Positions 1 to 64,000 of a DNA stretch of 64,000 nucleotides are shown piece after piece. Made by a program: the position numbers and the translations under genes. Position 1 is the first letter of the stretch. Every line of letters starts with the position of its first letter. Below the pieces are notes generated by a model. The model saw only the letters and a program-made list of their open reading frames with translations, was not told where the DNA came from and did not search any database. This stretch comes from Cytophagaceae bacterium (GTDB lineage: Bacteria > Bacteroidota > Bacteroidia > Cytophagales > Flexibacteraceae), in the NCBI GenBank assembly GCA_947458545.1, contig CANGYH010000001.1:1364001-1428000 (forward strand). Direction: 5' to 3'.

Positions 1-564
1 GAGAATGGCATTGACCCACCAAACCCAGGCTGATCCGCCCAGGTGCCCTGTGATGCTGTACCACTGCACCCAGCTGACGCGCGTGCAGAAGACGTTGCCC
101 AGCGTAAGCCAGGGCCAAGAGAGCTCCCAGCCGAGATGCACCTTCTCGAAAAGCAGCCAGGCGGGCAACAGGGTGCATAAGCCCGCCACCACGCCCCAGC
201 GCAAGCGGGCCCTGAAGTACACCGCCAGGGGGATCGTCATCAGGGCAGCGTTGAGGATGATGGCCGCTGCAGCACCTTCTACGGTGGCATTCTTGATCCA
301 CCAGGTCGTGATGAGGTTGAACAGGAAAAGCGCCAGGTAAGCATGGCCCCAGAAACGCCAGCCCCGGCGCTTGCCGCCTTGCAGGGCAATGTCTTCACCG
401 GCCAGCAAAAGGGGCACAAAAGCCAGAAAGATGAGCAAGGTGGCACTGACCGGGTGCCAGGCCAGTGAGGCCAAGAGCCCCGTAGCGGAACCTAATCCCA
501 GCTTCTGCCAGCGGCTAAGCGGCCCCTTGTACCACCAATACGAGCTCTCCACGGATAGATTCAT
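1..564 (-). CDS. lnt: Apolipoprotein N-acyltransferase, N-terminal part (runs off left edge)
   Basis: This is the first 188 codons of a leftward gene whose C-terminus lies outside the window. Lnt transfers an acyl chain from phospholipid to the N-terminal cysteine of lipoproteins in the inner membrane. The translation is strongly hydrophobic, with about five membrane segments. It carries blocks I recognise from Bacteroidota Lnt: TTWWIKNATVEG near residue 90, then LSWPWLTLGN near residue 150 and WVQWYSITGHLGG after it. The nitrilase catalytic domain would lie beyond the edge. The ATG at 564 lies inside rsmI, so the two genes overlap by 50 nt in different frames, which suggests translational coupling. 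The family call is by recognised sequence blocks, not by catalytic residues. Confidence 0.85.
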   Translation of the reverse strand, partial: MNLSVESSYWWYKGPLSRWQKLGLGSATGLLASLAWHPVSATLLIFLAFVPLLLAGEDIALQGGKRRGWRFWGHAYLALFLFNLITTWWIKNATVEGAAAAIILNAALMTIPLAVYFRARLRWGVVAGLCTLLPAWLLFEKVHLGWELSWPWLTLGNVFCTRVSWVQWYSITGHLGGSAWVWWVNAIL

Positions 565-1177
565 CTTTGATTTGCTCGGCAGCCTGGCCGAGGGTTAGGC
601 GGATGCACTCCTGGTGCATTTTGCTGATCTCGCGCGCAATGACGATACGGCGCTCGGGTCCTAAAACCTCAGCCATTAGGGCTAAGGTTCTGCCGATGCG
701 GTGCGGACTTTCGTAAAAAATGAGGGTGCGGGGCTCGGCCACCAGTTTTTGCAGGCGGCCCGTCTTACCCTTAGGCGGCAAAAAGCCCTCGAACAAAAAC
801 CGGTCTGCAGGCAGGCCGCTCATCACCAAGGCGGGCACAAAGGCGGTGGCCCCGGGCAGGCAATCTACTTCGACCCCGGCCTCTACGCAGGCGCGTACCA
901 GCAAAAAGCCAGGGTCTGAGATGCCTGGCGTGCCAGCATCTGTGCAGAGGGCCAGTTTGGCGCCCTTTTGCAGGCGCTCCACCAGGCCCCGCACGCGTTG
1001 GTGCTCGTTGTGGGCATGGAAGCTCTCCATCGGTGCTTTGATCTGGTAATGGTCTAGCAGAATGCGTGTTTTGCGCGTGTCTTCGGCCAATACCGTCTCA
1101 GCCTCCCGCAGCACGTCTAGGGCGCGCAGCGTGATGTCTTTCAGGTTTCCGACGGGGGTGGGTACAAGGGTTAGCAA
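515..1177 (-). CDS. rsmI: 16S rRNA 2'-O-methyltransferase RsmI
   Basis: RsmI methylates the ribose of C1402 in 16S rRNA using S-adenosylmethionine (tetrapyrrole methylase fold). The N-terminal LVPTPVGNLKDIT, then AEDTRKTR, CTDAGTPGISDPG, LPGATAFVPAL and FYESPHRI are the family motifs in the usual order. The frame is open upstream to a TTG at 1213, but that TTG is in the T-tract after the eno terminator. I prefer the TTG at 1177, which begins just before LVPTPVGN and lies 7 nt after a CACCTTTG promoter-like element. No ATG is available in the N-terminal region. The gene is about 220 aa, normal for the family. Its 3' end overlaps lnt by 50 nt. Confidence 0.92.
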   Translation of the reverse strand: MLTLVPTPVGNLKDITLRALDVLREAETVLAEDTRKTRILLDHYQIKAPMESFHAHNEHQRVRGLVERLQKGAKLALCTDAGTPGISDPGFLLVRACVEAGVEVDCLPGATAFVPALVMSGLPADRFLFEGFLPPKGKTGRLQKLVAEPRTLIFYESPHRIGRTLALMAEVLGPERRIVIAREISKMHQECIRLTLGQAAEQIKDESIRGELVLVVQGAA

Positions 1178-1184
1178 GCGGCTG

Positions 1185-1192
1185 CAAAGGTG
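1185..1192 (-). promoter_or_regulatory. Bacteroidota -7-like element before rsmI
   Basis: CACCTTTG on the minus strand, one base off TANNTTTG, lies 7 nt before the TTG proposed as rsmI start. Transcription from it would begin at or next to the start codon. Confidence 0.45.
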
Positions 1193-1213
1193 GCAGATGG
1201 GGCAGCAAAACAA

Positions 1214-1242
1214 AGGCGCTGCCCAAACGATGGGCAGCGCCT
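1214..1242 (-). terminator. Terminator after eno
   Basis: A perfect 12-bp stem (AGGCGCTGCCCA with its complement) encloses a 5-nt loop. On the minus strand it is followed by TTGTTTTG. It lies 28 nt past the eno stop and ahead of rsmI, so it should separate eno from rsmI-lnt. Confidence 0.8.
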
Positions 1243-1270
1243 AGAAAGGGGTAGAGCAAGCCTACCAGGC

Positions 1271-2599
<1,329 letters not shown>

Positions 2600-2631
2600 T
2601 TAGGCCAGGGCCTAGCTTACTGGCCCACTTG

Positions 2632-4089
2632 CTAGAGCCCCATCACCCGCCGCACTTCTACGCGGTCGTCGAAGGGGTGTTTGACGCCGGCAATCTCTTG
2701 GTAGGTCTCATGGCCTTTACCTGCAATGAGCACGATATCTCCCGGCGTGGCCATGGCAAGTGCTTTTTCTATGGCTATGCGCCTGTCGGGCTCGCGCAGC
2801 AGCTTTTTGCGGGCGCTGATGGCAACGCCTCCGGCCATTTGGTCTATAATGGTAGCAGGATCTTCGGAGCGGGGATTATCGGCGGTCAGAATTACCTTAT
2901 CAGAGAGTTTGGCGGCCATGGCTCCCATTTCGGGGCGTTTGCCGGGGTCTCGGTCTCCGCCCGCCCCTACTACGGTGATGATGCGCTCTTGGCCCTGGCG
3001 TAAGTCGTTGATGGTCTCCAGCACGTTTTTAAGGGCATCAGGCGTGTGGGCATAGTCCACCACGGCGGTGATGGCATTGGCACTGGTAATGGTCTCAAAA
3101 CGGCCAGGTGCCCCGCGCAGGGTACTTAGTACCCGCAGCACCTCGTCTGCGGGCTCGCCCAGCTCTACGGCGGTGGCATAGACGGCCATGCCATTGTAGG
3201 CGTTAAAGCGGCCCGGCAGCGAGAGCCACACCTGTCGGCCGTCAATCTCTAGCTCGCTGCCTTGTACGCTGGCAGCCATAAACCGGCCCTTGTAGTCTGC
3301 CGGCGCCTCTAGCGCGTAGGTTTTGATGCGGGCATGGGTGTTTTGGACCATAACACGACCTTGCTTATCGTCCACGTTGGTGAGGGCAAACGCCCCGGGG
3401 CCCACCTCGTCGAAGAAACGCTTTTTGGCCTTGATGTAATTGGCCATCGTTCTGTGGAAGTCGAGGTGGTCTCGCGTCAGGTTGCTGAAGATGGCCCCGT
3501 TGAAGTCTAGCCCCGCAATGCGCCGCTGCACCACCGCATGCGACGACACCTCCATAAAGGCATGGGTGCAGCCCTGCTCTACCATGGTGGCCAGCAGCTT
3601 GTTTAGGGCCACAGGGTCTGGCGTGGTATGCGTAGCAGGCACCACCTCGGCGCCGATGCGGTTCTCGACGGTAGAGAGCAGGCCCGTCTTGTAGCCCAAG
3701 CCCGTAAAGAGTTGGTAGAGCAGGGTGGCGATGGTCGTTTTGCCGTTGGTGCCTGTTACACCGGCCAGTGTCAGCTTGCGGCTAGGGTGGCCGTAGAAGC
3801 CTGCCGCCAAGTGGCCCAATGCATCGGCACTATCTTCTACCACAACATAGGTGGCTTCATATTCGTCTACCTGGGCAGGCAGATGCTCGCAGACTATGAC
3901 TGCCGCGCCAAGCTCTAGTGCCTTGGTTATGTAGGCATGGCCGTCGGCCAGCGTGCCCGGTACTGCCACAAAGATGCCCCCCGGTTGTACGCGGCGGCTG
4001 TCTTGGGTTATGGCGGTGGGTACACGGTCCATGGCACCAGCCGTTTGTTTTAGGCGGACACCGTATAGCAGTTCTGATATTGGCAGCAT
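2632..4089 (-). CDS. murE: UDP-N-acetylmuramoyl-tripeptide synthetase MurE
   Basis: MurE adds the third stem-peptide residue to UDP-MurNAc-L-Ala-D-Glu in peptidoglycan synthesis. The 485-aa product shows the N-terminal UDP-binding region (TQDSRRVQPGGIFVA, residues 29-43), the ATP loop GTNGKTT (about 113-119), the central ligase block with MEVSSHAV and NLTRDHLDFH, and a C-terminal DNPRSEDP. DNPR is the motif of meso-diaminopimelate-adding enzymes, so the cell wall is probably of the DAP type. The frame stays open further upstream, but the ATG at 4089 begins the conserved MLPISELL and lies 7 nt after CACCTTTG. I therefore reject the longer version. Confidence 0.96.
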   Translation of the reverse strand: MLPISELLYGVRLKQTAGAMDRVPTAITQDSRRVQPGGIFVAVPGTLADGHAYITKALELGAAVIVCEHLPAQVDEYEATYVVVEDSADALGHLAAGFYGHPSRKLTLAGVTGTNGKTTIATLLYQLFTGLGYKTGLLSTVENRIGAEVVPATHTTPDPVALNKLLATMVEQGCTHAFMEVSSHAVVQRRIAGLDFNGAIFSNLTRDHLDFHRTMANYIKAKKRFFDEVGPGAFALTNVDDKQGRVMVQNTHARIKTYALEAPADYKGRFMAASVQGSELEIDGRQVWLSLPGRFNAYNGMAVYATAVELGEPADEVLRVLSTLRGAPGRFETITSANAITAVVDYAHTPDALKNVLETINDLRQGQERIITVVGAGGDRDPGKRPEMGAMAAKLSDKVILTADNPRSEDPATIIDQMAGGVAISARKKLLREPDRRIAIEKALAMATPGDIVLIAGKGHETYQEIAGVKHPFDDRVEVRRVMGL

Positions 4090-4096
4090 GGCCCGG

Positions 4097-4104
4097 CAAA
4101 GGTG
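4097..4104 (-). promoter_or_regulatory. -7-like element abutting murE start
   Basis: CACCTTTG on the minus strand, followed by 7 nt and the murE ATG. This is one of the repeated cases in this window where promoter and start codon nearly touch. Confidence 0.5.
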
Positions 4105-4257
4105 GCAAATCTGGGCCAAAGCCAAAGTTTGTTGCCGTAGCACAGCCACCTCTATGCCGTGGCCAAACTTGCAGGAGGCAGGTTGCGTACAGCACCTTTC
4201 GGCGGTATCTTTCCGTTTCGTTTTTCTTGCAACTTTAGCCCCTACATAGCTACTCCA

Positions 4258-7200
4258 TTGCCCGACCAGCCCAACCGCACCCTCAAAGCATACGCCAACC
4301 GCCTGGCCAACCTCAGCGGCCAAAATAAGGCCTTGCTTTTTTTGCGCCCCAGCAGCCAGCAAGACCTAGACCTGCTAGACCTGGACTTTGCCGCAGGCAA
4401 ACCCGCCATTGCTATTCTGCAAGAGCTGATAGAGGGTAAAACCAAGGTTGCCCTATGCTCTACGGGCCTGGGCGGCGGGCGAGACGGAGAGCTGAGCCAG
4501 CGCCTCAAAAACCTGGCGCGCAAAACCCAAAGCGTGGCCGAAGAAACCGGCAGCCAAGACCTACACCTGGGCTGGCCCCTGGCCACCGGCCGCTGGAGCA
4601 ACGACGGCCTGGTGCGTGCCCCGCTGCTGCTGTGGCCCGTACGCATCTGGCAGCAAAGCGGTACCTGGTACCTGGCCCCACAGCCCGACGAGGGCCCGGC
4701 CTTCAATAAGGCATTTTTATTAGCCATGGCGCACTACAACCAGGTGCCCATGCCTACGGCGCTGTTAGACGAGGATTTTGAGGAAGCTCCGTCCGACTGG
4801 CTGGCCTTCCGCACCTGGCTTTACGAGAAGCTGAAGGCGGCCGAGCTGCCACTGTCCTTTAACCAGGATCTTTTCTATGCGCCTCTGCAACCACTGCGGG
4901 CCTACAAGCGGGCCGAGCTGGAGGCCGAAACCCAAACAGGCAACATCAAGCTGATGCCTGAGGCCGTGCTGGGGCTTTTTCCGCAAGCTGACAGCTACAT
5001 GGGGCAAGATTACGACCTGATGCAGGCCAACGGCATTACCCTGGAAGAGGTGTTGGGTAGGCGCGGCAGCCCCTTCGGCACAGTGTATCCGGCGTGGCCT
5101 CTGGCGGTAGATGGCAGCCAAGAGAAGCTGCTGGGGCGCCTGCGGCAAGGCGAGAGCCTCTGTGTACAAGGCCCACCGGGTACGGGTAAAAGTCAGCTTA
5201 TTGCCAACCTAACGGCAGACGCTTTGGCCGCAGGCAAGCGGGTGCTGGTCGTCTGCCAAAAGCGCGCCGCGCTAGAGGTGGTGCAACAACGCCTGGCAGA
5301 CGTAGGCCTGGGCGCCTGGCTCGCACCGGTGTACGACTTTAGGGCAGACCGTGGCATGCTCTACGAGCGTATTTCGGCCCAGATAGACGCATTGGCCGAG
5401 TTTGACGGCAAAGCCGCCACCTTGCAACAAAGCGCTAACCCGGCCGATTTTACCCGGCTGGCCCACCAACTGGCCCAGGCCGACGCCGAGCTAGAGGAAT
5501 TACGCCGCGCCCTCTTTACGCCCGGCCCCAGCGGGCTGCCAGGCCGCACGCTCTATCTGGAGCTTAAGCCCGGCAGCCCCCGAATAGATCTGGGGCCGGG
5601 CTACGCGCACTTCACCTTTCCGGAAGCAGAGGGCTACTGCCAAACCCTGGCCCGCTTAGACGTGCTGCGCAAGGGCCTGGCAGGCGTGGACAGATTCTGG
5701 AACCTGCGCCTGAGCCTGGCCAAAGCCACCGGCACAGATGCCATCAGCCTGCAAAGCCTGCTGCAAGACTGGCCCTCCCAGCAAGCTGCATTAATTGATG
5801 TGGCCGCAAAGCCCAAATTAACCCCCAAAGAGGCCCGACGCTGGATTACCCGCCTGGGCCGCCCTGGCTTTGTGGACGGGCTCAAAAGAGCCTCTACCGC
5901 CTTGGGCGATGCTGAGGTACTGGCCGTGGCCCGCTTGTTGGCTGTGCGCAAAGAGCGCAAGTTTGCCCGCAAGCTGTTGTGGAAGGTCCGCCGATACCGG
6001 GCCGACCAAATCTACAAGCTGGCCTTGCCAGACGAGCGCCTGCAAGCCGCGCTGGCGCAGATGGTGCACCCAGACCCCAAGCGCCTGCTTAAATGCGTAG
6101 ACGAGGCCATCGTTGCAGACGGCAAGGGTGTTTTCGGGTGGTTGCATTACCGCACCCTGGGCAGCGGCAGCCAACCTGTGGTTACGCTGGCCAAAGGCAC
6201 AGGCAGCCGCACCGAGCGCCTTGCCCAAACCCGCCAGGGCCTTGAGGCCGCCAACCGCCTGCTGGCGCTGCGCCGGGTAGCCGTTGGCCGCTTGCCCATG
6301 CTAGAGTCTCTTTTACCCGCCGACCCAGGCAACCAGGCAGGCTGGCAGCGCGGGCTAGACATTTTGCTGCAAGCAGCAACGGTGGCGCGGTTTTTCCACC
6401 GGGCAAAGCTGGGCAAGTCTGTGCGCAAAGTCTTTTTTAAAGATAGCCTCACACGGAAGGCCTATTTAGACCGGGTATCTTCTGCGGCCAATGGGCTGAT
6501 CTTTTGGGGCCAAAACGCCCGCAAATACCTGGCACCCGCACAGATATCTGCCCTCTTTGATGGAAAGGTAGATGCTGCCCAGGCCGCAGCCTCGTTGCGG
6601 CAACATTATGACAGCCTTGTGGAGTGCGACCGCATCACTGGGGGGCTAGGCCTGGCAGAGCGCTCAGCACTGCGCCGGATGCTGGGCAGCAGGCTGGCCC
6701 TTGGCAAGGCTGGCTCGCTTGAGGGCTTGTTTAGGCAGAGCCTGCTGGCGGCCTGGCTCAACCACACCGAGCAGGCTATGCCCGCCCTGCGACTTGCCGC
6801 AGGCACCGTGCTCGATCTGCGACGGCAAGAGGTGCTACGCAGCCTGCGCGACCGCCGAAACCTTGCCACGGCCCAGATACTGCTCAGGCTGATGGCCGAG
6901 GCCCAACATGCCACGCAAGACGCACGGAAGCTCAAGGAGCTGGCCCACCAGGTGCGCAAAAAGCGGCAGCTGTGGTCTATCCGCCGATTGCTTGATACTT
7001 ACTTTGAGCAGGTGGTACGGCTGGCACCCTGCTGGATGGCCAGCCCAGAGACGGTCTCGGCCATCTTGCCCTTCTCAGAAGGACTGTTCGACCTTGTTGT
7101 CTTCGACGAGGCTTCGCAGTGCTTTGCCGAGCGGGGCATACCGGCGGCGTGGCGGGGCAGCCAGTTGATGATTACCGGTGACAGCAAACAATTGCCCCCC

Positions 7201-8202
7201 TTCGACCTGTACCGGGTGCGCTTTGCCGATGAGGAAGATGCCGAATCTGCAGACACGGAGGCCGACTCTTTGCTGACGCTGGCTGGGCTGCACCTGCCCG
7301 AGGCAGGCCTGGAGAGCCACTACCGCAGCCGCCGCCCAGAGCTGATTGAGTTCTCTAACCGCCACTTTTACAAAGGCCGCCTGCTGGCACTGCCCGAGCA
7401 GCGGGCCATGGCAGAGGGCGCGCCTGCCCTAACCGTAACGCGGGTGGCAGGCCACTGGCATAACAGGCAAAACCAACCCGAAGCTGAGGCCGTGGTGGCT
7501 GCCGTGCTGCAACATCTGGCCGAGCATCCGGAGCAGACCTTGGGCGTGGTAACCTTTAACCAGCCGCAGCAGGTGCTTATTCTGGATTTGCTAGACGAGC
7601 TGGCGGCTCAGAAGGGCATTGTCTTGCCCACTACGCTGTTTGTCAAAAACATAGAGAACGTGCAGGGCGACGAGCGAGACCATATCTACTTCTCGCTAGG
7701 GTATGGGCCAGACGAACAAGGCAAAATCCGCCTGCAGTTTGGTAGCCTATCTATGAAAGGGGGCGAAAACCGCCTGAACGTAGCCATCACCCGGGCCCGC
7801 ATGGGGGTAAGGCTTTTTGCCAGCCTCTCTGCCAACGACCTGGCCCGGGCTGCCACCGGGGCCGAGGGTGCTAAGCTGTTGGCTGCCTATCTGGCCTATG
7901 CAGAGCAAATCAGCCAGGGGCAGGCCGTGTTTGAGGTGATGGCCAAAGAGCCACCGCAGGCCGGCACCTTAGCCTACCGCCTTGCCGCGCGCGAGGCAAC
8001 GCTGAGCGCCGCTATGCCTTTTGCAGACCTTACCCGGTTTGACAACGGTGTACCCGCAGGCCTTGTATTTACAGACGATGCGGCTTTCCAGACGGCCCCA
8101 ACCGCAAGAGAATATGTGGTAATGCGGCCGGAGCAGGCCAGGCGCTTGGGCTGGAAAGTCGAGCAACGGTGGAGCCGGGAGGAGGCCCACCTGGCCCTGT
8201 AA
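4258..8202 (+). CDS. Large DUF4011-like superfamily 1 helicase
   Basis: A 1314-aa predicted helicase. The N-terminus (KAYANRLANLSGQNKALLFLR) resembles DUF4011 domains. A Walker A GPPGTGKS lies near residue 305, followed by a long insert rich in helices. Then come FDEASQC (Walker B type, near 949), GDSKQLPP (motif III, near 974), VQGDERD (near 1135) and NVAITRAR (motif VI, near 1174), as in Upf1-like SF1 helicases. The C-terminal 120 residues match nothing I recognise. A TATCTTTC promoter-like element lies near 4205-4212, so I favour the TTG at 4258. An in-frame ATG at 4159 is the alternative start. The gene stands alone between divergent murE and convergent gmhA (2-nt gap). Substrate and role are unknown; relatives occur in defence and repair contexts. 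Confidence 0.85.
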   Translation: MPDQPNRTLKAYANRLANLSGQNKALLFLRPSSQQDLDLLDLDFAAGKPAIAILQELIEGKTKVALCSTGLGGGRDGELSQRLKNLARKTQSVAEETGSQDLHLGWPLATGRWSNDGLVRAPLLLWPVRIWQQSGTWYLAPQPDEGPAFNKAFLLAMAHYNQVPMPTALLDEDFEEAPSDWLAFRTWLYEKLKAAELPLSFNQDLFYAPLQPLRAYKRAELEAETQTGNIKLMPEAVLGLFPQADSYMGQDYDLMQANGITLEEVLGRRGSPFGTVYPAWPLAVDGSQEKLLGRLRQGESLCVQGPPGTGKSQLIANLTADALAAGKRVLVVCQKRAALEVVQQRLADVGLGAWLAPVYDFRADRGMLYERISAQIDALAEFDGKAATLQQSANPADFTRLAHQLAQADAELEELRRALFTPGPSGLPGRTLYLELKPGSPRIDLGPGYAHFTFPEAEGYCQTLARLDVLRKGLAGVDRFWNLRLSLAKATGTDAISLQSLLQDWPSQQAALIDVAAKPKLTPKEARRWITRLGRPGFVDGLKRASTALGDAEVLAVARLLAVRKERKFARKLLWKVRRYRADQIYKLALPDERLQAALAQMVHPDPKRLLKCVDEAIVADGKGVFGWLHYRTLGSGSQPVVTLAKGTGSRTERLAQTRQGLEAANRLLALRRVAVGRLPMLESLLPADPGNQAGWQRGLDILLQAATVARFFHRAKLGKSVRKVFFKDSLTRKAYLDRVSSAANGLIFWGQNARKYLAPAQISALFDGKVDAAQAAASLRQHYDSLVECDRITGGLGLAERSALRRMLGSRLALGKAGSLEGLFRQSLLAAWLNHTEQAMPALRLAAGTVLDLRRQEVLRSLRDRRNLATAQILLRLMAEAQHATQDARKLKELAHQVRKKRQLWSIRRLLDTYFEQVVRLAPCWMASPETVSAILPFSEGLFDLVVFDEASQCFAERGIPAAWRGSQLMITGDSKQLPPFDLYRVRFADEEDAESADTEADSLLTLAGLHLPEAGLESHYRSRRPELIEFSNRHFYKGRLLALPEQRAMAEGAPALTVTRVAGHWHNRQNQPEAEAVVAAVLQHLAEHPEQTLGVVTFNQPQQVLILDLLDELAAQKGIVLPTTLFVKNIENVQGDERDHIYFSLGYGPDEQGKIRLQFGSLSMKGGENRLNVAITRARMGVRLFASLSANDLARAATGAEGAKLLAAYLAYAEQISQGQAVFEVMAKEPPQAGTLAYRLAAREATLSAAMPFADLTRFDNGVPAGLVFTDDAAFQTAPTAREYVVMRPEQARRLGWKVEQRWSREEAHLAL

Positions 8203-8204
8203 CG

Positions 8205-8804
8205 TCAGTACTTGATCTCTACCTGCGCCAGGGCAGATTCAATCAGCTCGATCCAGAGGTGGATCACCTTGATGTGAATCTCCTGGATGCGGTCGGCATA
8301 GCCGTGGTGGGGAATGAGAATCTCTGCATTGCCCTGCTTGCGGAGCTTGCCACCTGTCTTTCCCAGAAGCAGTATCACCTTCATGCCTCGGGCTTTGGCG
8401 GCCTCGACGGCGTTGAGCACGTTTTGGCTGTTGCCTGAGGTGGAGATGCCTAGCAGCACATCGCCTGGGCGGCCCATGGCCTCTACATAGCGGCTGAATA
8501 CGTGGTCAAAGCCATAGTCGTTGCCTACGCAGCTTAGGTAGGTAGGGTCTGCAATGGCCATGGCGGCATAGGCGGGCCTATGCTCTCGGTACTTGCCTGC
8601 CAGTTCTTCGGCAAAGTGCATGGCATCGGCATGGCTGCCGCCGTTGCCGCAGCTCAGAATCTTGTTGCCAGCCGCCAGCGCCTCTGCCATGATGCGAGCC
8701 CCGGTCAGGATATGCTGGCGCACCATGTCGTCTTCCAAGAAGGCTTCAAATACGGTACGGGCTTCTTCCAGGCTGCGGTCTAGCAGAGCTTTGGAGATGA
8801 TCAT
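8205..8804 (-). CDS. gmhA: D-sedoheptulose 7-phosphate isomerase
   Basis: This SIS-domain isomerase (199 aa) converts sedoheptulose 7-phosphate to D-glycero-manno-heptose 7-phosphate, the first step to the ADP-heptose used in the LPS core. Signature blocks are [18 protein letters not shown] (about residues 51-68), [20 protein letters not shown], and the phosphate-binding [11 protein letters not shown]. The length is typical. The ATG start gives MIISKALL. No other heptose genes are in the window. The 3' end faces the helicase gene with only 2 nt between stops. Confidence 0.95.
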
Positions 8805-8874
8805 CGGGCAAACGGGCGAGGTAGAGAAAAACTAAGTGTAGAAGATCTAGACAAGTGGTTGATGGCGGGCCAAA

Positions 8875-9873
8875 CTACCGGCCTGCTATGGCCACCGTTG
8901 CCAAGATGCGATCAACGATCTGACGTGGGCGGATACCATCGGCCTCGGCCTCGTAGGTGAGGATGATGCGGTGGTTGAGCACGTCTGGCGCTACTTCTTT
9001 GATATCCTCTGGCAGCACATAGTCTCTACCGTTGAAGAACGCCAGCGCCTTGGCTGCCCGGGCCAGATTGATGGTGGCCCGAGGGCTAGCCCCGAACTGG
9101 ATGTAGCCGGTGGCATCCTTCATGCCATAGTCGCCCGGGCGGCGGGTGGCGAAGATGAGCTCGATGATGTACTGCTCAAGGCTCTCGGAGATGTTGACCT
9201 GGTTGATGAGCTGCCCGATGGCAACGATGTCGTCCTTATCCAATACGGGTTGCACCTCGCCTTTGTAGGTGGTGTCGGCCATGCGGCGCATCACCTCTAG
9301 CTCTTCGGCCTTGCTGGGGTAGTCCACATAGAGCTTGAGCATAAAGCGGTCAACCTGAGCCTCTGGCAAGGGATAGGTGCCCTCTTGCTCTACGGGGTTT
9401 TGGGTGGCCAGTACCAGAAAGGGGCGGTCTAACAGAAAGGTCGTCTCGCCTATGGTTACCTGCTTTTCTTGCATGGCCTCTAGCAGGGCACTTTGGACCT
9501 TGGCAGGGGAGCGGTTGATCTCGTCGGCCAAGATGAGGTTGGCGAATATGGGCCCCTTCTTCACCTCGAAGCTACCCGCCTGCTGGTTGTAAATCATAGT
9601 GCCTATCAGGTCGGCAGGCAGCAGATCGGGCGTAAACTGAAGGCGGCGGAAGTCTAGCTTCAGCACCTGGCTCAGGGTAGAGACGGTCAGCGTCTTGGCC
9701 AGGCCGGGCACTCCTTCCAGCAGAATGTGCCCACCTGTAAAGAGGCCGATGAGCAGGCGTTGCACCATGTAGCGCTGGCCCACCACCACTTTGCCCACCT
9801 CGTCTGTCACAAGGCGCACTTTGGCCTGGAGTTCCTCGCGCTGGGCCTGCAAGTCGGTTTGGGGCGTTTCCAT
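8875..9873 (-). CDS. MoxR-family AAA+ ATPase
   Basis: A 332-aa MoxR/RavA-type ATPase, a chaperone-like AAA+ class that usually acts with vWA-domain proteins. Walker A is GVPGLAKT (about residues 54-61), Walker B is LILADE (113-118), followed by INRSPAKVQSALLEAMQE, a sensor 1 region LATQNPVEQEGTYPLPEAQ and a C-terminal lid with GASPRA. The ATG at 9873 (METPQTDL) follows a perfect TACCTTTG by 7 nt. An upstream in-frame ATG at 9936 is less likely because it would place the promoter inside the gene. No vWA gene is adjacent; the one at 23.5-24.6 kb is a possible but unlinked partner. Confidence 0.93.
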   Translation of the reverse strand: METPQTDLQAQREELQAKVRLVTDEVGKVVVGQRYMVQRLLIGLFTGGHILLEGVPGLAKTLTVSTLSQVLKLDFRRLQFTPDLLPADLIGTMIYNQQAGSFEVKKGPIFANLILADEINRSPAKVQSALLEAMQEKQVTIGETTFLLDRPFLVLATQNPVEQEGTYPLPEAQVDRFMLKLYVDYPSKAEELEVMRRMADTTYKGEVQPVLDKDDIVAIGQLINQVNISESLEQYIIELIFATRRPGDYGMKDATGYIQFGASPRATINLARAAKALAFFNGRDYVLPEDIKEVAPDVLNHRIILTYEAEADGIRPRQIVDRILATVAIAGR

Positions 9874-9880
9874 GGTATTG

Positions 9881-9888
9881 CAAAGGTA
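9881..9888 (-). promoter_or_regulatory. TACCTTTG promoter of the moxR gene
   Basis: An exact match to the Bacteroidota -7 consensus TANNTTTG on the minus strand, ending 7 nt before the start codon. The predicted transcript therefore has little or no 5' leader. Confidence 0.65.
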
Positions 9889-9979
9889 ACGGCTGGCACC
9901 AACCTTGGGCTTGGGGGCACGTACCAAGGTACACAAACCACTGCCCTATCAACAAGGGCTCAGCCATCGCCAAAAACGT

Positions 9980-11005
9980 ATGCGTATTCCAAAAGTTCTT
10001 TTAGCGGCCGGGGCCGCGGGCCTCATCTATGCCGGGCGCAAAGCCTTGCGCGCGCAGCGCAAGCTGGGCTTTGCCGGCAAAATCGTAGTGATTACGGGCG
10101 GATCTCGGGGGCTGGGATTGGCCTTGGCCAGGGCCTTTGCCCGCGAGGGAGCCCGCCTTGCCATTTGCGCCCGCAATGAAGAGCAAGTGAATGCCGCCTG
10201 GCAAGAGCTGGGGGCGCTGGGGGCAGAGGTGCTACCCCGCGTTGTAGACGTAACCCAGGCCGAAGAGGTGACGGCCTTCGTCCGCGAGGTGCGCGAGAAG
10301 TGGGGGCAGATTGACGTGCTCGTAAACAATGCGGGTATTATCTCGGCAGCGCCTTACAACGCTGCCGAGGCTGAAGACTATGAGGCCTCGTTAGCTACAC
10401 ACTTTTGGGCTACCTTCCATACGGTGCGTGCCGTGGTGCCCCACATGCGCCGCCGTGGTGCGGGCCGCATCGTAAATGTGGCCAGCATTGGCGGCGTGGC
10501 GGCACTGCCGGGCATGTCGGCCTATGCGGTAGGCAAATTTGCCTTGGTGGGTTACAGCCAGGCCTTGCGGGCCGAGCTAACCCGAGAGGGGATCTATGTG
10601 ACCACCGTCTGCCCCGGCCTGATTGTCAGCGGTAGCCAGGTAAATGTAGAGATCAAAGGTGGGCAGGCCGAGCAGCTCTACGACAGGTTTAAGCACCTCA
10701 ACGCCTGGCTGGGCATACCTGTTGAGCAGGCCGCCTGGCAGATCCTAGAAGCAGCCCGCTACGGGCAAGCCATGGTGATTTTTCCGGCTTGGGCCAAAGC
10801 CTTGGCTGGGCTACAGGGCATAGCCCCTGGCCTTGTGGCCAGCAGCATGGCTATGGCCAACAAACTGATACCCGTGGCCACGCCAGGCGCCTTCGAGCGC
10901 AAAACCGGCCAAGCGCTTGAGACCAGCCCAGACACCGAGGCAGAGCGCAAGCTCTACCATGCAGCCTTAGCCAACAACCAACAGGCGCCCATCAGCCCCG
11001 TGTAG
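9980..11005 (+). CDS. Short-chain dehydrogenase with N-terminal membrane anchor
   Basis: A 341-aa classical SDR. An N-terminal hydrophobic stretch (VLLAAGAAGLIYAG, residues 6-19) looks like a membrane anchor. The cofactor loop TGGSRGLG (39-46), VNNAG and the catalytic Ser/Tyr/Lys in NVASIGG and YAVGK are all present. An Arg shortly after the second strand (ICARNEEQ) suggests NADP(H) preference. The C-terminal 90 residues extend beyond the core fold. I chose the ATG at 9980 because it starts just before the anchor; another in-frame start lies at 9905. The substrate is unknown. It is convergent with yqeY, with a 2-nt gap. Confidence 0.88.
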   Translation: MRIPKVLLAAGAAGLIYAGRKALRAQRKLGFAGKIVVITGGSRGLGLALARAFAREGARLAICARNEEQVNAAWQELGALGAEVLPRVVDVTQAEEVTAFVREVREKWGQIDVLVNNAGIISAAPYNAAEAEDYEASLATHFWATFHTVRAVVPHMRRRGAGRIVNVASIGGVAALPGMSAYAVGKFALVGYSQALRAELTREGIYVTTVCPGLIVSGSQVNVEIKGGQAEQLYDRFKHLNAWLGIPVEQAAWQILEAARYGQAMVIFPAWAKALAGLQGIAPGLVASSMAMANKLIPVATPGAFERKTGQALETSPDTEAERKLYHAALANNQQAPISPV

Positions 11006-11007
11006 CC

Positions 11008-11463
11008 TTACAGAGAAGACAGTACCTCTTTAACGGCCGTGCTGATGGCTTTGCCCTCGGCGCGGCCGGCCAGTTTCTTATTGGCAGCGCCCATTACCTT
11101 GCCCATGTCTGCCGGGCCGGTGGCTCCTACTTCGGCCACTACGGAGCGGATTTCTGCCATCAGTTCGTCTGCCGTCAGTTGTTTTGGTAGGTACCGCTCT
11201 ATGACGGCCAGCTCGCCTTGCTCTTTGGCGGCCAGATCTGGCCGGGCTTGCTTTTCATATACCTCTATGGCCTCTCGGCGCTGTTTGGCGGCCTTGGTCA
11301 GCAGCTTCACCTCGTCTTCGGCAGAGAGCTCGGCCTGGGCACCTTCTTTGGTCTCCTCCAGCAAAATGAGGCTTTTGATGGCGCGCAGGGCCAGCAGGGC
11401 CTCTTTCTCTTTGGCCAGCATGGCGGCCTTAATGTCAGCTTCTATGGTTTGTTTGAGTGCCAT
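11008..11463 (-). CDS. GatB/YqeY domain protein
   Basis: A 151-aa protein made of a single YqeY domain, related to the C-terminal tail of GatB, the amidotransferase subunit that recognises mischarged tRNA. Diagnostic blocks are the start MALKQTIEADIKAAMLAKE, then LRAIKSLILLEE, ERYLPKQLT and a C-terminal GKVMGAANKKLAGRAEG. The function of free-standing YqeY is not settled. The ATG at 11463 follows GACCTTTG by 4 nt. A longer in-frame start at 11523 is rejected because it would cover that promoter-like element. Confidence 0.93.
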   Translation of the reverse strand: MALKQTIEADIKAAMLAKEKEALLALRAIKSLILLEETKEGAQAELSAEDEVKLLTKAAKQRREAIEVYEKQARPDLAAKEQGELAVIERYLPKQLTADELMAEIRSVVAEVGATGPADMGKVMGAANKKLAGRAEGKAISTAVKEVLSSL

Positions 11464-11527
11464 GCCGCAAAGGTCGGCCCGGCGGGGCACAAATGCGACG
11501 GTGGGGGTTATTTGCACGGCCAACCGT

Positions 11528-11535
11528 TATACTTG
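11528..11535 (+). promoter_or_regulatory. -7-like element before the permease gene
   Basis: TATACTTG, one base off TANNTTTG, ends 6 nt before the ATG of the permease. The yqeY gene is transcribed divergently from the same 78-nt intergenic space. Confidence 0.45.
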
Positions 11536-11541
11536 CCGCTC

Positions 11542-13125
11542 ATGGCAAAGTCATTGTTTTCGACCAAGTCTCTGGCCAGCATCTTGGCAGAAGCCCATGC
11601 CAACGAGGGCGGGCTAAAAAAGACGCTCGGCGCGGCTAACCTTGTAGCGCTTGGCGTGGGTGCTATCATCGGTGCGGGCCTGTTTGTACGTACAGCTGCC
11701 GCCGCGGCCGAGGCCAGTGGGCCCGGCGTTACGCTGGCCTTTGTGCTGGCGGCCATCGGGTGCGCGCTGGCAGGGCTCTGTTATGCCGAGTTTGCCGCCA
11801 GCATACCCATTGCAGGCTCGGCCTATGCCTATGCGTACATTACCCTGGGCGAGATTGTGGCCTGGATCATCGGCTGGGCGCTAATCATGGAGTATGCCCT
11901 GGGGGCCGCCACCGTCTCCATAGCCTGGAGTGAGTATCTAAACAACCTGCTGGGCGGGGCCATACCCTATGCCTGGTGCCACAGCCCCTTCGAGGCGCTC
12001 TATACCGTGAAAGGCTCGGCGGCCATAGCCACCGTTACTGCGGCCCAGCCCAGCCTGGCGGCTGCCATCAAAGGTTCTGTACTGCAACTCTCTGCTGAGC
12101 AGTTTGAGGCCTTGCCTGGCCAGCTTCATAGCCTTGTAGAGGTTACGCGCGGCATCGTGAACGCCCCGGCTTTGCTGGTGCTGTTTTTCATCACCCTGTT
12201 GCTGATACGGGGCACGCAAGAGAGTGCTTTTGTCAACTCCATCATCGTATTCCTCAAGGTGGCCATCGTGCTGGTCTTCATCGTGGCGGGTTGGCAGTTT
12301 ATCCAACCGGCCAACTACGAGCCTTACCTGATTCCGGCCACTCTACCCGGCCACGAGGGCTTCTTCGAGCATGGCTGGGGTGGCGTCATCGGTGGGGCGG
12401 GCATCGTATTCTTCGCCTTCATCGGATTTGATGCCGTGTCTACCGCTGCCCAAGAGGCCAAAAACCCCAAGCGCGACATGCCCATCGGCATTCTAGGCTC
12501 ATTACTGGTTTGTACAGTGCTGTACATCCTCTTTGGCCATGTGCTCACGGGCATTGCCAACTGGCAAGAGTTTAAAACGGCGGGCAAAGAGGCCTCCGTC
12601 AGCTATGCTATCTCTGCCCACATGCCCGGCTGGAGCAATCTGGCCACCTGGGTTTCCATCGCCATCCTGGCTGGGTTTTCGTCTGTTATCTTGGTTATGC
12701 TTATGGGCCAGAGCCGTGTTTTTTACACCATGAGCAAAGACGGGCTGCTGCCCAAGATTTTCTGTGACCTGCACCCCAAGTTTCAGACGCCCTTCAAAAG
12801 CAACTGGATCTTGTTCATCTTCGTAGGCTTGTTTGCTGGTTTTGTGCCCGGCTCTGTGGCCGGAGACCTGACCAGCTTCGGGACGCTTTTTGCCTTCGTC
12901 ATCGTGTGCCTGGGCATCCTGGTTATGCGGAAAAAGAATCCTACGGCAGAGCGGCCCTTCAAAACGCCGTTGGTGCCAGTGGTGCCTATCCTTGGGGCGC
13001 TGGTATGCGGCCTGATGATCATCGCGCTAGACCGCACCACCCTCACGGTTGCCGCCGTTTGGATGGTGGTGGGCCTGTTTGTGTACTTCGGCTACAGCCG
13101 CCGCCATAGCAAGGTTAGCCAGTAA
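11542..13125 (+). CDS. APC-superfamily cationic amino-acid transporter-like permease
   Basis: A 527-aa inner-membrane permease with about 12 predicted membrane helices. The first helix region contains GVGAIIGAGLFVRTAA, the unwound glycine motif of APC transporters, and the loop FIGFDAVSTAAQEAKNPKRDMPIG is typical of the CAT/YfnA branch. A soluble insert of roughly 60 residues (about 140-200) between helices is longer than usual. A C-terminal MRKKNPTAERPFKTPLVPVVPILG block also matches the branch. The substrate cannot be fixed from sequence. The gene ends at a 20-bp perfect hairpin shared with the convergent sigma factor. Confidence 0.92.
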   Translation: MAKSLFSTKSLASILAEAHANEGGLKKTLGAANLVALGVGAIIGAGLFVRTAAAAAEASGPGVTLAFVLAAIGCALAGLCYAEFAASIPIAGSAYAYAYITLGEIVAWIIGWALIMEYALGAATVSIAWSEYLNNLLGGAIPYAWCHSPFEALYTVKGSAAIATVTAAQPSLAAAIKGSVLQLSAEQFEALPGQLHSLVEVTRGIVNAPALLVLFFITLLLIRGTQESAFVNSIIVFLKVAIVLVFIVAGWQFIQPANYEPYLIPATLPGHEGFFEHGWGGVIGGAGIVFFAFIGFDAVSTAAQEAKNPKRDMPIGILGSLLVCTVLYILFGHVLTGIANWQEFKTAGKEASVSYAISAHMPGWSNLATWVSIAILAGFSSVILVMLMGQSRVFYTMSKDGLLPKIFCDLHPKFQTPFKSNWILFIFVGLFAGFVPGSVAGDLTSFGTLFAFVIVCLGILVMRKKNPTAERPFKTPLVPVVPILGALVCGLMIIALDRTTLTVAAVWMVVGLFVYFGYSRRHSKVSQ

Positions 13126-13145
13126 CGGGTTGCCAGTATTAAGAG

Positions 13146-13190
13146 AAACACAGAGCCCCGGCTGATGGTGTCAGCCGGGGCTCTGTGTTT
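13146..13190. terminator. Bidirectional terminator, 20-bp perfect stem
   Basis: Two perfect 20-nt arms (AAACACAGAGCCCCGGCTGA and its complement) enclose TGGTG. The A/T ends on both sides would give U-tracts in both directions. It lies between the convergent permease and sigma-factor genes. Confidence 0.85.
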
Positions 13191-13200
13191 GTAGGAAAGT

Positions 13201-13809
13201 CTATATACTGTCTTTGTTGTTTTTCACCAGGTCGTAGAGTAGCTCTCGGGCGCGGTGCAATTGGGCCTTTACGGTGCCCAGGGGGGCGTTCAGCTCTTTG
13301 GCAATCTCTTCGTAGCTAAGCTCAGAGAAGTAGCGCATGCGCACCAGGGTCTGGTAGCGAGCGGGCAGCTTGTCCACAATGTGGTGCACGATCTGGCTCC
13401 GCTGCCCCTTGATGACGTCTTCTTGGGGGTTGGGGTTATGGTCGCGCAGGTCCATGGCAATCTCAGAGCCCGAGCTATCTGTATAGCCCGACGATATGGA
13501 CGTCGTCTCCAGCTTTTTGCGTCGGATAAAGTCTATACAGTTGTTGGTGGCTACCCTGAAGAGCCAGGTAGAGAAGGTGAACTTGGGGTCGAACTTATCC
13601 AGGTTGCGGAACGCTTTGGCAAACGCCTCGATGGTCAGGTCTTCGGCGTCGTCTACATTGCGCACCATTTTGAGCAGCGTGTGGTACACCGATTTCTTGT
13701 ACCGCTTCATCAGGTCGGCATAGGCCTTTTGGTCGCCGGCTTTTGCCTTGTCAATCAGGTCAAAATCTTTGAGGGCTTTGGCGCTGAACTCGCGTTCTTC
13801 TAACTCCAT
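13201..13809 (-). CDS. ECF-type RNA polymerase sigma factor
   Basis: A 202-aa sigma70-family protein lacking region 1. Region 2 has LMKRYKKSVYHTLLKMVRNVDDAEDLTIEAFAKAF and FSTWLFRVATNNCIDFIRRKK (about residues 37-100). Region 4 has LPARYQTLVRMRYFSELSYEEIAKELNAPLGTVKAQLHRAR (about 150-190). An acidic linker joins them. No anti-sigma gene is adjacent, so the inducing signal is unknown. Its start overlaps the end of the glycosyltransferase gene by 10 nt, so the two are probably co-transcribed. Confidence 0.93.
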   Translation of the reverse strand: MELEEREFSAKALKDFDLIDKAKAGDQKAYADLMKRYKKSVYHTLLKMVRNVDDAEDLTIEAFAKAFRNLDKFDPKFTFSTWLFRVATNNCIDFIRRKKLETTSISSGYTDSSGSEIAMDLRDHNPNPQEDVIKGQRSQIVHHIVDKLPARYQTLVRMRYFSELSYEEIAKELNAPLGTVKAQLHRARELLYDLVKNNKDSI

Positions 13810-14990
13810 GAAATTCTCTTGGAAAAGAGGGCAGGTATTCCGAAGACCAGGTAGTGCAGCGGCATCCAGGCGTCCAACAGGGGGAGGCTCCAGACATTAA
13901 AACGCTCGCCTAGGCGGCGGGCGGCCAGGGCTTGCACAGGCCAGGCAACAGAAAGCCTGACTATATACGCCAAGGCTACAACCAGGGTTAGGGGCCAGGC
14001 AGCCAAAAGTGCCGCACCTGCCGCATAAAAGAGGAGATGGCTAGCCTGCAGCAGCCCCAGGGCCCATTTGGAGCCGCTTTGGTATCGCTTGCCTGCGGCA
14101 AGGTGCCGCAGCTTCTGGCCATACCATGCCCGCCAGGTTTGCTTTGGGGCCGATACGCACTGCGCCTGTGGATGCAAGCAAACGGCAACTTTACCTGCCA
14201 GGCCTTGATGCACGGCCTGGTTTACAAACAGGTCGTCGTCTCCGCCGGTGTGCTGGGCGTGTTGGGCAAAGCCCTTTGTGGCAAAAAACAGTGCCCGACG
14301 GTAGGCCAGGTTGCGCCCCACCCCCATGTATGGCTTACCTGCCAAGGCAAAGCCCAGGTATTGCAGGCCCGTGTAGAAGGCGTCGTAGCGGGCCAGGGCG
14401 GCCACAAGGCCGGGTGCAGGTGCTAATGGAGCATACCCCAGCACTACCTGCGCCTCTGCGGTTTGCAGGGCTGCGGCCATGCGGCCCACCCAGTCGGCAG
14501 AGGTAGGCAGGCAATCGGCATCCGTTAGTAGCACGATGGGGTACCGCGCTGCTTTGATGCCCAATGTGAGGGCATACTTCTTACCGGCTACGTGCTCGGG
14601 CCGGGCATTTACCCGCACCAGCTTAAAGGTTGCCCCCGGCCGTAGGCTCTGGGCCAGCAGCCAATCGTAGGTTTCATCGTCAGACCTGTCGTCTACCACG
14701 ATAACCTCTGCCATAGGGTATGCCTGCTCTGCCAGTAAAGGCAGCAGGCGTTGGATACCCGGCAGGTCGTTGTGGCAGCAAACGACGACCGATATACCCT
14801 CTGGCTGCGCCGGGGCAGTATGCTCTGCCTGGGGCTTATACCTGGCTACTTGCCCCAGCCGTGCCCACCAGAAGTATAACTGTAAAAGCCAAGCAAGCCC
14901 AAAGAGACCCAGCAGCGCCCTCCAGACGGGGCTAAGTGCCAGGGCCAGTTGCCAATAAAGGGATACGGCTTCAAGAAAGGTAGGGCTCAT
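13800..14990 (-). CDS. Membrane-bound family 2 glycosyltransferase
   Basis: A 396-aa GT-A glycosyltransferase. An N-terminal membrane helix lies near residues 22-43. The nucleotide-sugar fold begins at ISVVVCCHNDLPGI (about 66). VVDDRSDDET and the DXD-like LLTDADC follow, then the TGGDDDLFVNQAV acceptor motif and a QKLRHLAAGKRY block where family 2 enzymes carry QxxRW. Two or three C-terminal membrane helices close it. Polysaccharide or glycolipid assembly at the inner membrane is the likely role; donor and acceptor are unknown. It is the upstream member of an operon with the sigma factor. Confidence 0.88.
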   Translation of the reverse strand: MSPTFLEAVSLYWQLALALSPVWRALLGLFGLAWLLQLYFWWARLGQVARYKPQAEHTAPAQPEGISVVVCCHNDLPGIQRLLPLLAEQAYPMAEVIVVDDRSDDETYDWLLAQSLRPGATFKLVRVNARPEHVAGKKYALTLGIKAARYPIVLLTDADCLPTSADWVGRMAAALQTAEAQVVLGYAPLAPAPGLVAALARYDAFYTGLQYLGFALAGKPYMGVGRNLAYRRALFFATKGFAQHAQHTGGDDDLFVNQAVHQGLAGKVAVCLHPQAQCVSAPKQTWRAWYGQKLRHLAAGKRYQSGSKWALGLLQASHLLFYAAGAALLAAWPLTLVVALAYIVRLSVAWPVQALAARRLGERFNVWSLPLLDAWMPLHYLVFGIPALFSKRISWS

Positions 14991-15202
14991 GTGGGTGGCG
15001 TAAAAATAGACCTTATGCCATGGCCGACCTTACTATCTACCTAAGGAGGAACGCAAACAAAAACGTTATAACAATGCTGACTCAACTCAAAAAATTTATC
15101 TTTTTTTTGGCGTAGATAGGGGCACTGGGACTCTGATATGATTTTTTTACTATTACTTTGAGCCTTGGATGAATCCGGACATCTAACTTCTAAGCTTCTT
15201 TT

Positions 15203-18200
15203 ATGGCTCTACAACCGCAAGACTTTTGGCCCGATGGCCAAAGCGCCAATCTAGATGCTCTAGCCTTTTCTCTGAATGGGGTAAGCCTGCCCGAGGCAAC
15301 CGTATCTGAGCTGCTGTTAGAGGGTGAGGATGTCGCGGTTTTTTTGCTTGATGCGCAGTTTAGGTTTTTGTGGGTGTACCATCCCTTTGCCGGCATCTAC
15401 GAGCCTGGGCAAATGCTGGGCAAAACAGACCGTGAGCTAGGCTTGCCCGCTGACCTTGCCGACCAGGTAGAAGCCATTGTAGCCCAGGTGCTGCATACCG
15501 GAGAGCCACGCACCTTTGAGTTTTGGGCGCATACACCCGGCGGCGAGCATCGTTTTTTTCAGATTCTATATAAACCCTGCGAGTATAAGCCCGGGCAAAT
15601 GGGCGTGCTGGCACGCTCGCGCGATTTGACCACAAAACGCCAGAGCGAGCAAGAGTTAAACCAGGCCTACGAGCTGCTAGAGCGCAGCCACCAAGACCTG
15701 AAACAAGCGGCCGCACTGTTTGACCAAGCCTTTGCCGACGAGGCCTTTACCATTGCATTGCAAGGGCCAGACCTGCGCTACAAGTGGATTTTTAACCCGC
15801 TGGCACCCCATAAGGCAGAGGACTTGCTGGGCCGCAACGATCTGGAGATTGCCGCCTCTGAGGCTAACCAGCAGGTTACTGCCATAAAAACCCAAGTGCT
15901 GCAGAGCGGCCACCCCGTCCGGCTAGCTCGATGGGTGGACGTGCCCGGCCAGGGCCAGCGTTACTTCGTCAGCCAATACCACCGCATGCAACTGGCCGAT
16001 GGCACCTTGGGCCTGCTGACCAAAATGCGAGATGAGACGGAAGGGCATGTAGTGCAAGCGCGGCTCCGCAAGCTGAACAACGACCTGACAGACAAGGTAA
16101 AGGCACTGGCGGAGTCTGAAGACAGGCTGCGGCTTGTGATTGAGGCCGCCCAGATCAACATTGGGTTTATGGACCCAGACCTGCGCTATAGCCACGTCTA
16201 TAATCCCATAAGCCCCTATACCGAGGCAGACCTGCTCGGCAAAACAAATCTAGAAATAGAAAACAGCACGCAAGAGGCACGCCAATACACCTATGACATA
16301 GTCAAAAACGTGCTGGAGACAGGGCGTACCCATACAGAAATGTGGCATTTTCCCACTCAGGAGGGTGCCAAGCGCCACATCCGCGTTACGACACAGCGCC
16401 ATACCTTGCCAGACGGCAGGTTTGGCGTCTTTAACCATTTTATTGACCAGACCGATGTCTTCTCTCAGCAAGAGGAGCTGAGAAGCCTCAATGCAGACCT
16501 GGTAAATAGCCTGGAGGCCTTGCGCTTGTCTGAAGATCGCCTGCAGTTGGCCATCCAAGACACGCCCATTACGGCCATACTGATTTTTGACGATGCCTTG
16601 CGCTGCATCTGGGCCTACACTACCCTACCGGGCGTACAAGCGGCAGACTTTGTAGGCAAAACAGATTATGATTTTTCCATCATCTTCTCGGCCGAGCAGG
16701 CTGCCTACTACCAAGACCTGAAACGCAAGGTGCTTGCCACGGGCAAAGGCCTGAGCATAGAAGAAGAGTTCCCCACGGGCGACGGTGGCAAGCGCTGGTT
16801 CAAGACACGCTACGCCCCTTTGAGCCTGGGCGAGCAGAAGCCGGGCGTCATCGTCCGTGTGGTGGATATAACAGAAGAGCGTACCCGTACCGAGCATGTA
16901 CAGATACTCAATCGGCAGCTTACGGATAGCCTTGCCGCGCTGAAAGTTTCTGAAGACCGCCTCAAAGCGGCGATTGCAGATACACCCGTATCTACGCTGC
17001 TGCTCTATGATGCCGATTTGGTGGTTGTCTGGGAGCACCAGACCTTTCCGGGTGCAGAGCCTGGGGCTATGGTGGGTAAGCATATTTTAGACTTACCCGT
17101 GGGGGCATTTATGGACCTTGCCCCATACCAGGCCATGGCCCAGCAAGTATTGGCCACCGGGCAAGCCAACGGCAAAGAAGAATGGGCCACCTTTGGCGAT
17201 AACCGCTTCTGCATCAGCACCTCATACACCCGTATCGAGCTTGGTAATGGGCAGTCCGGCCTCATCTGCCGTGTGCTAGACATCACAGCTGAGCGCATGC
17301 GCCAAGAGGAGCTGCACAGCCTCAACCAACAGCTCAAGGATAGCCTGGCCGCCCAGCGCCTGTCAGAAGACCAACTGCGCCTGGCACTGGCCAACACGCC
17401 GATCTCTATGGCCATGTACGACCAAGAGGCACGCGCCGTATGGGGCTATAACATTGTATCTCCGTGGACTTTTGAGCAGATTAAGGGGCGGACCGATTTC
17501 GAGATTGAGGGCCTGCCAAGAGCAGAAGCCGAATATTACTACACCCGCAAAAAGCAAGTTGTAGAGACAGGCAAACCGATAGAGGAGATACTTTGGTTTG
17601 ACGTACCCGGCAGCCTAAGGCGGTGCTTTAAATGCAATTACGACCCCATCGCCCTGCCCGATGGAAGCCCGGGTGTGCTGATGCGCGTGCTGGATGTAAC
17701 AGACGAGCGCCAACGCGCCGAAGCCTTGGAGCATGTAAACCTTGAGTTGCAGACGGCCATCCAAGACTTGCGCACCAGCGAAGAACGCCTGCGCATAGCC
17801 CTGACGGGCGAGCCCTACTCGCTCTATTTGCAAGACGAAAATGCCGTTTTCATCTGGGCCTACAACCCCTCGCCGCCTTGGCGGGTAGAAGATTTGTTGG
17901 GCAAGGGCCAGTACGAAATTGGCCTGACCACCGCCGATGCAGACCAGATAAGTGCATATACCACCGAAGCCCGCCAGACGGGCGAGCCCGTGCGGCGCGA
18001 GATGTGGGTTGGCCTGCCCGGCGTGGAGGGCTCGCATTGTTTCCAGCTTACGTATGCTCCGTTTCCCCTCGGGGAGGGCAGGGTAGGCGTAATGACAAAG
18101 GCGCTGGACGTTACGGCCGAGCGACAGACCCAGCAGGAGCTGGCCAAGCTGGCAGAAAATCTACGATTAGAGAATGCCCGCGCCAATCAATTGCTGCAAG

Positions 18201-18952
18201 AGGTGCAACGCGAGAGCAGCCTGCGGCTGCAGCAGCTGCAAGAGGCGCGCGAGATGCAGTTGGCCATGCTGCCCTGCATCGAGGCCGTGGCGCCACCCTA
18301 TAAGTTGGCAGCCTCTATGATTACTTGCCTAGACGTTGGTGGTGACTATTACGACTTTGTGACGCTGACTGGCGGCGGGCTGGCCATGGCCTTTGGCGAT
18401 GCTACGGGCCATGGCGTACGCGCAGGCATGATGGTGGCCTCCGTTAAAAGCATGTTTATGCGGCTGGCCACCCGCTATGCCCCCGCCGCCCTGCTAGACG
18501 AGATCAGCCTAGGCCTGGAGGCTATGCACCTAAGGCAGCTTTTTATGGCGCTGTCTGCCCTGCAGCTAGAACCAGACGGACGCTGCCTCTATGCTACGGC
18601 AGGCATGCCACCCATATTTATTTACAGAGCGGCCAATGGCCAGGTAGAGAAGGTAGGGCACCAGAAGGTGTTTTTGGGGACTGGCCTAGGCATTACCTAC
18701 TCACAAGATGAACTCTGCCTGGCCGAGGGAGATATGCTGCTGCTGGCCAGCGATGGCCTTACAGAGGCCCGCAACCCACAAGGTGCATTCTTGCCGCAAA
18801 GCATGATAGAAGAAGCACTGGCCATAGCCGCACCTATGGGTCCGCAGGCCGTGCTAGACGCTATCAACGCCCTGCTGCGCAGTTGGATGCAATCAGACGT
18901 CTTTTTTGATGATGTTACCCTGGTTGCCCTAGCCTATGGAGGCAAGCGTTAA
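15203..18952 (+). CDS. Seven-PAS sensor with SpoIIE/PP2C phosphatase output
   Basis: A 1249-aa soluble protein without membrane segments. Seven PAS-type repeats lie at about residues 40-145, 175-290, 305-420, 435-550, 565-680, 690-805 and 820-935. Most carry DLLGKTDxEI-like and SEDRLRLALxxTPI-like motifs, joined by short coiled-coil linkers. A longer coiled coil (about 945-1015) leads to a SpoIIE phosphatase with DVGGDYYDF, FGDATGHGVRAG, YATAGMPPIF, LLASDGLTEARN and DDVTLVAL, so the metal-binding acids are present. Such proteins dephosphorylate anti-sigma-factor antagonists. No antagonist or RsbW-like kinase gene is nearby. The ATG at 15203 follows an AT-rich 200-nt intergenic space. Confidence 0.93.
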   Translation: MALQPQDFWPDGQSANLDALAFSLNGVSLPEATVSELLLEGEDVAVFLLDAQFRFLWVYHPFAGIYEPGQMLGKTDRELGLPADLADQVEAIVAQVLHTGEPRTFEFWAHTPGGEHRFFQILYKPCEYKPGQMGVLARSRDLTTKRQSEQELNQAYELLERSHQDLKQAAALFDQAFADEAFTIALQGPDLRYKWIFNPLAPHKAEDLLGRNDLEIAASEANQQVTAIKTQVLQSGHPVRLARWVDVPGQGQRYFVSQYHRMQLADGTLGLLTKMRDETEGHVVQARLRKLNNDLTDKVKALAESEDRLRLVIEAAQINIGFMDPDLRYSHVYNPISPYTEADLLGKTNLEIENSTQEARQYTYDIVKNVLETGRTHTEMWHFPTQEGAKRHIRVTTQRHTLPDGRFGVFNHFIDQTDVFSQQEELRSLNADLVNSLEALRLSEDRLQLAIQDTPITAILIFDDALRCIWAYTTLPGVQAADFVGKTDYDFSIIFSAEQAAYYQDLKRKVLATGKGLSIEEEFPTGDGGKRWFKTRYAPLSLGEQKPGVIVRVVDITEERTRTEHVQILNRQLTDSLAALKVSEDRLKAAIADTPVSTLLLYDADLVVVWEHQTFPGAEPGAMVGKHILDLPVGAFMDLAPYQAMAQQVLATGQANGKEEWATFGDNRFCISTSYTRIELGNGQSGLICRVLDITAERMRQEELHSLNQQLKDSLAAQRLSEDQLRLALANTPISMAMYDQEARAVWGYNIVSPWTFEQIKGRTDFEIEGLPRAEAEYYYTRKKQVVETGKPIEEILWFDVPGSLRRCFKCNYDPIALPDGSPGVLMRVLDVTDERQRAEALEHVNLELQTAIQDLRTSEERLRIALTGEPYSLYLQDENAVFIWAYNPSPPWRVEDLLGKGQYEIGLTTADADQISAYTTEARQTGEPVRREMWVGLPGVEGSHCFQLTYAPFPLGEGRVGVMTKALDVTAERQTQQELAKLAENLRLENARANQLLQEVQRESSLRLQQLQEAREMQLAMLPCIEAVAPPYKLAASMITCLDVGGDYYDFVTLTGGGLAMAFGDATGHGVRAGMMVASVKSMFMRLATRYAPAALLDEISLGLEAMHLRQLFMALSALQLEPDGRCLYATAGMPPIFIYRAANGQVEKVGHQKVFLGTGLGITYSQDELCLAEGDMLLLASDGLTEARNPQGAFLPQSMIEEALAIAAPMGPQAVLDAINALLRSWMQSDVFFDDVTLVALAYGGKR

Positions 18953-19995
18953 AAAAGGGGCAGTTGGCCGCCCCGTCTAAAGGCGGCCATGTTGTACGCT
19001 GGCATCTGCCGGCCAGCCAGGTGCCGGGCGCTGGCCTGCTTGTGCAACAGGGCTGTGGCATCGGCCCAGGTGCCTGCGCCGCGCATGCGTCGGCCAAACT
19101 GGCTGTCGTTCAACTGGCCGCCGTGGCTTTCGGCAATTTGCCGCAGCACCTTGGCGGCGCGGTCTGGAAAAGCCTGTTCTATCCAGGCCGAGAAGATGGG
19201 GCCGATGGCCCCGTTCAACCGCACAAACGTGTAACCCGCCGAGCAGGCGCCTGCCGCTGCGGCCGCCTCGATAATGGCGGGCAGCTCATGGTCGTTTAGC
19301 CCAGGTATTACTGGGCCGCTCATGATGCCGCAGGGCACCCCGGCCTCGGTCAGTTTGGCGATGGCATTCAGCTTGGCAGCTGCCGTGGCCGTACGAGGCT
19401 CCATCAGGCGGCGCAAGGGCTCGTGCAGCGTCGTTATGCTGAAATAGACGTGCACCAGCCCCTCGGTGGCCAGGGCTTGCAGCACATCCAGATCTTGCAG
19501 AATGCCCGCATTTTTGGTTATGAGCCCCACCGGCTGGCCAAATTGCAGGCACACCTCCAGCAACTGCCGGGTAAGCCGGTACTTGCGCTCTGCCGGCTGG
19601 TAGCAGTCCGTATTGCCCGCAATAGAGAGCGGCTCGCCCTGCCAGCTCGGTTTGGAGAGCGCCTCCCGCAGCAGGGCGGCGGCATTGGTCTTCACCAAAA
19701 TGCGGCGCTCAAAGTCCAGCCCGGCAGAGTAGCCCCAATACTCATGGGCATTGCGGGCATAGCAATAGGTGCAGCCATGCTCGCAGCCCTGGTAGGGGTT
19801 CACGCTCCAGCGCATGCCTACATCGGGGCTCGTCACCTCGTTGATGATCGTCTTGGCCTGCACGGGCAGATACTCCGTGGCACCGGCTGGGCCCACGGGT
19901 TCATCCAGCCCATCGCCCGCCTCATCCTGGTGCAGGCTTCGCTTCAGAAAGCGGTTATGGGGGTTGGTCTGTGCGCCTCGGCCTTTTACTTCCAT
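18949..19995 (-). CDS. PA0069-family radical SAM protein
   Basis: A 348-aa radical S-adenosylmethionine protein. The cluster-binding cysteines are in CEHGCTYC (C71, C75, C78), preceded by SVNPYQG and followed by YARNAHEYWG, the arrangement of the PA0069 branch. SIAGNTDCYQPAE, VGLITKNAGILQDLDVL and SITTLHEPLRRLMEPRT are also typical. The N-terminal KGRGAQTNPHNRF matches the family start. Its reaction is uncertain; it resembles spore photoproduct lyase-type proteins. The 3' end overlaps the convergent PAS-phosphatase gene by 4 nt. A perfect TATATTTG lies about 20 nt upstream. Confidence 0.93.
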   Translation of the reverse strand: MEVKGRGAQTNPHNRFLKRSLHQDEAGDGLDEPVGPAGATEYLPVQAKTIINEVTSPDVGMRWSVNPYQGCEHGCTYCYARNAHEYWGYSAGLDFERRILVKTNAAALLREALSKPSWQGEPLSIAGNTDCYQPAERKYRLTRQLLEVCLQFGQPVGLITKNAGILQDLDVLQALATEGLVHVYFSITTLHEPLRRLMEPRTATAAAKLNAIAKLTEAGVPCGIMSGPVIPGLNDHELPAIIEAAAAAGACSAGYTFVRLNGAIGPIFSAWIEQAFPDRAAKVLRQIAESHGGQLNDSQFGRRMRGAGTWADATALLHKQASARHLAGRQMPAYNMAAFRRGGQLPLF

Positions 19996-20014
19996 CTCTG
20001 GGCCAACATCTGCC

Positions 20015-20022
20015 CAAATATA
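20015..20022 (-). promoter_or_regulatory. TATATTTG promoter of the PA0069-type gene
   Basis: An exact TANNTTTG match on the minus strand, 19 nt upstream of the ATG, with a TTG about 22 nt further upstream as a possible -33 element. Confidence 0.6.
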
Positions 20023-20071
20023 GTCCCAACACCTATTTTACCAACTATAATAGAGTATTTCTCTAATAAAA

Positions 20072-21163
20072 CTACCAATATACCGACAGGGCTGTAGTCA
20101 GCATATAGTTCCAGCGCGTGGCTGCCCCGGCCTCGTCGGTAAACACGGCGTCTTGGGCGCGTAGGCTGCGGGCTTCTAGCCGCAACAGGGCCTGACCAGG
20201 CCAGCCGTACCCCGCGCCCAGAGAGGCACCATAGAAGGTCGTGCGGTAAGGCTGAAAGTAGATGTGGGCATGGTGCGGGTCGGCAAACACCTCGGCACGG
20301 GCGTTGGCTTGCCAGCGCGGGGCAAGCTGACGCCGGCAGGTGAGGTGGGCCGTCCACCAGGCGCGGGGGCTGCTGTGGTAGCCGTTTTGCAGGCCAAAGT
20401 CTGCCAGTGCTACCCAGGTGGTTTTGCTGTCGGGTGTATAGACCGCATACAGGTTGTGGTAATGGCGCATAGCCCTAGCCCGGGAAGCGGTGTCGGCCTG
20501 TTGGCGCTCGTTGCCTAGATAGGTGCTGTAGTTCAGCAGCCATTTATCTGTAGGTTGGTACTGCAACTGTAAGGCAGCCGAGGGCGACCGATTAGTTTCC
20601 CGGATGATCTGCCACCCATTGACCAGATAGAACGACCCCGTAAAACCCGCCCCCAGTGGGGCCGAAAGACGGGCACCGGTCAGAAAATACGGCGAATACT
20701 CGGCCGCCAGCGAGCGGGTAAGCGTGTTCTGAAAGAGGCTGACGGCGCCCTCGTACCCATAGGGCGAGGGCAAAATGCCAGCATCCAGCCATACGTTCCG
20801 CTTGGGGCTTAGCCGTACACCTGCATTGGCCTCAAACAAGTAGCGAAAGCCCTCAGGCTCACCGCCGTAGTTGGCCTGCATATAGGTGCCCAGCGCAGGC
20901 GTCACCCTAAAGCGATAGTCCGCCATTTGCCCGCATACCTCTACCAGTGCCAGGTTTATGCTAAACTGCCGCTGCTGGTTAAAGTTAAAAAACAACGGCC
21001 GCGTCTGCTTTTGGCTGGTGCCTAGGTCTGCTGCATAATAGGCCTCCGCATACGCATGTACTTGTATGCCTGGCCGCTGGGCAGAGTCTGGGGCCGATTG
21101 CGCGCAGACTTGCAGCCGACACAGCAGCAGACCTAACACCAGAAGCAGACCGTAGCGCAACAC
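20072..21163 (-). CDS. Outer-membrane beta-barrel porin (BBP2-like)
   Basis: A 363-aa protein with an N-terminal signal peptide (hydrophobic residues 5-20, cleavage after CAQS-like sequence). The rest is alternating polar/hydrophobic strands. Blocks such as FNQQRQFSINLALVEV, NVWLDAGILPSPYGYE and AEYSPYFLTGARL resemble putative beta-barrel porins of the BBP2/OmpL-like group. The C-terminus ends in an aromatic residue (SVYW), as barrels often do. The start is GTG at 21163, 4 nt after CATCTTTG. A TTG at 21160 is an alternative. The solute is unknown. Confidence 0.82.
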   Translation of the reverse strand: MLRYGLLLVLGLLLCRLQVCAQSAPDSAQRPGIQVHAYAEAYYAADLGTSQKQTRPLFFNFNQQRQFSINLALVEVCGQMADYRFRVTPALGTYMQANYGGEPEGFRYLFEANAGVRLSPKRNVWLDAGILPSPYGYEGAVSLFQNTLTRSLAAEYSPYFLTGARLSAPLGAGFTGSFYLVNGWQIIRETNRSPSAALQLQYQPTDKWLLNYSTYLGNERQQADTASRARAMRHYHNLYAVYTPDSKTTWVALADFGLQNGYHSSPRAWWTAHLTCRRQLAPRWQANARAEVFADPHHAHIYFQPYRTTFYGASLGAGYGWPGQALLRLEARSLRAQDAVFTDEAGAATRWNYMLTTALSVYW

Positions 21164-21167
21164 AAGC

Positions 21168-21175
21168 CAAAGATG
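21168..21175 (-). promoter_or_regulatory. -7-like element abutting the porin GTG start
   Basis: CATCTTTG on the minus strand, 4 nt before the GTG start codon, one base off TANNTTTG. Confidence 0.45.
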
Positions 21176-21204
21176 GACCAGGCCTACCCTGCCGCCAAAA
21201 GCAG

Positions 21205-21232
21205 AGTGGCTGCCCCAAACGGGGCAGCCACT
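21205..21232 (-). terminator. Terminator after cas6
   Basis: A perfect 12-bp stem (AGTGGCTGCCCC with its complement) with a 4-nt loop, followed on the minus strand by CTGCTTTTGG. It lies about 70 nt past the cas6 stop and before the porin promoter. Confidence 0.7.
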
Positions 21233-21304
21233 GCCAAATCAAACAGTAACGATTATGAAAACACCAACACAAACACAATATGGGTTTTTGTTCTAAAGAA
21301 TAAT

Positions 21305-22213
21305 CTAGGCGGCCATGGCCGCTACCTGCCGGTTGGGCACGTAGCTGGCTGGGGCAGGCTTTGTGACGGGCCGGGCCGGGGCTGGGGCCTGCATCTCGCG
21401 CAGGGCGGCGCGCATCAGCTCATAGTCGGCGGGCAGCTGGCGGATGCAGCCAAAGCCTTGGGCGTTCTTCTCGCCCAGGCCTGCCAGCCAGGCTATGCGG
21501 TGTAGCTCAGGCGGTGCCACAAGGGCAAAGTCGCAGTGGAAGCCGCGCACCTTGGTCTCAGCCGTGGTGCCTACGTTCAGCCCCACCAGACGGCTTTTGG
21601 GCTCAGAAAGCAGCTCGAAGCGGATGCCTTCTATGTTGATCTTCTTGCCCGTAAGGGCCTCGTACTTGCGGGCCAGGTTGCGGGCCAGGGCTGGGCCAAA
21701 CTCAGGGTCTGTCGGGGCCAGGTATTGCTGGCAGAGGCGGCCATGGTGCCAGCGGTTCACGCTCACGGTGAGCGGAGAACTGGTGCGGTAAAGCATCCGC
21801 TGCCCAAACACCGGCTCGGTGAGCCCTTCCATCCGGCGTACCTGGAAAAGAATCGGCTGCAAGCCGTTGGCTATCCTTAGCACAGGGTCTTGGGCCAGTC
21901 CGCGGGCAAAGTAAATGGCGGCCTCGTCTGAGAGGAAACTCACCTCGAGCTGCACCTCCTCGCTGAAAAGCTGCAGGCTGTCCTCTTGCTTGAGCAGCTT
22001 AAAGTGCCGCACCTCCAGCGTAGAGAAGGTAAAGAACCGAAAGCCCTGCCCGGCCCGCTCGTCAGAGCTGTAGCCTTGCTGGCGCAAAAAGGCGGCATAA
22101 AACGGGTTGGCCGTATGCAGGGTACGGTAAACCCAGGCAGAAAGCTCGCTGGCATAGTTGATGGGCAGCACATCTACAAGACCGGTGCGGGTGAGGGTAA
22201 GGCGGTAGCGCAT
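21305..22213 (-). CDS. cas6: Orphan CRISPR endoribonuclease Cas6
   Basis: A 302-aa RAMP-fold protein resembling Cas6, the enzyme that cuts CRISPR precursor RNA at the repeat hairpin. It has a ferredoxin-like first strand (MRYRLTLTRTG), a helix with LHTANPFYAAFLRQQGY (candidate catalytic His near residue 34), FRFFTFSTLEV, and the C-terminal glycine-rich loop WLAGLGEKNAQGFGCI. A Pro/Ala-rich tail of about 30 residues after it is unusual. The ATG at 22213 starts at the conserved first strand, so upstream extension is rejected. No cas1/cas2, interference genes or repeat array occur in the window. Family call firm; function in isolation unknown. Confidence 0.88.
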   Translation of the reverse strand: MRYRLTLTRTGLVDVLPINYASELSAWVYRTLHTANPFYAAFLRQQGYSSDERAGQGFRFFTFSTLEVRHFKLLKQEDSLQLFSEEVQLEVSFLSDEAAIYFARGLAQDPVLRIANGLQPILFQVRRMEGLTEPVFGQRMLYRTSSPLTVSVNRWHHGRLCQQYLAPTDPEFGPALARNLARKYEALTGKKINIEGIRFELLSEPKSRLVGLNVGTTAETKVRGFHCDFALVAPPELHRIAWLAGLGEKNAQGFGCIRQLPADYELMRAALREMQAPAPARPVTKPAPASYVPNRQVAAMAA

Positions 22214-22251
22214 GACGATTTTGGGGTTGGGCGTGACGATTTGGCTTGTTT

Positions 22252-22275
22252 GGCAATGCCAGCACAGGCATTGCC
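22252..22275. repeat. 9-bp perfect hairpin upstream of cas6
   Basis: GGCAATGCC and GGCATTGCC enclose a 6-nt loop, 38 nt upstream of the cas6 start codon. A cas6 mRNA starting above it would carry a stable stem-loop of the size Cas6 proteins bind in CRISPR repeats. Confidence 0.6.
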
Positions 22276-22306
22276 CGCCGCTGACGATACAAAAAGACAA
22301 CCCACA

Positions 22307-22325
22307 ATCGCCAAAGAGTGGCGAT
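22307..22325. repeat. 7-bp perfect inverted repeat between cas6 and the SPFH gene
   Basis: ATCGCCA and TGGCGAT enclose AAGAG. It lies in the 197-nt divergent space and could be an operator or a second leader hairpin. Confidence 0.4.
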
Positions 22326-22381
22326 GTGATGGGCGGTACCAAAAAAGTTTGAGCGGTACACCAACATTTGGCCGCTACTGA

Positions 22382-22389
22382 TACATTTG
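22382..22389 (+). promoter_or_regulatory. TACATTTG promoter of the SPFH gene
   Basis: An exact TANNTTTG match, 21 nt upstream of the ATG at 22411. Confidence 0.6.
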
Positions 22390-22410
22390 TAATACCTAAA
22401 TGATATCACA

Positions 22411-23262
22411 ATGACACAAGAGAAAGAACTCCGTGTACCCTCTGGTGGCCTTATGCTGCTCGTCGTGCTCCTGTCGGCGGGCCTTATCGCCTGGCTTTTC
22501 TACATGCAGATATGGGCCTTGGCCATCATCGCCTCGGTGGTCTGGTTTATTATGCTGATTGGCTTTACCATCGTAAACCCCAACGAGACAACTGTGCTGG
22601 TCTTCTTCGGGCGCTACATCGGCACGGTAAAGGCCAACGGATTTTTCTATGTGAACCCCTTCACCACACGTAAGATGGTATCGTTGCGGGCGCGCAACCT
22701 CAACGGCCAGCAGCTGAAGGTGAACGACCGTCTTGGCAACCCCATCGAGATTGCGGCCGTCATCGTCTGGCAGGTGCAAGACACGTACAAGGCCTGCTTT
22801 GACGTGGAAGACTACACCAACTACGTCAACATCCAGTCTGAGGCGGCGGTACGCCACCTGGCAGGCACCTACCCCTACGACAACCTCGAAGACAAAGACG
22901 CAGACATCACCCTCCGCGGCCATGCAGACGAAGTCCACAAACTGCTGATCGAGGAGCTTAACGAGCGCCTGGGCCACGCAGGCATCCGCGTGACGGATGC
23001 ACGCATCAGCCACCTGGCCTACGCCCCAGAGATTGCAAGCGCCATGCTGCAACGCCAGCAGGCCGTGGCCATCGTGGCGGCCCGCCAGCAAATCGTAGAG
23101 GGTGCCGTGGGCATGGTAGAGATGGCCTTGGCCAAACTGTCTGAGCGCGGCATTGTAACCCTGGATGAGGAGCGCAAGGCAGCCATGGTCAGTAACCTGC
23201 TCGTGGTGCTGTGCGGAGAGAAGAACGTGGCCCCTATCGTAAACGCAGGTTCTATCTACTAA
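22411..23262 (+). CDS. SPFH/band-7 membrane protein
   Basis: A 283-aa protein with two adjacent N-terminal membrane segments (about residues 13-30 and 34-54), then an SPFH/band-7 domain starting at [18 protein letters not shown]. Charged heptad-like helices ([46 protein letters not shown]) follow, as in stomatin-like scaffolds that form membrane microdomain assemblies. A TACATTTG promoter lies 21 nt upstream. The next gene starts 7 nt after the stop and encodes a small DNA-binding-type protein, so the two form a tight operon. The target process is not known. Confidence 0.9.
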
Positions 23263-23269
23263 GCCCCGT

Positions 23270-23467
23270 ATGGAAGAGCCCCAAACCAAGGGTTCGTCCC
23301 CTACCCCACCGGCCGGCAACCGGGCTGAGCGCAAGGCATTCCCCTTGCGCCTCAGCCCGGCCTTGCTTGCCGCTCTCGAGCGCTGGGCTCAAGACGAGTT
23401 CCGCAGCACCAACGGCCAGATAGAATACCTGCTGCACGAGGCCCTGCGCAAGGCAGGCAGGCTCTAG
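23270..23467 (+). CDS. Arc-like ribbon-helix-helix protein
   Basis: A 65-aa protein with a disordered Pro/Gly-rich N-terminus and a compact C-terminal ribbon-helix-helix motif. [19 protein letters not shown] would form the strand and first helix, and [18 protein letters not shown] the second. Such proteins bind DNA as dimers. It starts 7 nt after the SPFH gene, a pairing I recognise from other genomes, so it may regulate or work with that gene. Its last 4 nt overlap the convergent vWA gene. Confidence 0.85.
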
Positions 23468-24564
23468 CCCAGGTTCCGCCGGCGGTTGCGCTGGTAGTCT
23501 TCAAACACAAAGCTGCCCAGGTCGTCCAGGTCGCTGTAATATGCCCGCCCCTGGTTGATGCGCGTAAACTCCTGCACAAACTCCTTCAAGTATGGGTCAG
23601 ACGCGATCATGAACGTCGTCACCGGGATGCGCTGCCGCAGGCACTGAGCGGCCAGGTTCAGCGTCCGGGTCAGAATCTTACGGTCTAGCCCAAAGCTGTT
23701 GCGGTAGTAGCGCGTCCCCTCGCGGATGCAGGTCGGCTTGCCGTCCGTAATCATAAAGATCTGCTTGTTGCGCGTCTTGCGGCGGCGCAGCATCTGCATG
23801 GCCAGCTCCAGGCCTGCCACGGTATTGGTGTGGTAGGGCCCCACCTGCAGGTAGGGCAGGTCTTTCAGCTGCACCTGCCAGGCGTCGTTGCCAAAAACCA
23901 GCACATCGAGCGTGTCTTTGGGGTAGCGTGTAGTGATGAGCTCACCCAGGGCCATGGCTACCTTCTTGGCCGGGGTAATGCGGTCCTCCCCATACAGGAT
24001 CATCGAGTGGCTGATGTCAATCATCAGCACGGTGCTGGTTTGGCTCTTGTGCTCGCGCTCGCGCACCAGCAAGTCTTCTTCTGTAATAAAGAAATCTTGT
24101 ATGCCGTGGTTGATGTGCGCATTGGTTATTGACTCCGACAGGCTAATCTGCTCAAAGGTGTCTCCAAACTGAAAAGCCCGCGTATCGGCCGCCTGCTCGT
24201 CTCCGCTGCCTACGTGCGGCGTTTTGTGCCCACCCGGCATAGACTTGCGTAGTTTGGCAAAGATTTCTTCAAAGGCATCCGTCTTGATTTTGCGCGCGGC
24301 GGCGGCGGTAGGCTTCAGCTCGCCGTTGGCGGGGTTCTCCTGGATGTAACCCTTTTCTTTCAGGTCATCGATAAAATCGCCCATGCCATAGCTGTTGTTG
24401 GTTAGCCCATAGCGGTTGTCCAGCTCGTTGAGGATGCTCAAGGCCTCCCCTGCATCTCCCCCGTTCATAGAGAGGATCTGGGTAAAGAGGTTCAGCAGCT
24501 TCTCGAAGGGGCTACCTGCCCCCGAAGCACCGGGCACAAACTGGGTAAAAAGGTGGCCGCGCAT
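23464..24564 (-). CDS. vWA-domain protein
   Basis: A 366-aa soluble protein. The C-terminal half is a von Willebrand A domain with the metal-site motif DISHSM, a threonine in [13 protein letters not shown] and ITDGKPTCI. The N-terminal half is helical, with a [18 protein letters not shown] block, and matches nothing I can name. It may work with a MoxR ATPase, as vWA proteins often do, but the only MoxR gene here is 14 kb away. I chose the ATG at 24564 because TACATTTA ends 5 nt before it. The in-frame ATG at 24570 overlaps that element. Confidence 0.88.
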
Positions 24565-24569
24565 ATCCA

Positions 24570-24577
24570 TAAATGTA
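24570..24577 (-). promoter_or_regulatory. -7-like element abutting the vWA gene start
   Basis: TACATTTA on the minus strand, 5 nt before the ATG at 24564, one base off TANNTTTG. It decides between two in-frame ATGs. Confidence 0.45.
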
Positions 24578-24670
24578 ATCGGCAACGGTGCCAAAAAGTT
24601 TAGGCTGCCACCCAACCGGGTAAAACCACCGCTCACCCTATTCCATAACCTAAGGGCCAGGTGGACTACC

Positions 24671-24678
24671 CACTTTTG
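24671..24678 (+). promoter_or_regulatory. -7-like element abutting the outer-membrane receptor start
   Basis: CACTTTTG, one base off TANNTTTG, followed by CTTT and the GTG start. It shares a 118-nt divergent intergenic space with the vWA promoter. Confidence 0.4.
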
Positions 24679-24682
24679 CTTT

Positions 24683-27181
24683 GTGCTAGCCCTTACCACA
24701 AAAACTTCTGCTCTGCCCGCTTTTTTCTCGGTCTTTTCGGCTGTCTTTCTCTGCGCGGCGCTGTCTGCCGCTGCTCAAAATATCACTGGCCAGGTAGCCG
24801 ACCCCGCCGGCCAGCCCCTGGCGGGTGCGGCCGTGGTGCGGCTTGCACCTGCCGACAGCAGCCTGCAAGAGGGCACCCTCACCGACGAGGCCGGGCGGTT
24901 CAGCCTGAAGGCCTCGATTACGGGCAGTGCCCTGCTCCGCATCCAGGCATTGGGCTATAAAACCCGCACCTGGGCCACAGACAAAACCACCCTGGGCACC
25001 ATAACCCTGCAACCCAAAGACGCCACCCAACTGGGCGAGGTAGAGGTAACGGCACAGCGGCCTATGCTAGAGATGATGGCAGATAAAGTCGTCGTCAACG
25101 TGGCGGGCTCTATCAATGCCCAAGGCAATACCGCCCTAGAGCTGCTGCGTAAATCGCCCGGAGTGGTGGTAGATAAAGACGACAACCTGCTGCTAAAGGG
25201 CAAGTCTGGCATCCGTGTATTGATAGACGGCCGCCCCAGCAACCTCAACGGGCAAGACCTGGCCGCCTACCTGCGCGGCCTGCAGGCAGAAGACATTGAC
25301 AAGATCGAACTGATCTCTAACCCCTCTGCCAAGTACGAGGCAGCAGGCTCGGCCGGGGTCATCAACATCCGCCTTAAAAAAGACCGCAACTTCGGCACCA
25401 ACGGCTCGGTGGGGGCCACCTATGCCCAGGGCATCTTCGGGCGCTTTAGCCAAAATGCCAGCCTGAACCACCGCACCAGGGGTGTTAACATTTTTGGCAA
25501 CGCCAGCGGCTACCAAGGGCGCAACCTCAACTACTTCTTCAACAACAGGCAGCAGTCAGACTCACTCTACGCCCAACGCTCTGAGAGCGTAAACGCCTTT
25601 GAGGGCTTTAACTACAAAGCCGGGGCAGACTGGTTCATCACCAAAAAGCAAACGCTGGGCGTGCTCGTCAATGGCAACCACAACGCCCGGCAAGACAGGC
25701 AGCTCAGCATCACCCGCATCGGCCAGGCCGACACCATGGCCCTGGGCTCAGACAGGTACGCAAGAAAACTATCGGCCTACAACCAAAGCAGCCGCCTGCA
25801 AAACAACATCAGCACCAACCTGAACTACCGCTACGCAGACACCAACGGAACCGAGCTGACGGCCGACCTGGATTACAGCCGATACAGCATCTTCGGCAAC
25901 CAGTTTGTACCCAACGTCTATACCCTGCCCGGCAATGGTGCAGAGGTAGAGCAGGTGACGACAGACTACCGCTTCCACAACAACACCCCGACGCAGATTG
26001 ACATAGCCGCTGCCAAAGTCGATTATGAGCGTAAGCTCTGGGGTGGCACGCTCTCTGCCGGAGGGCGGATGGCCGAGGTTAAGACGCGCAACACCTTTGA
26101 CTTTTACGACAACAGCTCTGTGCCAGAGGCTCCGCTGACCTACAACCGTACCCGATCCAACACGTTTGAATACCGCGAGCGGATTGCGGCCCTTTACGGC
26201 AGCTACAGCGGCAAGCTCTCTGCCAAGCTGCGCTACAACCTGGGCCTGCGTTGGGAGCGCACCGCCCTACGCGGAGACCTAGACTACAAAGACGAGCGGC
26301 GGGATACGGCTTTTACGCGCTACTATTCATCGCCCGCCACCACGCTCTTCCCCACGGTGGGCCTTAGCTATGGCCTGACAGCCAACCATGCCTTGAGCTT
26401 AAGCTACCGCCGCAGCCTAGACAGGCCATACTACCAGATCATGAACCCCTTCGAGCTCAAGCTAGATGAGCTCACCTACCAGCGCGGCAACCCTAGCCTG
26501 CAGCCCCAGTTTGCCCAAACTTTAGAGCTGAGCCATACCTACCGTCAGATGCTCAACACGTCGCTCAACTACACGCACCAGAGCCAGGTATTTGGGCAAG
26601 GCCTTTTTCAGGCAGATGCGCGGCGCACCTATATGCAGACCCAAAACCTGGCCTCTACGGATATGCTCAACCTAACGGTGGCCACACCGCTGCCGCTGGC
26701 GCCTTGGTGGCAGGGCTACATGTCTTTGTCTGGGCAGGCCAACTGGTACCACCTCGACATCCCTGCCGGGGGGCTCAACCCGGGCCTGCAGGCCACCATC
26801 TTTAATGCTACGGGCAATGGCTATATGCAGCACACCTTTATGCTGGGGCATGGCTACCGGGCCGAGGTTTCGGGCTGGGGTACGCTGCCCGGGGTTTGGG
26901 GCGGCACCTTCCGCAGCATCGGCATGGGCGGTATAGACATCGGCATGCAAAAGCAGCTCTGGCAAAAGAAGGGCAGCATCAAACTCGTTTTTGCCGACAT
27001 CCTCTGGAGCCAGCGCTGGCGCGGCACCAGCGACTACAACGGTATTCGGGCCACGGTGTCGGGCCATAACGACAGCCGCGTTGTCCGTTGGGTATTTACC
27101 TACAATTTTGGCAACGGCCAGGTGCGCCAAGCCCGCGAACGCAAAACCGGGCTAGACGACATGAACAAGCGCGTCAACTAA
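24683..27181 (+). CDS. TonB-receptor-like outer-membrane beta-barrel protein
   Basis: An 832-aa protein. The signal peptide ends near SAAAQ, followed by a carboxypeptidase-regulatory-like domain (ITGQVADPAGQPLAGAAVV), a linker and a plug (TALELLRKSPGVVVDKDDNLLLKGKSG region, IELISNPSAKYEAAGSAGVINI). A large barrel follows with the Bacteroidota motif NHALSLSYRRSLDRPYY and NPSLQPQFAQTLELS. This is the outer membrane protein beta-barrel family 3 layout. The ligand is unknown. I chose GTG at 24683, just before the signal sequence and 4 nt after CACTTTTG. The frame is open further upstream only across the divergent vWA gene. Confidence 0.88.
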   Translation: MLALTTKTSALPAFFSVFSAVFLCAALSAAAQNITGQVADPAGQPLAGAAVVRLAPADSSLQEGTLTDEAGRFSLKASITGSALLRIQALGYKTRTWATDKTTLGTITLQPKDATQLGEVEVTAQRPMLEMMADKVVVNVAGSINAQGNTALELLRKSPGVVVDKDDNLLLKGKSGIRVLIDGRPSNLNGQDLAAYLRGLQAEDIDKIELISNPSAKYEAAGSAGVINIRLKKDRNFGTNGSVGATYAQGIFGRFSQNASLNHRTRGVNIFGNASGYQGRNLNYFFNNRQQSDSLYAQRSESVNAFEGFNYKAGADWFITKKQTLGVLVNGNHNARQDRQLSITRIGQADTMALGSDRYARKLSAYNQSSRLQNNISTNLNYRYADTNGTELTADLDYSRYSIFGNQFVPNVYTLPGNGAEVEQVTTDYRFHNNTPTQIDIAAAKVDYERKLWGGTLSAGGRMAEVKTRNTFDFYDNSSVPEAPLTYNRTRSNTFEYRERIAALYGSYSGKLSAKLRYNLGLRWERTALRGDLDYKDERRDTAFTRYYSSPATTLFPTVGLSYGLTANHALSLSYRRSLDRPYYQIMNPFELKLDELTYQRGNPSLQPQFAQTLELSHTYRQMLNTSLNYTHQSQVFGQGLFQADARRTYMQTQNLASTDMLNLTVATPLPLAPWWQGYMSLSGQANWYHLDIPAGGLNPGLQATIFNATGNGYMQHTFMLGHGYRAEVSGWGTLPGVWGGTFRSIGMGGIDIGMQKQLWQKKGSIKLVFADILWSQRWRGTSDYNGIRATVSGHNDSRVVRWVFTYNFGNGQVRQARERKTGLDDMNKRVN

Positions 27182-27182
27182 A

Positions 27183-27210
27183 GGGCAGGCAAAAAACGAG
27201 CAGCCTGCCC
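27183..27210 (+). terminator. Hairpin between the receptor-like gene and the K+ channel gene
   Basis: GGGCAGGC and GCCTGCCC enclose 12 nt right after the receptor stop codon. The second arm touches the CACCTTTG element of the next gene. The T-tract is weak, so termination is likely but not certain. Confidence 0.5.
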
Positions 27211-27218
27211 CACCTTTG
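27211..27218 (+). promoter_or_regulatory. -7-like element abutting the channel start
   Basis: CACCTTTG, 5 nt before the ATG at 27224, in the same arrangement as before murE. Confidence 0.5.
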
Positions 27219-27223
27219 CAGGC

Positions 27224-28228
27224 ATGACGCAGCCCCCACGCCCCCGCCTGCCAGAGCTGGCCAACTCTGGCCTGGCAACGTCTGGTATGGCCCAGGGCGG
27301 GCGCATGGTAAACCCAGACGGCAGCTACAACGTGCGCCGGACGGGCGCCCGCCTCTGGCAGCGCATCAGCTTTTACCACGAGCTGCTGCTGATGCCTTGG
27401 TGGAAGTTCTTGGCCATGGTGCTGGTCACGTTTATGGCAATCAATACCGTATTTGCTAGCCTGTATATGGCCCTGGGCGCAGAGTACCTGCTGGGTGGCG
27501 AGGGTCAAACCCCAGCCGAGCGTTGGATGGATGCCTTCTTCTTCTCTAGCCAGACGATTACCACCGTAGGCTATGGCCACATTAGCCCGACAGGCCTGGC
27601 CACCAGCCTGCTGGCGTCGTTCGAGAGCTTGTTGGGTTTGCTGGGCTTTGCCTTAGTTACCGGCCTGCTCTATGGCCGGTTTTCTGCGCCTGTGTCGCGG
27701 CTTATCTTCAGCCACAACGCTGTGGTAGCGCCCTATCATGGTAGCACCGCTATCATGTTCCGCATGGCCAATACCAAAAGCAACAACCTCTCCGAGCTTA
27801 CCGTGCAGGTCTTGCTCAGTTGGATGGAGCACAATGAGAACGGCCTGCCTATCCGACGATACTTCAGTTTACCACTTGAGCGAGACTCGATCCAGGCCTT
27901 GGCCCTTAGTTGGACGGTCGTCCACCCGCTAGACGAAGAAAGCCCACTTTTTGGGCAGAGTGTAGAGAACCTGGCCGCCGCACAGGCAGAGCTGATGGTG
28001 CTGCTCAAAGGTTGGGACGAAACCAGCAGCCAGCGCATTACCTGCCGCACCAGCTACGCGCTGCATCAATGGGTATGGGGGGCAAAATTCAAACCCATGT
28101 TCAGCCAAAGCACCGATAGCCGCCATACCGAATTGCACCTAGACAGGATTTCTGACCACGAGCCTGCCAGGCTGCCCCAAGCAGCCGGCCCGGCCCAGCC
28201 CCAAACCCACCGGCAACAGCCTGCGTGA
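27224..28228 (+). CDS. Inward-rectifier-type potassium channel (KirBac-like)
   Basis: A 334-aa channel. Two membrane helices (about residues 60-85 and 125-147) flank a pore loop with the K+ selectivity filter TTVGYG (113-118). The slide helix region YHELLLMPWWKF precedes helix 1. A cytoplasmic beta-sandwich domain follows (AIMFRMANTKSNNLSELTVQV, RYFSLPLERDSI, TSYALHQWVWGAKFKPMF), typical of the IRK family. A polar tail of 30 residues closes it. The stop codon overlaps the GTG start of pabB (GTGA), so the two are translationally coupled. Confidence 0.93.
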   Translation: MTQPPRPRLPELANSGLATSGMAQGGRMVNPDGSYNVRRTGARLWQRISFYHELLLMPWWKFLAMVLVTFMAINTVFASLYMALGAEYLLGGEGQTPAERWMDAFFFSSQTITTVGYGHISPTGLATSLLASFESLLGLLGFALVTGLLYGRFSAPVSRLIFSHNAVVAPYHGSTAIMFRMANTKSNNLSELTVQVLLSWMEHNENGLPIRRYFSLPLERDSIQALALSWTVVHPLDEESPLFGQSVENLAAAQAELMVLLKGWDETSSQRITCRTSYALHQWVWGAKFKPMFSQSTDSRHTELHLDRISDHEPARLPQAAGPAQPQTHRQQPA

Positions 28229-29514
28229 GACAGCTCGTTATCTCTATCCCCGCAACAGAGTTACCCCTCCGCAGGGCGCAGGCGCTAGAGTGGGTCTGCC
28301 AGCAGCCATATGCAGCCGTACTTTCTGCACATGGCGAGCCCTATCCATACGGCCCCTTCCCAGATCTGATGGCCGCAGGGGCAGCCGAGGTGTATGCCGG
28401 CAGCGCGGGCCAACCCTTTCTGCCGCCACCAGGTAGGCTATGGCTTGGGGCCCTCAGTTATGACTATGGATGCAGCCTGCACGGCCAAGCCCCATCCAAC
28501 GCCGCTGGCTACGACTTTTTTAGTCCACTGTACCTGCTTGCCTGGGACGAGACAGGTGTAACGTTGCAGGGCCCAGCGCCTTCCGAAGTGTGGGCTCAAA
28601 TCTGTGCCCTAACGCCCGAGCATTGGGCCACCCCTGGTGCCGTAGCGGCGCAGGCAATGCCTTATGTTGCCTATGACCAAGGCGTGGGCCGCATCTTGCA
28701 GTACCTGCGCGAGGGCGAAGCCTACGAGGTAAACTTCTGCAAGTTTGAGCATGCAACCTTGCCAAGGCCTCCAAGCTTGCCGGGGCTTTACCGTGCGCTG
28801 ACGGCGCGCAGCCCCATGCCGTTTCAGTTCTTATACCAAAGCCCTGGTTTGCAGATGGCAGGCTCGTCTCCCGAGCGGTTTTTGCGCAAAGAGGCGGAGC
28901 GGCTCATCAGCCAGCCCATCAAAGGCACCGCCCCCAGAGGTGCCTCGGCAGAGGCAGATGCGGCGCTGGCGCAAAACCTCCGCCTGCAAGAGAAGACCTT
29001 GGCCGAAAACATGATGATCACAGACCTTGTCAGGAACGACCTGGCCCAGGTCTGCCAACCGGGGACGGTGGCCGTAGAGGAGTTGTTTGGGCTCTACACG
29101 TTTAAGCGGATTCATCAGCTCATCACCACCGTTAGCGGTGCTTACCCTGCCGGCCGGGCAGACTGGCCTGCTTTGCTGCAGGCCACCTTCCCCATGGGCT
29201 CAATGACAGGAGCACCCAAACAACGTGCCCTGGCCATGATTGCGGAAACGGAGGCTCAGCCCAGGGGCTACTTCTCTGGCGCGGTAGGCTACATTATGCC
29301 AGACGGTGATTTTGACCTTGCCGTCGTAATACGCTCCTTATTTGTTGAAGGCCATACGGTTGCCTATGCGGCGGGCGGGGCCATCGTGTGGGACAGCACC
29401 GCTGCAGAAGAGTGGGCCGAGGCAGACCTAAAACTAGAGGCCATGCGCCATGTGTTGGGCACCCAGCCAGAAAAAGCCCAAGCTAACTCCGCTGCAGCAC
29501 CGGGCTGCCCGTAG
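28225..29514 (+). CDS. pabB: Aminodeoxychorismate synthase component I
   Basis: A 429-aa chorismate-binding enzyme that makes 4-amino-4-deoxychorismate from chorismate and ammonia for folate synthesis. The catalytic domain has YLREGEAYEVNFCKFE, AGSSPERFLR, the lysine motif PIKGTAPRG (PIKGT is the PabB/TrpE-type signature), ENMMITDLVRNDL, FPMGSMTGAPKQRA and RGYFSGAVGYI. The N-terminal 130 residues are divergent. The start is GTG, overlapping the channel stop. No pabA or pabC gene is adjacent. Anthranilate synthase component I is the alternative, but I consider PabB more likely. Confidence 0.88.
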   Translation: MRQLVISIPATELPLRRAQALEWVCQQPYAAVLSAHGEPYPYGPFPDLMAAGAAEVYAGSAGQPFLPPPGRLWLGALSYDYGCSLHGQAPSNAAGYDFFSPLYLLAWDETGVTLQGPAPSEVWAQICALTPEHWATPGAVAAQAMPYVAYDQGVGRILQYLREGEAYEVNFCKFEHATLPRPPSLPGLYRALTARSPMPFQFLYQSPGLQMAGSSPERFLRKEAERLISQPIKGTAPRGASAEADAALAQNLRLQEKTLAENMMITDLVRNDLAQVCQPGTVAVEELFGLYTFKRIHQLITTVSGAYPAGRADWPALLQATFPMGSMTGAPKQRALAMIAETEAQPRGYFSGAVGYIMPDGDFDLAVVIRSLFVEGHTVAYAAGGAIVWDSTAAEEWAEADLKLEAMRHVLGTQPEKAQANSAAAPGCP

Positions 29515-29707
29515 GCAGCCTATCGGTCTGCCAGTCAGAGAGGGTCGAGCCAGGTGGCAGGTCTATCCGCGGCAAATTGTCGCCGGGGCCGGTGCCACCG
29601 TCGTCGGCATCTGGCGGTAGTGGCCGTGTACCCATGGCCTGAATCATCAACCAGGTAAACAGGCCAATCAGGCAAGACGTAACCACGATATAGGGTAGCA
29701 ACAGCAT
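29483..29707 (-). CDS. Small membrane protein with acidic proline-rich tail
   Basis: A roughly 74-aa protein with one N-terminal membrane helix (MLLLPYIVVTSCLIGLFTWLMI) and a polar tail rich in Asp, Gly and Pro (DADDGGTGPGD, IDLPPG). I recall similar short proteins with a DLPPG-type tail in Bacteroidota but cannot give a function. The ATG at 29707 is preferred to a TTG at 29716. Its 3' end overlaps the convergent pabB by 32 nt. Confidence 0.55.
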   Translation of the reverse strand: MLLLPYIVVTSCLIGLFTWLMIQAMGTRPLPPDADDGGTGPGDNLPRIDLPPGSTLSDWQTDRLPTGSPVLQRS

Positions 29708-29854
29708 AGCAGCCAATCAATGGAAGTTTGGTAGGGCAAAAAGCGGTATGAGCCAGGTGGCGCCGGCTGCATTAAAACGGGGCTTAAGGGCAAAGTGTTA
29801 GGGTCGGCCATGTGTCTGCCGGCTCAATAATTGCTTGTTAGGCCCGCCGTGGGC

Positions 29855-29862
29855 CAACTTTG
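29855..29862 (+). promoter_or_regulatory. -7-like element abutting the oxidoreductase start
   Basis: CAACTTTG, 6 nt before the ATG at 29869. It shows that the upstream in-frame TTG at 29860 is part of the promoter, not the start. Confidence 0.4.
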
Positions 29863-29868
29863 CTACCT

Positions 29869-30525
29869 ATGCGCTACGCAGTTGTAGTAGGAGCCTCCGG
29901 CCTGACAGGCCAAGCGCTGACGCACCGTCTGGCGGCAGACCGTAGCGGGATGCCCGTGCGGGCCCTGCTGCGGCGGCCAGCCCCTGCCCTACCGGCCAAT
30001 GTGGAGCAAATCATCTTGCCCAGGCTAGACGATGCCGATGCTATGGCACCGCATATACCCCCTGGAGCCTGGGTATTTTGCTGCGTCGGCACCACTATGG
30101 CTAAGGCCAAAAGTCAGGCAGCCTTCCGCGCTGTAGACCTGGATATACCCGTTGCCCTGGCCCATGCAGCCGCCGCCGCCGGTGCCGACGGCATGAGCGT
30201 TGTAAGCTCGGTAGGTGCCAAGGCCCACGGCTTTTTCTTTTACAACCGCGTAAAAGGCGAGATGGAGCTTTCTGTGCAGGCCACCCATTTGCCATCCATA
30301 CACATCTTTAGGCCAGGGTTGCTGCTGGGCAAGCGGCAAGAGCACCGCCTTGGCGAGCGCCTGGCAGGTATAGTTAGCCGCCTTTTGGCACCATTGCTGC
30401 AAGGGCCCCTGGCCCGGTATGCACCTATCCATGTAGAGCAGTTGGCTCAGGCCATGGTAGCCTATGCCAAGGCAGGTGGCAGGGGCTTGCGGGTGTTTCA
30501 GGGCAAGGCTTTGCGGCGTAAATAG
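29869..30525 (+). CDS. NAD(P)-binding Rossmann oxidoreductase
   Basis: A 218-aa atypical SDR related to the HTATIP2/NAD(P)H-binding group. The N-terminus VVVGASGLTGQAL gives the GxxGxxG dinucleotide loop, followed by CCVGTTMAKAKSQ, VSSVGA and the YNRVKGEME block carrying the active-site Tyr and Lys. A C-terminal IHVEQLAQAMV completes the family pattern. The substrate is unknown. It stands alone, with about 160 nt to the DUF177 gene downstream. Confidence 0.88.
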   Translation: MRYAVVVGASGLTGQALTHRLAADRSGMPVRALLRRPAPALPANVEQIILPRLDDADAMAPHIPPGAWVFCCVGTTMAKAKSQAAFRAVDLDIPVALAHAAAAAGADGMSVVSSVGAKAHGFFFYNRVKGEMELSVQATHLPSIHIFRPGLLLGKRQEHRLGERLAGIVSRLLAPLLQGPLARYAPIHVEQLAQAMVAYAKAGGRGLRVFQGKALRRK

Positions 30526-30583
30526 TAGGCCAACGGCAGCAGACAGTATGCAAAAAGGCTTGCATACACGCCAAGTGCAAAGC

Positions 30584-30591
30584 TATCTTTG
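30584..30591 (+). promoter_or_regulatory. TATCTTTG promoter of the DUF177-rpmF cluster
   Basis: An exact TANNTTTG match. It implies a leader of roughly 85 nt before the GTG of the DUF177 gene. A 14-codon ATG frame (30632-30676) in the leader could be a leader peptide, but nothing else supports it. Confidence 0.6.
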
Positions 30592-30683
30592 CGGGCTAAT
30601 TTGGCAAAAGTGCCCCCTTGGCCGCAAGGCCATGTTGGTGCTGATGCTGTACCGGCCAAAACCACCTCATTCTTAGGCAAGCC

Positions 30684-31232
30684 GTGCAAAACAATGCCCT
30701 GAAAGACTTCCAGGTGAAAATCCTGGGTTTGGCTCCGGGCCGCCATCCTTTTTCTTTTGAGATAGGAGACGCGTTTTTTGCTGCCTTTGACGGGGCGCTG
30801 GTACAAAAAGGCAGGCTGCGGGCCGACGTCTTGCTCGACAGGAGCGAGACGCTGATCCGCGCCCACTTTGCCATTGAAGGCACCATCGAGTTGGAAAGCG
30901 ACCGATCGCTGGAGTGCTTTGATCACCCGGTCTCTATCCGCCAAGAGCTTCTCTACAAGTTTGGCGATGAAGACTGCGAGTTGACCGAAGAGATGCAGCA
31001 AATAGCGTGGGACACCTACGCCATAAACGTTGCCCAACCGATGTACGAGTTCATCTGCCTGGCCGTGCCGATGCGCAAGCTGAAGCCCGGCGAGGACGAA
31101 GAGCCCGAAGGCACCGTGGCCGACGAAGAACGCCGGTTGGTCTATCGCTCTGGCCCCGCCAGCGAAGACGAACCCGAGCCGCCTTCAGACGACCCGCAAT
31201 GGGAAGCACTGCGAAAGCTGTTTCCCAATTGA
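30684..31232 (+). CDS. DUF177 (YceD-like) protein
   Basis: A 182-aa acidic protein of the DUF177 family, linked with 23S rRNA accumulation in studied bacteria. Two cysteines in the usual zinc-site positions are not conserved as pairs, but DCELTEEMQQIAWDTYAINVAQPMYEFICLAVPMR fits the family C-terminal block. The start is GTG at 30684 (VQNNALKDFQVKI); the nearby ATG is out of frame. It precedes rpmF by 80 nt in the classic DUF177-rpmF-plsX order. Confidence 0.88.
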   Translation: MQNNALKDFQVKILGLAPGRHPFSFEIGDAFFAAFDGALVQKGRLRADVLLDRSETLIRAHFAIEGTIELESDRSLECFDHPVSIRQELLYKFGDEDCELTEEMQQIAWDTYAINVAQPMYEFICLAVPMRKLKPGEDEEPEGTVADEERRLVYRSGPASEDEPEPPSDDPQWEALRKLFPN

Positions 31233-31312
31233 GCATGCCCGATAACCGTCCTGACATACCTCAGTTTTAACCCCGCAAGCGTAGCGATACGCAAAGCCCC
31301 TACTCGTTCGCC

Positions 31313-31510
31313 ATGGCACATCCAAAGCGTAAAACCAGTAAAACCCGCCGCGACAAACGCCGCACCCATTACAAAGCCGAGGCTAAAAACGTAGCCCTCT
31401 GCCCCACCACCGGCGAAGCCCACCTGCGCCACCGCGCCTATGTGGTAGAGGGTAACCTCTACCTGAAGGGCAAAGTAGTTATCGAAAACTACGAGAAGGT
31501 AAAGGCCTAA
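31313..31510 (+). CDS. rpmF: 50S ribosomal protein L32
   Basis: A 65-aa basic protein starting [21 protein letters not shown], the L32 signature, and containing [15 protein letters not shown]. Only one cysteine is present, so this is the zinc-free form. It sits between DUF177 and plsX. A 27-bp perfect hairpin follows 58 nt after the stop. Confidence 0.97.
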
Positions 31511-31568
31511 GGCCGCCCCTCCTGCCTGCTGCTTTGCGCCTGATGCCTGTGGCTTTGGGCGCAAAGCA

Positions 31569-31625
31569 GCCATGGTCATTATGCAAAAAGGCCTGTGCCA
31601 GGCCTTTTTGCATAATGACCATGGC
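31569..31625. repeat. 27-bp perfect hairpin between rpmF and plsX
   Basis: Two perfectly complementary 27-nt arms (inner part AAAAAGGCCTG and CAGGCCTTTTT) enclose TGC. It may terminate rpmF transcription or regulate plsX, whose start is 78 nt downstream. There is no T-tract after the outer arm, so it is not a standard terminator. Confidence 0.8.
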
Positions 31626-31703
31626 CGACCATTCATCTTTGGATGGGCCGGCCGGCAAACTTTTTTGCTATCCAACACCAAACCTGTAACCGACGCATCG
31701 TAG

Positions 31704-32651
31704 ATGAGAATAGCCCTCGACGTTATGGGCGGCGATTTTGCCCCCAAAGCCATCTTGGAAGGAGCACTGTTGGCGCGCCAGGCCGTACCTACGGCCCAGG
31801 TGTTGCTTGTCGGCAGGCAAACTGAAATTGAAGCCCACCTGGCTGCCCTCGGTGCCTCTAAAGCGCTGCCAATCGTCCATGCCGACGACGTCATCGAGAT
31901 GGCAGACCACCCCACCAAGGCCTTTTCTCACAAGCCCAACAGCAGCATAGCCGTAGGTTTCGGTATGCTTAAGACCGGCGATGCCGATGCCTTCTGCTCG
32001 GCAGGCAACACCGGTGCCATGATGGTGGGGGCCATGTTTACCCTCAAGACGATAGAGGGCATCTTGCGTCCTGCCATTGCGGGTTTTGTGCCCAAGACAG
32101 ACGGCAAGGTCGGCGTGATGGTGGATGTCGGGGCCAATGCCGACGTCAAGCCTGAGGTGATGGTGCAGTTTGCCGAGCTTGGCTCGCTCTATGCCCAACA
32201 CGTGCTTGGCATAGACACGCCCAAAGTCGGCCTGATGAACCTAGGCGAAGAAGAGGCCAAAGGCACCTTGCTTACCCAAGCCGTGTACCAGGCCCTAAAA
32301 ATTAACAGCAGGCTCCATTTTGCTGGCAACCTAGAGGGCCGAGACCTTTTCAACGACAAGGCCGACGTCATCGTCTGCGACGGGTTTACCGGCAACGTTA
32401 TCCTCAAAATGGCCGAGTCTATCTATGAAATCATGGTAGATAGAGGCCTCAAGCCAGACTCATTTTTTAACCAGTTCAATTACGAGGAGATTGGCGGTAG
32501 CCCTATCATCGGCGTCAATGGCTCGGTCGTCATCGGCCACGGCGTAAGCTCGCCAAAGGCCGTCTGCAACATGATCCGCCAGTCGGAGCAGCTGGCCAAG
32601 AGCAACCTGCACGTTAAGGTAAAAGCCTCGCTCAACGAGTATAGCCTCTAG
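31704..32651 (+). CDS. plsX: Phosphate acyltransferase PlsX
   Basis: PlsX (315 aa) makes acyl-phosphate from acyl-ACP for phosphatidic acid synthesis. The start [15 protein letters not shown] is the family hallmark, followed by [10 protein letters not shown]-like sequence, [49 protein letters not shown] and [11 protein letters not shown]. It is a membrane-associated cytosolic enzyme. fabH, which usually follows plsX, is absent here; a hairpin terminator and a small lipoprotein gene follow instead. Confidence 0.97.
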
Positions 32652-32676
32652 CCTTTGCGGCAATTGCAGCCCATCT

Positions 32677-32712
32677 ACGGCGCCAGATCCTTTAGCAAGG
32701 GTCTGGCGCCGT
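32677..32712 (+). terminator. Terminator after plsX
   Basis: ACGGCGCCAGA and TCTGGCGCCGT form an 11-bp stem with a 14-nt loop, followed by TTGCTTT, 26 nt after the plsX stop. Confidence 0.7.
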
Positions 32713-32804
32713 TTGCTTTAGGGCATTGCCGCGGCCATCAGAAACAGCAAGCCCCGCAAATGCGTACAAGCAAGGCTGCCTTGCCACTTGGCAGCCCAGA
32801 TATC

Positions 32805-32969
32805 ATGCTAAACCGCATTACCCTCTTTCTTTTTGCTTTCACGCTCAGCTTCGGCCTCACCAGTTGCGACCTGGCCCGCGGCATTTTCAAAGCAGGCTTC
32901 TACTCAGCCTTCATATTGATTATCCTGATAGTGGTGCTGGGCGTATTCCTTATTCGGCGGTTTCGCTAA
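32805..32969 (+). CDS. Small membrane lipoprotein
   Basis: A 54-aa protein with a lipoprotein signal (LFLFAFTLSFGLTSC, lipobox Cys at residue 20) and a second hydrophobic stretch (YSAFILIILIVVLGVFLI). Short proteins with the SCDLxxGIFKAGF pattern are common in Bacteroidota and are often mislabelled as lipid enzymes. No function is known. Its last 20 nt overlap the convergent M48 peptidase gene. Confidence 0.72.
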   Translation: MLNRITLFLFAFTLSFGLTSCDLARGIFKAGFYSAFILIILIVVLGVFLIRRFR

Positions 32970-34071
32970 GCCGAGCCTTTAGCACGTCAAACGCAGCTTG
33001 CAGGCGTCTGGCCTTGGCGCCATCTACGGTGGGCTGGGCAGGCAACTCTTTGCGGATACTACGGATACGATCCTCCGTAGCGGGGTGCGTACTGAGCCAA
33101 CTTGGGATATCCGACTCTTGTGAGGCACCGTGCTGGCGCTGCAAGGTCTCAAACATCCCAATCAGCCCCCGAGGGTCAATCCGGGCCTGGGTTAGGGTTT
33201 GCAAGGCAAAGGCATCCGCATCACGCTCCATGCCACGGTTGTAGCTTAGTTGAAAGATTTGCTGCCCGCTCTCGGCCAGTACGGCTACCACCCCCGTCAC
33301 ATCGCCCAGCAGCGTCGAGACAATCAGGTACACGGCCGCCATCCGCGCCAATTGCTGGAAGGTATGCCGCTGCTCCACATGGCCTAGCTCGTGGGCCAGC
33401 ACACCGGCCAACTCCTGAGGCGTCTTGGCAGCTTTCAGCAGCCCCTCGTTCACCACGATGGGCCCGCCTGGTAGGGCAAAGGCGTTCAGCTCGGTCGAGC
33501 GGTTGGCATGCAGTTGCGGCTTAAAAGTGCTGTGCAAACCAATCTCCTTATAGAAGCCCTCTAATGCGCTAGATAGTATTGTATCCTCACGGACCTCGCC
33601 CTGGCGGACAAGTGTCTTGTAGATTGCCTGCCCGGCCTTTTGGTCTACGCTTTGAGGCATCAAGGCAATGGCCCAATTGCCGAGGTTGCTCAGCACCAGA
33701 TAGCCCAGCAAGAGCAATCCGGCAAAAGCTAACAACAGTACCCATACAAGCCCTTTCGTTCCGGCAGCGCTGGTGAACTGTCCCGTTGCCTGGTCCATCT
33801 CGTTTGGCAATCGGCCAGGGTAAGCAGACAAGACCTGGGCATAGTCTCCATCTGACTTAAACCGAATCTGAGCTTCGGGCCTACCATTGGCTTTAAGATA
33901 AATGGCCATCCGATCCCTTACCGGGGCAGGCATAATGGCAGCAGTTGGCCAGAAAACAGATGGCGCATCAACAGCTGCATCTAAACAAAGGATGCTAAGG
34001 CCCTCTGGCTTTATGTCTAGCGTAGCGAGATAGGCCTGGCCATCGAAGCAATCCTGGTAATAAACCTGCAT
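32950..34071 (-). CDS. M48-family membrane metallopeptidase
   Basis: A 373-aa protein. The N-terminal 115 residues look like a substrate-binding or regulatory domain. A membrane helix follows (about 118-140). The peptidase domain has the zinc motif HELGH in AGVLAHELGHVEQRHT, the third ligand glutamate region in RGMERDADAFAL, and WLSTHPATEDRI. This is the BepA/Oma1-like M48 arrangement used in envelope quality control. Start is ATG (MQVYYQDCF). Confidence 0.9.
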   Translation of the reverse strand: MQVYYQDCFDGQAYLATLDIKPEGLSILCLDAAVDAPSVFWPTAAIMPAPVRDRMAIYLKANGRPEAQIRFKSDGDYAQVLSAYPGRLPNEMDQATGQFTSAAGTKGLVWVLLLAFAGLLLLGYLVLSNLGNWAIALMPQSVDQKAGQAIYKTLVRQGEVREDTILSSALEGFYKEIGLHSTFKPQLHANRSTELNAFALPGGPIVVNEGLLKAAKTPQELAGVLAHELGHVEQRHTFQQLARMAAVYLIVSTLLGDVTGVVAVLAESGQQIFQLSYNRGMERDADAFALQTLTQARIDPRGLIGMFETLQRQHGASQESDIPSWLSTHPATEDRIRSIRKELPAQPTVDGAKARRLQAAFDVLKARLSETAE

Positions 34072-34215
34072 GAAACGGACTAGTAGGTTGTTGCGGCCCG
34101 AAATCTACGCCTTGTAATACTCCCAGACAAACCTGCGGACGTTGATGTAATTTGGTACATAAGTCCTAACCAGAAATTTTTTAGAGACTTTCAGGCCAAC
34201 CACATTTAGATACCT

Positions 34216-34223
34216 TATCTTTG
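34216..34223 (+). promoter_or_regulatory. TATCTTTG promoter of the SRP RNA
   Basis: An exact TANNTTTG match ending 4 nt before the first base of the SRP RNA closing helix, which fits initiation at about 34228. Confidence 0.7.
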
Positions 34224-34227
34224 CAAC

Positions 34228-34319
34228 GGCAAGTCTGTACGACCAGCTCCTGCTGAACTCCCCCAGGACAGGAATGTAGCAAGGGTAGGCGGTTGTAGCG
34301 GTGCGATACCGGGCTTGCC
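34228..34319 (+). ncRNA. ffs: Signal recognition particle RNA (4.5S-type)
   Basis: About 92 nt. GGCAAG at the 5' end pairs with CTTGCC at the 3' end. The middle holds the Ffh-binding domain IV: a GGAA tetraloop closed by ACA/TGT (ACAGGAATGT), flanked by CCCAGG on one side and AGCAAGGG on the other, which form the conserved internal loops. GGTTGTAGCGGTGCGATACC resembles the distal part of Bacteroidota SRP RNAs. A T7 run at 34321-34327 ends it. The RNA works with Ffh in co-translational membrane targeting. Confidence 0.92.
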
Positions 34320-34327
34320 ATTTTTTT
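34320..34327 (+). terminator. U-tract terminator of the SRP RNA
   Basis: Seven Ts follow the GGCAAG/CTTGCC closing helix of the SRP RNA, forming an intrinsic terminator. Confidence 0.7.
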
Positions 34328-34389
34328 ATGCCCATACCCCAAGGCTGGGCATGGGCACACATCGCATCTTGCCCTTGGGCAAGCCGTAT

Positions 34390-35433
34390 CTACTGCACGT
34401 ACAGCGCCCCGTCCACCTCGCCGCCTTCCAGCAGTTTGGAGACGACATGCAGGCGGATAAGCTCAGACTCGCGGTAGTGGGCATCGGCAAAGCCCATGCC
34501 TTGCAGGCCTTGTACCAACCCTTCGATGGTGCTGGCCAGCGTGTGCCGGGGCTGGTGATTTGGCGCCAGTTGACGGTAGAGGGTAAAGTCTACACGATAG
34601 CTGCGCTTGTCGGGCGGCGCGTCGGGGTTCACCGTTACGGTGGTGCCGGGCAGGGCAGCGGCCACGGCGTCGGCCAACTCGCGCACCTGGTAGTTCCAGG
34701 CATCGGCACCGGTATTCACTACCAAATAGGTACCCCCTGCTTCGGCCGGGCGCGTAGCGCTCCACTCCAAAGCTAAGGCCATATCGGCCACGTTGATCAG
34801 CGGCCGCCAGGGCGTACCGTCAGATAGAATGCTGATCTTGCCCGAGGTTAGCGCGCCGGCCACAAAGTCGTTCAGCACCAGATCCAGGCGCAGGCGCTCG
34901 CTAAAGCCACAGGCCGTGGCAAAGCGGTGGCACGTTATCACGAAGTCGTCAGCGGCCAGGGCGGCCAGGCCTTGTTCGGCAGCCACTTTGCTGCGTGCGT
35001 AGGCCGTCAGGGGGCCTACGGGGCTTTGTTCTGAGCGGGCCCCGTCTTCGGCAAAGCCATACACCGAGCAAGAGCTTGCAAAAACAAAGCGCCGCACCCC
35101 AGCTGCTTTGGCGCGGCGGGCCAGCTCTATGGCAGCCTCGGCGTTGATGTCTAGCGTTACCTGTTCAAAACGGTTGCCGATGGGGTCGTTGCTGATGGCC
35201 GCCAGGCAAATCACAGCATCAAACCCGGCCAGTACGCCCTCGGGCAACGATCGTGCGTCGCCAAAGTATTGTACGTTGAGCCTGGCCTCGGGCAGTAGGG
35301 TGCTGCCGGTTACCATCTTGGCAAAGTAGCCTGTATCCAGCCCGGCCAAATAGGCCTGGGGCATGGCTGCCCGCAAGTGCCGGATAAGGGCTGGGCCCAC
35401 ATAGCCCATGTTGCCCGAAATCAAAATTCTCAT
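34390..35433 (-). CDS. NAD-dependent sugar-nucleotide epimerase/dehydratase
   Basis: A 347-aa extended SDR. The N-terminus has ISGNMGYVGPALIRHL (the GxxGxxG loop). VFASSCSVYG and the YARSK block supply the catalytic Ser, Tyr and Lys, and RPLINVADMALAL is a typical later motif. It lies 52 nt downstream of rfbF, so it probably acts on a CDP-sugar or related surface-sugar precursor. The exact reaction cannot be read from sequence. Confidence 0.88.
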   Translation of the reverse strand: MRILISGNMGYVGPALIRHLRAAMPQAYLAGLDTGYFAKMVTGSTLLPEARLNVQYFGDARSLPEGVLAGFDAVICLAAISNDPIGNRFEQVTLDINAEAAIELARRAKAAGVRRFVFASSCSVYGFAEDGARSEQSPVGPLTAYARSKVAAEQGLAALAADDFVITCHRFATACGFSERLRLDLVLNDFVAGALTSGKISILSDGTPWRPLINVADMALALEWSATRPAEAGGTYLVVNTGADAWNYQVRELADAVAAALPGTTVTVNPDAPPDKRSYRVDFTLYRQLAPNHQPRHTLASTIEGLVQGLQGMGFADAHYRESELIRLHVVSKLLEGGEVDGALYVQ

Positions 35434-35485
35434 TTTTGAATCTATAGTCTGATAAACACCAGTAAGTAGAGCGTCGGTCTAGCCC

Positions 35486-36277
35486 TTATTGCCAAACCTT
35501 CCAGGGCGGGTTTGGCGAGCGCCACAGGTCTTCCAGCACGGTTTTGTCGCGCAGGGTATCCATGGGCTGCCAAAAACCAGGGTGCCGCCAGGCGGCCAAC
35601 TGCCCTTCGGCGGCCAAGCGCATCAGGGGCTCTTGCTCCCAGGTGGTATGGTCTGCGTCGATAAAGTCGAATACGCCTGGCTCCAGCACAAAGAAACCAC
35701 CGTTGACGAAGGCGCTGCCCTCGGCGTTTACGTCGGCACGAGGTTTCTCGCGGAAGGAGTCTATCAACTCTTGATGGGGATCCAACTGAAAAACCCCGAA
35801 TCTGCCCGGAGGCTGCACGGCCGCCAGTGTAGCCAGTTTGCCATGTTGCCGGTGGAAGGCAATCTCTCCAGAGATGTCGATATCGGCAACACCGTCGCCA
35901 TAGGTCATGCAGAACGTCTCGTCGCCGATGTACTCGCGCACACGTTTAAGCCTGCCGCCTGTCATGGAGTTCTCGCCCGTATCTACCAAGGTAATCCGCC
36001 AGGGCTCTATGGAAGTGCGGTGGATGGCCATGCCATTGGTGCGCAAATCGAGCGTTACGTCTGAGCAATGGAGGAAGTATCGGCTAAAAAACTCTTTGAT
36101 GATATAGCCCTTATAGCCCAGGCAAATAACAAAGTCGTTGATGCCGTGCTGGCTGTAAATCTTCATGATATGCCACAAGATGGGCATAGCACCTATCTCT
36201 ACCATCGGCTTGGGCCGCACGGCAGACTCCTCGCTGATGCGGGTACCCAGGCCGCCGGCCAGAATAACACATTTCAT
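35486..36277 (-). CDS. rfbF: Glucose-1-phosphate cytidylyltransferase
   Basis: A 263-aa nucleotidyltransferase that makes CDP-glucose from CTP and glucose 1-phosphate. MKCVILAGGLGTRISEES and RPKPMVEIGAMPILWHIMKIY are the RfbF signatures, followed by YGDGVADIDI, GGFFVLEPGVFDFI, the WEQEPL block and WQPMDTLRDKTVLEDLW. It is the first gene of a two-gene operon with the epimerase. The CDP-glucose 4,6-dehydratase that normally accompanies it is not in the window. Confidence 0.93.
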   Translation of the reverse strand: MKCVILAGGLGTRISEESAVRPKPMVEIGAMPILWHIMKIYSQHGINDFVICLGYKGYIIKEFFSRYFLHCSDVTLDLRTNGMAIHRTSIEPWRITLVDTGENSMTGGRLKRVREYIGDETFCMTYGDGVADIDISGEIAFHRQHGKLATLAAVQPPGRFGVFQLDPHQELIDSFREKPRADVNAEGSAFVNGGFFVLEPGVFDFIDADHTTWEQEPLMRLAAEGQLAAWRHPGFWQPMDTLRDKTVLEDLWRSPNPPWKVWQ

Positions 36278-36482
36278 GTATAAAATCGCAGCTACCTACC
36301 TCTCAGCTCTGGCCTTGGCTAAGTGCCTATAAGGGGCTAGGTAGTTGAAAGGTCGGTATTTTAGTGGTAGTGCAGTTGCACCAAAGGTAAATATCCCAGT
36401 ACGGCAAACAAGGGCCTGTGGATATAAAAACTTGCATAGACTGGTTTGGAAAAAAGCCTCTTGCCAGAGAACCTTGCGCCCT

Positions 36483-37118
36483 ATGCGCACCCTTTTAGTA
36501 AGCCTGACGCTGTGCCTGGGCCTTGGCATCGCCACGCCGGGCAAGGCCCAGGCAACCAAGCCAGACAAAGAGCTAGACCGCCTATTGCAGTATATGACGG
36601 GCAGCTTTAGCTCTGCTCAGCAGGCTGCGGCAGACAGTGCCTACTTTGACATCAGCCTGCACATGGCGCGCATTTGGCGGCACCGCCCCACCACCGAGGG
36701 CTACTGGCTCTACGTAGAACAGGCCATGGCCGCACGGGCAGACAAGCCCTACCGCCAGCGTGTGTACCACGTATACCGAGATGGGCAGCAAAGGCTGGTT
36801 TCAGCCGTGTTTGAGCTGCGACAGCCCTTGCGCTTTGCAGGCCAGTATGCCCAGGCCGCACCCCTGGCAGGCCTAACGCCCGACTCGCTGCTGCCCCGCC
36901 TGGGCTGCGAGATTGTGCTGGTGCCCCTTGCACAGAGCTTTGAAGGCAGCACCGGAGACCGCACCTGCCCCAGCAACCTGCGCGGTGCCAGCTATGCCAC
37001 CAGCCAGGTAACGCTGACAGAGCAATTGCTAGAAAGCTGGGACCGTGGCTTCGATGCCGCCGGCAAGCAGGTATGGGGGGCCGAGAAAGGCGGCTACCGC
37101 TTTGTAAAACAACGGTAA
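36483..37118 (+). CDS. CpcT/CpeT-like protein
   Basis: A 211-aa secreted or periplasmic protein with a signal peptide (LLVSLTLCLGLGIATPGKAQA). The mature part matches the CpcT/CpeT fold: LDRLLQYMTGSFSSAQQ, YVEQAMAARADKPYRQRVYHV, GCEIVLV, and ESWDRGFDAAGKQVWGAEKGGYRF. In cyanobacteria these proteins attach bilins to phycobiliproteins; no phycobilin genes occur here, so the role must be different. The ATG at 36483 opens the signal peptide, 6 nt after CCTTG. Confidence 0.82.
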   Translation: MRTLLVSLTLCLGLGIATPGKAQATKPDKELDRLLQYMTGSFSSAQQAAADSAYFDISLHMARIWRHRPTTEGYWLYVEQAMAARADKPYRQRVYHVYRDGQQRLVSAVFELRQPLRFAGQYAQAAPLAGLTPDSLLPRLGCEIVLVPLAQSFEGSTGDRTCPSNLRGASYATSQVTLTEQLLESWDRGFDAAGKQVWGAEKGGYRFVKQR

Positions 37119-37215
37119 GGCACCTGGCCAGTAGGTGAGGCGAGGAAGCTGAAAATTTCTCGTCTAATTCGCCCTGTCTTTTGAGCGTTTGCAACAGGCT
37201 TTTCGTCTTTCAATT

Positions 37216-38964
37216 ATGAAAGCCTTTGCCATTACCCTAAGTCTTGCCTTGCTATGGACGACAAACGCCGCCGGGCAGGGCATCTTCCGCACGGCGCAGT
37301 TGCTGGCCAACCGAAGTGCCACCCAAAACTGCCTGACCGTAGAGGATGCCGATGGCAACCAATACCTGGCCATCACCTTTTACGACACGCTCAAGCTGAA
37401 GCATCCAGACCAGACTTTGAGCGTGCGAAACTTTAGCGGCCGTGCCCAGGGCCGCGCAGGTGTTGCCCTTCTGAAGCTAGACCGCAACGGCAGGCGTCTT
37501 GGCAGCCTGGTACTAACTGATTCTACCCAAGCGCTGCAAGCCCAGCAGTTTAATCTGTTGCCCAGCGGAGACTTGGAGCTCTCGTTCTTTGCTGCTGGTG
37601 CGCTTTTGGCAAACGGCATACGCCTCCAACAAAACCCAACACCAGCAGGCCAGCAAGAGGGCCCAGGCTATGCCCTGCTAGATACCAGCCTAAGGATCAG
37701 GCAACAATACCAGTGCCGTTATCCCAAAGTGGGTGCATACATCTCTACTGTGGCGGCAACGGGCCCCTCGCATGTATTTATCAGCAGTTTTGCCAACACG
37801 GATACCGTACAGCTTAACGGGCAACGTTTTGTAGCGCCCGCCTACCTGCAGGGCCAATACAATCAGTATGCCTATGTGGCCCAGATGCCCAAGGCGGCCG
37901 GCCCTACGCAGCTGATCTACTTCTGGACTCGACGCGGTAGCCAAGGGGCACCTTCTATTAGCCGGATTGACCACGATGCCGATGGCAATTGCTACATAAC
38001 CCTCTCTGCCTACCAAACCGGAGACATTTACATGAACGACTCCGTAATTGCCAGTTGCCGCGATGCTGGCGCCGTGGTAATTAAGCTGGGCCCCGGCGGG
38101 CGAAAACAGTGGGCAAGCCTCATTGCTGCCAAGTATGGTATGCAAGTCACGGCTATGGCAGCATCGCCTCTGCAAGACAAAATATACCTTGCCTTTAGCG
38201 TTTTAGGCAGAAGCGTTTTGGCGGGGCAGCAGTTCGACACCGATACGGTAATCTCTCCCTCTTGCCCGCAAACCTACCTCGGGGCGATGGGCGCCTTAGT
38301 GCTTGACGCTGAAACCGGAGCCCAGCTCCATGCCTCCGTCTTTAGGCACAGGCATGCGCACTACACCTTTAAAGGCCAGATGGACCGCATCGTGGTAAAC
38401 CCCTATGGCGAAGTATACTGGGGCGGGTCTATCCAGGGCAACCCAACCCTGTTTGGTGGCCCCCCTGTGCAGGGATGGCAAACGCTCTTTGTAGCCGCCA
38501 CCGGCCCCAATCTTGAGCTGCGCTGGATATCGCGCATAGGCGGCCCGGTTGATGGTACCGAGCGGCAACTAGTCTCAATGCGCTACAGCCCTTACTGGCA
38601 AGAGCTGCAACTGGTCGGCGGCCTAACGAGTTGGCCGCAGGCTACGGCGGTAGGCGTTGGCAACACCATCGTCAGCGCCACGCGGCCTGCACTCTTCACA
38701 GCCGCCTTGCAAGGCTTACGCCTCACGGGCATGGAAGGCCAAAAGCAGACGCTTGCCCCCTACCCCAACCCGGCCACCACAGGCAGCCTCATCTCGGCGG
38801 GTATTGGCGGCACGGGGCGCTTTGCCTTAGCAGACGCAACCGGCCGGCGGTTTGCCTGCACCTCATTGCCCGACGGCAGGCTGCGGCTGCCCCAGGTTGT
38901 GGCAGGAGTCTATACCCTGCTGGGGCCGCAAGGCCAAAAAGCCCGCCTAGTGATCCAGCCTTAG
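37216..38964 (+). CDS. Secreted protein with T9SS type A sorting domain
   Basis: A 582-aa protein with a signal peptide (FAITLSLALLWTTNAAGQ). The body has repeated beta-rich segments with TVxDADGNxYLAxTF-like and RIDHDADGNCYITLS sequences, resembling bacterial beta-propeller repeats. The C-terminal 70 residues start with APYPNPA and end with VAGVYTLLGPQGQKARLVIQP, the type A sorting domain recognised by the T9SS for surface export. The function of the propeller part is unknown. The ATG at 37216 begins the signal peptide. Confidence 0.83.
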   Translation: MKAFAITLSLALLWTTNAAGQGIFRTAQLLANRSATQNCLTVEDADGNQYLAITFYDTLKLKHPDQTLSVRNFSGRAQGRAGVALLKLDRNGRRLGSLVLTDSTQALQAQQFNLLPSGDLELSFFAAGALLANGIRLQQNPTPAGQQEGPGYALLDTSLRIRQQYQCRYPKVGAYISTVAATGPSHVFISSFANTDTVQLNGQRFVAPAYLQGQYNQYAYVAQMPKAAGPTQLIYFWTRRGSQGAPSISRIDHDADGNCYITLSAYQTGDIYMNDSVIASCRDAGAVVIKLGPGGRKQWASLIAAKYGMQVTAMAASPLQDKIYLAFSVLGRSVLAGQQFDTDTVISPSCPQTYLGAMGALVLDAETGAQLHASVFRHRHAHYTFKGQMDRIVVNPYGEVYWGGSIQGNPTLFGGPPVQGWQTLFVAATGPNLELRWISRIGGPVDGTERQLVSMRYSPYWQELQLVGGLTSWPQATAVGVGNTIVSATRPALFTAALQGLRLTGMEGQKQTLAPYPNPATTGSLISAGIGGTGRFALADATGRRFACTSLPDGRLRLPQVVAGVYTLLGPQGQKARLVIQP

Positions 38965-38973
38965 GCTTATGGG

Positions 38974-39393
38974 CTAAAGGATCAGGTTCCGCTTCTTCTC
39001 TGCCTGTTGTAGCCAGAAACCCACCACCATCAGCACCATAGCGATGGAAAAGTAGGGTGTGTGCAAAACAGGCACAAAGCTGCCAAGAAGGATCAATTGC
39101 ACCAGCACCCACCCGGCCAATACCAGCCCCTGCGCGGCAACATACCAGCCATAGTAGCGCACATGCGCCGCAACCGACAGGCACACCAGCAAGCTGCTTA
39201 CCCCAATGATCACAAACAAGGCCATACCCGGAATAAAGAAGCTCCCGAATGGTAGTTCTTCCAGATATTCTTCAGGCAGGCCCAGCGCCTGGCCCGACGG
39301 GTCTGACAACAGTTTGGAGCCCCCGTACAGCGCCGTAATGCCTACGAAAAACAACAACCACTGGGCCAACAGCCGCATCAACTTATAAATCAT
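38974..39393 (-). CDS. Four-helix membrane protein
   Basis: A 139-aa inner-membrane protein with four predicted helices (about residues 8-28, 52-76, 83-105 and 115-130) and a short basic tail. I recognise no family. A PFGSFFIPGMALFVIIG block between helices 1 and 2 is distinctive. A TATATTTA element lies about 30 nt upstream. The stop is 10 nt from the convergent T9SS cargo gene. Confidence 0.7.
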   Translation of the reverse strand: MIYKLMRLLAQWLLFFVGITALYGGSKLLSDPSGQALGLPEEYLEELPFGSFFIPGMALFVIIGVSSLLVCLSVAAHVRYYGWYVAAQGLVLAGWVLVQLILLGSFVPVLHTPYFSIAMVLMVVGFWLQQAEKKRNLIL

Positions 39394-39445
39394 CTGGGCT
39401 TTTGCAGATAAACGTATGGTATGTAAATATACCGATTAACCCCCG

Positions 39446-40105
39446 TCAACGGATAGCCACCACTATATGGCTGAGGGCAGGCCCAACATGGCCCGCTGCC
39501 GAGGTGCGCATCTGCTCTTCGAAAGGCAAAATCTTGACCCGGGCCCAAGGACCGTCTGCCAATAGCGCTACAAGGTCAGCCTCCTCAAACAGGCGAAACC
39601 CGGTATAAGTGAATGGCAATTGCCGCATGTAGGCCGCAGCCCGCACACCCAAAACCAAAATACCGCCAGGCCGCAGCGCTCGGGCATACTCGGCCAGGGC
39701 CAGGGCCGGATCCGGAGAAAAGTAAAGGGTGTTCACGCTAAGCGCCCTATCAAAGCTGGCATCTGTAAAGGGCATAGCCTCTGCCACGCCTTGCACAAAC
39801 CTGGCCCGCCCCGCCGCCACGAGAGCCACGTGGAGCCGCTCTGCCTCGGCAATCATATCAGGGGCATAGTCTAGCCCCGTGTAATACAACTGCTTATGCG
39901 CGGCCAATGCCGGCATCGTGAGTGTGGCATTGCCGGGCCCAACCTCCAAGAGGCGCTCGCCTTGGTCTAAGGCTAGCGCGGCCAAGGCGGCATCGGTCAG
40001 CGCACGGTTGCTCTCGTTCATGCGGCGGGCCATCTCTAGCCCGGCCGGCCCTTCAGGCTTGCGGAGCTGGCGTGCCACCTCGTCCATAGAAAATGCAGAT
40101 GCCAT
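39446..40105 (-). CDS. Class I SAM-dependent methyltransferase
   Basis: A 219-aa methyltransferase with the SAM loop LEVGPGNATLTMPAL (motif I), TGLDYAPDMIAEAE (motif II), FDRALSVNTLYFSPDP (motif IV) and LRPGGILVLGVR (motif V/VI). The N-terminus (AFSMDEVARQLRKPEGPAGLEMARRMNESN) resembles small-molecule methyltransferases. The substrate is unknown. It is unrelated in sequence to the second methyltransferase at 40.3 kb. Confidence 0.9.
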   Translation of the reverse strand: MASAFSMDEVARQLRKPEGPAGLEMARRMNESNRALTDAALAALALDQGERLLEVGPGNATLTMPALAAHKQLYYTGLDYAPDMIAEAERLHVALVAAGRARFVQGVAEAMPFTDASFDRALSVNTLYFSPDPALALAEYARALRPGGILVLGVRAAAYMRQLPFTYTGFRLFEEADLVALLADGPWARVKILPFEEQMRTSAAGHVGPALSHIVVAIR

Positions 40106-40268
40106 TATGCCCCTAAGTTGGGCACAAAAATCCGCCCCAAGCTAAATATGCCCATATGCTCAGTACCAGGCACAGCCCCGCTGCAACGGTTACCAAGCTA
40201 AAGCCACTGACCGGGGTACAGCCCTTGCACAGCAGGCCGTAGGGCTTAGCCAATTTCTTGCCCCCCCT

Positions 40269-40303
40269 TCAACTTTCAACTCTCAACTTTCAACTTTCAA
40301 CTT
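40269..40303 (+). repeat. Five tandem TCAACTT heptads at a promoter
   Basis: Five copies of TCAACTT (the second is TCAACTC), preceded by a run of seven Cs (40261-40267) and followed directly by TCTTTGCACC and the ATG of the methyltransferase at 40314. Slippage would change the promoter spacing. Confidence 0.85.
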
Positions 40304-40313
40304 TCTTTGCACC

Positions 40314-41048
40314 ATGGCTTGGTTTGAAACCTGGTTCGACACCGAATACTATCACCTGCTCTACAACAACCGCAACCACGCCGAGGCCGATGCCTTTGTA
40401 GAAAAGCTCTTTGAGGCCGAGGTGCTGGCGGCAGGTATGCACATCCTGGAGCTGGCCTGCGGCAAAGGCCGACACGCTGCGGCCATGTACCGCTTGGGGG
40501 CTACCGTGCTGGGGGTAGATCTGTCGGCCAATAGCATTGCGGCTGCCGAGGCACTTGCAGAGCCGGGCCTTGGCTTTGCCGTGCACGACATGCGACAACC
40601 CATGCCCGGCCAACCCCATAGCTACGACGCCATCACCAACCTGTTTACCAGCTTCGGCTATTTCGACGACGAGGCCGACAACGCTCGTGTGTTGGCCAAC
40701 GTCGTGCATGCCCTCAAGCCCGGCGGCACCTTCGTGCTGGATTTTCTCAACGCCGCCCCTACCCTGCGCAACCTGAAGCCTGCCCACACCGAGCTGCGCG
40801 GCCACGTACGGTTCGACATTACCAAACGTGTTGAAGGTGGCAAGATCCTCAAGACCATTTCGGTGAACGACGGGTTAAATACGGCCGGGCCCTTTGTAGA
40901 GCAAGTGCAGGCCCTAACACCCGCAGACCTGACACGCCTCTGCCAAGAGGCTGGTTTACAGGTTGTATCCCGATATGGCGACTACCATCTACGCCCTTTA
41001 GACGTTGAAGGCTCGGCCCGGTGCATACTGGTTTGCCAAGCGCCATAG
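40314..41048 (+). CDS. Class I SAM-dependent methyltransferase
   Basis: A 244-aa methyltransferase. MAWFETWFDTEYYHLLYNNRN, the N-terminus, is characteristic of a conserved Bacteroidota group. LELACGKGRHAAAMYRLG is the SAM loop, GVDLSANSIAAAE motif II, and LKPGGTFVLDFLN a later motif. The C-terminal half (TPADLTRLCQEAGLQVVSRYGDYHLRP) fits substrate recognition. The ATG lies 4 nt after TCTTTG. The substrate is unknown. Confidence 0.9.
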   Translation: MAWFETWFDTEYYHLLYNNRNHAEADAFVEKLFEAEVLAAGMHILELACGKGRHAAAMYRLGATVLGVDLSANSIAAAEALAEPGLGFAVHDMRQPMPGQPHSYDAITNLFTSFGYFDDEADNARVLANVVHALKPGGTFVLDFLNAAPTLRNLKPAHTELRGHVRFDITKRVEGGKILKTISVNDGLNTAGPFVEQVQALTPADLTRLCQEAGLQVVSRYGDYHLRPLDVEGSARCILVCQAP

Positions 41049-41231
41049 CCAGAAATCACTTGGTATGCCCCATTTTTGCGGGCACTGCTGGCAATCCGAC
41101 AAGGAGGCTTAGCACCCACAACAGACACCAACACATACTGCCTCGACAGAAGGCTGCCCATGCGGCGACATTCAATACGCCCGCGCAGCCTACATTTTAG
41201 GCATCACTAAACCCCCTGCCCCACCTTCCGG

Positions 41232-41702
41232 ATGAAATCAGAAGAAATACAGGACCTGCTCAGCTTCATCGCCTCTTCTGGCCTGGATGAAGTAAACATT
41301 GAGACAGAGAACTTTAAGCTGAACGTGAAGCGCTCGGCAGCCCAAGTGCTGGTGCAAGCTCCCGTTGCGGCGGCTCCGGCCCCAATGCCCGTAGCCGCCC
41401 CGGCTCCTGCAGCCGCACCGGCTGCGCCGGCTCCTGCGGCTGCCCCTGCAGCGGCTGCCAATACGGTAACGCAGAAGTCGCCCATGATTGGCACCTTCTA
41501 TGCAGCATCCTCGCCTGACACTCCTGCCTTCGTCCAGGTAGGAGACACCGTACGCAAAGGGCAAATCATCTGCATTATCGAGGCCATGAAACTCTTCAAC
41601 GAGATCGAGTGTGATTTTGACGGCCGAGTAGTGCAAGTGCTGGTCAACAACGCCACACCCGTAGAGTACGACCAGCCGCTCTTTATCATAGAGCCAGCCT
41701 AA
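41232..41702 (+). CDS. accB: Biotin carboxyl carrier protein of acetyl-CoA carboxylase
   Basis: A 156-aa protein that carries the carboxyl group on biotin in fatty-acid synthesis. The N-terminus has a helical domain (EIQDLLSFIASSGLDEVNIE), a Pro/Ala-rich linker (about residues 45-77) and the biotinyl domain with the biotin-lysine motif EAMKLFNE preceded by KGQIICI. The gene is first of an accB-accC pair, separated from accC by a structured AT-rich element. Confidence 0.97.
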   Translation: MKSEEIQDLLSFIASSGLDEVNIETENFKLNVKRSAAQVLVQAPVAAAPAPMPVAAPAPAAAPAAPAPAAAPAAAANTVTQKSPMIGTFYAASSPDTPAFVQVGDTVRKGQIICIIEAMKLFNEIECDFDGRVVQVLVNNATPVEYDQPLFIIEPA

Positions 41703-41704
41703 TC

Positions 41705-41843
41705 AATTAAGAATTAAAAATTAAGAGTTAAAAATTAAATAGGTTAAGCTTGCGGAGAGGTTGCCTAGGCTCTGAATCAGCCCGAAGGCGCAACCAAGTG
41801 CTCCGCTTTCTTAATTTTTAATTGTTAATTTTTAATTCTTATT
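41705..41843. repeat. Nested inverted-repeat element between accB and accC
   Basis: Arms at about 41705-41738 and 41811-41843 are AT-rich and nearly complementary; each holds two copies of AATTAAAAATTAA. They flank a GC-rich core with its own stems GCGGAG/CTCCGC (41752-41757 with 41801-41806), GGTTGC/GCAACC (41759-41764 with 41790-41795) and GGCT/AGCC. The whole could fold into one long hairpin in DNA or RNA. Confidence 0.8.
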
Positions 41844-41857
41844 CAGCCCCCCTGGGT

Positions 41858-43201
<1,344 letters not shown>

Positions 43202-43223
43202 GCCCACTTCTCACCCCAGCCCC

Positions 43224-43252
43224 AAAAGCCCTGCCACAGCGGTAGGGCTTTT
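43224..43252 (+). terminator. Terminator after accC
   Basis: AAAAGCCCTGCC and GGTAGGGCTTTT form a 12-bp stem (one G-U pair) with a T-tract, 22 nt after the stop. Confidence 0.8.
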
Positions 43253-43261
43253 TGTTTCAAG

Positions 43262-44113
43262 CTACTCTATGGGCTGCCCATGGCGGCGCTCAAAGCAAAA
43301 CACGCGCTGGGCCTCGTTGGCCACGTAGAGGCGGTGGCTGTCTCTCCACCAGATGGCCTCGGCCTGCCCCCCTTTATGAAAACGCAGCCTGGCCAAGGGC
43401 CGGCGCAACACGCGCTCGGTGCTGTCTAGGCCATAGAGGTAAACCATGCCATAAGCAACTAATGCCAGCACCCCGCCACCCGGAGAGACGGCAGCTCCCG
43501 TGACGGGGTAAAACAACCGGGCAGAATCCACCACCGGCGCCACAGAATCGCCGGGCATGGTTGGCAGCCGATAAACCTTGACCGTTTGGCGGCCCCGGTT
43601 CTTGCTGACGGCATATAGATGCCCCCTGCGGTAGAAGACCGCCTCACAGTCAAAGTTTTGGCCAGGCCGGGGCGGGGGCCAGGCCGTCTGGTCGGCATAC
43701 CGCACAGGCAGCCGCGCTGCAGCAGGTTGGCCCGGCCTGTATTGGTACACGGCCAGGTTACGCCTGCTGTTGCGGTTGTTGCCTAGGTCGGCTATGAAGA
43801 GGGTGCCGGCGCTGTCGCGCGCCAGGTCTTCCCAGTCTTGGTTGTGGGCGTTGGGCACGGGCAAGGTCTGCACCAGACGCCCGTTGTAGGTAACTTCATA
43901 CAGTTGGGCAGGGCCGTCGTCGTTGTGGGTTAAAAACGACGAGTCTGTCCAGGCTACGGCACCCGAGCATTCATCTACGGCATCGGGCAGCCTGAAAACG
44001 TAGCGGGCCCTGTAGCCGCTCTTAGGCCACTGGGCCTCTGCCGGTGTGTGCCTGGGCCACCATAGCCCCCAGGCCAGCGCAAAGCAACAAGCCAATTGTA
44101 CGAACCATCCCAT
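43262..44113 (-). CDS. Secreted beta-propeller-like protein of unknown function
   Basis: A roughly 283-aa protein with an N-terminal hydrophobic signal segment (WFVQLACCFALAWGLWW). The body has beta-rich repeats such as ECSGAVAWTDSSFLTHNDDG, NAHNQDWEDLARDSAGTLFIADLGNNR, FDCEAVFYRRGHLYAVSKNRG and EAIWWRDSHRLYVANE, which suggest a six-bladed propeller of the SdiA-regulated or esterase-like type. I do not recognise the exact family. GACCTTTG lies 4 nt before a GTG at 44122, three codons upstream of the ATG used here, so GTG may be the true start. Confidence 0.72.
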   Translation of the reverse strand: MGWFVQLACCFALAWGLWWPRHTPAEAQWPKSGYRARYVFRLPDAVDECSGAVAWTDSSFLTHNDDGPAQLYEVTYNGRLVQTLPVPNAHNQDWEDLARDSAGTLFIADLGNNRNSRRNLAVYQYRPGQPAAARLPVRYADQTAWPPPRPGQNFDCEAVFYRRGHLYAVSKNRGRQTVKVYRLPTMPGDSVAPVVDSARLFYPVTGAAVSPGGGVLALVAYGMVYLYGLDSTERVLRRPLARLRFHKGGQAEAIWWRDSHRLYVANEAQRVFCFERRHGQPIE

Positions 44114-44126
44114 CCAGCGCACAACG

Positions 44127-44134
44127 CAAAGGTC
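44127..44134 (-). promoter_or_regulatory. -7-like element abutting a GTG start
   Basis: GACCTTTG on the minus strand, 4 nt before GTG at 44122-44120. It supports that codon as the start of the propeller-like protein. Confidence 0.4.
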
Positions 44135-44221
44135 GTAGTGAAGTTGAGTTTGGAGGGGATGGCGGGCACACCACAAGTTGCTTGTAGTGCCGGCCGGCAA
44201 ACGCCACCTGGGCCATGGGCG

Positions 44222-44229
44222 TACATTTG
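44222..44229 (+). promoter_or_regulatory. TACATTTG promoter of the LptF/LptG-type gene
   Basis: An exact TANNTTTG match, 16 nt upstream of the ATG at 44246. Confidence 0.6.
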
Positions 44230-44245
44230 CGCATCCGCCTTCGCC

Positions 44246-45331
44246 ATGCTCAAGCTTATAGACTGGTACATTCTGCGCAAGTTCCTTACCACATTTCTGT
44301 TTGTGGTGCTGGTGCTGACGGTGGTGATCTGTGTGATAGACTTTGTGGAGAAGAATGACGACTTCATCCACTCCAAGCCAGGGTTTGTCCGCATGATGCG
44401 AGACTATTTCCTTAATCTGGCACCCTACTTCATCAACCTGCTCTCGCCCATCACGGTCTTTATTGCCACCGTTATCGTTACGGCGCAGTTGGCTACACGT
44501 ACAGAGATTATCGCCATCTTAAGCGCGGGCGTGAGCTTTAGGCGGCTCTGGGTGCCTTATGTGGCAGGCGCCACCATTGTGGGTATCAGCTTGTTTTTGC
44601 TCAACAGTTATGTTATCCCTCGGGCCAACCGCAAGCGGGTGGAGTTCGAGATGAAGTACATCAAAAACCCGTTCACCTTCGAGGGGCGCAACATCCACAT
44701 GAAGGTAGCCCCAGAGGTGTACGCCTACCTAGAGAGTTACTCCAACACGCTCAACACCGGCTACCGTTTTACCCTAGAGACGATCAGAGACCGCAAGCTG
44801 TTGGTGAAGACCCGGGCCGAACGCCTGGTGTGGCAGCCGGAGCGCAAAAACTGGCGCTTGGAAGATTACTCCATCCGCCGTTTTGACCTCGCTACCGGTG
44901 CCGAAACCTTTACCATCGGTGGTGTGCTAGACACCACGTTGCGCCTCTCTCCGGCAGACTTCGACAACGACTACCTTCGGTATGAGACGCTCACCACGCC
45001 AGAGCTTAACAGCTATCTAGCTGAGCTCGTTATGCGCGGTGCCGATAATACAGCCCCGTATCAGATCGAAAAGTATCTGCGGGTAACCTACCCGTTTGCC
45101 ATGGTCATCCTGACGATCATCGGCGTCATCATGACGGCCCGCAAAACCCGCGAAGGGCCTGGCCTGCAGATTGCCATTGGCTTTGCGCTGGCTTTCATCT
45201 ACATCATCTTCTTCATCATGAGCCGCAGCATCGCCCAGGCAGGCTCCATAGATCCACTGCTGGCCTGCTGGCTGCCCAACCTGGTGTTTTCGGCCATTGG
45301 GGTTTTCCTGTACAAGACGGTGCCGCGCTAG
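44246..45331 (+). CDS. LptF/LptG-family permease
   Basis: A 361-aa inner-membrane protein of the YjgP/YjgQ family, part of the complex that extracts lipopolysaccharide for transport to the outer membrane. The start MLKLIDWYILRKFLTTFLF is typical of LptF/LptG. Three N-terminal helices, a periplasmic beta-jellyroll (about residues 140-270) and three C-terminal helices (YPFAMVILTIIGVIMTA onward) complete the layout. The partner LptB and LptC genes are not nearby. LptF versus LptG cannot be separated here. Confidence 0.9.
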   Translation: MLKLIDWYILRKFLTTFLFVVLVLTVVICVIDFVEKNDDFIHSKPGFVRMMRDYFLNLAPYFINLLSPITVFIATVIVTAQLATRTEIIAILSAGVSFRRLWVPYVAGATIVGISLFLLNSYVIPRANRKRVEFEMKYIKNPFTFEGRNIHMKVAPEVYAYLESYSNTLNTGYRFTLETIRDRKLLVKTRAERLVWQPERKNWRLEDYSIRRFDLATGAETFTIGGVLDTTLRLSPADFDNDYLRYETLTTPELNSYLAELVMRGADNTAPYQIEKYLRVTYPFAMVILTIIGVIMTARKTREGPGLQIAIGFALAFIYIIFFIMSRSIAQAGSIDPLLACWLPNLVFSAIGVFLYKTVPR

Positions 45332-45342
45332 GGTGGGCGGGG

Positions 45343-46392
45343 CTAGCTCTCCTGGTCGTAGTAGAGTTTGTAGAATTTGCGGCCACCGGCATCTACCCCT
45401 CGCTCTATCAGGTCTTTGTCGCCATGGATATAGACGTGGAAGTTGCGGTCTAGCTTGAGGACGCTCTTGAAAATCTTGCTCTGCTTCTTATAGGCTGCAG
45501 ACGATATCTCGAACCCATCTCCAAAAGGTGTGGCGTGCGGATCTGCCACGAGCGACTCTTGAAAGTTGCGGAAAGACTCGATGAGACGGTCGTCTTGCAG
45601 TACCTCTTCTTCAAACTCGGCCTGCTTAAAGGTCTCTTTTTTGCCGAAGAACTCGGCGCTTTTGTTGAGCAGGTTGATCTGCTCGCTCTTTTCGACCTCG
45701 AACTCTTGCGGCAGCGTACGGGCCAGAAAATTGCGGGTGGCCGTCATGGCGGTGGCCGTTTGATTGTAGCTGGTAGAGAGGGGCCGCACCTTCAAGAAGT
45801 CGTCTACCCAATAGCGCGTTTCGGTGCCGCGTTTGTCTACCACCAGGCATCGGTAGCCGTCTTCGGCCTCCGTCTGCACGATGATGCAGCCCTTGTCCAT
45901 ACCCTTTATCTCGAATCCGCGCTCGGCATGGATATGGGTGATGGCCCCCTCGTCTCGCATTTGCAGAAAGGGCGCCTCAGACTCAGATTTAAAGATGCCG
46001 ACGGCAGCAAAGGCCTCATCCTCAATGAGCACGTCTTCAAACCAGACCACGTTTAGCTTGCCAGCCCTGATTTTAGGGTGCATGGCCTGTTCGTAAAGCA
46101 GGCGGGCAATGTCTTGGCTGATGCTGACAAAGGCGGCCTCATCGTCTGCACCGGCGGCAAAAAGTTGCCCGGTTACGGCATATACCTCGTTTAAGGCTAT
46201 GCTGGTGGGGTGTCCAAACTGATAGGTCTCTACCGGGTTGAAGGCCGAGAGCAGATACTGCAAAAAAACGTCGGCAGCCTCAGGCTCAAGCGCAGAGGGA
46301 TGGTCTGCCAGCAGCAGGTCTTCGTCTCGCAGGCGGTTGCCTACCTGGTGGGTACACACGCGCACCACCCGGGCCGCAGATAGGTTGATCAT
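45343..46392 (-). CDS. Nucleoid-associated protein NdpA-like (NA37 family)
   Basis: A 349-aa cytosolic protein of the NdpA/YejK type. The pattern DLLLADHPSALEPEAADVFLQYLLSAF, DIARLLYEQAMHPKIRAGKLNVVWFEDV and YWVDDFLKVRPLSTSYNQT fits. YejK-type proteins bind the nucleoid, but the role is poorly known. The ATG at 46392 starts MINLSAARVV. It is convergent with the LptF/G-type gene, with an 11-nt gap. Confidence 0.85.
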   Translation of the reverse strand: MINLSAARVVRVCTHQVGNRLRDEDLLLADHPSALEPEAADVFLQYLLSAFNPVETYQFGHPTSIALNEVYAVTGQLFAAGADDEAAFVSISQDIARLLYEQAMHPKIRAGKLNVVWFEDVLIEDEAFAAVGIFKSESEAPFLQMRDEGAITHIHAERGFEIKGMDKGCIIVQTEAEDGYRCLVVDKRGTETRYWVDDFLKVRPLSTSYNQTATAMTATRNFLARTLPQEFEVEKSEQINLLNKSAEFFGKKETFKQAEFEEEVLQDDRLIESFRNFQESLVADPHATPFGDGFEISSAAYKKQSKIFKSVLKLDRNFHVYIHGDKDLIERGVDAGGRKFYKLYYDQES

Positions 46393-46419
46393 GGGCCCGA
46401 ATTTAGCCGCCGCCCTGCC

Positions 46420-46605
46420 CTAGGCGCGCGGGCTGTGGCTGGGCTGCGGTGCAGGCCGGGCAGCGTCTGGGGGCATGGTGGGGGGCTGCAGCGGGGGCGC
46501 CGGCGGTGCTTCTGATTTGATACTGTCTCTGATGGCCATCATTAATATCACGATGCCCACCACGACACCCGCAATGGCAAAATAAAAAATAGGAACGTTT
46601 GACAT
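46420..46605 (-). CDS. Small membrane protein with proline-rich tail
   Basis: A 61-aa protein with one membrane helix (FYFAIAGVVVGIVILMMAI) and a Pro/Ala-rich C-terminus. No family is recognised. It lies 27 nt upstream of the NdpA-like gene in the same direction, so the two may be co-transcribed. The single helix followed by a disordered tail looks like a real protein, but short length keeps the call moderate. Confidence 0.5.
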   Translation of the reverse strand: MSNVPIFYFAIAGVVVGIVILMMAIRDSIKSEAPPAPPLQPPTMPPDAARPAPQPSHSPRA

Positions 46606-46821
46606 AGCTGTTGGCAGGGCCGGCCCAAGGTTTGGCAGGTACTGCGTAGGTATGGTACGGGCCTTGCCCGGGCAGGTTGGCCCCGCAATCTGTAACTGCT
46701 GGGCCGGGGGCTAACAATCATTTGTAAGTTAGCCCGTTATTTTCGGGCCCATGAAGCTGGCCGGTATACGCTGGCCCCGAAGGCTTCAGTCAAACCTTCT
46801 ACCTTTCGGCTACTTAGCCCC

Positions 46822-47544
46822 ATGCAGCTGCTTACCTTCTTACTCCAGATAACAACGCCCTCTGGGCCATCTGCGGCAGACCCCAACGCTGGCGCGGGCC
46901 TGCAAAACGAGGCCGCCCAGCAAAGTCTGTCTCTGATAGACCTCGTCGTAAAAGGCGGGCCTATCATGATACCGATTTTCTTGCTCAGCTTTGCCGCCGT
47001 ATATCTCTTTATTGAGCGCTACCTCTATGTACGCCGTGCTGGCCGCCTCGAAGCAAGCCTGCTACCGATGGTGAGGGAAAAGCTGCTCAATGGCTCTGTA
47101 AAGCAAGCCAAAGAGCTTACCAATGCGGCCGACTACCCCATTGCCCGCATGATTGGCAAAGGCCTGAGCCGGATAGGCCAGCCCCTGCGAGACGTAGAAG
47201 CTGCCATGGAGAGCTCTGCCCAGCTAGAGGTGAGCCGGATGGAAAAAAACCTGACCATGCTGGCCGCCATTGCGGCTGTGGCCCCCATGTTTGGCTTTTT
47301 GGGTACGGTGGCAGGCATGATCCGTGCCTTCTACGACATCTCTTTGGCAGACAACATTTCCATAGGCGTCATCTCGTCGGGCATTTATACCAAGATGGTA
47401 ACGTCGGCCTCTGGGCTGATTGTTGGTGTGCTGGCTTACGTATGTTACACGACCCTCAGCACCATGATAGAGCGTGTTACCTTTAAGATGGAGGTGGCCG
47501 CCGTTGAGTTTCTAGACCTGCTCCACAACCCGGTAGAGAAATAA
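46822..47544 (+). CDS. ExbB/TolQ/MotA-family proton channel
   Basis: A 240-aa inner-membrane protein. An N-terminal segment is followed by three helices (about residues 50-70, 150-175 and 190-215). The TolQ/ExbB domain has MLAAIAAVAPMFGFLGTVAGMIRAF and a terminal VTSASGLIVGVLAYVCYTTLSTMIERV. With the next gene it forms a proton-driven motor that powers TonB- or gliding-type machinery. No tonB lies here. Confidence 0.93.
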   Translation: MQLLTFLLQITTPSGPSAADPNAGAGLQNEAAQQSLSLIDLVVKGGPIMIPIFLLSFAAVYLFIERYLYVRRAGRLEASLLPMVREKLLNGSVKQAKELTNAADYPIARMIGKGLSRIGQPLRDVEAAMESSAQLEVSRMEKNLTMLAAIAAVAPMFGFLGTVAGMIRAFYDISLADNISIGVISSGIYTKMVTSASGLIVGVLAYVCYTTLSTMIERVTFKMEVAAVEFLDLLHNPVEK

Positions 47545-47593
47545 ACCAAGGCCCTGGCCACGCTGCTTTTTTGCGCCATACGCCCCACCCGCT

Positions 47594-47995
47594 ATGAAAA
47601 TTCGCCGCCGCCAACGCGGCCACGCCGCCGTAGAAGCAGGAGCCCTGTCGGACATCCTCTTCTTTCTGATGTTGTTCTTTCTCATCATCAGCACGCTGGC
47701 GTCGCCCTCGGCCATAAAACTGCTGCTTCCTAAGGCCTCTACGGGCCAGACAGTGCCTCGGCAGGTAATTACGCTATCTGTAAAGTCAGACCAGTCTGTC
47801 TTTATCGGCGGCCGGCCAGTGCCCTTCGAGGGCCTGCAAACCGAGCTCGAGGCCGAAGGCAAGCGGTTCGAGAACCCCACCATCGTATTGCGGATAGACA
47901 AGTCTTTACAGGTAGAGACCTTGGTCTCGGTGGTAGATGCCGTTAATAAGACGCACATTCCGCTGGTGCTGGCCACCGAAAAGAGCAAGCAATAG
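47594..47995 (+). CDS. ExbD/TolR-family protein
   Basis: A 133-aa partner of the ExbB-like protein, starting 49 nt after it. One N-terminal membrane helix carries the proton-site Asp (LSDILFFLMLFFLI). The periplasmic domain contains ITLSVKSDQSVFIGG and VLRIDKSLQVETLVSVVDAVNKTHI. Only one exbD is present here, whereas many Bacteroidota carry two. Confidence 0.92.
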   Translation: MKIRRRQRGHAAVEAGALSDILFFLMLFFLIISTLASPSAIKLLLPKASTGQTVPRQVITLSVKSDQSVFIGGRPVPFEGLQTELEAEGKRFENPTIVLRIDKSLQVETLVSVVDAVNKTHIPLVLATEKSKQ

Positions 47996-48084
47996 CCAAT
48001 GCTTTGCCCGCCCTCCGCTGGCAAGCATAGCGCCCTTTTGTACATTCCCTTTTTTTACCATGCGGGCAAGCGCGCCGAGGCGTG

Positions 48085-48092
48085 TATTTTTG
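48085..48092 (+). promoter_or_regulatory. TATTTTTG promoter of the PpiD-like gene
   Basis: An exact TANNTTTG match, 24 nt upstream of the ATG at 48117. Confidence 0.6.
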
Positions 48093-48116
48093 CCCCTTCA
48101 TTAGTATCTGGTATTC

Positions 48117-50231
48117 ATGTCGTTCATTTCGGCCATACGGCAACGCAGCGGATTGGTGGTGGGCATTGTAGCCTTGTCGCTGGTTCTGTTCATCATCACG
48201 AGCATTCTGACCGACCCTAGCTTCTCCTTCTTTAACCGAGAGCCATCGCTTGGCTCTATCAACGGTAAGGATGTGAAGCTCAAAGAGTTTGCCCAAGAAA
48301 TGGAGCGACTGGAGAATGACTTCCAGATCCAGCAAAATCGTGGCCCCAACGAGCAGGAGCGCATCCAGCTGCGGGATCAGGCCTGGAACCAGTTCATCTT
48401 CCAACGCCTCTACAAGCCAGAGATCGAGCAGCTTGGCATGGCTGTCACAGAAGATGAGATTGTGGACATGGTACAGGGCAACAACATCCACCCGGCCATT
48501 AAGCAGGCGTTTACCAACCCGCAGACACAACAGTTTGACAAGGCGCAGGTAAAGCAGTTTCTGGCCAATATCAACCGCATGGAGCCCCGCCAGCAGGCTG
48601 CTTGGCTCTCTTTTGAAAGCAAACTGCCAGACGATCGCCTTCGTGCCAAATACGAAGCCCTGCTGACCAAGACAGAGTACGTAACCCGCGCCCAGGCCGC
48701 GTTTGAGTATCGCAACTCACTCACGAAAGCCGACGTGCAGTACCTGTTTGTAAACTATGGCTCGATGGCCGACAGCACCATCGCCGTTACCGACGAGGAG
48801 CTTAATAGCTACCTGAAGCAGAACCAGTTCCGCTATAAGGTGCAAGACAACCGCGCCATAGACTTTGTGTCTTTCTCGCTGACGCCGTCGGCCGATGACT
48901 CTGCTGCTGCGCGCGAGGAGCTGGCCAAGATTGCCACCGACTTTGCCGCTGCTACAGACGACACCACCTACGCCGCAGCCCACTCTGACGCGCCAGCCAA
49001 ACTGCAAACACTAACCGTGAACGATCTGCCCAAAGATTTGGGTGGGTTGGCCGGCAGCCTAGAGGCAGGTAAGGTATATGGCCCCTATGTGGCCAATGGC
49101 CAGATGGCTCTTTACAAAGTCGTATCCATTGCGGCAGAAGGGCCCTTCTCGGCCAAGGCCAGCCACATTCTCTTCAAGCTTGATCCTGGTGCTGCCGATA
49201 CGGCCAAGGCCCGCGTAAAAGCCACTGCCATGGGTGTGCTAAACCAAATTAAAGGCGGTGCAGATTTTGGCATGATGGCCATGATCCACGGTTCTGATGG
49301 CACCAAAGAGCAAGGCGGAGACCTAGGTTGGTTTGACGAGACCCGCATGGTGAAGCCTTTTGCCAATGCCGTGTTCGGCTTTAGCGGCACGGGCTTGTTG
49401 CCCAACCTGGTAGAGACAGAGTTTGGCTACCACATTGTAAAGGTTACCGGTGCCAAAACGAATGTTAAGTACAAGGTTGTGATGATCCAGAAGGCCGTTA
49501 CGCCCTCAGACAAAACAAGCGACGCCGTTTATGCCAAAGCAAGTGCCCTGAAGCAAGCTGCTACAGACGTGGCCAGCTTTGAGGCTGCTGTAAAGGCACA
49601 GGGGCTGACGAAGGCCTCAGCACCCACTTTATTTAAGACAGGCGCCGGCTTTGCAGATGTAAACGAGGGCCGCCCTGTCATCAGCTGGGCTTACCGCGAC
49701 GAGACTGAGGTTGGTAAAGTATCAGACATCTTTGAGCTGAACGACCGCTACCTGGTGGCCGTGCTGACCAAAGCCACCCAAGAAGGCCCCGCCTCGCTAG
49801 ACGACGTGCGCGACGCCGTAACGGCCGAGGTACGCAAGCAAAAGAAAGCAGAGAGCATCATTGCCAAACTGGGTACGGGGTCTATCGAAGACATGCAGAA
49901 AAAGAATCTGCCTGGCACGGTGGTAAATACTACGACCAACTTGCTGCTGAGCTCGTCTGCTTTCTCTGACGCCGGCTTTGACCCTGAGGCCGTAGGACGC
50001 ATTTTCGGCATGAAGCAGGGCCAGACCAGCAAACCCTTTAAAGGCGAGGCTGGGGTGCTAGTCGTTAAAGTTGTTACTCTGACTGATGCGCCGGCGGTAG
50101 ATGCCAAAACGGATTTAGCCACCTACAAGCAGCAAATTGAAGGCCGCACCATGGGCCGCGCCCAGTACTACATCGGCGAGGCGCTCAAAGCGGTAGGTAA
50201 CGTAAAAGACGACCGCGCCAAGGCATTCTAA
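48117..50231 (+). CDS. PpiD-like periplasmic peptidyl-prolyl isomerase
   Basis: A 704-aa protein anchored by one N-terminal helix (LVVGIVALSLVLFIITSIL). A SurA-N-type helical chaperone domain follows (about residues 40-250). A parvulin-type domain (about 335-445) contains KASHILFKLDPGA, GADFGMMAMIHGSDGTKEQGGDLGWFDETRMVKPF and TEFGYHIVKV. A second, degenerate half follows. PpiD helps fold outer-membrane proteins as they leave the Sec translocon. It follows exbB-exbD and precedes the superoxide dismutase, each with its own promoter. Confidence 0.92.
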   Translation: MSFISAIRQRSGLVVGIVALSLVLFIITSILTDPSFSFFNREPSLGSINGKDVKLKEFAQEMERLENDFQIQQNRGPNEQERIQLRDQAWNQFIFQRLYKPEIEQLGMAVTEDEIVDMVQGNNIHPAIKQAFTNPQTQQFDKAQVKQFLANINRMEPRQQAAWLSFESKLPDDRLRAKYEALLTKTEYVTRAQAAFEYRNSLTKADVQYLFVNYGSMADSTIAVTDEELNSYLKQNQFRYKVQDNRAIDFVSFSLTPSADDSAAAREELAKIATDFAAATDDTTYAAAHSDAPAKLQTLTVNDLPKDLGGLAGSLEAGKVYGPYVANGQMALYKVVSIAAEGPFSAKASHILFKLDPGAADTAKARVKATAMGVLNQIKGGADFGMMAMIHGSDGTKEQGGDLGWFDETRMVKPFANAVFGFSGTGLLPNLVETEFGYHIVKVTGAKTNVKYKVVMIQKAVTPSDKTSDAVYAKASALKQAATDVASFEAAVKAQGLTKASAPTLFKTGAGFADVNEGRPVISWAYRDETEVGKVSDIFELNDRYLVAVLTKATQEGPASLDDVRDAVTAEVRKQKKAESIIAKLGTGSIEDMQKKNLPGTVVNTTTNLLLSSSAFSDAGFDPEAVGRIFGMKQGQTSKPFKGEAGVLVVKVVTLTDAPAVDAKTDLATYKQQIEGRTMGRAQYYIGEALKAVGNVKDDRAKAF

Positions 50232-50254
50232 GCCTGGCAGTAAAACCAACAACC

Positions 50255-50285
50255 AAGCCCCGGCAAGTAGTACTTGCTGGGGCTT
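50255..50285 (+). terminator. Terminator after the PpiD-like gene
   Basis: A 15-bp near-perfect stem (AAGCCCCGGCAAGTA, one wobble pair) ends in GGGGCTTTT, 23 nt after the stop. Confidence 0.8.
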
Positions 50286-50325
50286 TTGCTTTTTGGCCGC
50301 AACCTTGTAAGCCATGGCTAGTTTC

Positions 50326-50333
50326 TACCTTTG
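50326..50333 (+). promoter_or_regulatory. TACCTTTG promoter of the superoxide dismutase gene
   Basis: An exact TANNTTTG match with a TTG 21 nt upstream as -33 element. The predicted leader is about 60 nt, which rules out in-frame starts upstream of 50397. Confidence 0.65.
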
Positions 50334-50396
50334 CCCAAGTGGCTGCCACTGGTGGCCCATGGTCTGAACAGATTACAACAAACCCAACCGAAAAAC

Positions 50397-51005
50397 ATGG
50401 CTTTCGAACTTCCTGCCCTTCCTTATGATAAAGCCGCGCTGGAGCCCTACATAGACGCCCAGACGATGGAGATCCACCATGGCAAACACCACCAGGCTTA
50501 CGTAACCAACCTGAACAATGCCATTGCAGGTACCCCTGCCGAGGGCAAGCCGCTGGAGGATATAGTGGCGCACATATCCCAATACCCCATGCCGGTGCGT
50601 AACAATGGCGGTGGCCACCTCAACCACAGCATGTTCTGGAAGATGCTGGCCCCTGCCGGGCAAGGCGGTGCGTGCTCGCCCGAGCTGCAGGCCGCGATTG
50701 ACCGCGACTTGGGCGGTATGGATAAGATGAAGGAGGACTTTGCCAAAGCCGCTGCCGGCCGGTTCGGGTCGGGCTGGGCCTGGGTTATCGTTGCCAATGG
50801 CACGCTGGCTATCACCAGCACCCCCAACCAAGACAATCCTCTGATGGACGTGGCAGATGTTAAAGGCAGCCCCATCCTGGGGCTAGATGTGTGGGAGCAC
50901 GCCTACTACCTGAAATACCAGAACCGCCGGCCAGACTATGTCTCTGCCTTCTGGAGCGTAGTAAACTGGGCCGAGGTGTCGCGGCTGTTTGCTGCCGCCA
51001 AGTAA
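50397..51005 (+). CDS. Superoxide dismutase (Fe/Mn type)
   Basis: A 202-aa enzyme that dismutates superoxide to oxygen and peroxide. [57 protein letters not shown] and the metal motif [19 protein letters not shown] are conserved, so all four metal ligands (three His and Asp) are present. Fe and Mn forms cannot be told apart safely from this. The ATG at 50397 is preferred because an upstream in-frame TTG lies inside the promoter. Confidence 0.96.
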
Positions 51006-51035
51006 GCCTATCTGCTGCCAGGCTGACAACTGCCC

Positions 51036-51067
51036 AAGGCCTGTCATCCCAAGGGATGGCAGGCCTT
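51036..51067 (+). terminator. Terminator after the superoxide dismutase gene
   Basis: AAGGCCTGTCATCCC pairs with GGGATGGCAGGCCTT around AA, followed by TAT. It lies 30 nt after the stop. Confidence 0.75.
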
Positions 51068-51149
51068 TATGCTTTGGGTGAATAGTTTATCCACTTTGTG
51101 CTTTCTGACATGGTTTTTGAGGTTAGGCCTGCGTCTCTTTCAACCACGA

Positions 51150-51941
51150 ATGTCACTTTTTAAAAGGGCGGGTTTTCGCCGTTTGTTTCTTTGCCTCCCG
51201 CTGCTGTGTGTTGCACTTTCAGCGCGCGCGCAGTCGCTAATCCTAGCTATTCCGAATGCGGATGTGGCACATAAGGGCCGCCTAGAGTTTATGCATGAAA
51301 GCCAGATCCGCGTCGAGAAACCGGGCTGGAACAGCTTTAACATCCTCACAACGGGGGTTACTGACCGGACGGAGGCTTCTATCGGTATAATTAACCTAGA
51401 CCCTACCATTGTGAAGGGGGCCACCTTTATGGCCGGGATTAAGCATGTGGTGCCCCTAAACAAAGGCCCCCACGAGTGGAAATACACCGTTGGCGGCAAC
51501 ATAGGCTACTCGCCGCGGATGGAGCAACCTTACAGGCAGACGGGCGTGTTTGCCTATTCGCACATAAGTATGCGCGTACCCGGGCTGGGTACGCGGCTTA
51601 CGGGGGGCGCCACCTTTGGCACGCCGCACTTCTTTGGTTTTAGGCCGCGCGCCATGGCGCCTGGCGAGCTTCGCCCGGCCGGATACGACCCGCTCTACAA
51701 GCTTGTGGCCATGGCAGGGGTAGAGCAGCCTATAACCAAGCGCCTGGCCTTTATGGCAGACTGGTTTAGCCACGACCATGTGCAAGGCGCGCTCATCAGC
51801 GGTTTTCAGTACGACTTCGGCATGCTGGCCGTGCTTGCGGCTTACAAGCTACCCAACGGAGACTTGGCCAAAGATGCCATTGTTACAGAGCTAGTGTTTG
51901 ATATTCCTTACCGCAGGGCTGCTGCGGCCCATGCCCATTAA
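51150..51941 (+). CDS. Outer-membrane protein, paralogue 1 of a tandem pair
   Basis: A 263-aa protein with a signal peptide ending near ALSARAQS. The mature part begins LILAIPNADVAHKGRLEF and consists of beta-rich, barrel-like segments (WNSFNILTTGVTDRTE, NLDPTIVKGATFMAGIKHVVPL, GTPHFFGFRP, GFQYDFGMLAVLAAYKLPNG). It ends TELVFDIPYRR. I recognise no named family. Its neighbour 52.0-52.8 kb is a close copy with the same motifs in the same order. The ATG at 51150 opens the signal peptide. Confidence 0.78.
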   Translation: MSLFKRAGFRRLFLCLPLLCVALSARAQSLILAIPNADVAHKGRLEFMHESQIRVEKPGWNSFNILTTGVTDRTEASIGIINLDPTIVKGATFMAGIKHVVPLNKGPHEWKYTVGGNIGYSPRMEQPYRQTGVFAYSHISMRVPGLGTRLTGGATFGTPHFFGFRPRAMAPGELRPAGYDPLYKLVAMAGVEQPITKRLAFMADWFSHDHVQGALISGFQYDFGMLAVLAAYKLPNGDLAKDAIVTELVFDIPYRRAAAAHAH

Positions 51942-52030
51942 CTTTATTGACCTATACAGGAAGTAGAGCCTGATGGCATGTGCCTTGAAGTAAACCCATG
52001 GCGCAATCTGCAGGTTGTAGGTATTGTTGT

Positions 52031-52810
52031 ATGCGACTTAAAGTTGGTAAGGCAGGGTGGCTCTGTTGGTATGTGGCGATTTTGTGGCAGGTAGGCAGGG
52101 CAGATGCCCAATCGCTGATACTGGGCATTCCTAATGCAGATGTGGCCCACAAAGGTGTGCTAGAGATTACGCACGAAAGCCAGATTGGGGTCCGATCGCC
52201 CGTTACGTGGAACAGCTTCAACATTTTTACCACTGGCATTACAGACCGTACGGAGCTCACGTTCAGCCTCATCAATCTGGACAATACCATTCTACCTGGT
52301 GCCACTTTTGCAGCGGGGGCCAAGCACATCATCCCTTTGAGCGACGGGCCGGCTGAGTGGAGGCTCACGGCTGGCGCCAATATTGGCTTTGCACCTCGGC
52401 TCAATTACCAGCCTTGGGGGTTTTTTCCGTACTCGCACCTCAGCTGTAGGTTACCGGGTTGGCGGACGCGTCTTACCGGTGGGGTGGCGTATGGTACCCC
52501 GCATTTTTTCGGTTTCAAGAACAAGCGGCCCACCGGCCAAGAGTACCAACCTGCCGATGGTGTTTACATGGCCAGCATCATGGCTGGGGTAGAGCACCCC
52601 TTAACCAAGCGCCTGTGGCTAGTGGCAGACTGGTTTAGCGGCAACCAGGTGCAAGGGGCGCTTATTGCAGGCTTCCAATACGACTGGGGGCCCTCTGCCC
52701 TATTGCTGGCCTACAAGTTGCCCAATGGCAGCTTGAGCAAAAACGCCATTGTGACGGAGGTTGTGGTGGATATACCCTACGCCCGCAAAAAAACACCCGC
52801 AGCGCATTAG
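52031..52810 (+). CDS. Outer-membrane protein, paralogue 2 of a tandem pair
   Basis: A roughly 259-aa protein with a signal peptide ending near RADAQS and a mature part starting LILGIPNADVAHKGVLEI. Every block of paralogue 1 recurs: WNSFNIFTTGITDRTE, NLDNTILPGATFAAGAKHIIPL, GTPHFFGFKN, GFQYDWGPSALLLAYKLPNGS, TEVVVDIPYAR. The two genes are about 90 nt apart and surely arose by duplication. An in-frame ATG at 51998 is the alternative start. Confidence 0.77.
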   Translation: MRLKVGKAGWLCWYVAILWQVGRADAQSLILGIPNADVAHKGVLEITHESQIGVRSPVTWNSFNIFTTGITDRTELTFSLINLDNTILPGATFAAGAKHIIPLSDGPAEWRLTAGANIGFAPRLNYQPWGFFPYSHLSCRLPGWRTRLTGGVAYGTPHFFGFKNKRPTGQEYQPADGVYMASIMAGVEHPLTKRLWLVADWFSGNQVQGALIAGFQYDWGPSALLLAYKLPNGSLSKNAIVTEVVVDIPYARKKTPAAH

Positions 52811-52827
52811 GTTTTTTAGGCAAAAAA

Positions 52828-52858
52828 AGAAGCCCCTGGTCAGCAACCAGGGGCTTCT
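52828..52858. terminator. Bidirectional terminator between paralogue 2 and the DEAD-box gene
   Basis: A perfect 13-bp stem (AGAAGCCCCTGGT with its complement) with a 5-nt loop and A-tract on its left side. On the plus strand it ends the paralogue pair. The A7 run gives a U-tract for leftward transcripts of the DEAD-box gene. Confidence 0.75.
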
Positions 52859-52948
52859 CAAACCCATTTAACCTAAAACTATGAAAAACTTTGAAGTTGC
52901 GTAAAGTTACAGAAGAATCTATGCTTGCGCAAGCATTGCGCAGCAGAT

Positions 52949-54904
52949 TTAGTAACTGTAGCCACCGCCGCCCCGGTTGCCGCCGCGGCTTCCGCCCCGG
53001 TTGCCACCGTAACTACGGCCCCCACCGCTGTTGCTAGTGCCGCGGTAGGCATCATCTCCAAAGCCACGCTGGGGCTGGTAGCCACCATCGGTATCGCGCG
53101 ATTTGCCGCCGCCGTATCCGCCGCCGCCACGGTTGCCACCATAACCGCCGCCGCCACGGTTGCCGCCGTAGCCGCCGCCACGATTGCCGCCGCCATAGCC
53201 ACCACGGTCGCCGTAGCTGCTGCGCGGTGCTGAGTCGCGGTCAAAAGCTTTCTCGTTAAAGGTTACGTCAATCTCTTTGCCGCGCACCACTTTGCCTCTT
53301 AGAGAGTCTATGATGGTGTCGGCCCAGTTATCGGGTACCTCAAACCAGCTGTTGTAGTCGAGCACCTTCACGGGGAAGATCTCTTTGCCCGAAATGCCAG
53401 ACTCGCCTGCCACAGAGCCGACGATGTCGTTCACGCGGGCGCCGGCTTTTTTACCGATGTCCATCCACAGCTTTACGCGGCCTTCGGGTGTAAGGCCACG
53501 GTCTGCGGGGCGCTCGCGGCGCTCGGCGTTCGGGTTGGGGCCAGCCTCGCGGTCGCGGTCTTCGCGTGCCTTGGGCACGGGGATGTTGCGGGCAAACTTG
53601 CTGATGCGCTCCTCGCGCTCTTGCAGGTGCAGCCAGAGGGCCGCCTTTAGCCCGTGGAGGGCATCTACGCCCTTTTCCTCAAGGTTGGCGATGAGTGCAT
53701 CCAGTTCTGGAAACTCCTCCCCTTCAATCACCTCTACCAATTGGGTCACCAGCAGTTCGCGGCCTTTAGAGAGTAGTTCGTCGTAGGCAGGCAGCTCTGC
53801 ACGCGGAATCTGGATGCGGGCATACTTTTCTATCTGCTTTACCAAGCCTGTCTGCCGGCTGTTGGCAAAGGCAAACGCATAGCCTTGGCGCCCGGCGCGG
53901 CCTGTGCGGCCGATGCGGTGCACGTAGCTTTCGGGGTCTTGGGGCAGGTCGAAGTTGAAGACGGCCTCGATGTGCTCAACGTCTATGCCGCGTGCGGCTA
54001 CGTCTGTGGCAATCAGGATGGAGCTCATGCCCTTGCGGACTTTGCTCATCACCTGGTTGCGGGCGCCTTGGCGCATATCGCCATGCAGGCCCTCTACAGA
54101 GAACCCGCGGCCCGTGAGCTGCTCTACCAGTTCATCTACCTTGCGCTTGGTGTTGGCAAAAATGAGCACCGAGTGGAAGTTGTGGCTCCACATCAGGGCG
54201 CAGAAGGCATCGAGTTTGCGGTCTTCGTGCAGCACATAAAGGCGCTGTTCGATCGTGTCGGCCGTCAGCTCTTTGCGGGCAATCTCTACCACGATGGGAT
54301 CTACCAAGAAGTTGCGGCTAATCTCCTGGATCTCGCGCGACATGGTGGCCGAGAACAGCAGCGTCTGCCGGTCTTCGGGCGTGTTGCGCAAGATGGTCTC
54401 CATGTCTTCGCGGAAACCCATGTCGAGCATCGTATCGGCCTCGTCTAGCACAGCCACACGCACGTCGGCAATAGAGAGCGTGCCCCGATCGAGGTGGTCC
54501 ATGATGCGGCCGGGTGTACCGACGACGATCTGGGCACCACCTTTGAGGGCGCGCACCTGCTTCTCCATAGAGTCTCCGCCATAAACGACGGCTACGCGCA
54601 GGCCTTTGCGGTGCTTGCCGATACGCAGAATCTCTTCAGATACTTGCACGGCCAGCTCGCGCGTGGGGCACATAATCAGGCTCTGAACGGTGTTTTGCTC
54701 AGGGTCGGTCATCTCCACAACGGGGATGCCGAAGGCAGCTGTTTTGCCTGTGCCCGTTTGGGCCAGGCCAATCAGATCTTTCTGCTCTAGGGCAACCGGA
54801 ATGGCTTGCGCCTGTATCGGGGTTGCCTGCTCAAATCCCATATCCTTGACAGCTTCAAGGATGTCTTCCGACAAGTCTAAGTCGGCAAAAAACGTTTCTT
54901 CCAT
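52949..54904 (-). CDS. DEAD-box RNA helicase (DeaD/CsdA-like) with Gly-rich tail
   Basis: A 651-aa ATP-dependent RNA helicase. FADLDLSEDILEAVKDMGFEQATPIQAQAIP is the Q motif, then AQTGTGKT (I), PTRELAVQ (Ia), GTPGRIMDHL (Ib), VLDEADTMLDMGF (II, DEAD), FSATMS (III), RGIDVEHIEAV (V) and HRIGRTGRAGR (VI). An RRM-like DbpA domain follows (about 490-570), then a tail of repeated GGYGGNRGG-type sequence (about 575-650) typical of RNA-binding low-complexity regions. It probably unwinds RNA in ribosome assembly or cold adaptation. The ATG at 54904 (MEETFF) is preferred; the frame stays open upstream to 54955. Confidence 0.95.
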   Translation of the reverse strand: MEETFFADLDLSEDILEAVKDMGFEQATPIQAQAIPVALEQKDLIGLAQTGTGKTAAFGIPVVEMTDPEQNTVQSLIMCPTRELAVQVSEEILRIGKHRKGLRVAVVYGGDSMEKQVRALKGGAQIVVGTPGRIMDHLDRGTLSIADVRVAVLDEADTMLDMGFREDMETILRNTPEDRQTLLFSATMSREIQEISRNFLVDPIVVEIARKELTADTIEQRLYVLHEDRKLDAFCALMWSHNFHSVLIFANTKRKVDELVEQLTGRGFSVEGLHGDMRQGARNQVMSKVRKGMSSILIATDVAARGIDVEHIEAVFNFDLPQDPESYVHRIGRTGRAGRQGYAFAFANSRQTGLVKQIEKYARIQIPRAELPAYDELLSKGRELLVTQLVEVIEGEEFPELDALIANLEEKGVDALHGLKAALWLHLQEREERISKFARNIPVPKAREDRDREAGPNPNAERRERPADRGLTPEGRVKLWMDIGKKAGARVNDIVGSVAGESGISGKEIFPVKVLDYNSWFEVPDNWADTIIDSLRGKVVRGKEIDVTFNEKAFDRDSAPRSSYGDRGGYGGGNRGGGYGGNRGGGGYGGNRGGGGYGGGKSRDTDGGYQPQRGFGDDAYRGTSNSGGGRSYGGNRGGSRGGNRGGGGYSY

Positions 54905-54913
54905 ACGATGGAT

Positions 54914-54932
54914 GCCGCCTACCATAGGCGGC
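54914..54932 (-). promoter_or_regulatory. Hairpin at the start of the DEAD-box gene
   Basis: GCCGCCTA and TAGGCGGC enclose TGG on the mRNA strand, 9 nt before the start codon. The stem could block ribosome access, which this helicase or temperature might relieve. Confidence 0.5.
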
Positions 54933-55133
54933 CAAATCAAATAATCGGGTGGCAAGGGAGAGAACCCCCTCTGTGCCGAGCGGCCCAGCCCAAACGCAGC
55001 CCTGATTTTGCTTCAAAATCAAACCCCATTCGCCTATGCCACTGCAACACCAAAGTTTCTGAACTCACTAAAGGGCCCTTACCGCACTAGGTGCAAAATG
55101 CTTGTTATAGCCGTCTCTCTTTACAGCTTACTA

Positions 55134-55141
55134 CAAAGATA
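55134..55141 (-). promoter_or_regulatory. TATCTTTG promoter of the DEAD-box gene
   Basis: An exact TANNTTTG match on the minus strand, about 230 nt upstream of the start codon, so the mRNA has an unusually long leader for this window. Confidence 0.6.
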
Positions 55142-55390
55142 CGCGCCATATACCCTGAAAGATACCCGCATAGCACCAAAAAGGGGTGGTTTTAGCTTAC
55201 AAAGCGGCTAAGGCTTATTTATTTTTTGACAATAGGCATGTGCACTGCCTGCACAGGCGCATAGAGCAAGACGTTGATGATCAGCAAATTGGCCTTGTAG
55301 GGTACTCTTAAGGTGTACGTCCAGATTACTTTGTTGGTATTCTAATAGTAAATGAAATTGCGCAAAGCTTGTCTGTTAAGCCATTCGTCC

Positions 55391-55398
55391 TATCTTTA
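55391..55398 (+). promoter_or_regulatory. TATCTTTA promoter of the TRL-like gene
   Basis: One base off TANNTTTG, about 82 nt upstream of the ATG at 55481. Confidence 0.45.
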
Positions 55399-55480
55399 CC
55401 GCGCTTGCCTCTACCAAATAGGGCAGGCGGCGGATGCAGAAAAGCCTGACGAGTATGCGTAAACCAAATCGTTTCTGACC

Positions 55481-55759
55481 ATGAAATCTGTTCTTTTTTG
55501 TGCGGCAGCCGCTATGGTGGCTATGCTGTCTTCTTGCTCTATCACTCTGCCTGTAGCTGCTACTAGCAACCCTGTTGGTGGCAAAGTAGGCAGCGCAGAT
55601 GCGCAGGTGTTCCTGCAGGTGCTGTGCTTTGGTGGCGATGCCTCCATCCGCACTGCAGCCAAAAACGGTGGCATCACGCGCATCTCAACTGTCGACATGA
55701 AGAAGTTCGACGTGCTGGGCATCTACCAAGAGTACACCACCATCGTATCAGGCGAGTAG
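55481..55759 (+). CDS. TRL-like lipoprotein
   Basis: A 92-aa lipoprotein with a signal sequence and lipobox (MVAMLSSC, Cys at residue 19). The mature part has GKVGSADAQVFLQVLCFGGDASIRTAAKNGGITRISTVDMKKF and a C-terminal LGIYQEYTTIVSGE, which matches the TRL family, named from a tRNA-associated locus in other bacteria. Its function is unknown. It is the first of three small secreted proteins in a row, followed by a weak terminator. Confidence 0.82.
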   Translation: MKSVLFCAAAAMVAMLSSCSITLPVAATSNPVGGKVGSADAQVFLQVLCFGGDASIRTAAKNGGITRISTVDMKKFDVLGIYQEYTTIVSGE

Positions 55760-55782
55760 TCTGAAGCTTCAGCCAAATCCAT

Positions 55783-55820
55783 AAGAGGGGGCGAGAATAC
55801 CAGTTATTCTCCCCCTTTTT
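55783..55820 (+). terminator. Terminator after the TRL-like gene
   Basis: AGGGGG and AGAATA on the left pair with TATTCT and CCCCCT on the right around a short loop with a 2-nt bulge, followed by TTTT. Confidence 0.6.
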
Positions 55821-55835
55821 GTTTGCTTTGCCCTT

Positions 55836-56363
55836 ATGTTTTATTCTGCCAGATGGTTGCCCCTTTGGGCGGCCGGTATGTTGGCATTGGCTGCCTTGCC
55901 GGGCTGCTCAGGCTCTAGCCAAGCGCCAGATGTTGTTTACATGGGCCCTGCCCAGGTGTACAGCCTTGCCCCTGGCGATAAGGTGCTAGCCCCAGAGCCA
56001 GCCTCTACGCAATACTACGAGCGGCTTTTTAACCACCACCCACAGTACAATCAGCCCCTGCACCGTATTGTAAAATCAACTACGCAGACCGTTTATCTGG
56101 GCATTGTTGTACCGCCGCTGCCCCCTAGCCCGGCCGATTTGCTGGCCAGTGATTCTATCTGGCAACAGAAGGCTATGCGCAAGGTAGGGGCTGCCTATGC
56201 CGGATTTTTGCAAGACGGCCAGGGCCAGTATAACGTGCGTTACCTGGCTATGTCAGGCAAGACGAAGTTTTTGCACGTCATCAATCTGCTCACTGCAGAC
56301 TCTGCTTTGGCACGGCGCCAGTACGAAGCTACCCCTCCGCTGCAAGGCCATGTACTGTTATAA
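55836..56363 (+). CDS. Lipoprotein of unknown function
   Basis: A 175-aa protein with a lipoprotein signal (LALAALPGCSGS, Cys at residue 24). The mature part shows an APDVVYMGPAQVYSLAPGDKVLAPEPAS block and a Pro-rich VVPPLPPSPADLL segment; I recognise no family. The ATG lies 5 nt after GCTTTG. It overlaps the next gene by 14 nt, which suggests joint translation. Confidence 0.7.
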   Translation: MFYSARWLPLWAAGMLALAALPGCSGSSQAPDVVYMGPAQVYSLAPGDKVLAPEPASTQYYERLFNHHPQYNQPLHRIVKSTTQTVYLGIVVPPLPPSPADLLASDSIWQQKAMRKVGAAYAGFLQDGQGQYNVRYLAMSGKTKFLHVINLLTADSALARRQYEATPPLQGHVLL

Positions 56364-56895
56364 TCGGTGGCTGGCTGTGGCCAGCCTGGCGGGGTTATTG
56401 GCATGCTCGCCTATGGGCCGCGCAGGGCAGGGCATGCAAGGCAAGGGCAGGCCCTCTGCCAAAGGCATAGAAGAGTTTGTATTGGCGCAAGGCGGCCGCC
56501 AGCTGTTTATGCTACCCGTGGCCTATACCACCGCAGGACCTGCCAAGCTTAAAGCAGATTATACCTACCGAGACTCTGCCCAGCGGCCAAGGTCTGCCAC
56601 GCTACGCGTCACTGTAAGGGCCCGCAGGTCTTACGAGGTCATAGATTCCGCCTGGGCTTTGGTAGGCAACGAGCGGATGGATCTTGGCACCGCCAAAGCG
56701 CTGTTTACCGAAGCCCATGGCAAAGAGGTGCACACCCGGCTAGAGTTTAACCTTGACGGCGCAGCAGCCCGCAACCTTATGGCAACCGCCCCGCCAACGC
56801 TCGTACTGAAGGCCCATGGCCAGGCGTGGGTTTTTACGCCTACGAAAAAGGCTAGAAAGCGGCTGGCAGGCCTAGCTTTCTATATGGCGCAATAG
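56350..56895 (+). CDS. Lipoprotein of unknown function
   Basis: A 181-aa protein with a lipoprotein signal (LAVASLAGLLACSP, Cys at residue 19). The mature part has a beta-rich pattern: ADYTYRDSAQRPRSATLRVTV, SYEVIDSAWALVGNERMDLG and RLEFNLDGAAARNLM. No family is recognised. The ATG at 56350 overlaps the upstream gene by 14 nt. In-frame starts further upstream, inside that gene, are less likely because they would remove the signal from the N-terminus. Confidence 0.7.
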   Translation: MYCYNRWLAVASLAGLLACSPMGRAGQGMQGKGRPSAKGIEEFVLAQGGRQLFMLPVAYTTAGPAKLKADYTYRDSAQRPRSATLRVTVRARRSYEVIDSAWALVGNERMDLGTAKALFTEAHGKEVHTRLEFNLDGAAARNLMATAPPTLVLKAHGQAWVFTPTKKARKRLAGLAFYMAQ

Positions 56896-56908
56896 GGGTA
56901 TACAGCGG

Positions 56909-57568
56909 TTAGGCCTTGGGCGTAGGCGTTGCTCGCCCTTGTAAATAGAGCCCAGCCATGGCGGCAAGCAGCAACCCCAGCGTTGCGGCCCATTGCCAGC
57001 CTATGGGGGCACCGCCCTGCAGGGCCTGCTGCAGGCTACGGGCCTGCATACCTGCATAGGTGGCCAGGGCCGTGCGCGGCAACATACCTGGCAAACTGCC
57101 CACAAGCAGCGCCCGCAATGGAATGCCAGCCCAAGCCAGCACCAGATTACTGATACCAAACGGCAACGCCGGCGAGAGCCTAAACCAAAACACGGTATGC
57201 CAACCGCCTTGGGCAAGGCGCTGCCGTACCTGCTCGAACTTAGGCCTGCGCTCTAGCCAAGCCACCAGGCCCGGAGGGCGCACGGCCTTGCCCACTGTGT
57301 AACCAAGCACTGCAGCAGGCAGGTAGGTGCCTACGGTAAAGGCCAGGCTAGGCATACCAGCCAGGTAACCGCCCAGCAGCGCGACAAGCGTTGTAGGCAA
57401 CAGGCCAAGCCCCAGCAAACAAACGCAAGCAAGCGCCAGCAGGGGCCAGGCAGGCAAGGCAGCCTCGCCATGCTGTACCAAATAGGCCGTTGCCAGGCTA
57501 CCGATCACCAAGGGGCCCGCCGTAAACCATGCGCCGAAAGCCGCTGTGTATCCCCAACTGGCCTTCAT
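56909..57568 (-). CDS. TVP38/TMEM64 (VTT-domain) membrane protein
   Basis: A 219-aa inner-membrane protein with about five helices. The VTT signature is visible: LGLLPTTLVALLGGYLAG, then GYTVGKAV and FWFRLSPALPFGISNLVLAWAGIPLRALLVGSLPGMLPRTAL. DedA/TVP38 proteins act as lipid scramblases or undecaprenyl-phosphate translocases; the substrate here is unknown. The ATG lies 5 nt after TTCTTTG. It faces the lipoprotein gene, with a 13-nt gap. Confidence 0.87.
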   Translation of the reverse strand: MKASWGYTAAFGAWFTAGPLVIGSLATAYLVQHGEAALPAWPLLALACVCLLGLGLLPTTLVALLGGYLAGMPSLAFTVGTYLPAAVLGYTVGKAVRPPGLVAWLERRPKFEQVRQRLAQGGWHTVFWFRLSPALPFGISNLVLAWAGIPLRALLVGSLPGMLPRTALATYAGMQARSLQQALQGGAPIGWQWAATLGLLLAAMAGLYLQGRATPTPKA

Positions 57569-57941
57569 GCTTGCAAAGAAGCACCGCCGGGCGGGCTTCT
57601 GCTCTCGGTGGGCCCTTAGATAGCGTAGCTTTTAGGCGCGTTTAGCGTCTATTTCTGACATGTGCATATAGAATGCCTGTTCAGACCGATTGCGGGTGGC
57701 GGGCCCATTGCAGTTTTGAAACGTCGCTCAAACGCCAGGCTATTCTGGCTGTTTAAGTCGCTCGTTGTTTCAACTTTCAACCTAACATTTTGTCTCTGAC
57801 CGGCTGATGCTACCATGTGGCACAAGGTGTTTGTAGCCTTTTTGCAGCAGGCCTATCAGCGGTGAGGGGCAGTTTCAGGGTCGGTATCATGGCCTTGCCT
57901 ACAAAGGGCAAAGGTGTATGTGGCTGGCCAAGCCAAAAGCT
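57569..57941. other. 373-nt intergenic region between the VTT gene and the response regulator
   Basis: No protein or RNA gene is supported. It holds TCAACTTTCAAC near 57770, an echo of the heptad repeat at 40.3 kb, followed by AACATTTTG, a possible promoter element for the response regulator. Beyond that I see nothing. Confidence 0.5.
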
Positions 57942-58358
57942 ATGTTCAATTCAATACTCATGGTCGACGACTCAGACGTGGACCTGTTCATCACCAGCAA
58001 AATCATCGAGATGTCGCAGGTTTGTGCCCACACGGTGGCTATGAACTCGCCCCTGCGCGCGCTTGATTACCTACGAAGCTCTGCCGAGGCCGACCGCGAC
58101 ACCCCTGACCTGCTGCTGCTCGATGTTAATATGCCCTACATGAACGGCTTTGAGTTTCTGGCCCAGCTAGAGCGTGCCCTGCCCGAGCAGCGCCGGCCCC
58201 GCGTGGTCTTGCTCACATCTAGCGTTGACGATAGAGATCGTGCCAAGGCTGCTGCCTTTTGGTCTGTGCTCGGGTTTATCAACAAACCGTTGACGGTTGA
58301 GGCGTTGCAGCAACTGCAGGTGCATGCGCTGCGGCCCTCGGTAGGCCTGGCAGCTTAG
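57942..58358 (+). CDS. Single-domain response regulator
   Basis: A 138-aa receiver domain with no output domain. The acidic pair DD lies in LMVDDSDVDLF, the phosphoacceptor Asp in LLLLDVNMPYMNGFEF, Thr/Ser in VVLLTSSVDDRD and the conserved Lys in FINKPLTVEAL. Proteins like this relay phosphate or bind a partner, as CheY does. No sensor kinase is adjacent. The ATG at 57942 is preferred; an in-frame ATG lies 24 nt upstream. Confidence 0.92.
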   Translation: MFNSILMVDDSDVDLFITSKIIEMSQVCAHTVAMNSPLRALDYLRSSAEADRDTPDLLLLDVNMPYMNGFEFLAQLERALPEQRRPRVVLLTSSVDDRDRAKAAAFWSVLGFINKPLTVEALQQLQVHALRPSVGLAA

Positions 58359-58390
58359 GGGCGTCCTTGCAGATTACATGCATATTGATT

Positions 58391-58423
58391 TTGCTACGGC
58401 CGGTCTGGAGGACTGGCCGTAGC
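58391..58423 (+). terminator. Terminator after the response regulator
   Basis: GCTACGGCCGGTC pairs with GACTGGCCGTAGC (one mismatch) around a short loop, followed by TATTTTG. It lies about 35 nt after the stop and 33 nt before pfkA. Confidence 0.7.
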
Positions 58424-58455
58424 TATTTTGGGGGCACCAAACAACTACGCCCCTT

Positions 58456-59421
58456 ATGATTGCCATTCTTACCTCTGGCGGAGATGCCCCCGGCATGAAC
58501 GCCGCTATCCGTGCTGTGGTGCGTAGCGCACAAGACGCCGGCCACCATGTGCTGGGTGTGCCCAACGGCTACGCGGGCCTGATGGAGGGCAACTACCTGC
58601 ATTTGGGCCAACGCAGTGTAGATGGCATCATGTACCGCGGAGGTACCATGCTGGGCTCGGCCCGCAGTGTTGAGTTTAAGACGAAGGCCGGCCGCCAAAA
58701 GGCGCTGGCCAACCTGCATGCCGCCGGAGCGACGGCGTTGGTCGTGGTGGGGGGCAACGGATCGCAGACGGGGGCCTATGCCTTGGAGCAGATGGGCTTT
58801 CCGGTGGTGGGCATTGCCAGCACCATAGACAACGATCTGTTGGGCACAGACGTGACCCTGGGCGTAGATACGGCTATCAATATTGCCGTAGAGGCTATAG
58901 ACCGCCTACAAACTACCGCTGGCAGCCATCGTCGGGCTTTTTTGGTTGAGGTGATGGGCCGTGATTGCGGATACCTGGCACTGCAGGCCGCCATTGCCGG
59001 TGGTGCCGAGGCGGTGGCAATCCCAGAAGTAGAGACCCACCCTGAACGCATAGAGGCTACCTTGCGCCAGGCACACGAGCGGGGACGCCGAGGGGGGATT
59101 GTGGTAGTGGCAGAAGGCGCCAAGTACAACGCAGAGGCCTTGGCGGCCTGGTTTAAAGCCGACGGCGCCCAGCTGGGCTACGAACTTCGCACCATTACCC
59201 TGGGCCATGTACAGCGCGGCGGCACCCCAACCGCCGCTGATCGAGTATTGGGCAGCCGCCTGGGTGCCGAAGCCGTCAGGGTGCTGCTAGAAGGGCAAAG
59301 CGGTGTACTGGTTGGCATCCAAAGCGGTAGCCTGTGTACTACCCCTTTGGGCGATATTGCCGGCAAAACCAAGACTCCGGATCTCTCTTTGTTGGCTTTG
59401 GCCGAGGCGCTGGCTCTATAG
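58456..59421 (+). CDS. pfkA: 6-phosphofructokinase
   Basis: A 321-aa phosphofructokinase that makes fructose 1,6-bisphosphate, the committing step of glycolysis. ILTSGGDAPGMNAAIRAVV, the substrate loop STIDNDLLGTDVTLGVDTA with the catalytic Asp, EVMGRDCGYLAL and GHVQRGGTPTAADR are conserved. The loop read GGDGS in the E. coli enzyme is GGNGS here. Its final Gly-Ser fits the ATP rather than the PPi type, but an Asn replaces an Asp that contributes to metal binding. No other glycolytic gene is adjacent. Confidence 0.93.
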   Translation: MIAILTSGGDAPGMNAAIRAVVRSAQDAGHHVLGVPNGYAGLMEGNYLHLGQRSVDGIMYRGGTMLGSARSVEFKTKAGRQKALANLHAAGATALVVVGGNGSQTGAYALEQMGFPVVGIASTIDNDLLGTDVTLGVDTAINIAVEAIDRLQTTAGSHRRAFLVEVMGRDCGYLALQAAIAGGAEAVAIPEVETHPERIEATLRQAHERGRRGGIVVVAEGAKYNAEALAAWFKADGAQLGYELRTITLGHVQRGGTPTAADRVLGSRLGAEAVRVLLEGQSGVLVGIQSGSLCTTPLGDIAGKTKTPDLSLLALAEALAL

Positions 59422-59426
59422 AAAAA

Positions 59427-59463
59427 AAGCAGGGCCATGCTGGTAGTCAGCATGGCCCTGCTT
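59427..59463 (+). terminator. Terminator after pfkA
   Basis: A perfect 16-bp stem (AAGCAGGGCCATGCTG with its complement) encloses GTAGT, right after the stop codon. An A7 run precedes it, so it could also serve leftward transcripts of the small gene at 59.5 kb. Confidence 0.85.
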
Positions 59464-59508
59464 GGGTATATAGTTTGGCTATGGTACGTGGCTTGCCAGG
59501 TGCTCTCC

Positions 59509-59712
59509 TTACACGAGTGTGGGGCGGGTGCGGTTAAGCTCGCGGATCATCCCGCAAAATTCATCTTCACTTAAACCCGTAATGCGGCAAATGGTCGATT
59601 TGGTAAACCCCTCGTTAAACATGCGCTTGGCCACCGTGTAAATATCAACCCGCTGGGGGCGGGCCTCCACCGGCGTCATCCCTGCGCCGGCGCTGTGTGC
59701 GACTTGTATCAT
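59509..59712 (-). CDS. Small helical protein with HTH-like segment
   Basis: A 67-aa protein. VAKRMFNEGFTKSTICRITGLSEDEFCGMIREL (residues 27-59) has the AxxMxxxGxxxxxIxxITGLxxxE pattern seen in the C-terminal tails of Rpn/YhgA-like nucleases and in HTH segments. Here it stands alone, with no nuclease domain in any frame next to it. It may be a small regulator or the remnant of a larger protein. The start ATG at 59712 has a weak promoter context. Confidence 0.6.
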   Translation of the reverse strand: MIQVAHSAGAGMTPVEARPQRVDIYTVAKRMFNEGFTKSTICRITGLSEDEFCGMIRELNRTRPTLV

Positions 59713-59936
59713 TGGCGATGGTGGGTTAAAAGTGAAAATGGAATCTGGTGTGACGTGTGTAACGTATGCCCTGTTTTTGAAGTTATCTCCGGCAAGGCCC
59801 TACATGCACAAATCTATGCTTAGATGCCTATACGCACAAGATTGTAAGCGCTGCATGCCTGATATTTTTCAATTTTTCGACCAATGGATTCCACAACAAT
59901 TCTCTTACGGAGCCTTCGGCCTGCAACTTTCATGTA

Positions 59937-60599
59937 ATGTCTTTGTCTGATTTCGAGTTTCAGGTACAGTCAGAGGTAGGGGTTGCCCTGGCAGAGAAGG
60001 CGCTCTATTTGCCGGGCCATTGTGTAATGCTTGTGTCAGACCTGCATTTTGGCAAGGTGGCCCACTTCAGGCGGCATGGGATAGGCGTACCTGCCCAGGC
60101 AGATATGGCCAATCTCCAAAGGCTAGAGCAGGCACTGGCGCGCTACCCTACCCGCCAGCTCTTGCTGCTGGGCGATGCCTTCCACAGTGTAGAAAACCAA
60201 GCCCTGACCCTGTTTGCTGCCTGGCGGAAACGCTATTGCAACCTTTCTATAGGCCTTGTGCCCGGCAACCACGATGTGATGGCCACCACCACCTACCACG
60301 ACCTTGGGATTGACCTGTTAGACCCCACCTACCGACTAGGGGGGCTACATCTCGTCCACGACCCTGCTGATGCACCTGCGCCCTCTCCCGATACCTATAC
60401 GCTTGCCGGGCACGTGCATCCTGGGGTGCGCTTGCCCGGCGCGGCGGGTGCGCTCACCTTGCCGGCACTGGTGCTGGGCCCAGAGGTAGGGCTGCTGCCC
60501 AGCTTCGGCACTTTTACGGGCCTGGCTCCGGTAGATGTGCGGCAGGCCAGGCAGGTATTGCTTTTTAGCGGCACCAGCGTTTTCGAGCTACCCAGGTAG
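59937..60599 (+). CDS. Metallophosphoesterase PdeM-like
   Basis: A 220-aa calcineurin-like phosphoesterase. The metal motifs are all present: VSDLHFGKVAHF (motif 1), LLGDAFHS (2), VPGNHDVM (3) and LAGHVHPGV (5). This match is closest to the ligase-associated DNA damage response endonuclease PdeM, which usually sits with an ATP-dependent ligase and an exonuclease. No such partners are adjacent here. The gene overlaps the convergent queG by 12 nt. Confidence 0.85.
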   Translation: MSLSDFEFQVQSEVGVALAEKALYLPGHCVMLVSDLHFGKVAHFRRHGIGVPAQADMANLQRLEQALARYPTRQLLLLGDAFHSVENQALTLFAAWRKRYCNLSIGLVPGNHDVMATTTYHDLGIDLLDPTYRLGGLHLVHDPADAPAPSPDTYTLAGHVHPGVRLPGAAGALTLPALVLGPEVGLLPSFGTFTGLAPVDVRQARQVLLFSGTSVFELPR

Positions 60600-61526
60600 G
60601 GCGCGGGCCGCCTCAAGATTGCGGCGGAGGCCTGCATACTTGGCCCGCTTTAGGGGCGAGTCTCTAAAGAGCACTTTGAACTGCTCCTCTGTCAGGGCCT
60701 CCCAATCAGCCTGGGTAAAGGTGGCCATCGGCTCGCTGATGGCTAGGGCTGGGTCTGCGTGTGGGGTAGAGAAGCGGTTCCAAGGGCAAACGTCTTGGCA
60801 GATATCGCACCCGAAGGCCCAACCCTCCATTTTACCTTGAAACTCGGCTGGCATTTGCCCCTTCAGCTCTATGGTAAGGTAGCTGATACACCGGCTGGCG
60901 TCTAGCTTGTAGGGTGCGTAAATGGCCTCGGTGGGGCAGGCATCTATGCAACGGGTACAGGTACCGCAAAAATCGGCAATGGGGCCATCAGGCTCCAGGT
61001 CTAGGTGCAGCAGCAAGGTGCCAATGAAGTAGAACGAGCCCGCCCCGGGCCTGATAAGGTTGGTATGCTTGCCCACCCAACCCAGGCCGGCTAGCCTTGC
61101 CCAGGCCTTGTCCATCAGCGGGGCACTGTCTACGAAACCCCGGCCCAGGGTTTCTTGGCCTGTTTGCGCTTGCAGCCATGCCAGCAGGGCGTTGAGTTTT
61201 TGGCGGATAATGGTATGATAGTCTTGCCCATATGCATAGCAGCTAACCTTAAAACCGGCCGCCTCGGGTTGCCGCACGGCTGGGGCATAGTTGTACAACA
61301 GGCTAACTACAGACCGGGTGCCTGGCTCTAGCAGGCGCGGATCCAGCCGCATCTCGAACCGGTTGGCCAGCCAGTCCATCGTGCCATGGTGGCCTGCGTT
61401 CAAAAATGCCTCGAGCCTTGGCGCTTCTTCCTCAAGCCTGCGCGCCTGGGCTATCCCGCAATAGGCAAAACCCAACTCGGCTGCCTTGGCCTTAAGGCGG
61501 GTTTTAAGCGTGGGAGACACTGACAT
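60588..61526 (-). CDS. queG: Epoxyqueuosine reductase
   Basis: A 312-aa cobalamin- and iron-sulfur-dependent enzyme that reduces epoxyqueuosine to queuosine in tRNA. SVVSLLYNYAP lies in the N-terminal fold, and DSAPLMDKAWARLAGLGWVGKHTN carries the catalytic Asp. The two [4Fe-4S] motifs are CGTCTRCIDACPTEAI and GCDICQDVCPWN, giving the expected eight cysteines. A TACATTTA promoter-like element lies about 22 nt upstream. The ATG at 61526 begins MSVSPTLKTRLKAKA. Confidence 0.96.
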   Translation of the reverse strand: MSVSPTLKTRLKAKAAELGFAYCGIAQARRLEEEAPRLEAFLNAGHHGTMDWLANRFEMRLDPRLLEPGTRSVVSLLYNYAPAVRQPEAAGFKVSCYAYGQDYHTIIRQKLNALLAWLQAQTGQETLGRGFVDSAPLMDKAWARLAGLGWVGKHTNLIRPGAGSFYFIGTLLLHLDLEPDGPIADFCGTCTRCIDACPTEAIYAPYKLDASRCISYLTIELKGQMPAEFQGKMEGWAFGCDICQDVCPWNRFSTPHADPALAISEPMATFTQADWEALTEEQFKVLFRDSPLKRAKYAGLRRNLEAARALPG

Positions 61527-61548
61527 CTATCTGCAGGAGAGAGGCAAT

Positions 61549-61556
61549 AAATGTAA
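61549..61556 (-). promoter_or_regulatory. TACATTTA promoter-like element of queG
   Basis: One base off TANNTTTG on the minus strand, 22 nt upstream of the start. Confidence 0.4.
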
Positions 61557-61698
61557 GGCGTAAGCTAGAGCCAATTGCCGCATGATGTCTATGGCACCAC
61601 CGATGGAAGCCAGGTGAGGGCTTCGCAAAATGGGCTTTGGGCAATTCAAAAAATTTTAAAAATATACGCTCTTTGCATAAACCCATCGGGCTACACCC

Positions 61699-61725
61699 CC
61701 GTATTGATTCTTAGAATCAATACGG
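61699..61725. repeat. 12-bp perfect inverted repeat upstream of queG
   Basis: CCGTATTGATTC and GAATCAATACGG enclose TTA. It lies between queG and the terminator of the PA14 gene and could be an operator or a second terminator hairpin. Confidence 0.5.
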
Positions 61726-61742
61726 TAACTGCCTGTAAACCA

Positions 61743-61778
61743 GCGGCCCGGCAGTTGTTTACACAAACGCCGGGCCGC
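61743..61778 (-). terminator. Terminator after the PA14 surface protein gene
   Basis: GCGGCCCGGC and GCCGGGCCGC form a 10-bp perfect stem with a 16-nt loop, 38 nt past the stop of the leftward gene. Confidence 0.65.
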
Positions 61779-61815
61779 TAAAGTTTACACCGCTAGGTTT
61801 AGAGAGCTTGCCTCT

Positions 61816-64000
61816 TTAGTCGGCCTTGATAAAGCGGAGGTTGTGCACCTTGCCTTGCCCATCTCTTACGCGGACGAGGTAGGCACCCGGGCTCAGGTTC
61901 AGCTCTTGTAAGTTGAGCTCGATCTTGCGCTCGCCGGCAGAGAGGGCTGGGCTATAACGGCGCAACTCTTGCCCGATGTGGCTGCTCAGTACGACCTCCC
62001 AGGTTTGGTCTTCGCCATCGGCGCTGGCCTCTAGGGTAATCGCATTGTGTGCCGGGTTGGGATACAGGTTGAAGCGTAGCGCTGGGGCAGGCGTGGCTAC
62101 ACTGCTCGGGCTGTCGGCATCTTCTTGCTCTTCTACACCTTCTCGTGCGGTGCCGGTGGGCATAGTAGAGAGGCGGCTGCCGGGGATTGGTGTCTCTGTC
62201 ATACCGCTGGGCAGTGTCCAGGCAAGGGTAACGTTGTCTGAGCCTGTGCCCTCGCGGTGGCGGATCTCGATGTAGTAGCGCTTGTTGGCGATCATATCCA
62301 CCGTTACGCGCTGTGCGGGGTTTACGCCAAAGTTGCGGTAACCGGTAGAGGCGCTGACAGAGGCCAGGCGTACGGCGTTGGCAGCCAAGTCGTTATTGGA
62401 CATCCAGAACTCGGCCTGGTCGTCGGCAGAGAGCATAAAGGTGTAGCGGCCGGTAACAGGCGCACAGATAAAGCCACGAAGGCGCTGGGCATAGTTGTCT
62501 GCAAAGTCGCGGGGCGGCTCGGTGCTGTTGTTGCGTCCGCGCCAGCTGGCGGCGGCGCTCCAGTTAAAGGTGCTGATGTCTCCGCTTACGTTGTTCCAGG
62601 TCTCGCGGGTAATGCTGCCGCTGGCTGTGCAGGTGTAATTAATGGGTGCCGTAAAGGGCGATAGCCTTGTGCCAGGGATGGGGGCCTCCATGGCACCGCC
62701 GGGCATCTGCCAACGCACAGAGACGTGGTCTGTACCAACGCCCTCTTTGTGCACCACCTCGATGTAGTACTGCTGGCCTGCAATCAGTTGGATAGGGGTC
62801 GATTGCTGGGCTGCCGTAGCTGTATAGTTCCGGAATGATGTGGCCCCGTTGTTAGAGGCAATCAGGCGGCGGAAGGTACTGTCTTCGTTGGTCGAGAGCC
62901 AGAGCTGGGCCTGGTCGTCGGCGGCTATCCAGAAGGTGTATGTACCCGTGGTAGGCGGGCAGATGAAGCCTCGGATGCGGCGGCCTAGGTTGTCGCCAAC
63001 GTTGGTGTTTATCTCTAGTGCGGTGATGGTGCTGGTGCTGTTGGGGTTAGCAAACGGCACGCTGGCCACGGCATTGCCGGTGATGCCCGTCCAGGTAGCG
63101 ACGGAGATGCTGCCGCTGGCGCAGGTGCTGGGCGGTGCGGGTTGCGGCGCTGCCGATACGGCTACCAGCGCCCCGGCCGAGCTGCTGAACGCACCGGTAT
63201 TGTCAACGGCACGGGCCGAGAAGGTATAGTTGCCGTTGGGCAAATTGGCCACCGTAAAGGTGTAAGGTGCACGATCTACGGAGGCTATGCGGGTGCTTCC
63301 GTTGAAAAACTCTACACGCAGTACGGTGCCATCAGCATCTGCGGCGCTGGCCGTGAGCACGGCGCTCTCGCCGGTGGCGTAGCTGGTTCTGTCTGTAGAG
63401 ATAGAAACGGCGGGCAGGTTGTTGTTGCTGAAAGGCGAAATACGGCTCGGGGCGATGGGTGTCTCTGTAACACCGTCAGGCATCTGCCAACGGACGCAGA
63501 AATGGTCTCCGCCGCTCACCTGGAGCTGACGCACCTCTATATAGTACCGCTGGTTGGCAATCAGATTTATGGCCGTGCTGCGCTGGGTAGAGTACTTGCC
63601 AAACTCGCGTGGGTTGGTCCACTTGGTGCTGGCAATGCGTACGGCATTGGCAGGGCTATCGTCGGTGCTGAGGTAGAGCTCGGCCTCGTCGTCGCCGCTA
63701 ACCCAAAAGGTATAGGCACCCGTCTGCGGCGCGCAGACGAATCCGCGTGTACGCACGGCATAGTTGGTGCCACCGGTATTGGTAGCCCCCTCTAGCGATG
63801 TCAGGTTGCTGGTGCTGGTGGGTGCACTGGCAAATGGCAATCGGTCCGTCTGCCAAATGAAGTAGTTGGTTTGGTTGCTCCACAGCTCGCGGACGATGCG
63901 GCTTTGGCCTGTGCACGACGCAGGCGTGGCAAAAAATGCACTGGCAGACCATGCAGCCGTGGTGGCGGCACCTACGGCCTGTACCTGCCATTCGTACTGG
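61816..64000 (-). CDS. T9SS surface protein with three PA14 domains, C-terminal part
   Basis: The frame is open to the right edge, so this is the C-terminal 727 codons of a larger gene. It begins with the end of a fibronectin III-type domain (YEWQVQAVGAATT, WSASAFFATPASC). Then come PA14 domain 1 (about residues 30-200), an Ig-like segment (VSISTDRTSYATGESAVLTASA), and PA14 domains 2 and 3, each with GFxCxPxTGxYTFWxxxDDxAxLWLS and NxRYYIExxHxEGxGxDHVxVRW motifs. A linker rich in Glu/Asp leads to a type A sorting domain ending VRVRDGQGKVHNLRFIKAD. PA14 domains bind carbohydrates, so an adhesin or glycan-active surface enzyme is likely. Confidence 0.88.
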   Translation of the reverse strand, partial: QYEWQVQAVGAATTAAWSASAFFATPASCTGQSRIVRELWSNQTNYFIWQTDRLPFASAPTSTSNLTSLEGATNTGGTNYAVRTRGFVCAPQTGAYTFWVSGDDEAELYLSTDDSPANAVRIASTKWTNPREFGKYSTQRSTAINLIANQRYYIEVRQLQVSGGDHFCVRWQMPDGVTETPIAPSRISPFSNNNLPAVSISTDRTSYATGESAVLTASAADADGTVLRVEFFNGSTRIASVDRAPYTFTVANLPNGNYTFSARAVDNTGAFSSSAGALVAVSAAPQPAPPSTCASGSISVATWTGITGNAVASVPFANPNSTSTITALEINTNVGDNLGRRIRGFICPPTTGTYTFWIAADDQAQLWLSTNEDSTFRRLIASNNGATSFRNYTATAAQQSTPIQLIAGQQYYIEVVHKEGVGTDHVSVRWQMPGGAMEAPIPGTRLSPFTAPINYTCTASGSITRETWNNVSGDISTFNWSAAASWRGRNNSTEPPRDFADNYAQRLRGFICAPVTGRYTFMLSADDQAEFWMSNNDLAANAVRLASVSASTGYRNFGVNPAQRVTVDMIANKRYYIEIRHREGTGSDNVTLAWTLPSGMTETPIPGSRLSTMPTGTAREGVEEQEDADSPSSVATPAPALRFNLYPNPAHNAITLEASADGEDQTWEVVLSSHIGQELRRYSPALSAGERKIELNLQELNLSPGAYLVRVRDGQGKVHNLRFIKAD

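Follow-up and report, generated by a model that had tools for sequence, protein, structure and literature searches.

We put at about an even chance the reading that P0001, a 302-residue protein, is a lone and probably non-cleaving Cas6b that is kept for RNA binding in a genome without CRISPR-Cas as far as tested. Its gene lies in a window of 64,000 nt, the whole stretch of DNA analysed, from Cytophagaceae bacterium (contig CANGYH010000001.1, assembly GCA_947458545.1). P0001 has kept Tyr29 and the double-RAMP fold with its Gly-rich loop, but has Arg44 in place of the catalytic His. On this account it would be maintained to act on some cellular RNA, much like the Cas6-related Pyrococcus proteins that are its nearest folds. 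We infer that catalysis has been lost, that RNA binding has been retained and that a cellular role is under selection. If P0001 has been recruited to cellular RNA, binding is a more likely task than cutting.

The family of P0001 is well defined. In an alignment, most relatives start in register with the ATG at 22213. The frame stays open 5′ of this codon up to a TTG at 22342, an extension without counterpart in the relatives. P0001 scores above the cut-offs of TIGR01877 (1.6e-27; 97.3 bits against 58.65) and Pfam PF01881 (6.9e-25; 88.7 bits against 23), and it also matches Pfam PF21350 (4.4e-9), the PADLOC Cas6b model PDLC01782 (1.6e-60) and the PDB sequence 5yi6 (6e-16). The AlphaFold2 model has a pLDDT of 93, and its top Foldseek matches are all Cas6 or Cas6-related proteins, the first being 3qjj, 3ufc, 5yi6, 3i4h and 3pkm. 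Both the double-RAMP fold and the Gly-rich loop that mark Cas6 and Cas6b were found. By profile, sequence and predicted fold, P0001 is a Cas6b-type protein. ORF analysis, profiles, sequence and fold confirmed the sequence-only reading of the gene as a 302-residue Cas6 with a Gly-rich loop and a Pro/Ala-rich tail.

Table 1. Features of the P0001 locus (positions in the 64,000-nt window).
Feature	Position	Strand	Evidence and remarks
P0001, Cas6b-like, 302 aa, apparently monocistronic; ATG at 22213, stop at 21305	21305..22213	−	ORF, profiles, PADLOC, PDB, AlphaFold2, Foldseek
Gly-rich loop GLGEKNAQGFG of Cas6	21449..21481	−	sequence, alignment
Pro/Ala-rich C-terminal tail	21308..21394	−	absent from aligned relatives; model confidence drops there
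Arg44 codon, aligned with His46, the catalytic His of P. furiosus Cas6	22082..22084	−	alignments
Tyr29 codon, equivalent of catalytic Tyr31, kept	22127..22129	−	alignments
Arg59 codon, at the position of catalytic Lys52; relatives mostly K or R	22037..22039	−	alignments
Terminator-like stem-loop, 12 bp, downstream of P0001	21205..21232	−	between P0001 and the BBP2 porin gene
SPFH/Band_7 protein, divergent neighbour; the hairpin lies between it and P0001	22411..23262	+	profile
Hairpin GGCAATGCC-TGTGCT-GGCATTGCC, perfect 9 bp, 6-nt loop / 24-bp dyad	22252..22275	−	sequence, folding, shuffles

The codon score (0.709) and GC3 (0.77) of P0001 lie in the upper range of the 24 background ORFs of the window. 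P0001 therefore looks like a native or long-resident gene and not like a recent arrival, its codon usage being host-like. A frame left intact over a long residence suggests a function. Nothing unusual surrounds P0001: a BBP2 porin is encoded downstream, past the terminator-like stem, and the further neighbours are the divergent SPFH protein, a VWA protein and a radical-SAM protein. No PADLOC match was obtained for the four neighbours tested. Elsewhere in the window lie a Bacteroidales-type small SRP RNA (34220-34324, + strand; RF04183, 83.5 bits), a perfect inverted repeat of 27 bp around a 3-nt loop (31569-31625), no perfect stem listed for the window being longer, and a perfect 20-bp stem (13146-13190).

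The active site was mapped with a HMMER alignment of P0001 and P. furiosus Cas6 (3pkm), in which Tyr31, His46 and Lys52 align with Tyr29, Arg44 and Arg59 of P0001. The spacings of these residues in the 3pkm sequence, 15 and 6 residues, agree with the published triad. The full Tyr/His/Lys triad is absent from P0001: the Tyr is retained, Arg44 replaces the His, a change that the sequence-only reading overlooked, and Arg59 replaces the Lys. In a set of 26 CRISPR-type proteins, the 25 relatives aligned with P0001 all carry the catalytic His, and Arg is found solely in P0001. In P. furiosus Cas6, no activity is detectable with Y31A or H46A, and K52A lowers activity 40-fold (PMC3652601). Canonical cleavage by P0001 is probably lost or very weak, because Arg44 occupies the place of the catalytic His. 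However, the loss of this residue does not prove a loss of activity, since Sulfolobus Cas6 cuts without it (PMC3652601). The S. solfataricus enzyme Sso1437 resembles P0001 in lacking the canonical His but differs from it in acting on CRISPR repeats, in being dimeric and in cutting by means of networked basic residues that crenarchaeal Cas6 proteins conserve (PMC3652601). In P0001, His33, located one helical turn past Tyr29, could in principle replace the catalytic His.

P0001 deviates at 7 of the 41 highly conserved sites of the 26-protein alignment, K213N, F107A and Q110P among them. The one member of the set that deviates more, the CRISPR-linked protein L019, does so at 12 sites and retains the His; divergence alone therefore does not explain the loss of the His from P0001.

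CRISPR-type Cas6 was found at E ≤ 1e-20 in about 65 of 391 genomes of the order Cytophagales (profile search, counted by hand). The relatives L047 to L052 sit in gene clusters that resemble cas operons, as judged by eye from ORF starts and not by profiles. Four of them were tested for arrays and showed 30-nt repeats, for instance ATTTCAATTCCTCTATGGTACAATTAAGAT; the repeat of one relative is ATCTTAATTGTACCATAGAGGAATTGAAAT. These repeats are A/T-rich and fold weakly in the crRNA orientation (-1.4 to -3.5 kcal/mol). P0001 belongs to the same sequence family as the Cas6b of type I-B systems (TIGR01877, PDLC01782) and shows its double-RAMP fold and Gly-rich loop; Tyr29 is likewise shared, as is a basic residue where Lys52 stands. 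Unlike type I-B Cas6b, it has no cas operon and no array that we could find, carries Arg44 instead of the catalytic His and ends in a Pro/Ala-rich tail. No close relative and no orthologue of P0001 was found in GTDB contigs, viral contigs or phages, and a plasmid search returned two Cas6 proteins of 23-37% identity. P0001 is placed on a long branch (1.28) whose exact position in the tree is not fixed. A different, divergent Cas6 is encoded in another genome of the same family (G005, L064:6653-7366), near putative cas genes, one of which has an HD-like N-terminus by eye; this context suggests that a sister genus may retain a type I system.

Alternatively, P0001 could be a relic in decay: selection on it would have ceased, with the frame not yet broken, and it would be what remains of a type I-B system that was lost, or else a gene that was transferred alone. 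The deviations at seven conserved sites, including that of the catalytic His, and the long branch are consistent with decay too, and the searches, which found neither partner cas genes in the host genome nor an orthologue, also speak for a relic. Nevertheless we regard it as unlikely, although it deserves serious attention, given that the 302-residue frame is intact, that the fold is modelled with confidence, that codon usage tends towards the preferred end of the host range and that the gene has its own terminator-like stem.

A function in RNA binding, the reading we prefer, has a possible precedent among the best fold matches of P0001, the Cas6-related proteins of Pyrococcus (3qjj and 3qjl, both PH0350, and 3ufc of P. 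furiosus). Like P0001 they have the Cas6 fold, and the region of the catalytic His is missing from them in the alignment. The entry title of 3qjj reads 'One RAMP protein binding different RNA substrates'. We take PH0350 and 3ufc to be non-catalytic. Their identity to P0001 is only 21-23%, and they come from archaeal hosts that bear CRISPR.

The leader of the gene contains exactly the hairpin that the sequence-only reading had described, a perfect 9-bp stem with a 6-nt loop. It is located 38 nt 5′ of the ATG, inside the divergent intergenic region, and has a folding energy of -17.7 kcal/mol (z -4.15). When the 197-nt leader was shuffled 5000 times with dinucleotides preserved, 24 of the shuffled sequences contained a perfect stem of at least 9 bp with a loop of 3-10 nt, which makes the hairpin rarer than chance. 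There are 10 distinct stems of this kind in the 64 kb, and one is present in 36 of 1277 segments of 197 nt across the 64 kb. For a site picked by eye, the hairpin is unusual but not extraordinary. The host genome holds one exact copy, three scattered copies at 2 mismatches and other scattered ones at 3 mismatches. Its reading as a repeated genomic element is thereby rejected, as the exact site is single-copy.

The proposal that came with the hairpin, namely that P0001 is an active RNase on cellular RNA and possibly cuts its own mRNA at this site, fared less well, and self-cleavage there is unsupported. Such an enzyme would need an active site rebuilt from Arg44, Arg59 or His33, and we consider it improbable. 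The hairpin is real, rarer than chance and only 38 nt ahead of the start codon, and the Sulfolobus enzyme Sso1437 is functional without the His (PMC3652601). However, P0001 itself lacks that His, the substrates of its relatives are weakly structured, A/T-rich 30-nt repeats unlike this G/C-rich stem, and no second exact copy of the hairpin was found. Whatever the protein does, the site may be a DNA element and not an RNA one: a candidate operator in which two GGCAWTGCC boxes, each close to a palindrome, lie 15 bp apart in the region that separates cas6 from the divergent SPFH gene. We entertain this possibility with some reserve. Each arm of the hairpin is nearly palindromic itself, which makes the site an inverted and a direct repeat at once, and its location between divergent genes and single exact copy point the same way. 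Near-palindromic arms would suit an operator between divergent genes no less well than they would an RNA substrate.

Apart from Cas6 itself, no cas gene and no array was found in the 64-kb window, as the sequence-only reading had noted. The search was carried to the host genome, which comprises 3,233,599 bases in 9 contigs, is unclosed and is 99.73% complete. Neither Cas1 nor the RAMPs, DevR and Cas_Cas7 families, Cas7 being covered by three Pfam families, gave a match at E ≤ 0.1, and the control genomes were positive. Pfam PF10040, which is not the Cas6 model that fits P0001, gave no match either. Arrays were sought by scanning for two TTGAAAS or two ATTGAAA handles at a spacing typical of arrays, these being the two handle types covered. 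The TTGAAAS pattern misses the ATTGAAAT handle of the relatives, and the ATTGAAA pattern was added. Pairs of TTGAAAS handles gave six scattered matches and no array, at least two of the six being heptamer tandem repeats; no pair of ATTGAAA handles was found. Tandem runs of the heptamers TTGAAAG/TTGAGAG at C1 46695 and C5 163046 (L010 and L015) mimic CRISPR handles in pattern scans. Finally, as assemblies tend to break at arrays, 6 kb at every contig end were searched for periodic repeats and for the cas genes of a relative; none was found there, and the positive-control loci were detected. The genome-wide check for CRISPR arrays, by both handle patterns and at contig ends, was thus negative. 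The description of cas6 as stand-alone consequently extends far past the 64 kb, because neither Cas1, Cas7 nor an array of the relatives' type was found in the 3.23-Mb genome; it holds genome-wide as far as the tested cas families, the two handle patterns and the contig ends reach. Service in trans to a distant array, the other suggestion of the sequence-only reading, is very improbable: an array on a plasmid, in a collapsed repeat or with an untypical repeat might escape an unclosed assembly of 9 contigs and patterns for two handle types only, but the genome is nearly complete, its contig ends carry no periodic repeats, and the idea is unsupported because there is neither Cas7 nor Cas1 to use or make crRNA nor an array of the relatives' repeat type.

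The host genome encodes a second Cas6-like protein. Its gene (L046:7484-8281; G000:C1, about 418.5-419.3 kb, − strand; profile match in the order search at G000:C1:418558-419103) adjoins a Sua5/YrdC gene. The protein belongs to a family set apart from CRISPR-type Cas6 with a tree support of 100/100, whose members are 34-40% identical to this copy. A model of this type of protein has the Cas6 fold (pLDDT 84), and its top Foldseek matches are Cas6 or Cas6-related. The family occurs in 177 of 391 sampled Cytophagales genomes and in 78 of 130 genera, with a single match in nearly every genome. About 138 of the 177 genomes gave no match to CRISPR-type Cas6 (listings compared by hand). In a sample of the phylum, strong matches were confined to Cytophagales and weak ones occurred in one other family. 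A scan of GTDB contigs yielded 232 loci. The analysis used the best 80 of them, and those with a taxonomy are mostly Cytophagales. Among these best 80 of the 232 loci, the flanks carry ychF in 59, DUF3276 in 53 and DUF58 in 51, and queries with the relatives' Cas1-7 and Cas10 gave no match.

Over the same best 80 of 232 loci, 62 positions of the ychF-linked family are at least 95% conserved, and R2, R4, H20, Q21, K52, G53, K195, K196, R199 and R213 are invariant in all 80. The region of His46 is missing, and the invariant His20 is found where the first helix of the model begins. The catalytic His of TtCas6e and PaCas6f is located in helix 1 (PMC3652601). P0001 resembles the family in its Cas6 fold and in having no CRISPR partner nearby, whereas the family is separate and widespread and has invariant residues of its own; its motifs HHQ or xHQ, FSGLKGQ, KKFARIY and E[VI]RGYT are not found in P0001. 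P0001 looks more like CRISPR-type Cas6 than like this family. Co-ancestry of the two was neither shown nor rejected, the tree uniting them having a p-AU of 0.443. Of the four members that were scanned, two score above the NCBIfam Cas6 cut-off and two below it, one narrowly and the other, the L046 copy, by a clear margin; many members are therefore probably annotated as CRISPR genes. This family seems to be a case of true domestication of Cas6, and a stronger one than P0001.

To our knowledge, Cas6 is known almost solely as a servant of CRISPR arrays. We tentatively propose, at somewhat less than an even chance, that it has left CRISPR twice in this genome: once as the order-wide, mostly single-copy and usually ychF-linked protein, whose conserved but altered active site would serve a housekeeping role in RNA processing or RNA binding, and once as the His-less Cas6b P0001, kept for cellular RNA. 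If this is true, an array-less, His-less Cas6b and an order-wide Cas6-like family would together represent an RNA-recognition fold domesticated for ordinary cell biology. The annotation 'Cas6' in Bacteroidota is by itself no evidence of CRISPR. The ychF-linked family is conserved, is mostly present as a single copy and occurs in named isolates, which opens it to direct testing. A published account of isolated cas loci in general makes no mention of cas6 (PMC5294841). Our literature search, mostly without subscription journals, returned nothing on point for stand-alone Cas6 or a link between Cas6 and ychF, and no published report of the ychF-linked family. In one genome (G047), a family member has a short run of repeats (L058:2545-2830) a few kb away; these have a period of about 72 nt and are unlike the relatives' CRISPR repeats in sequence.
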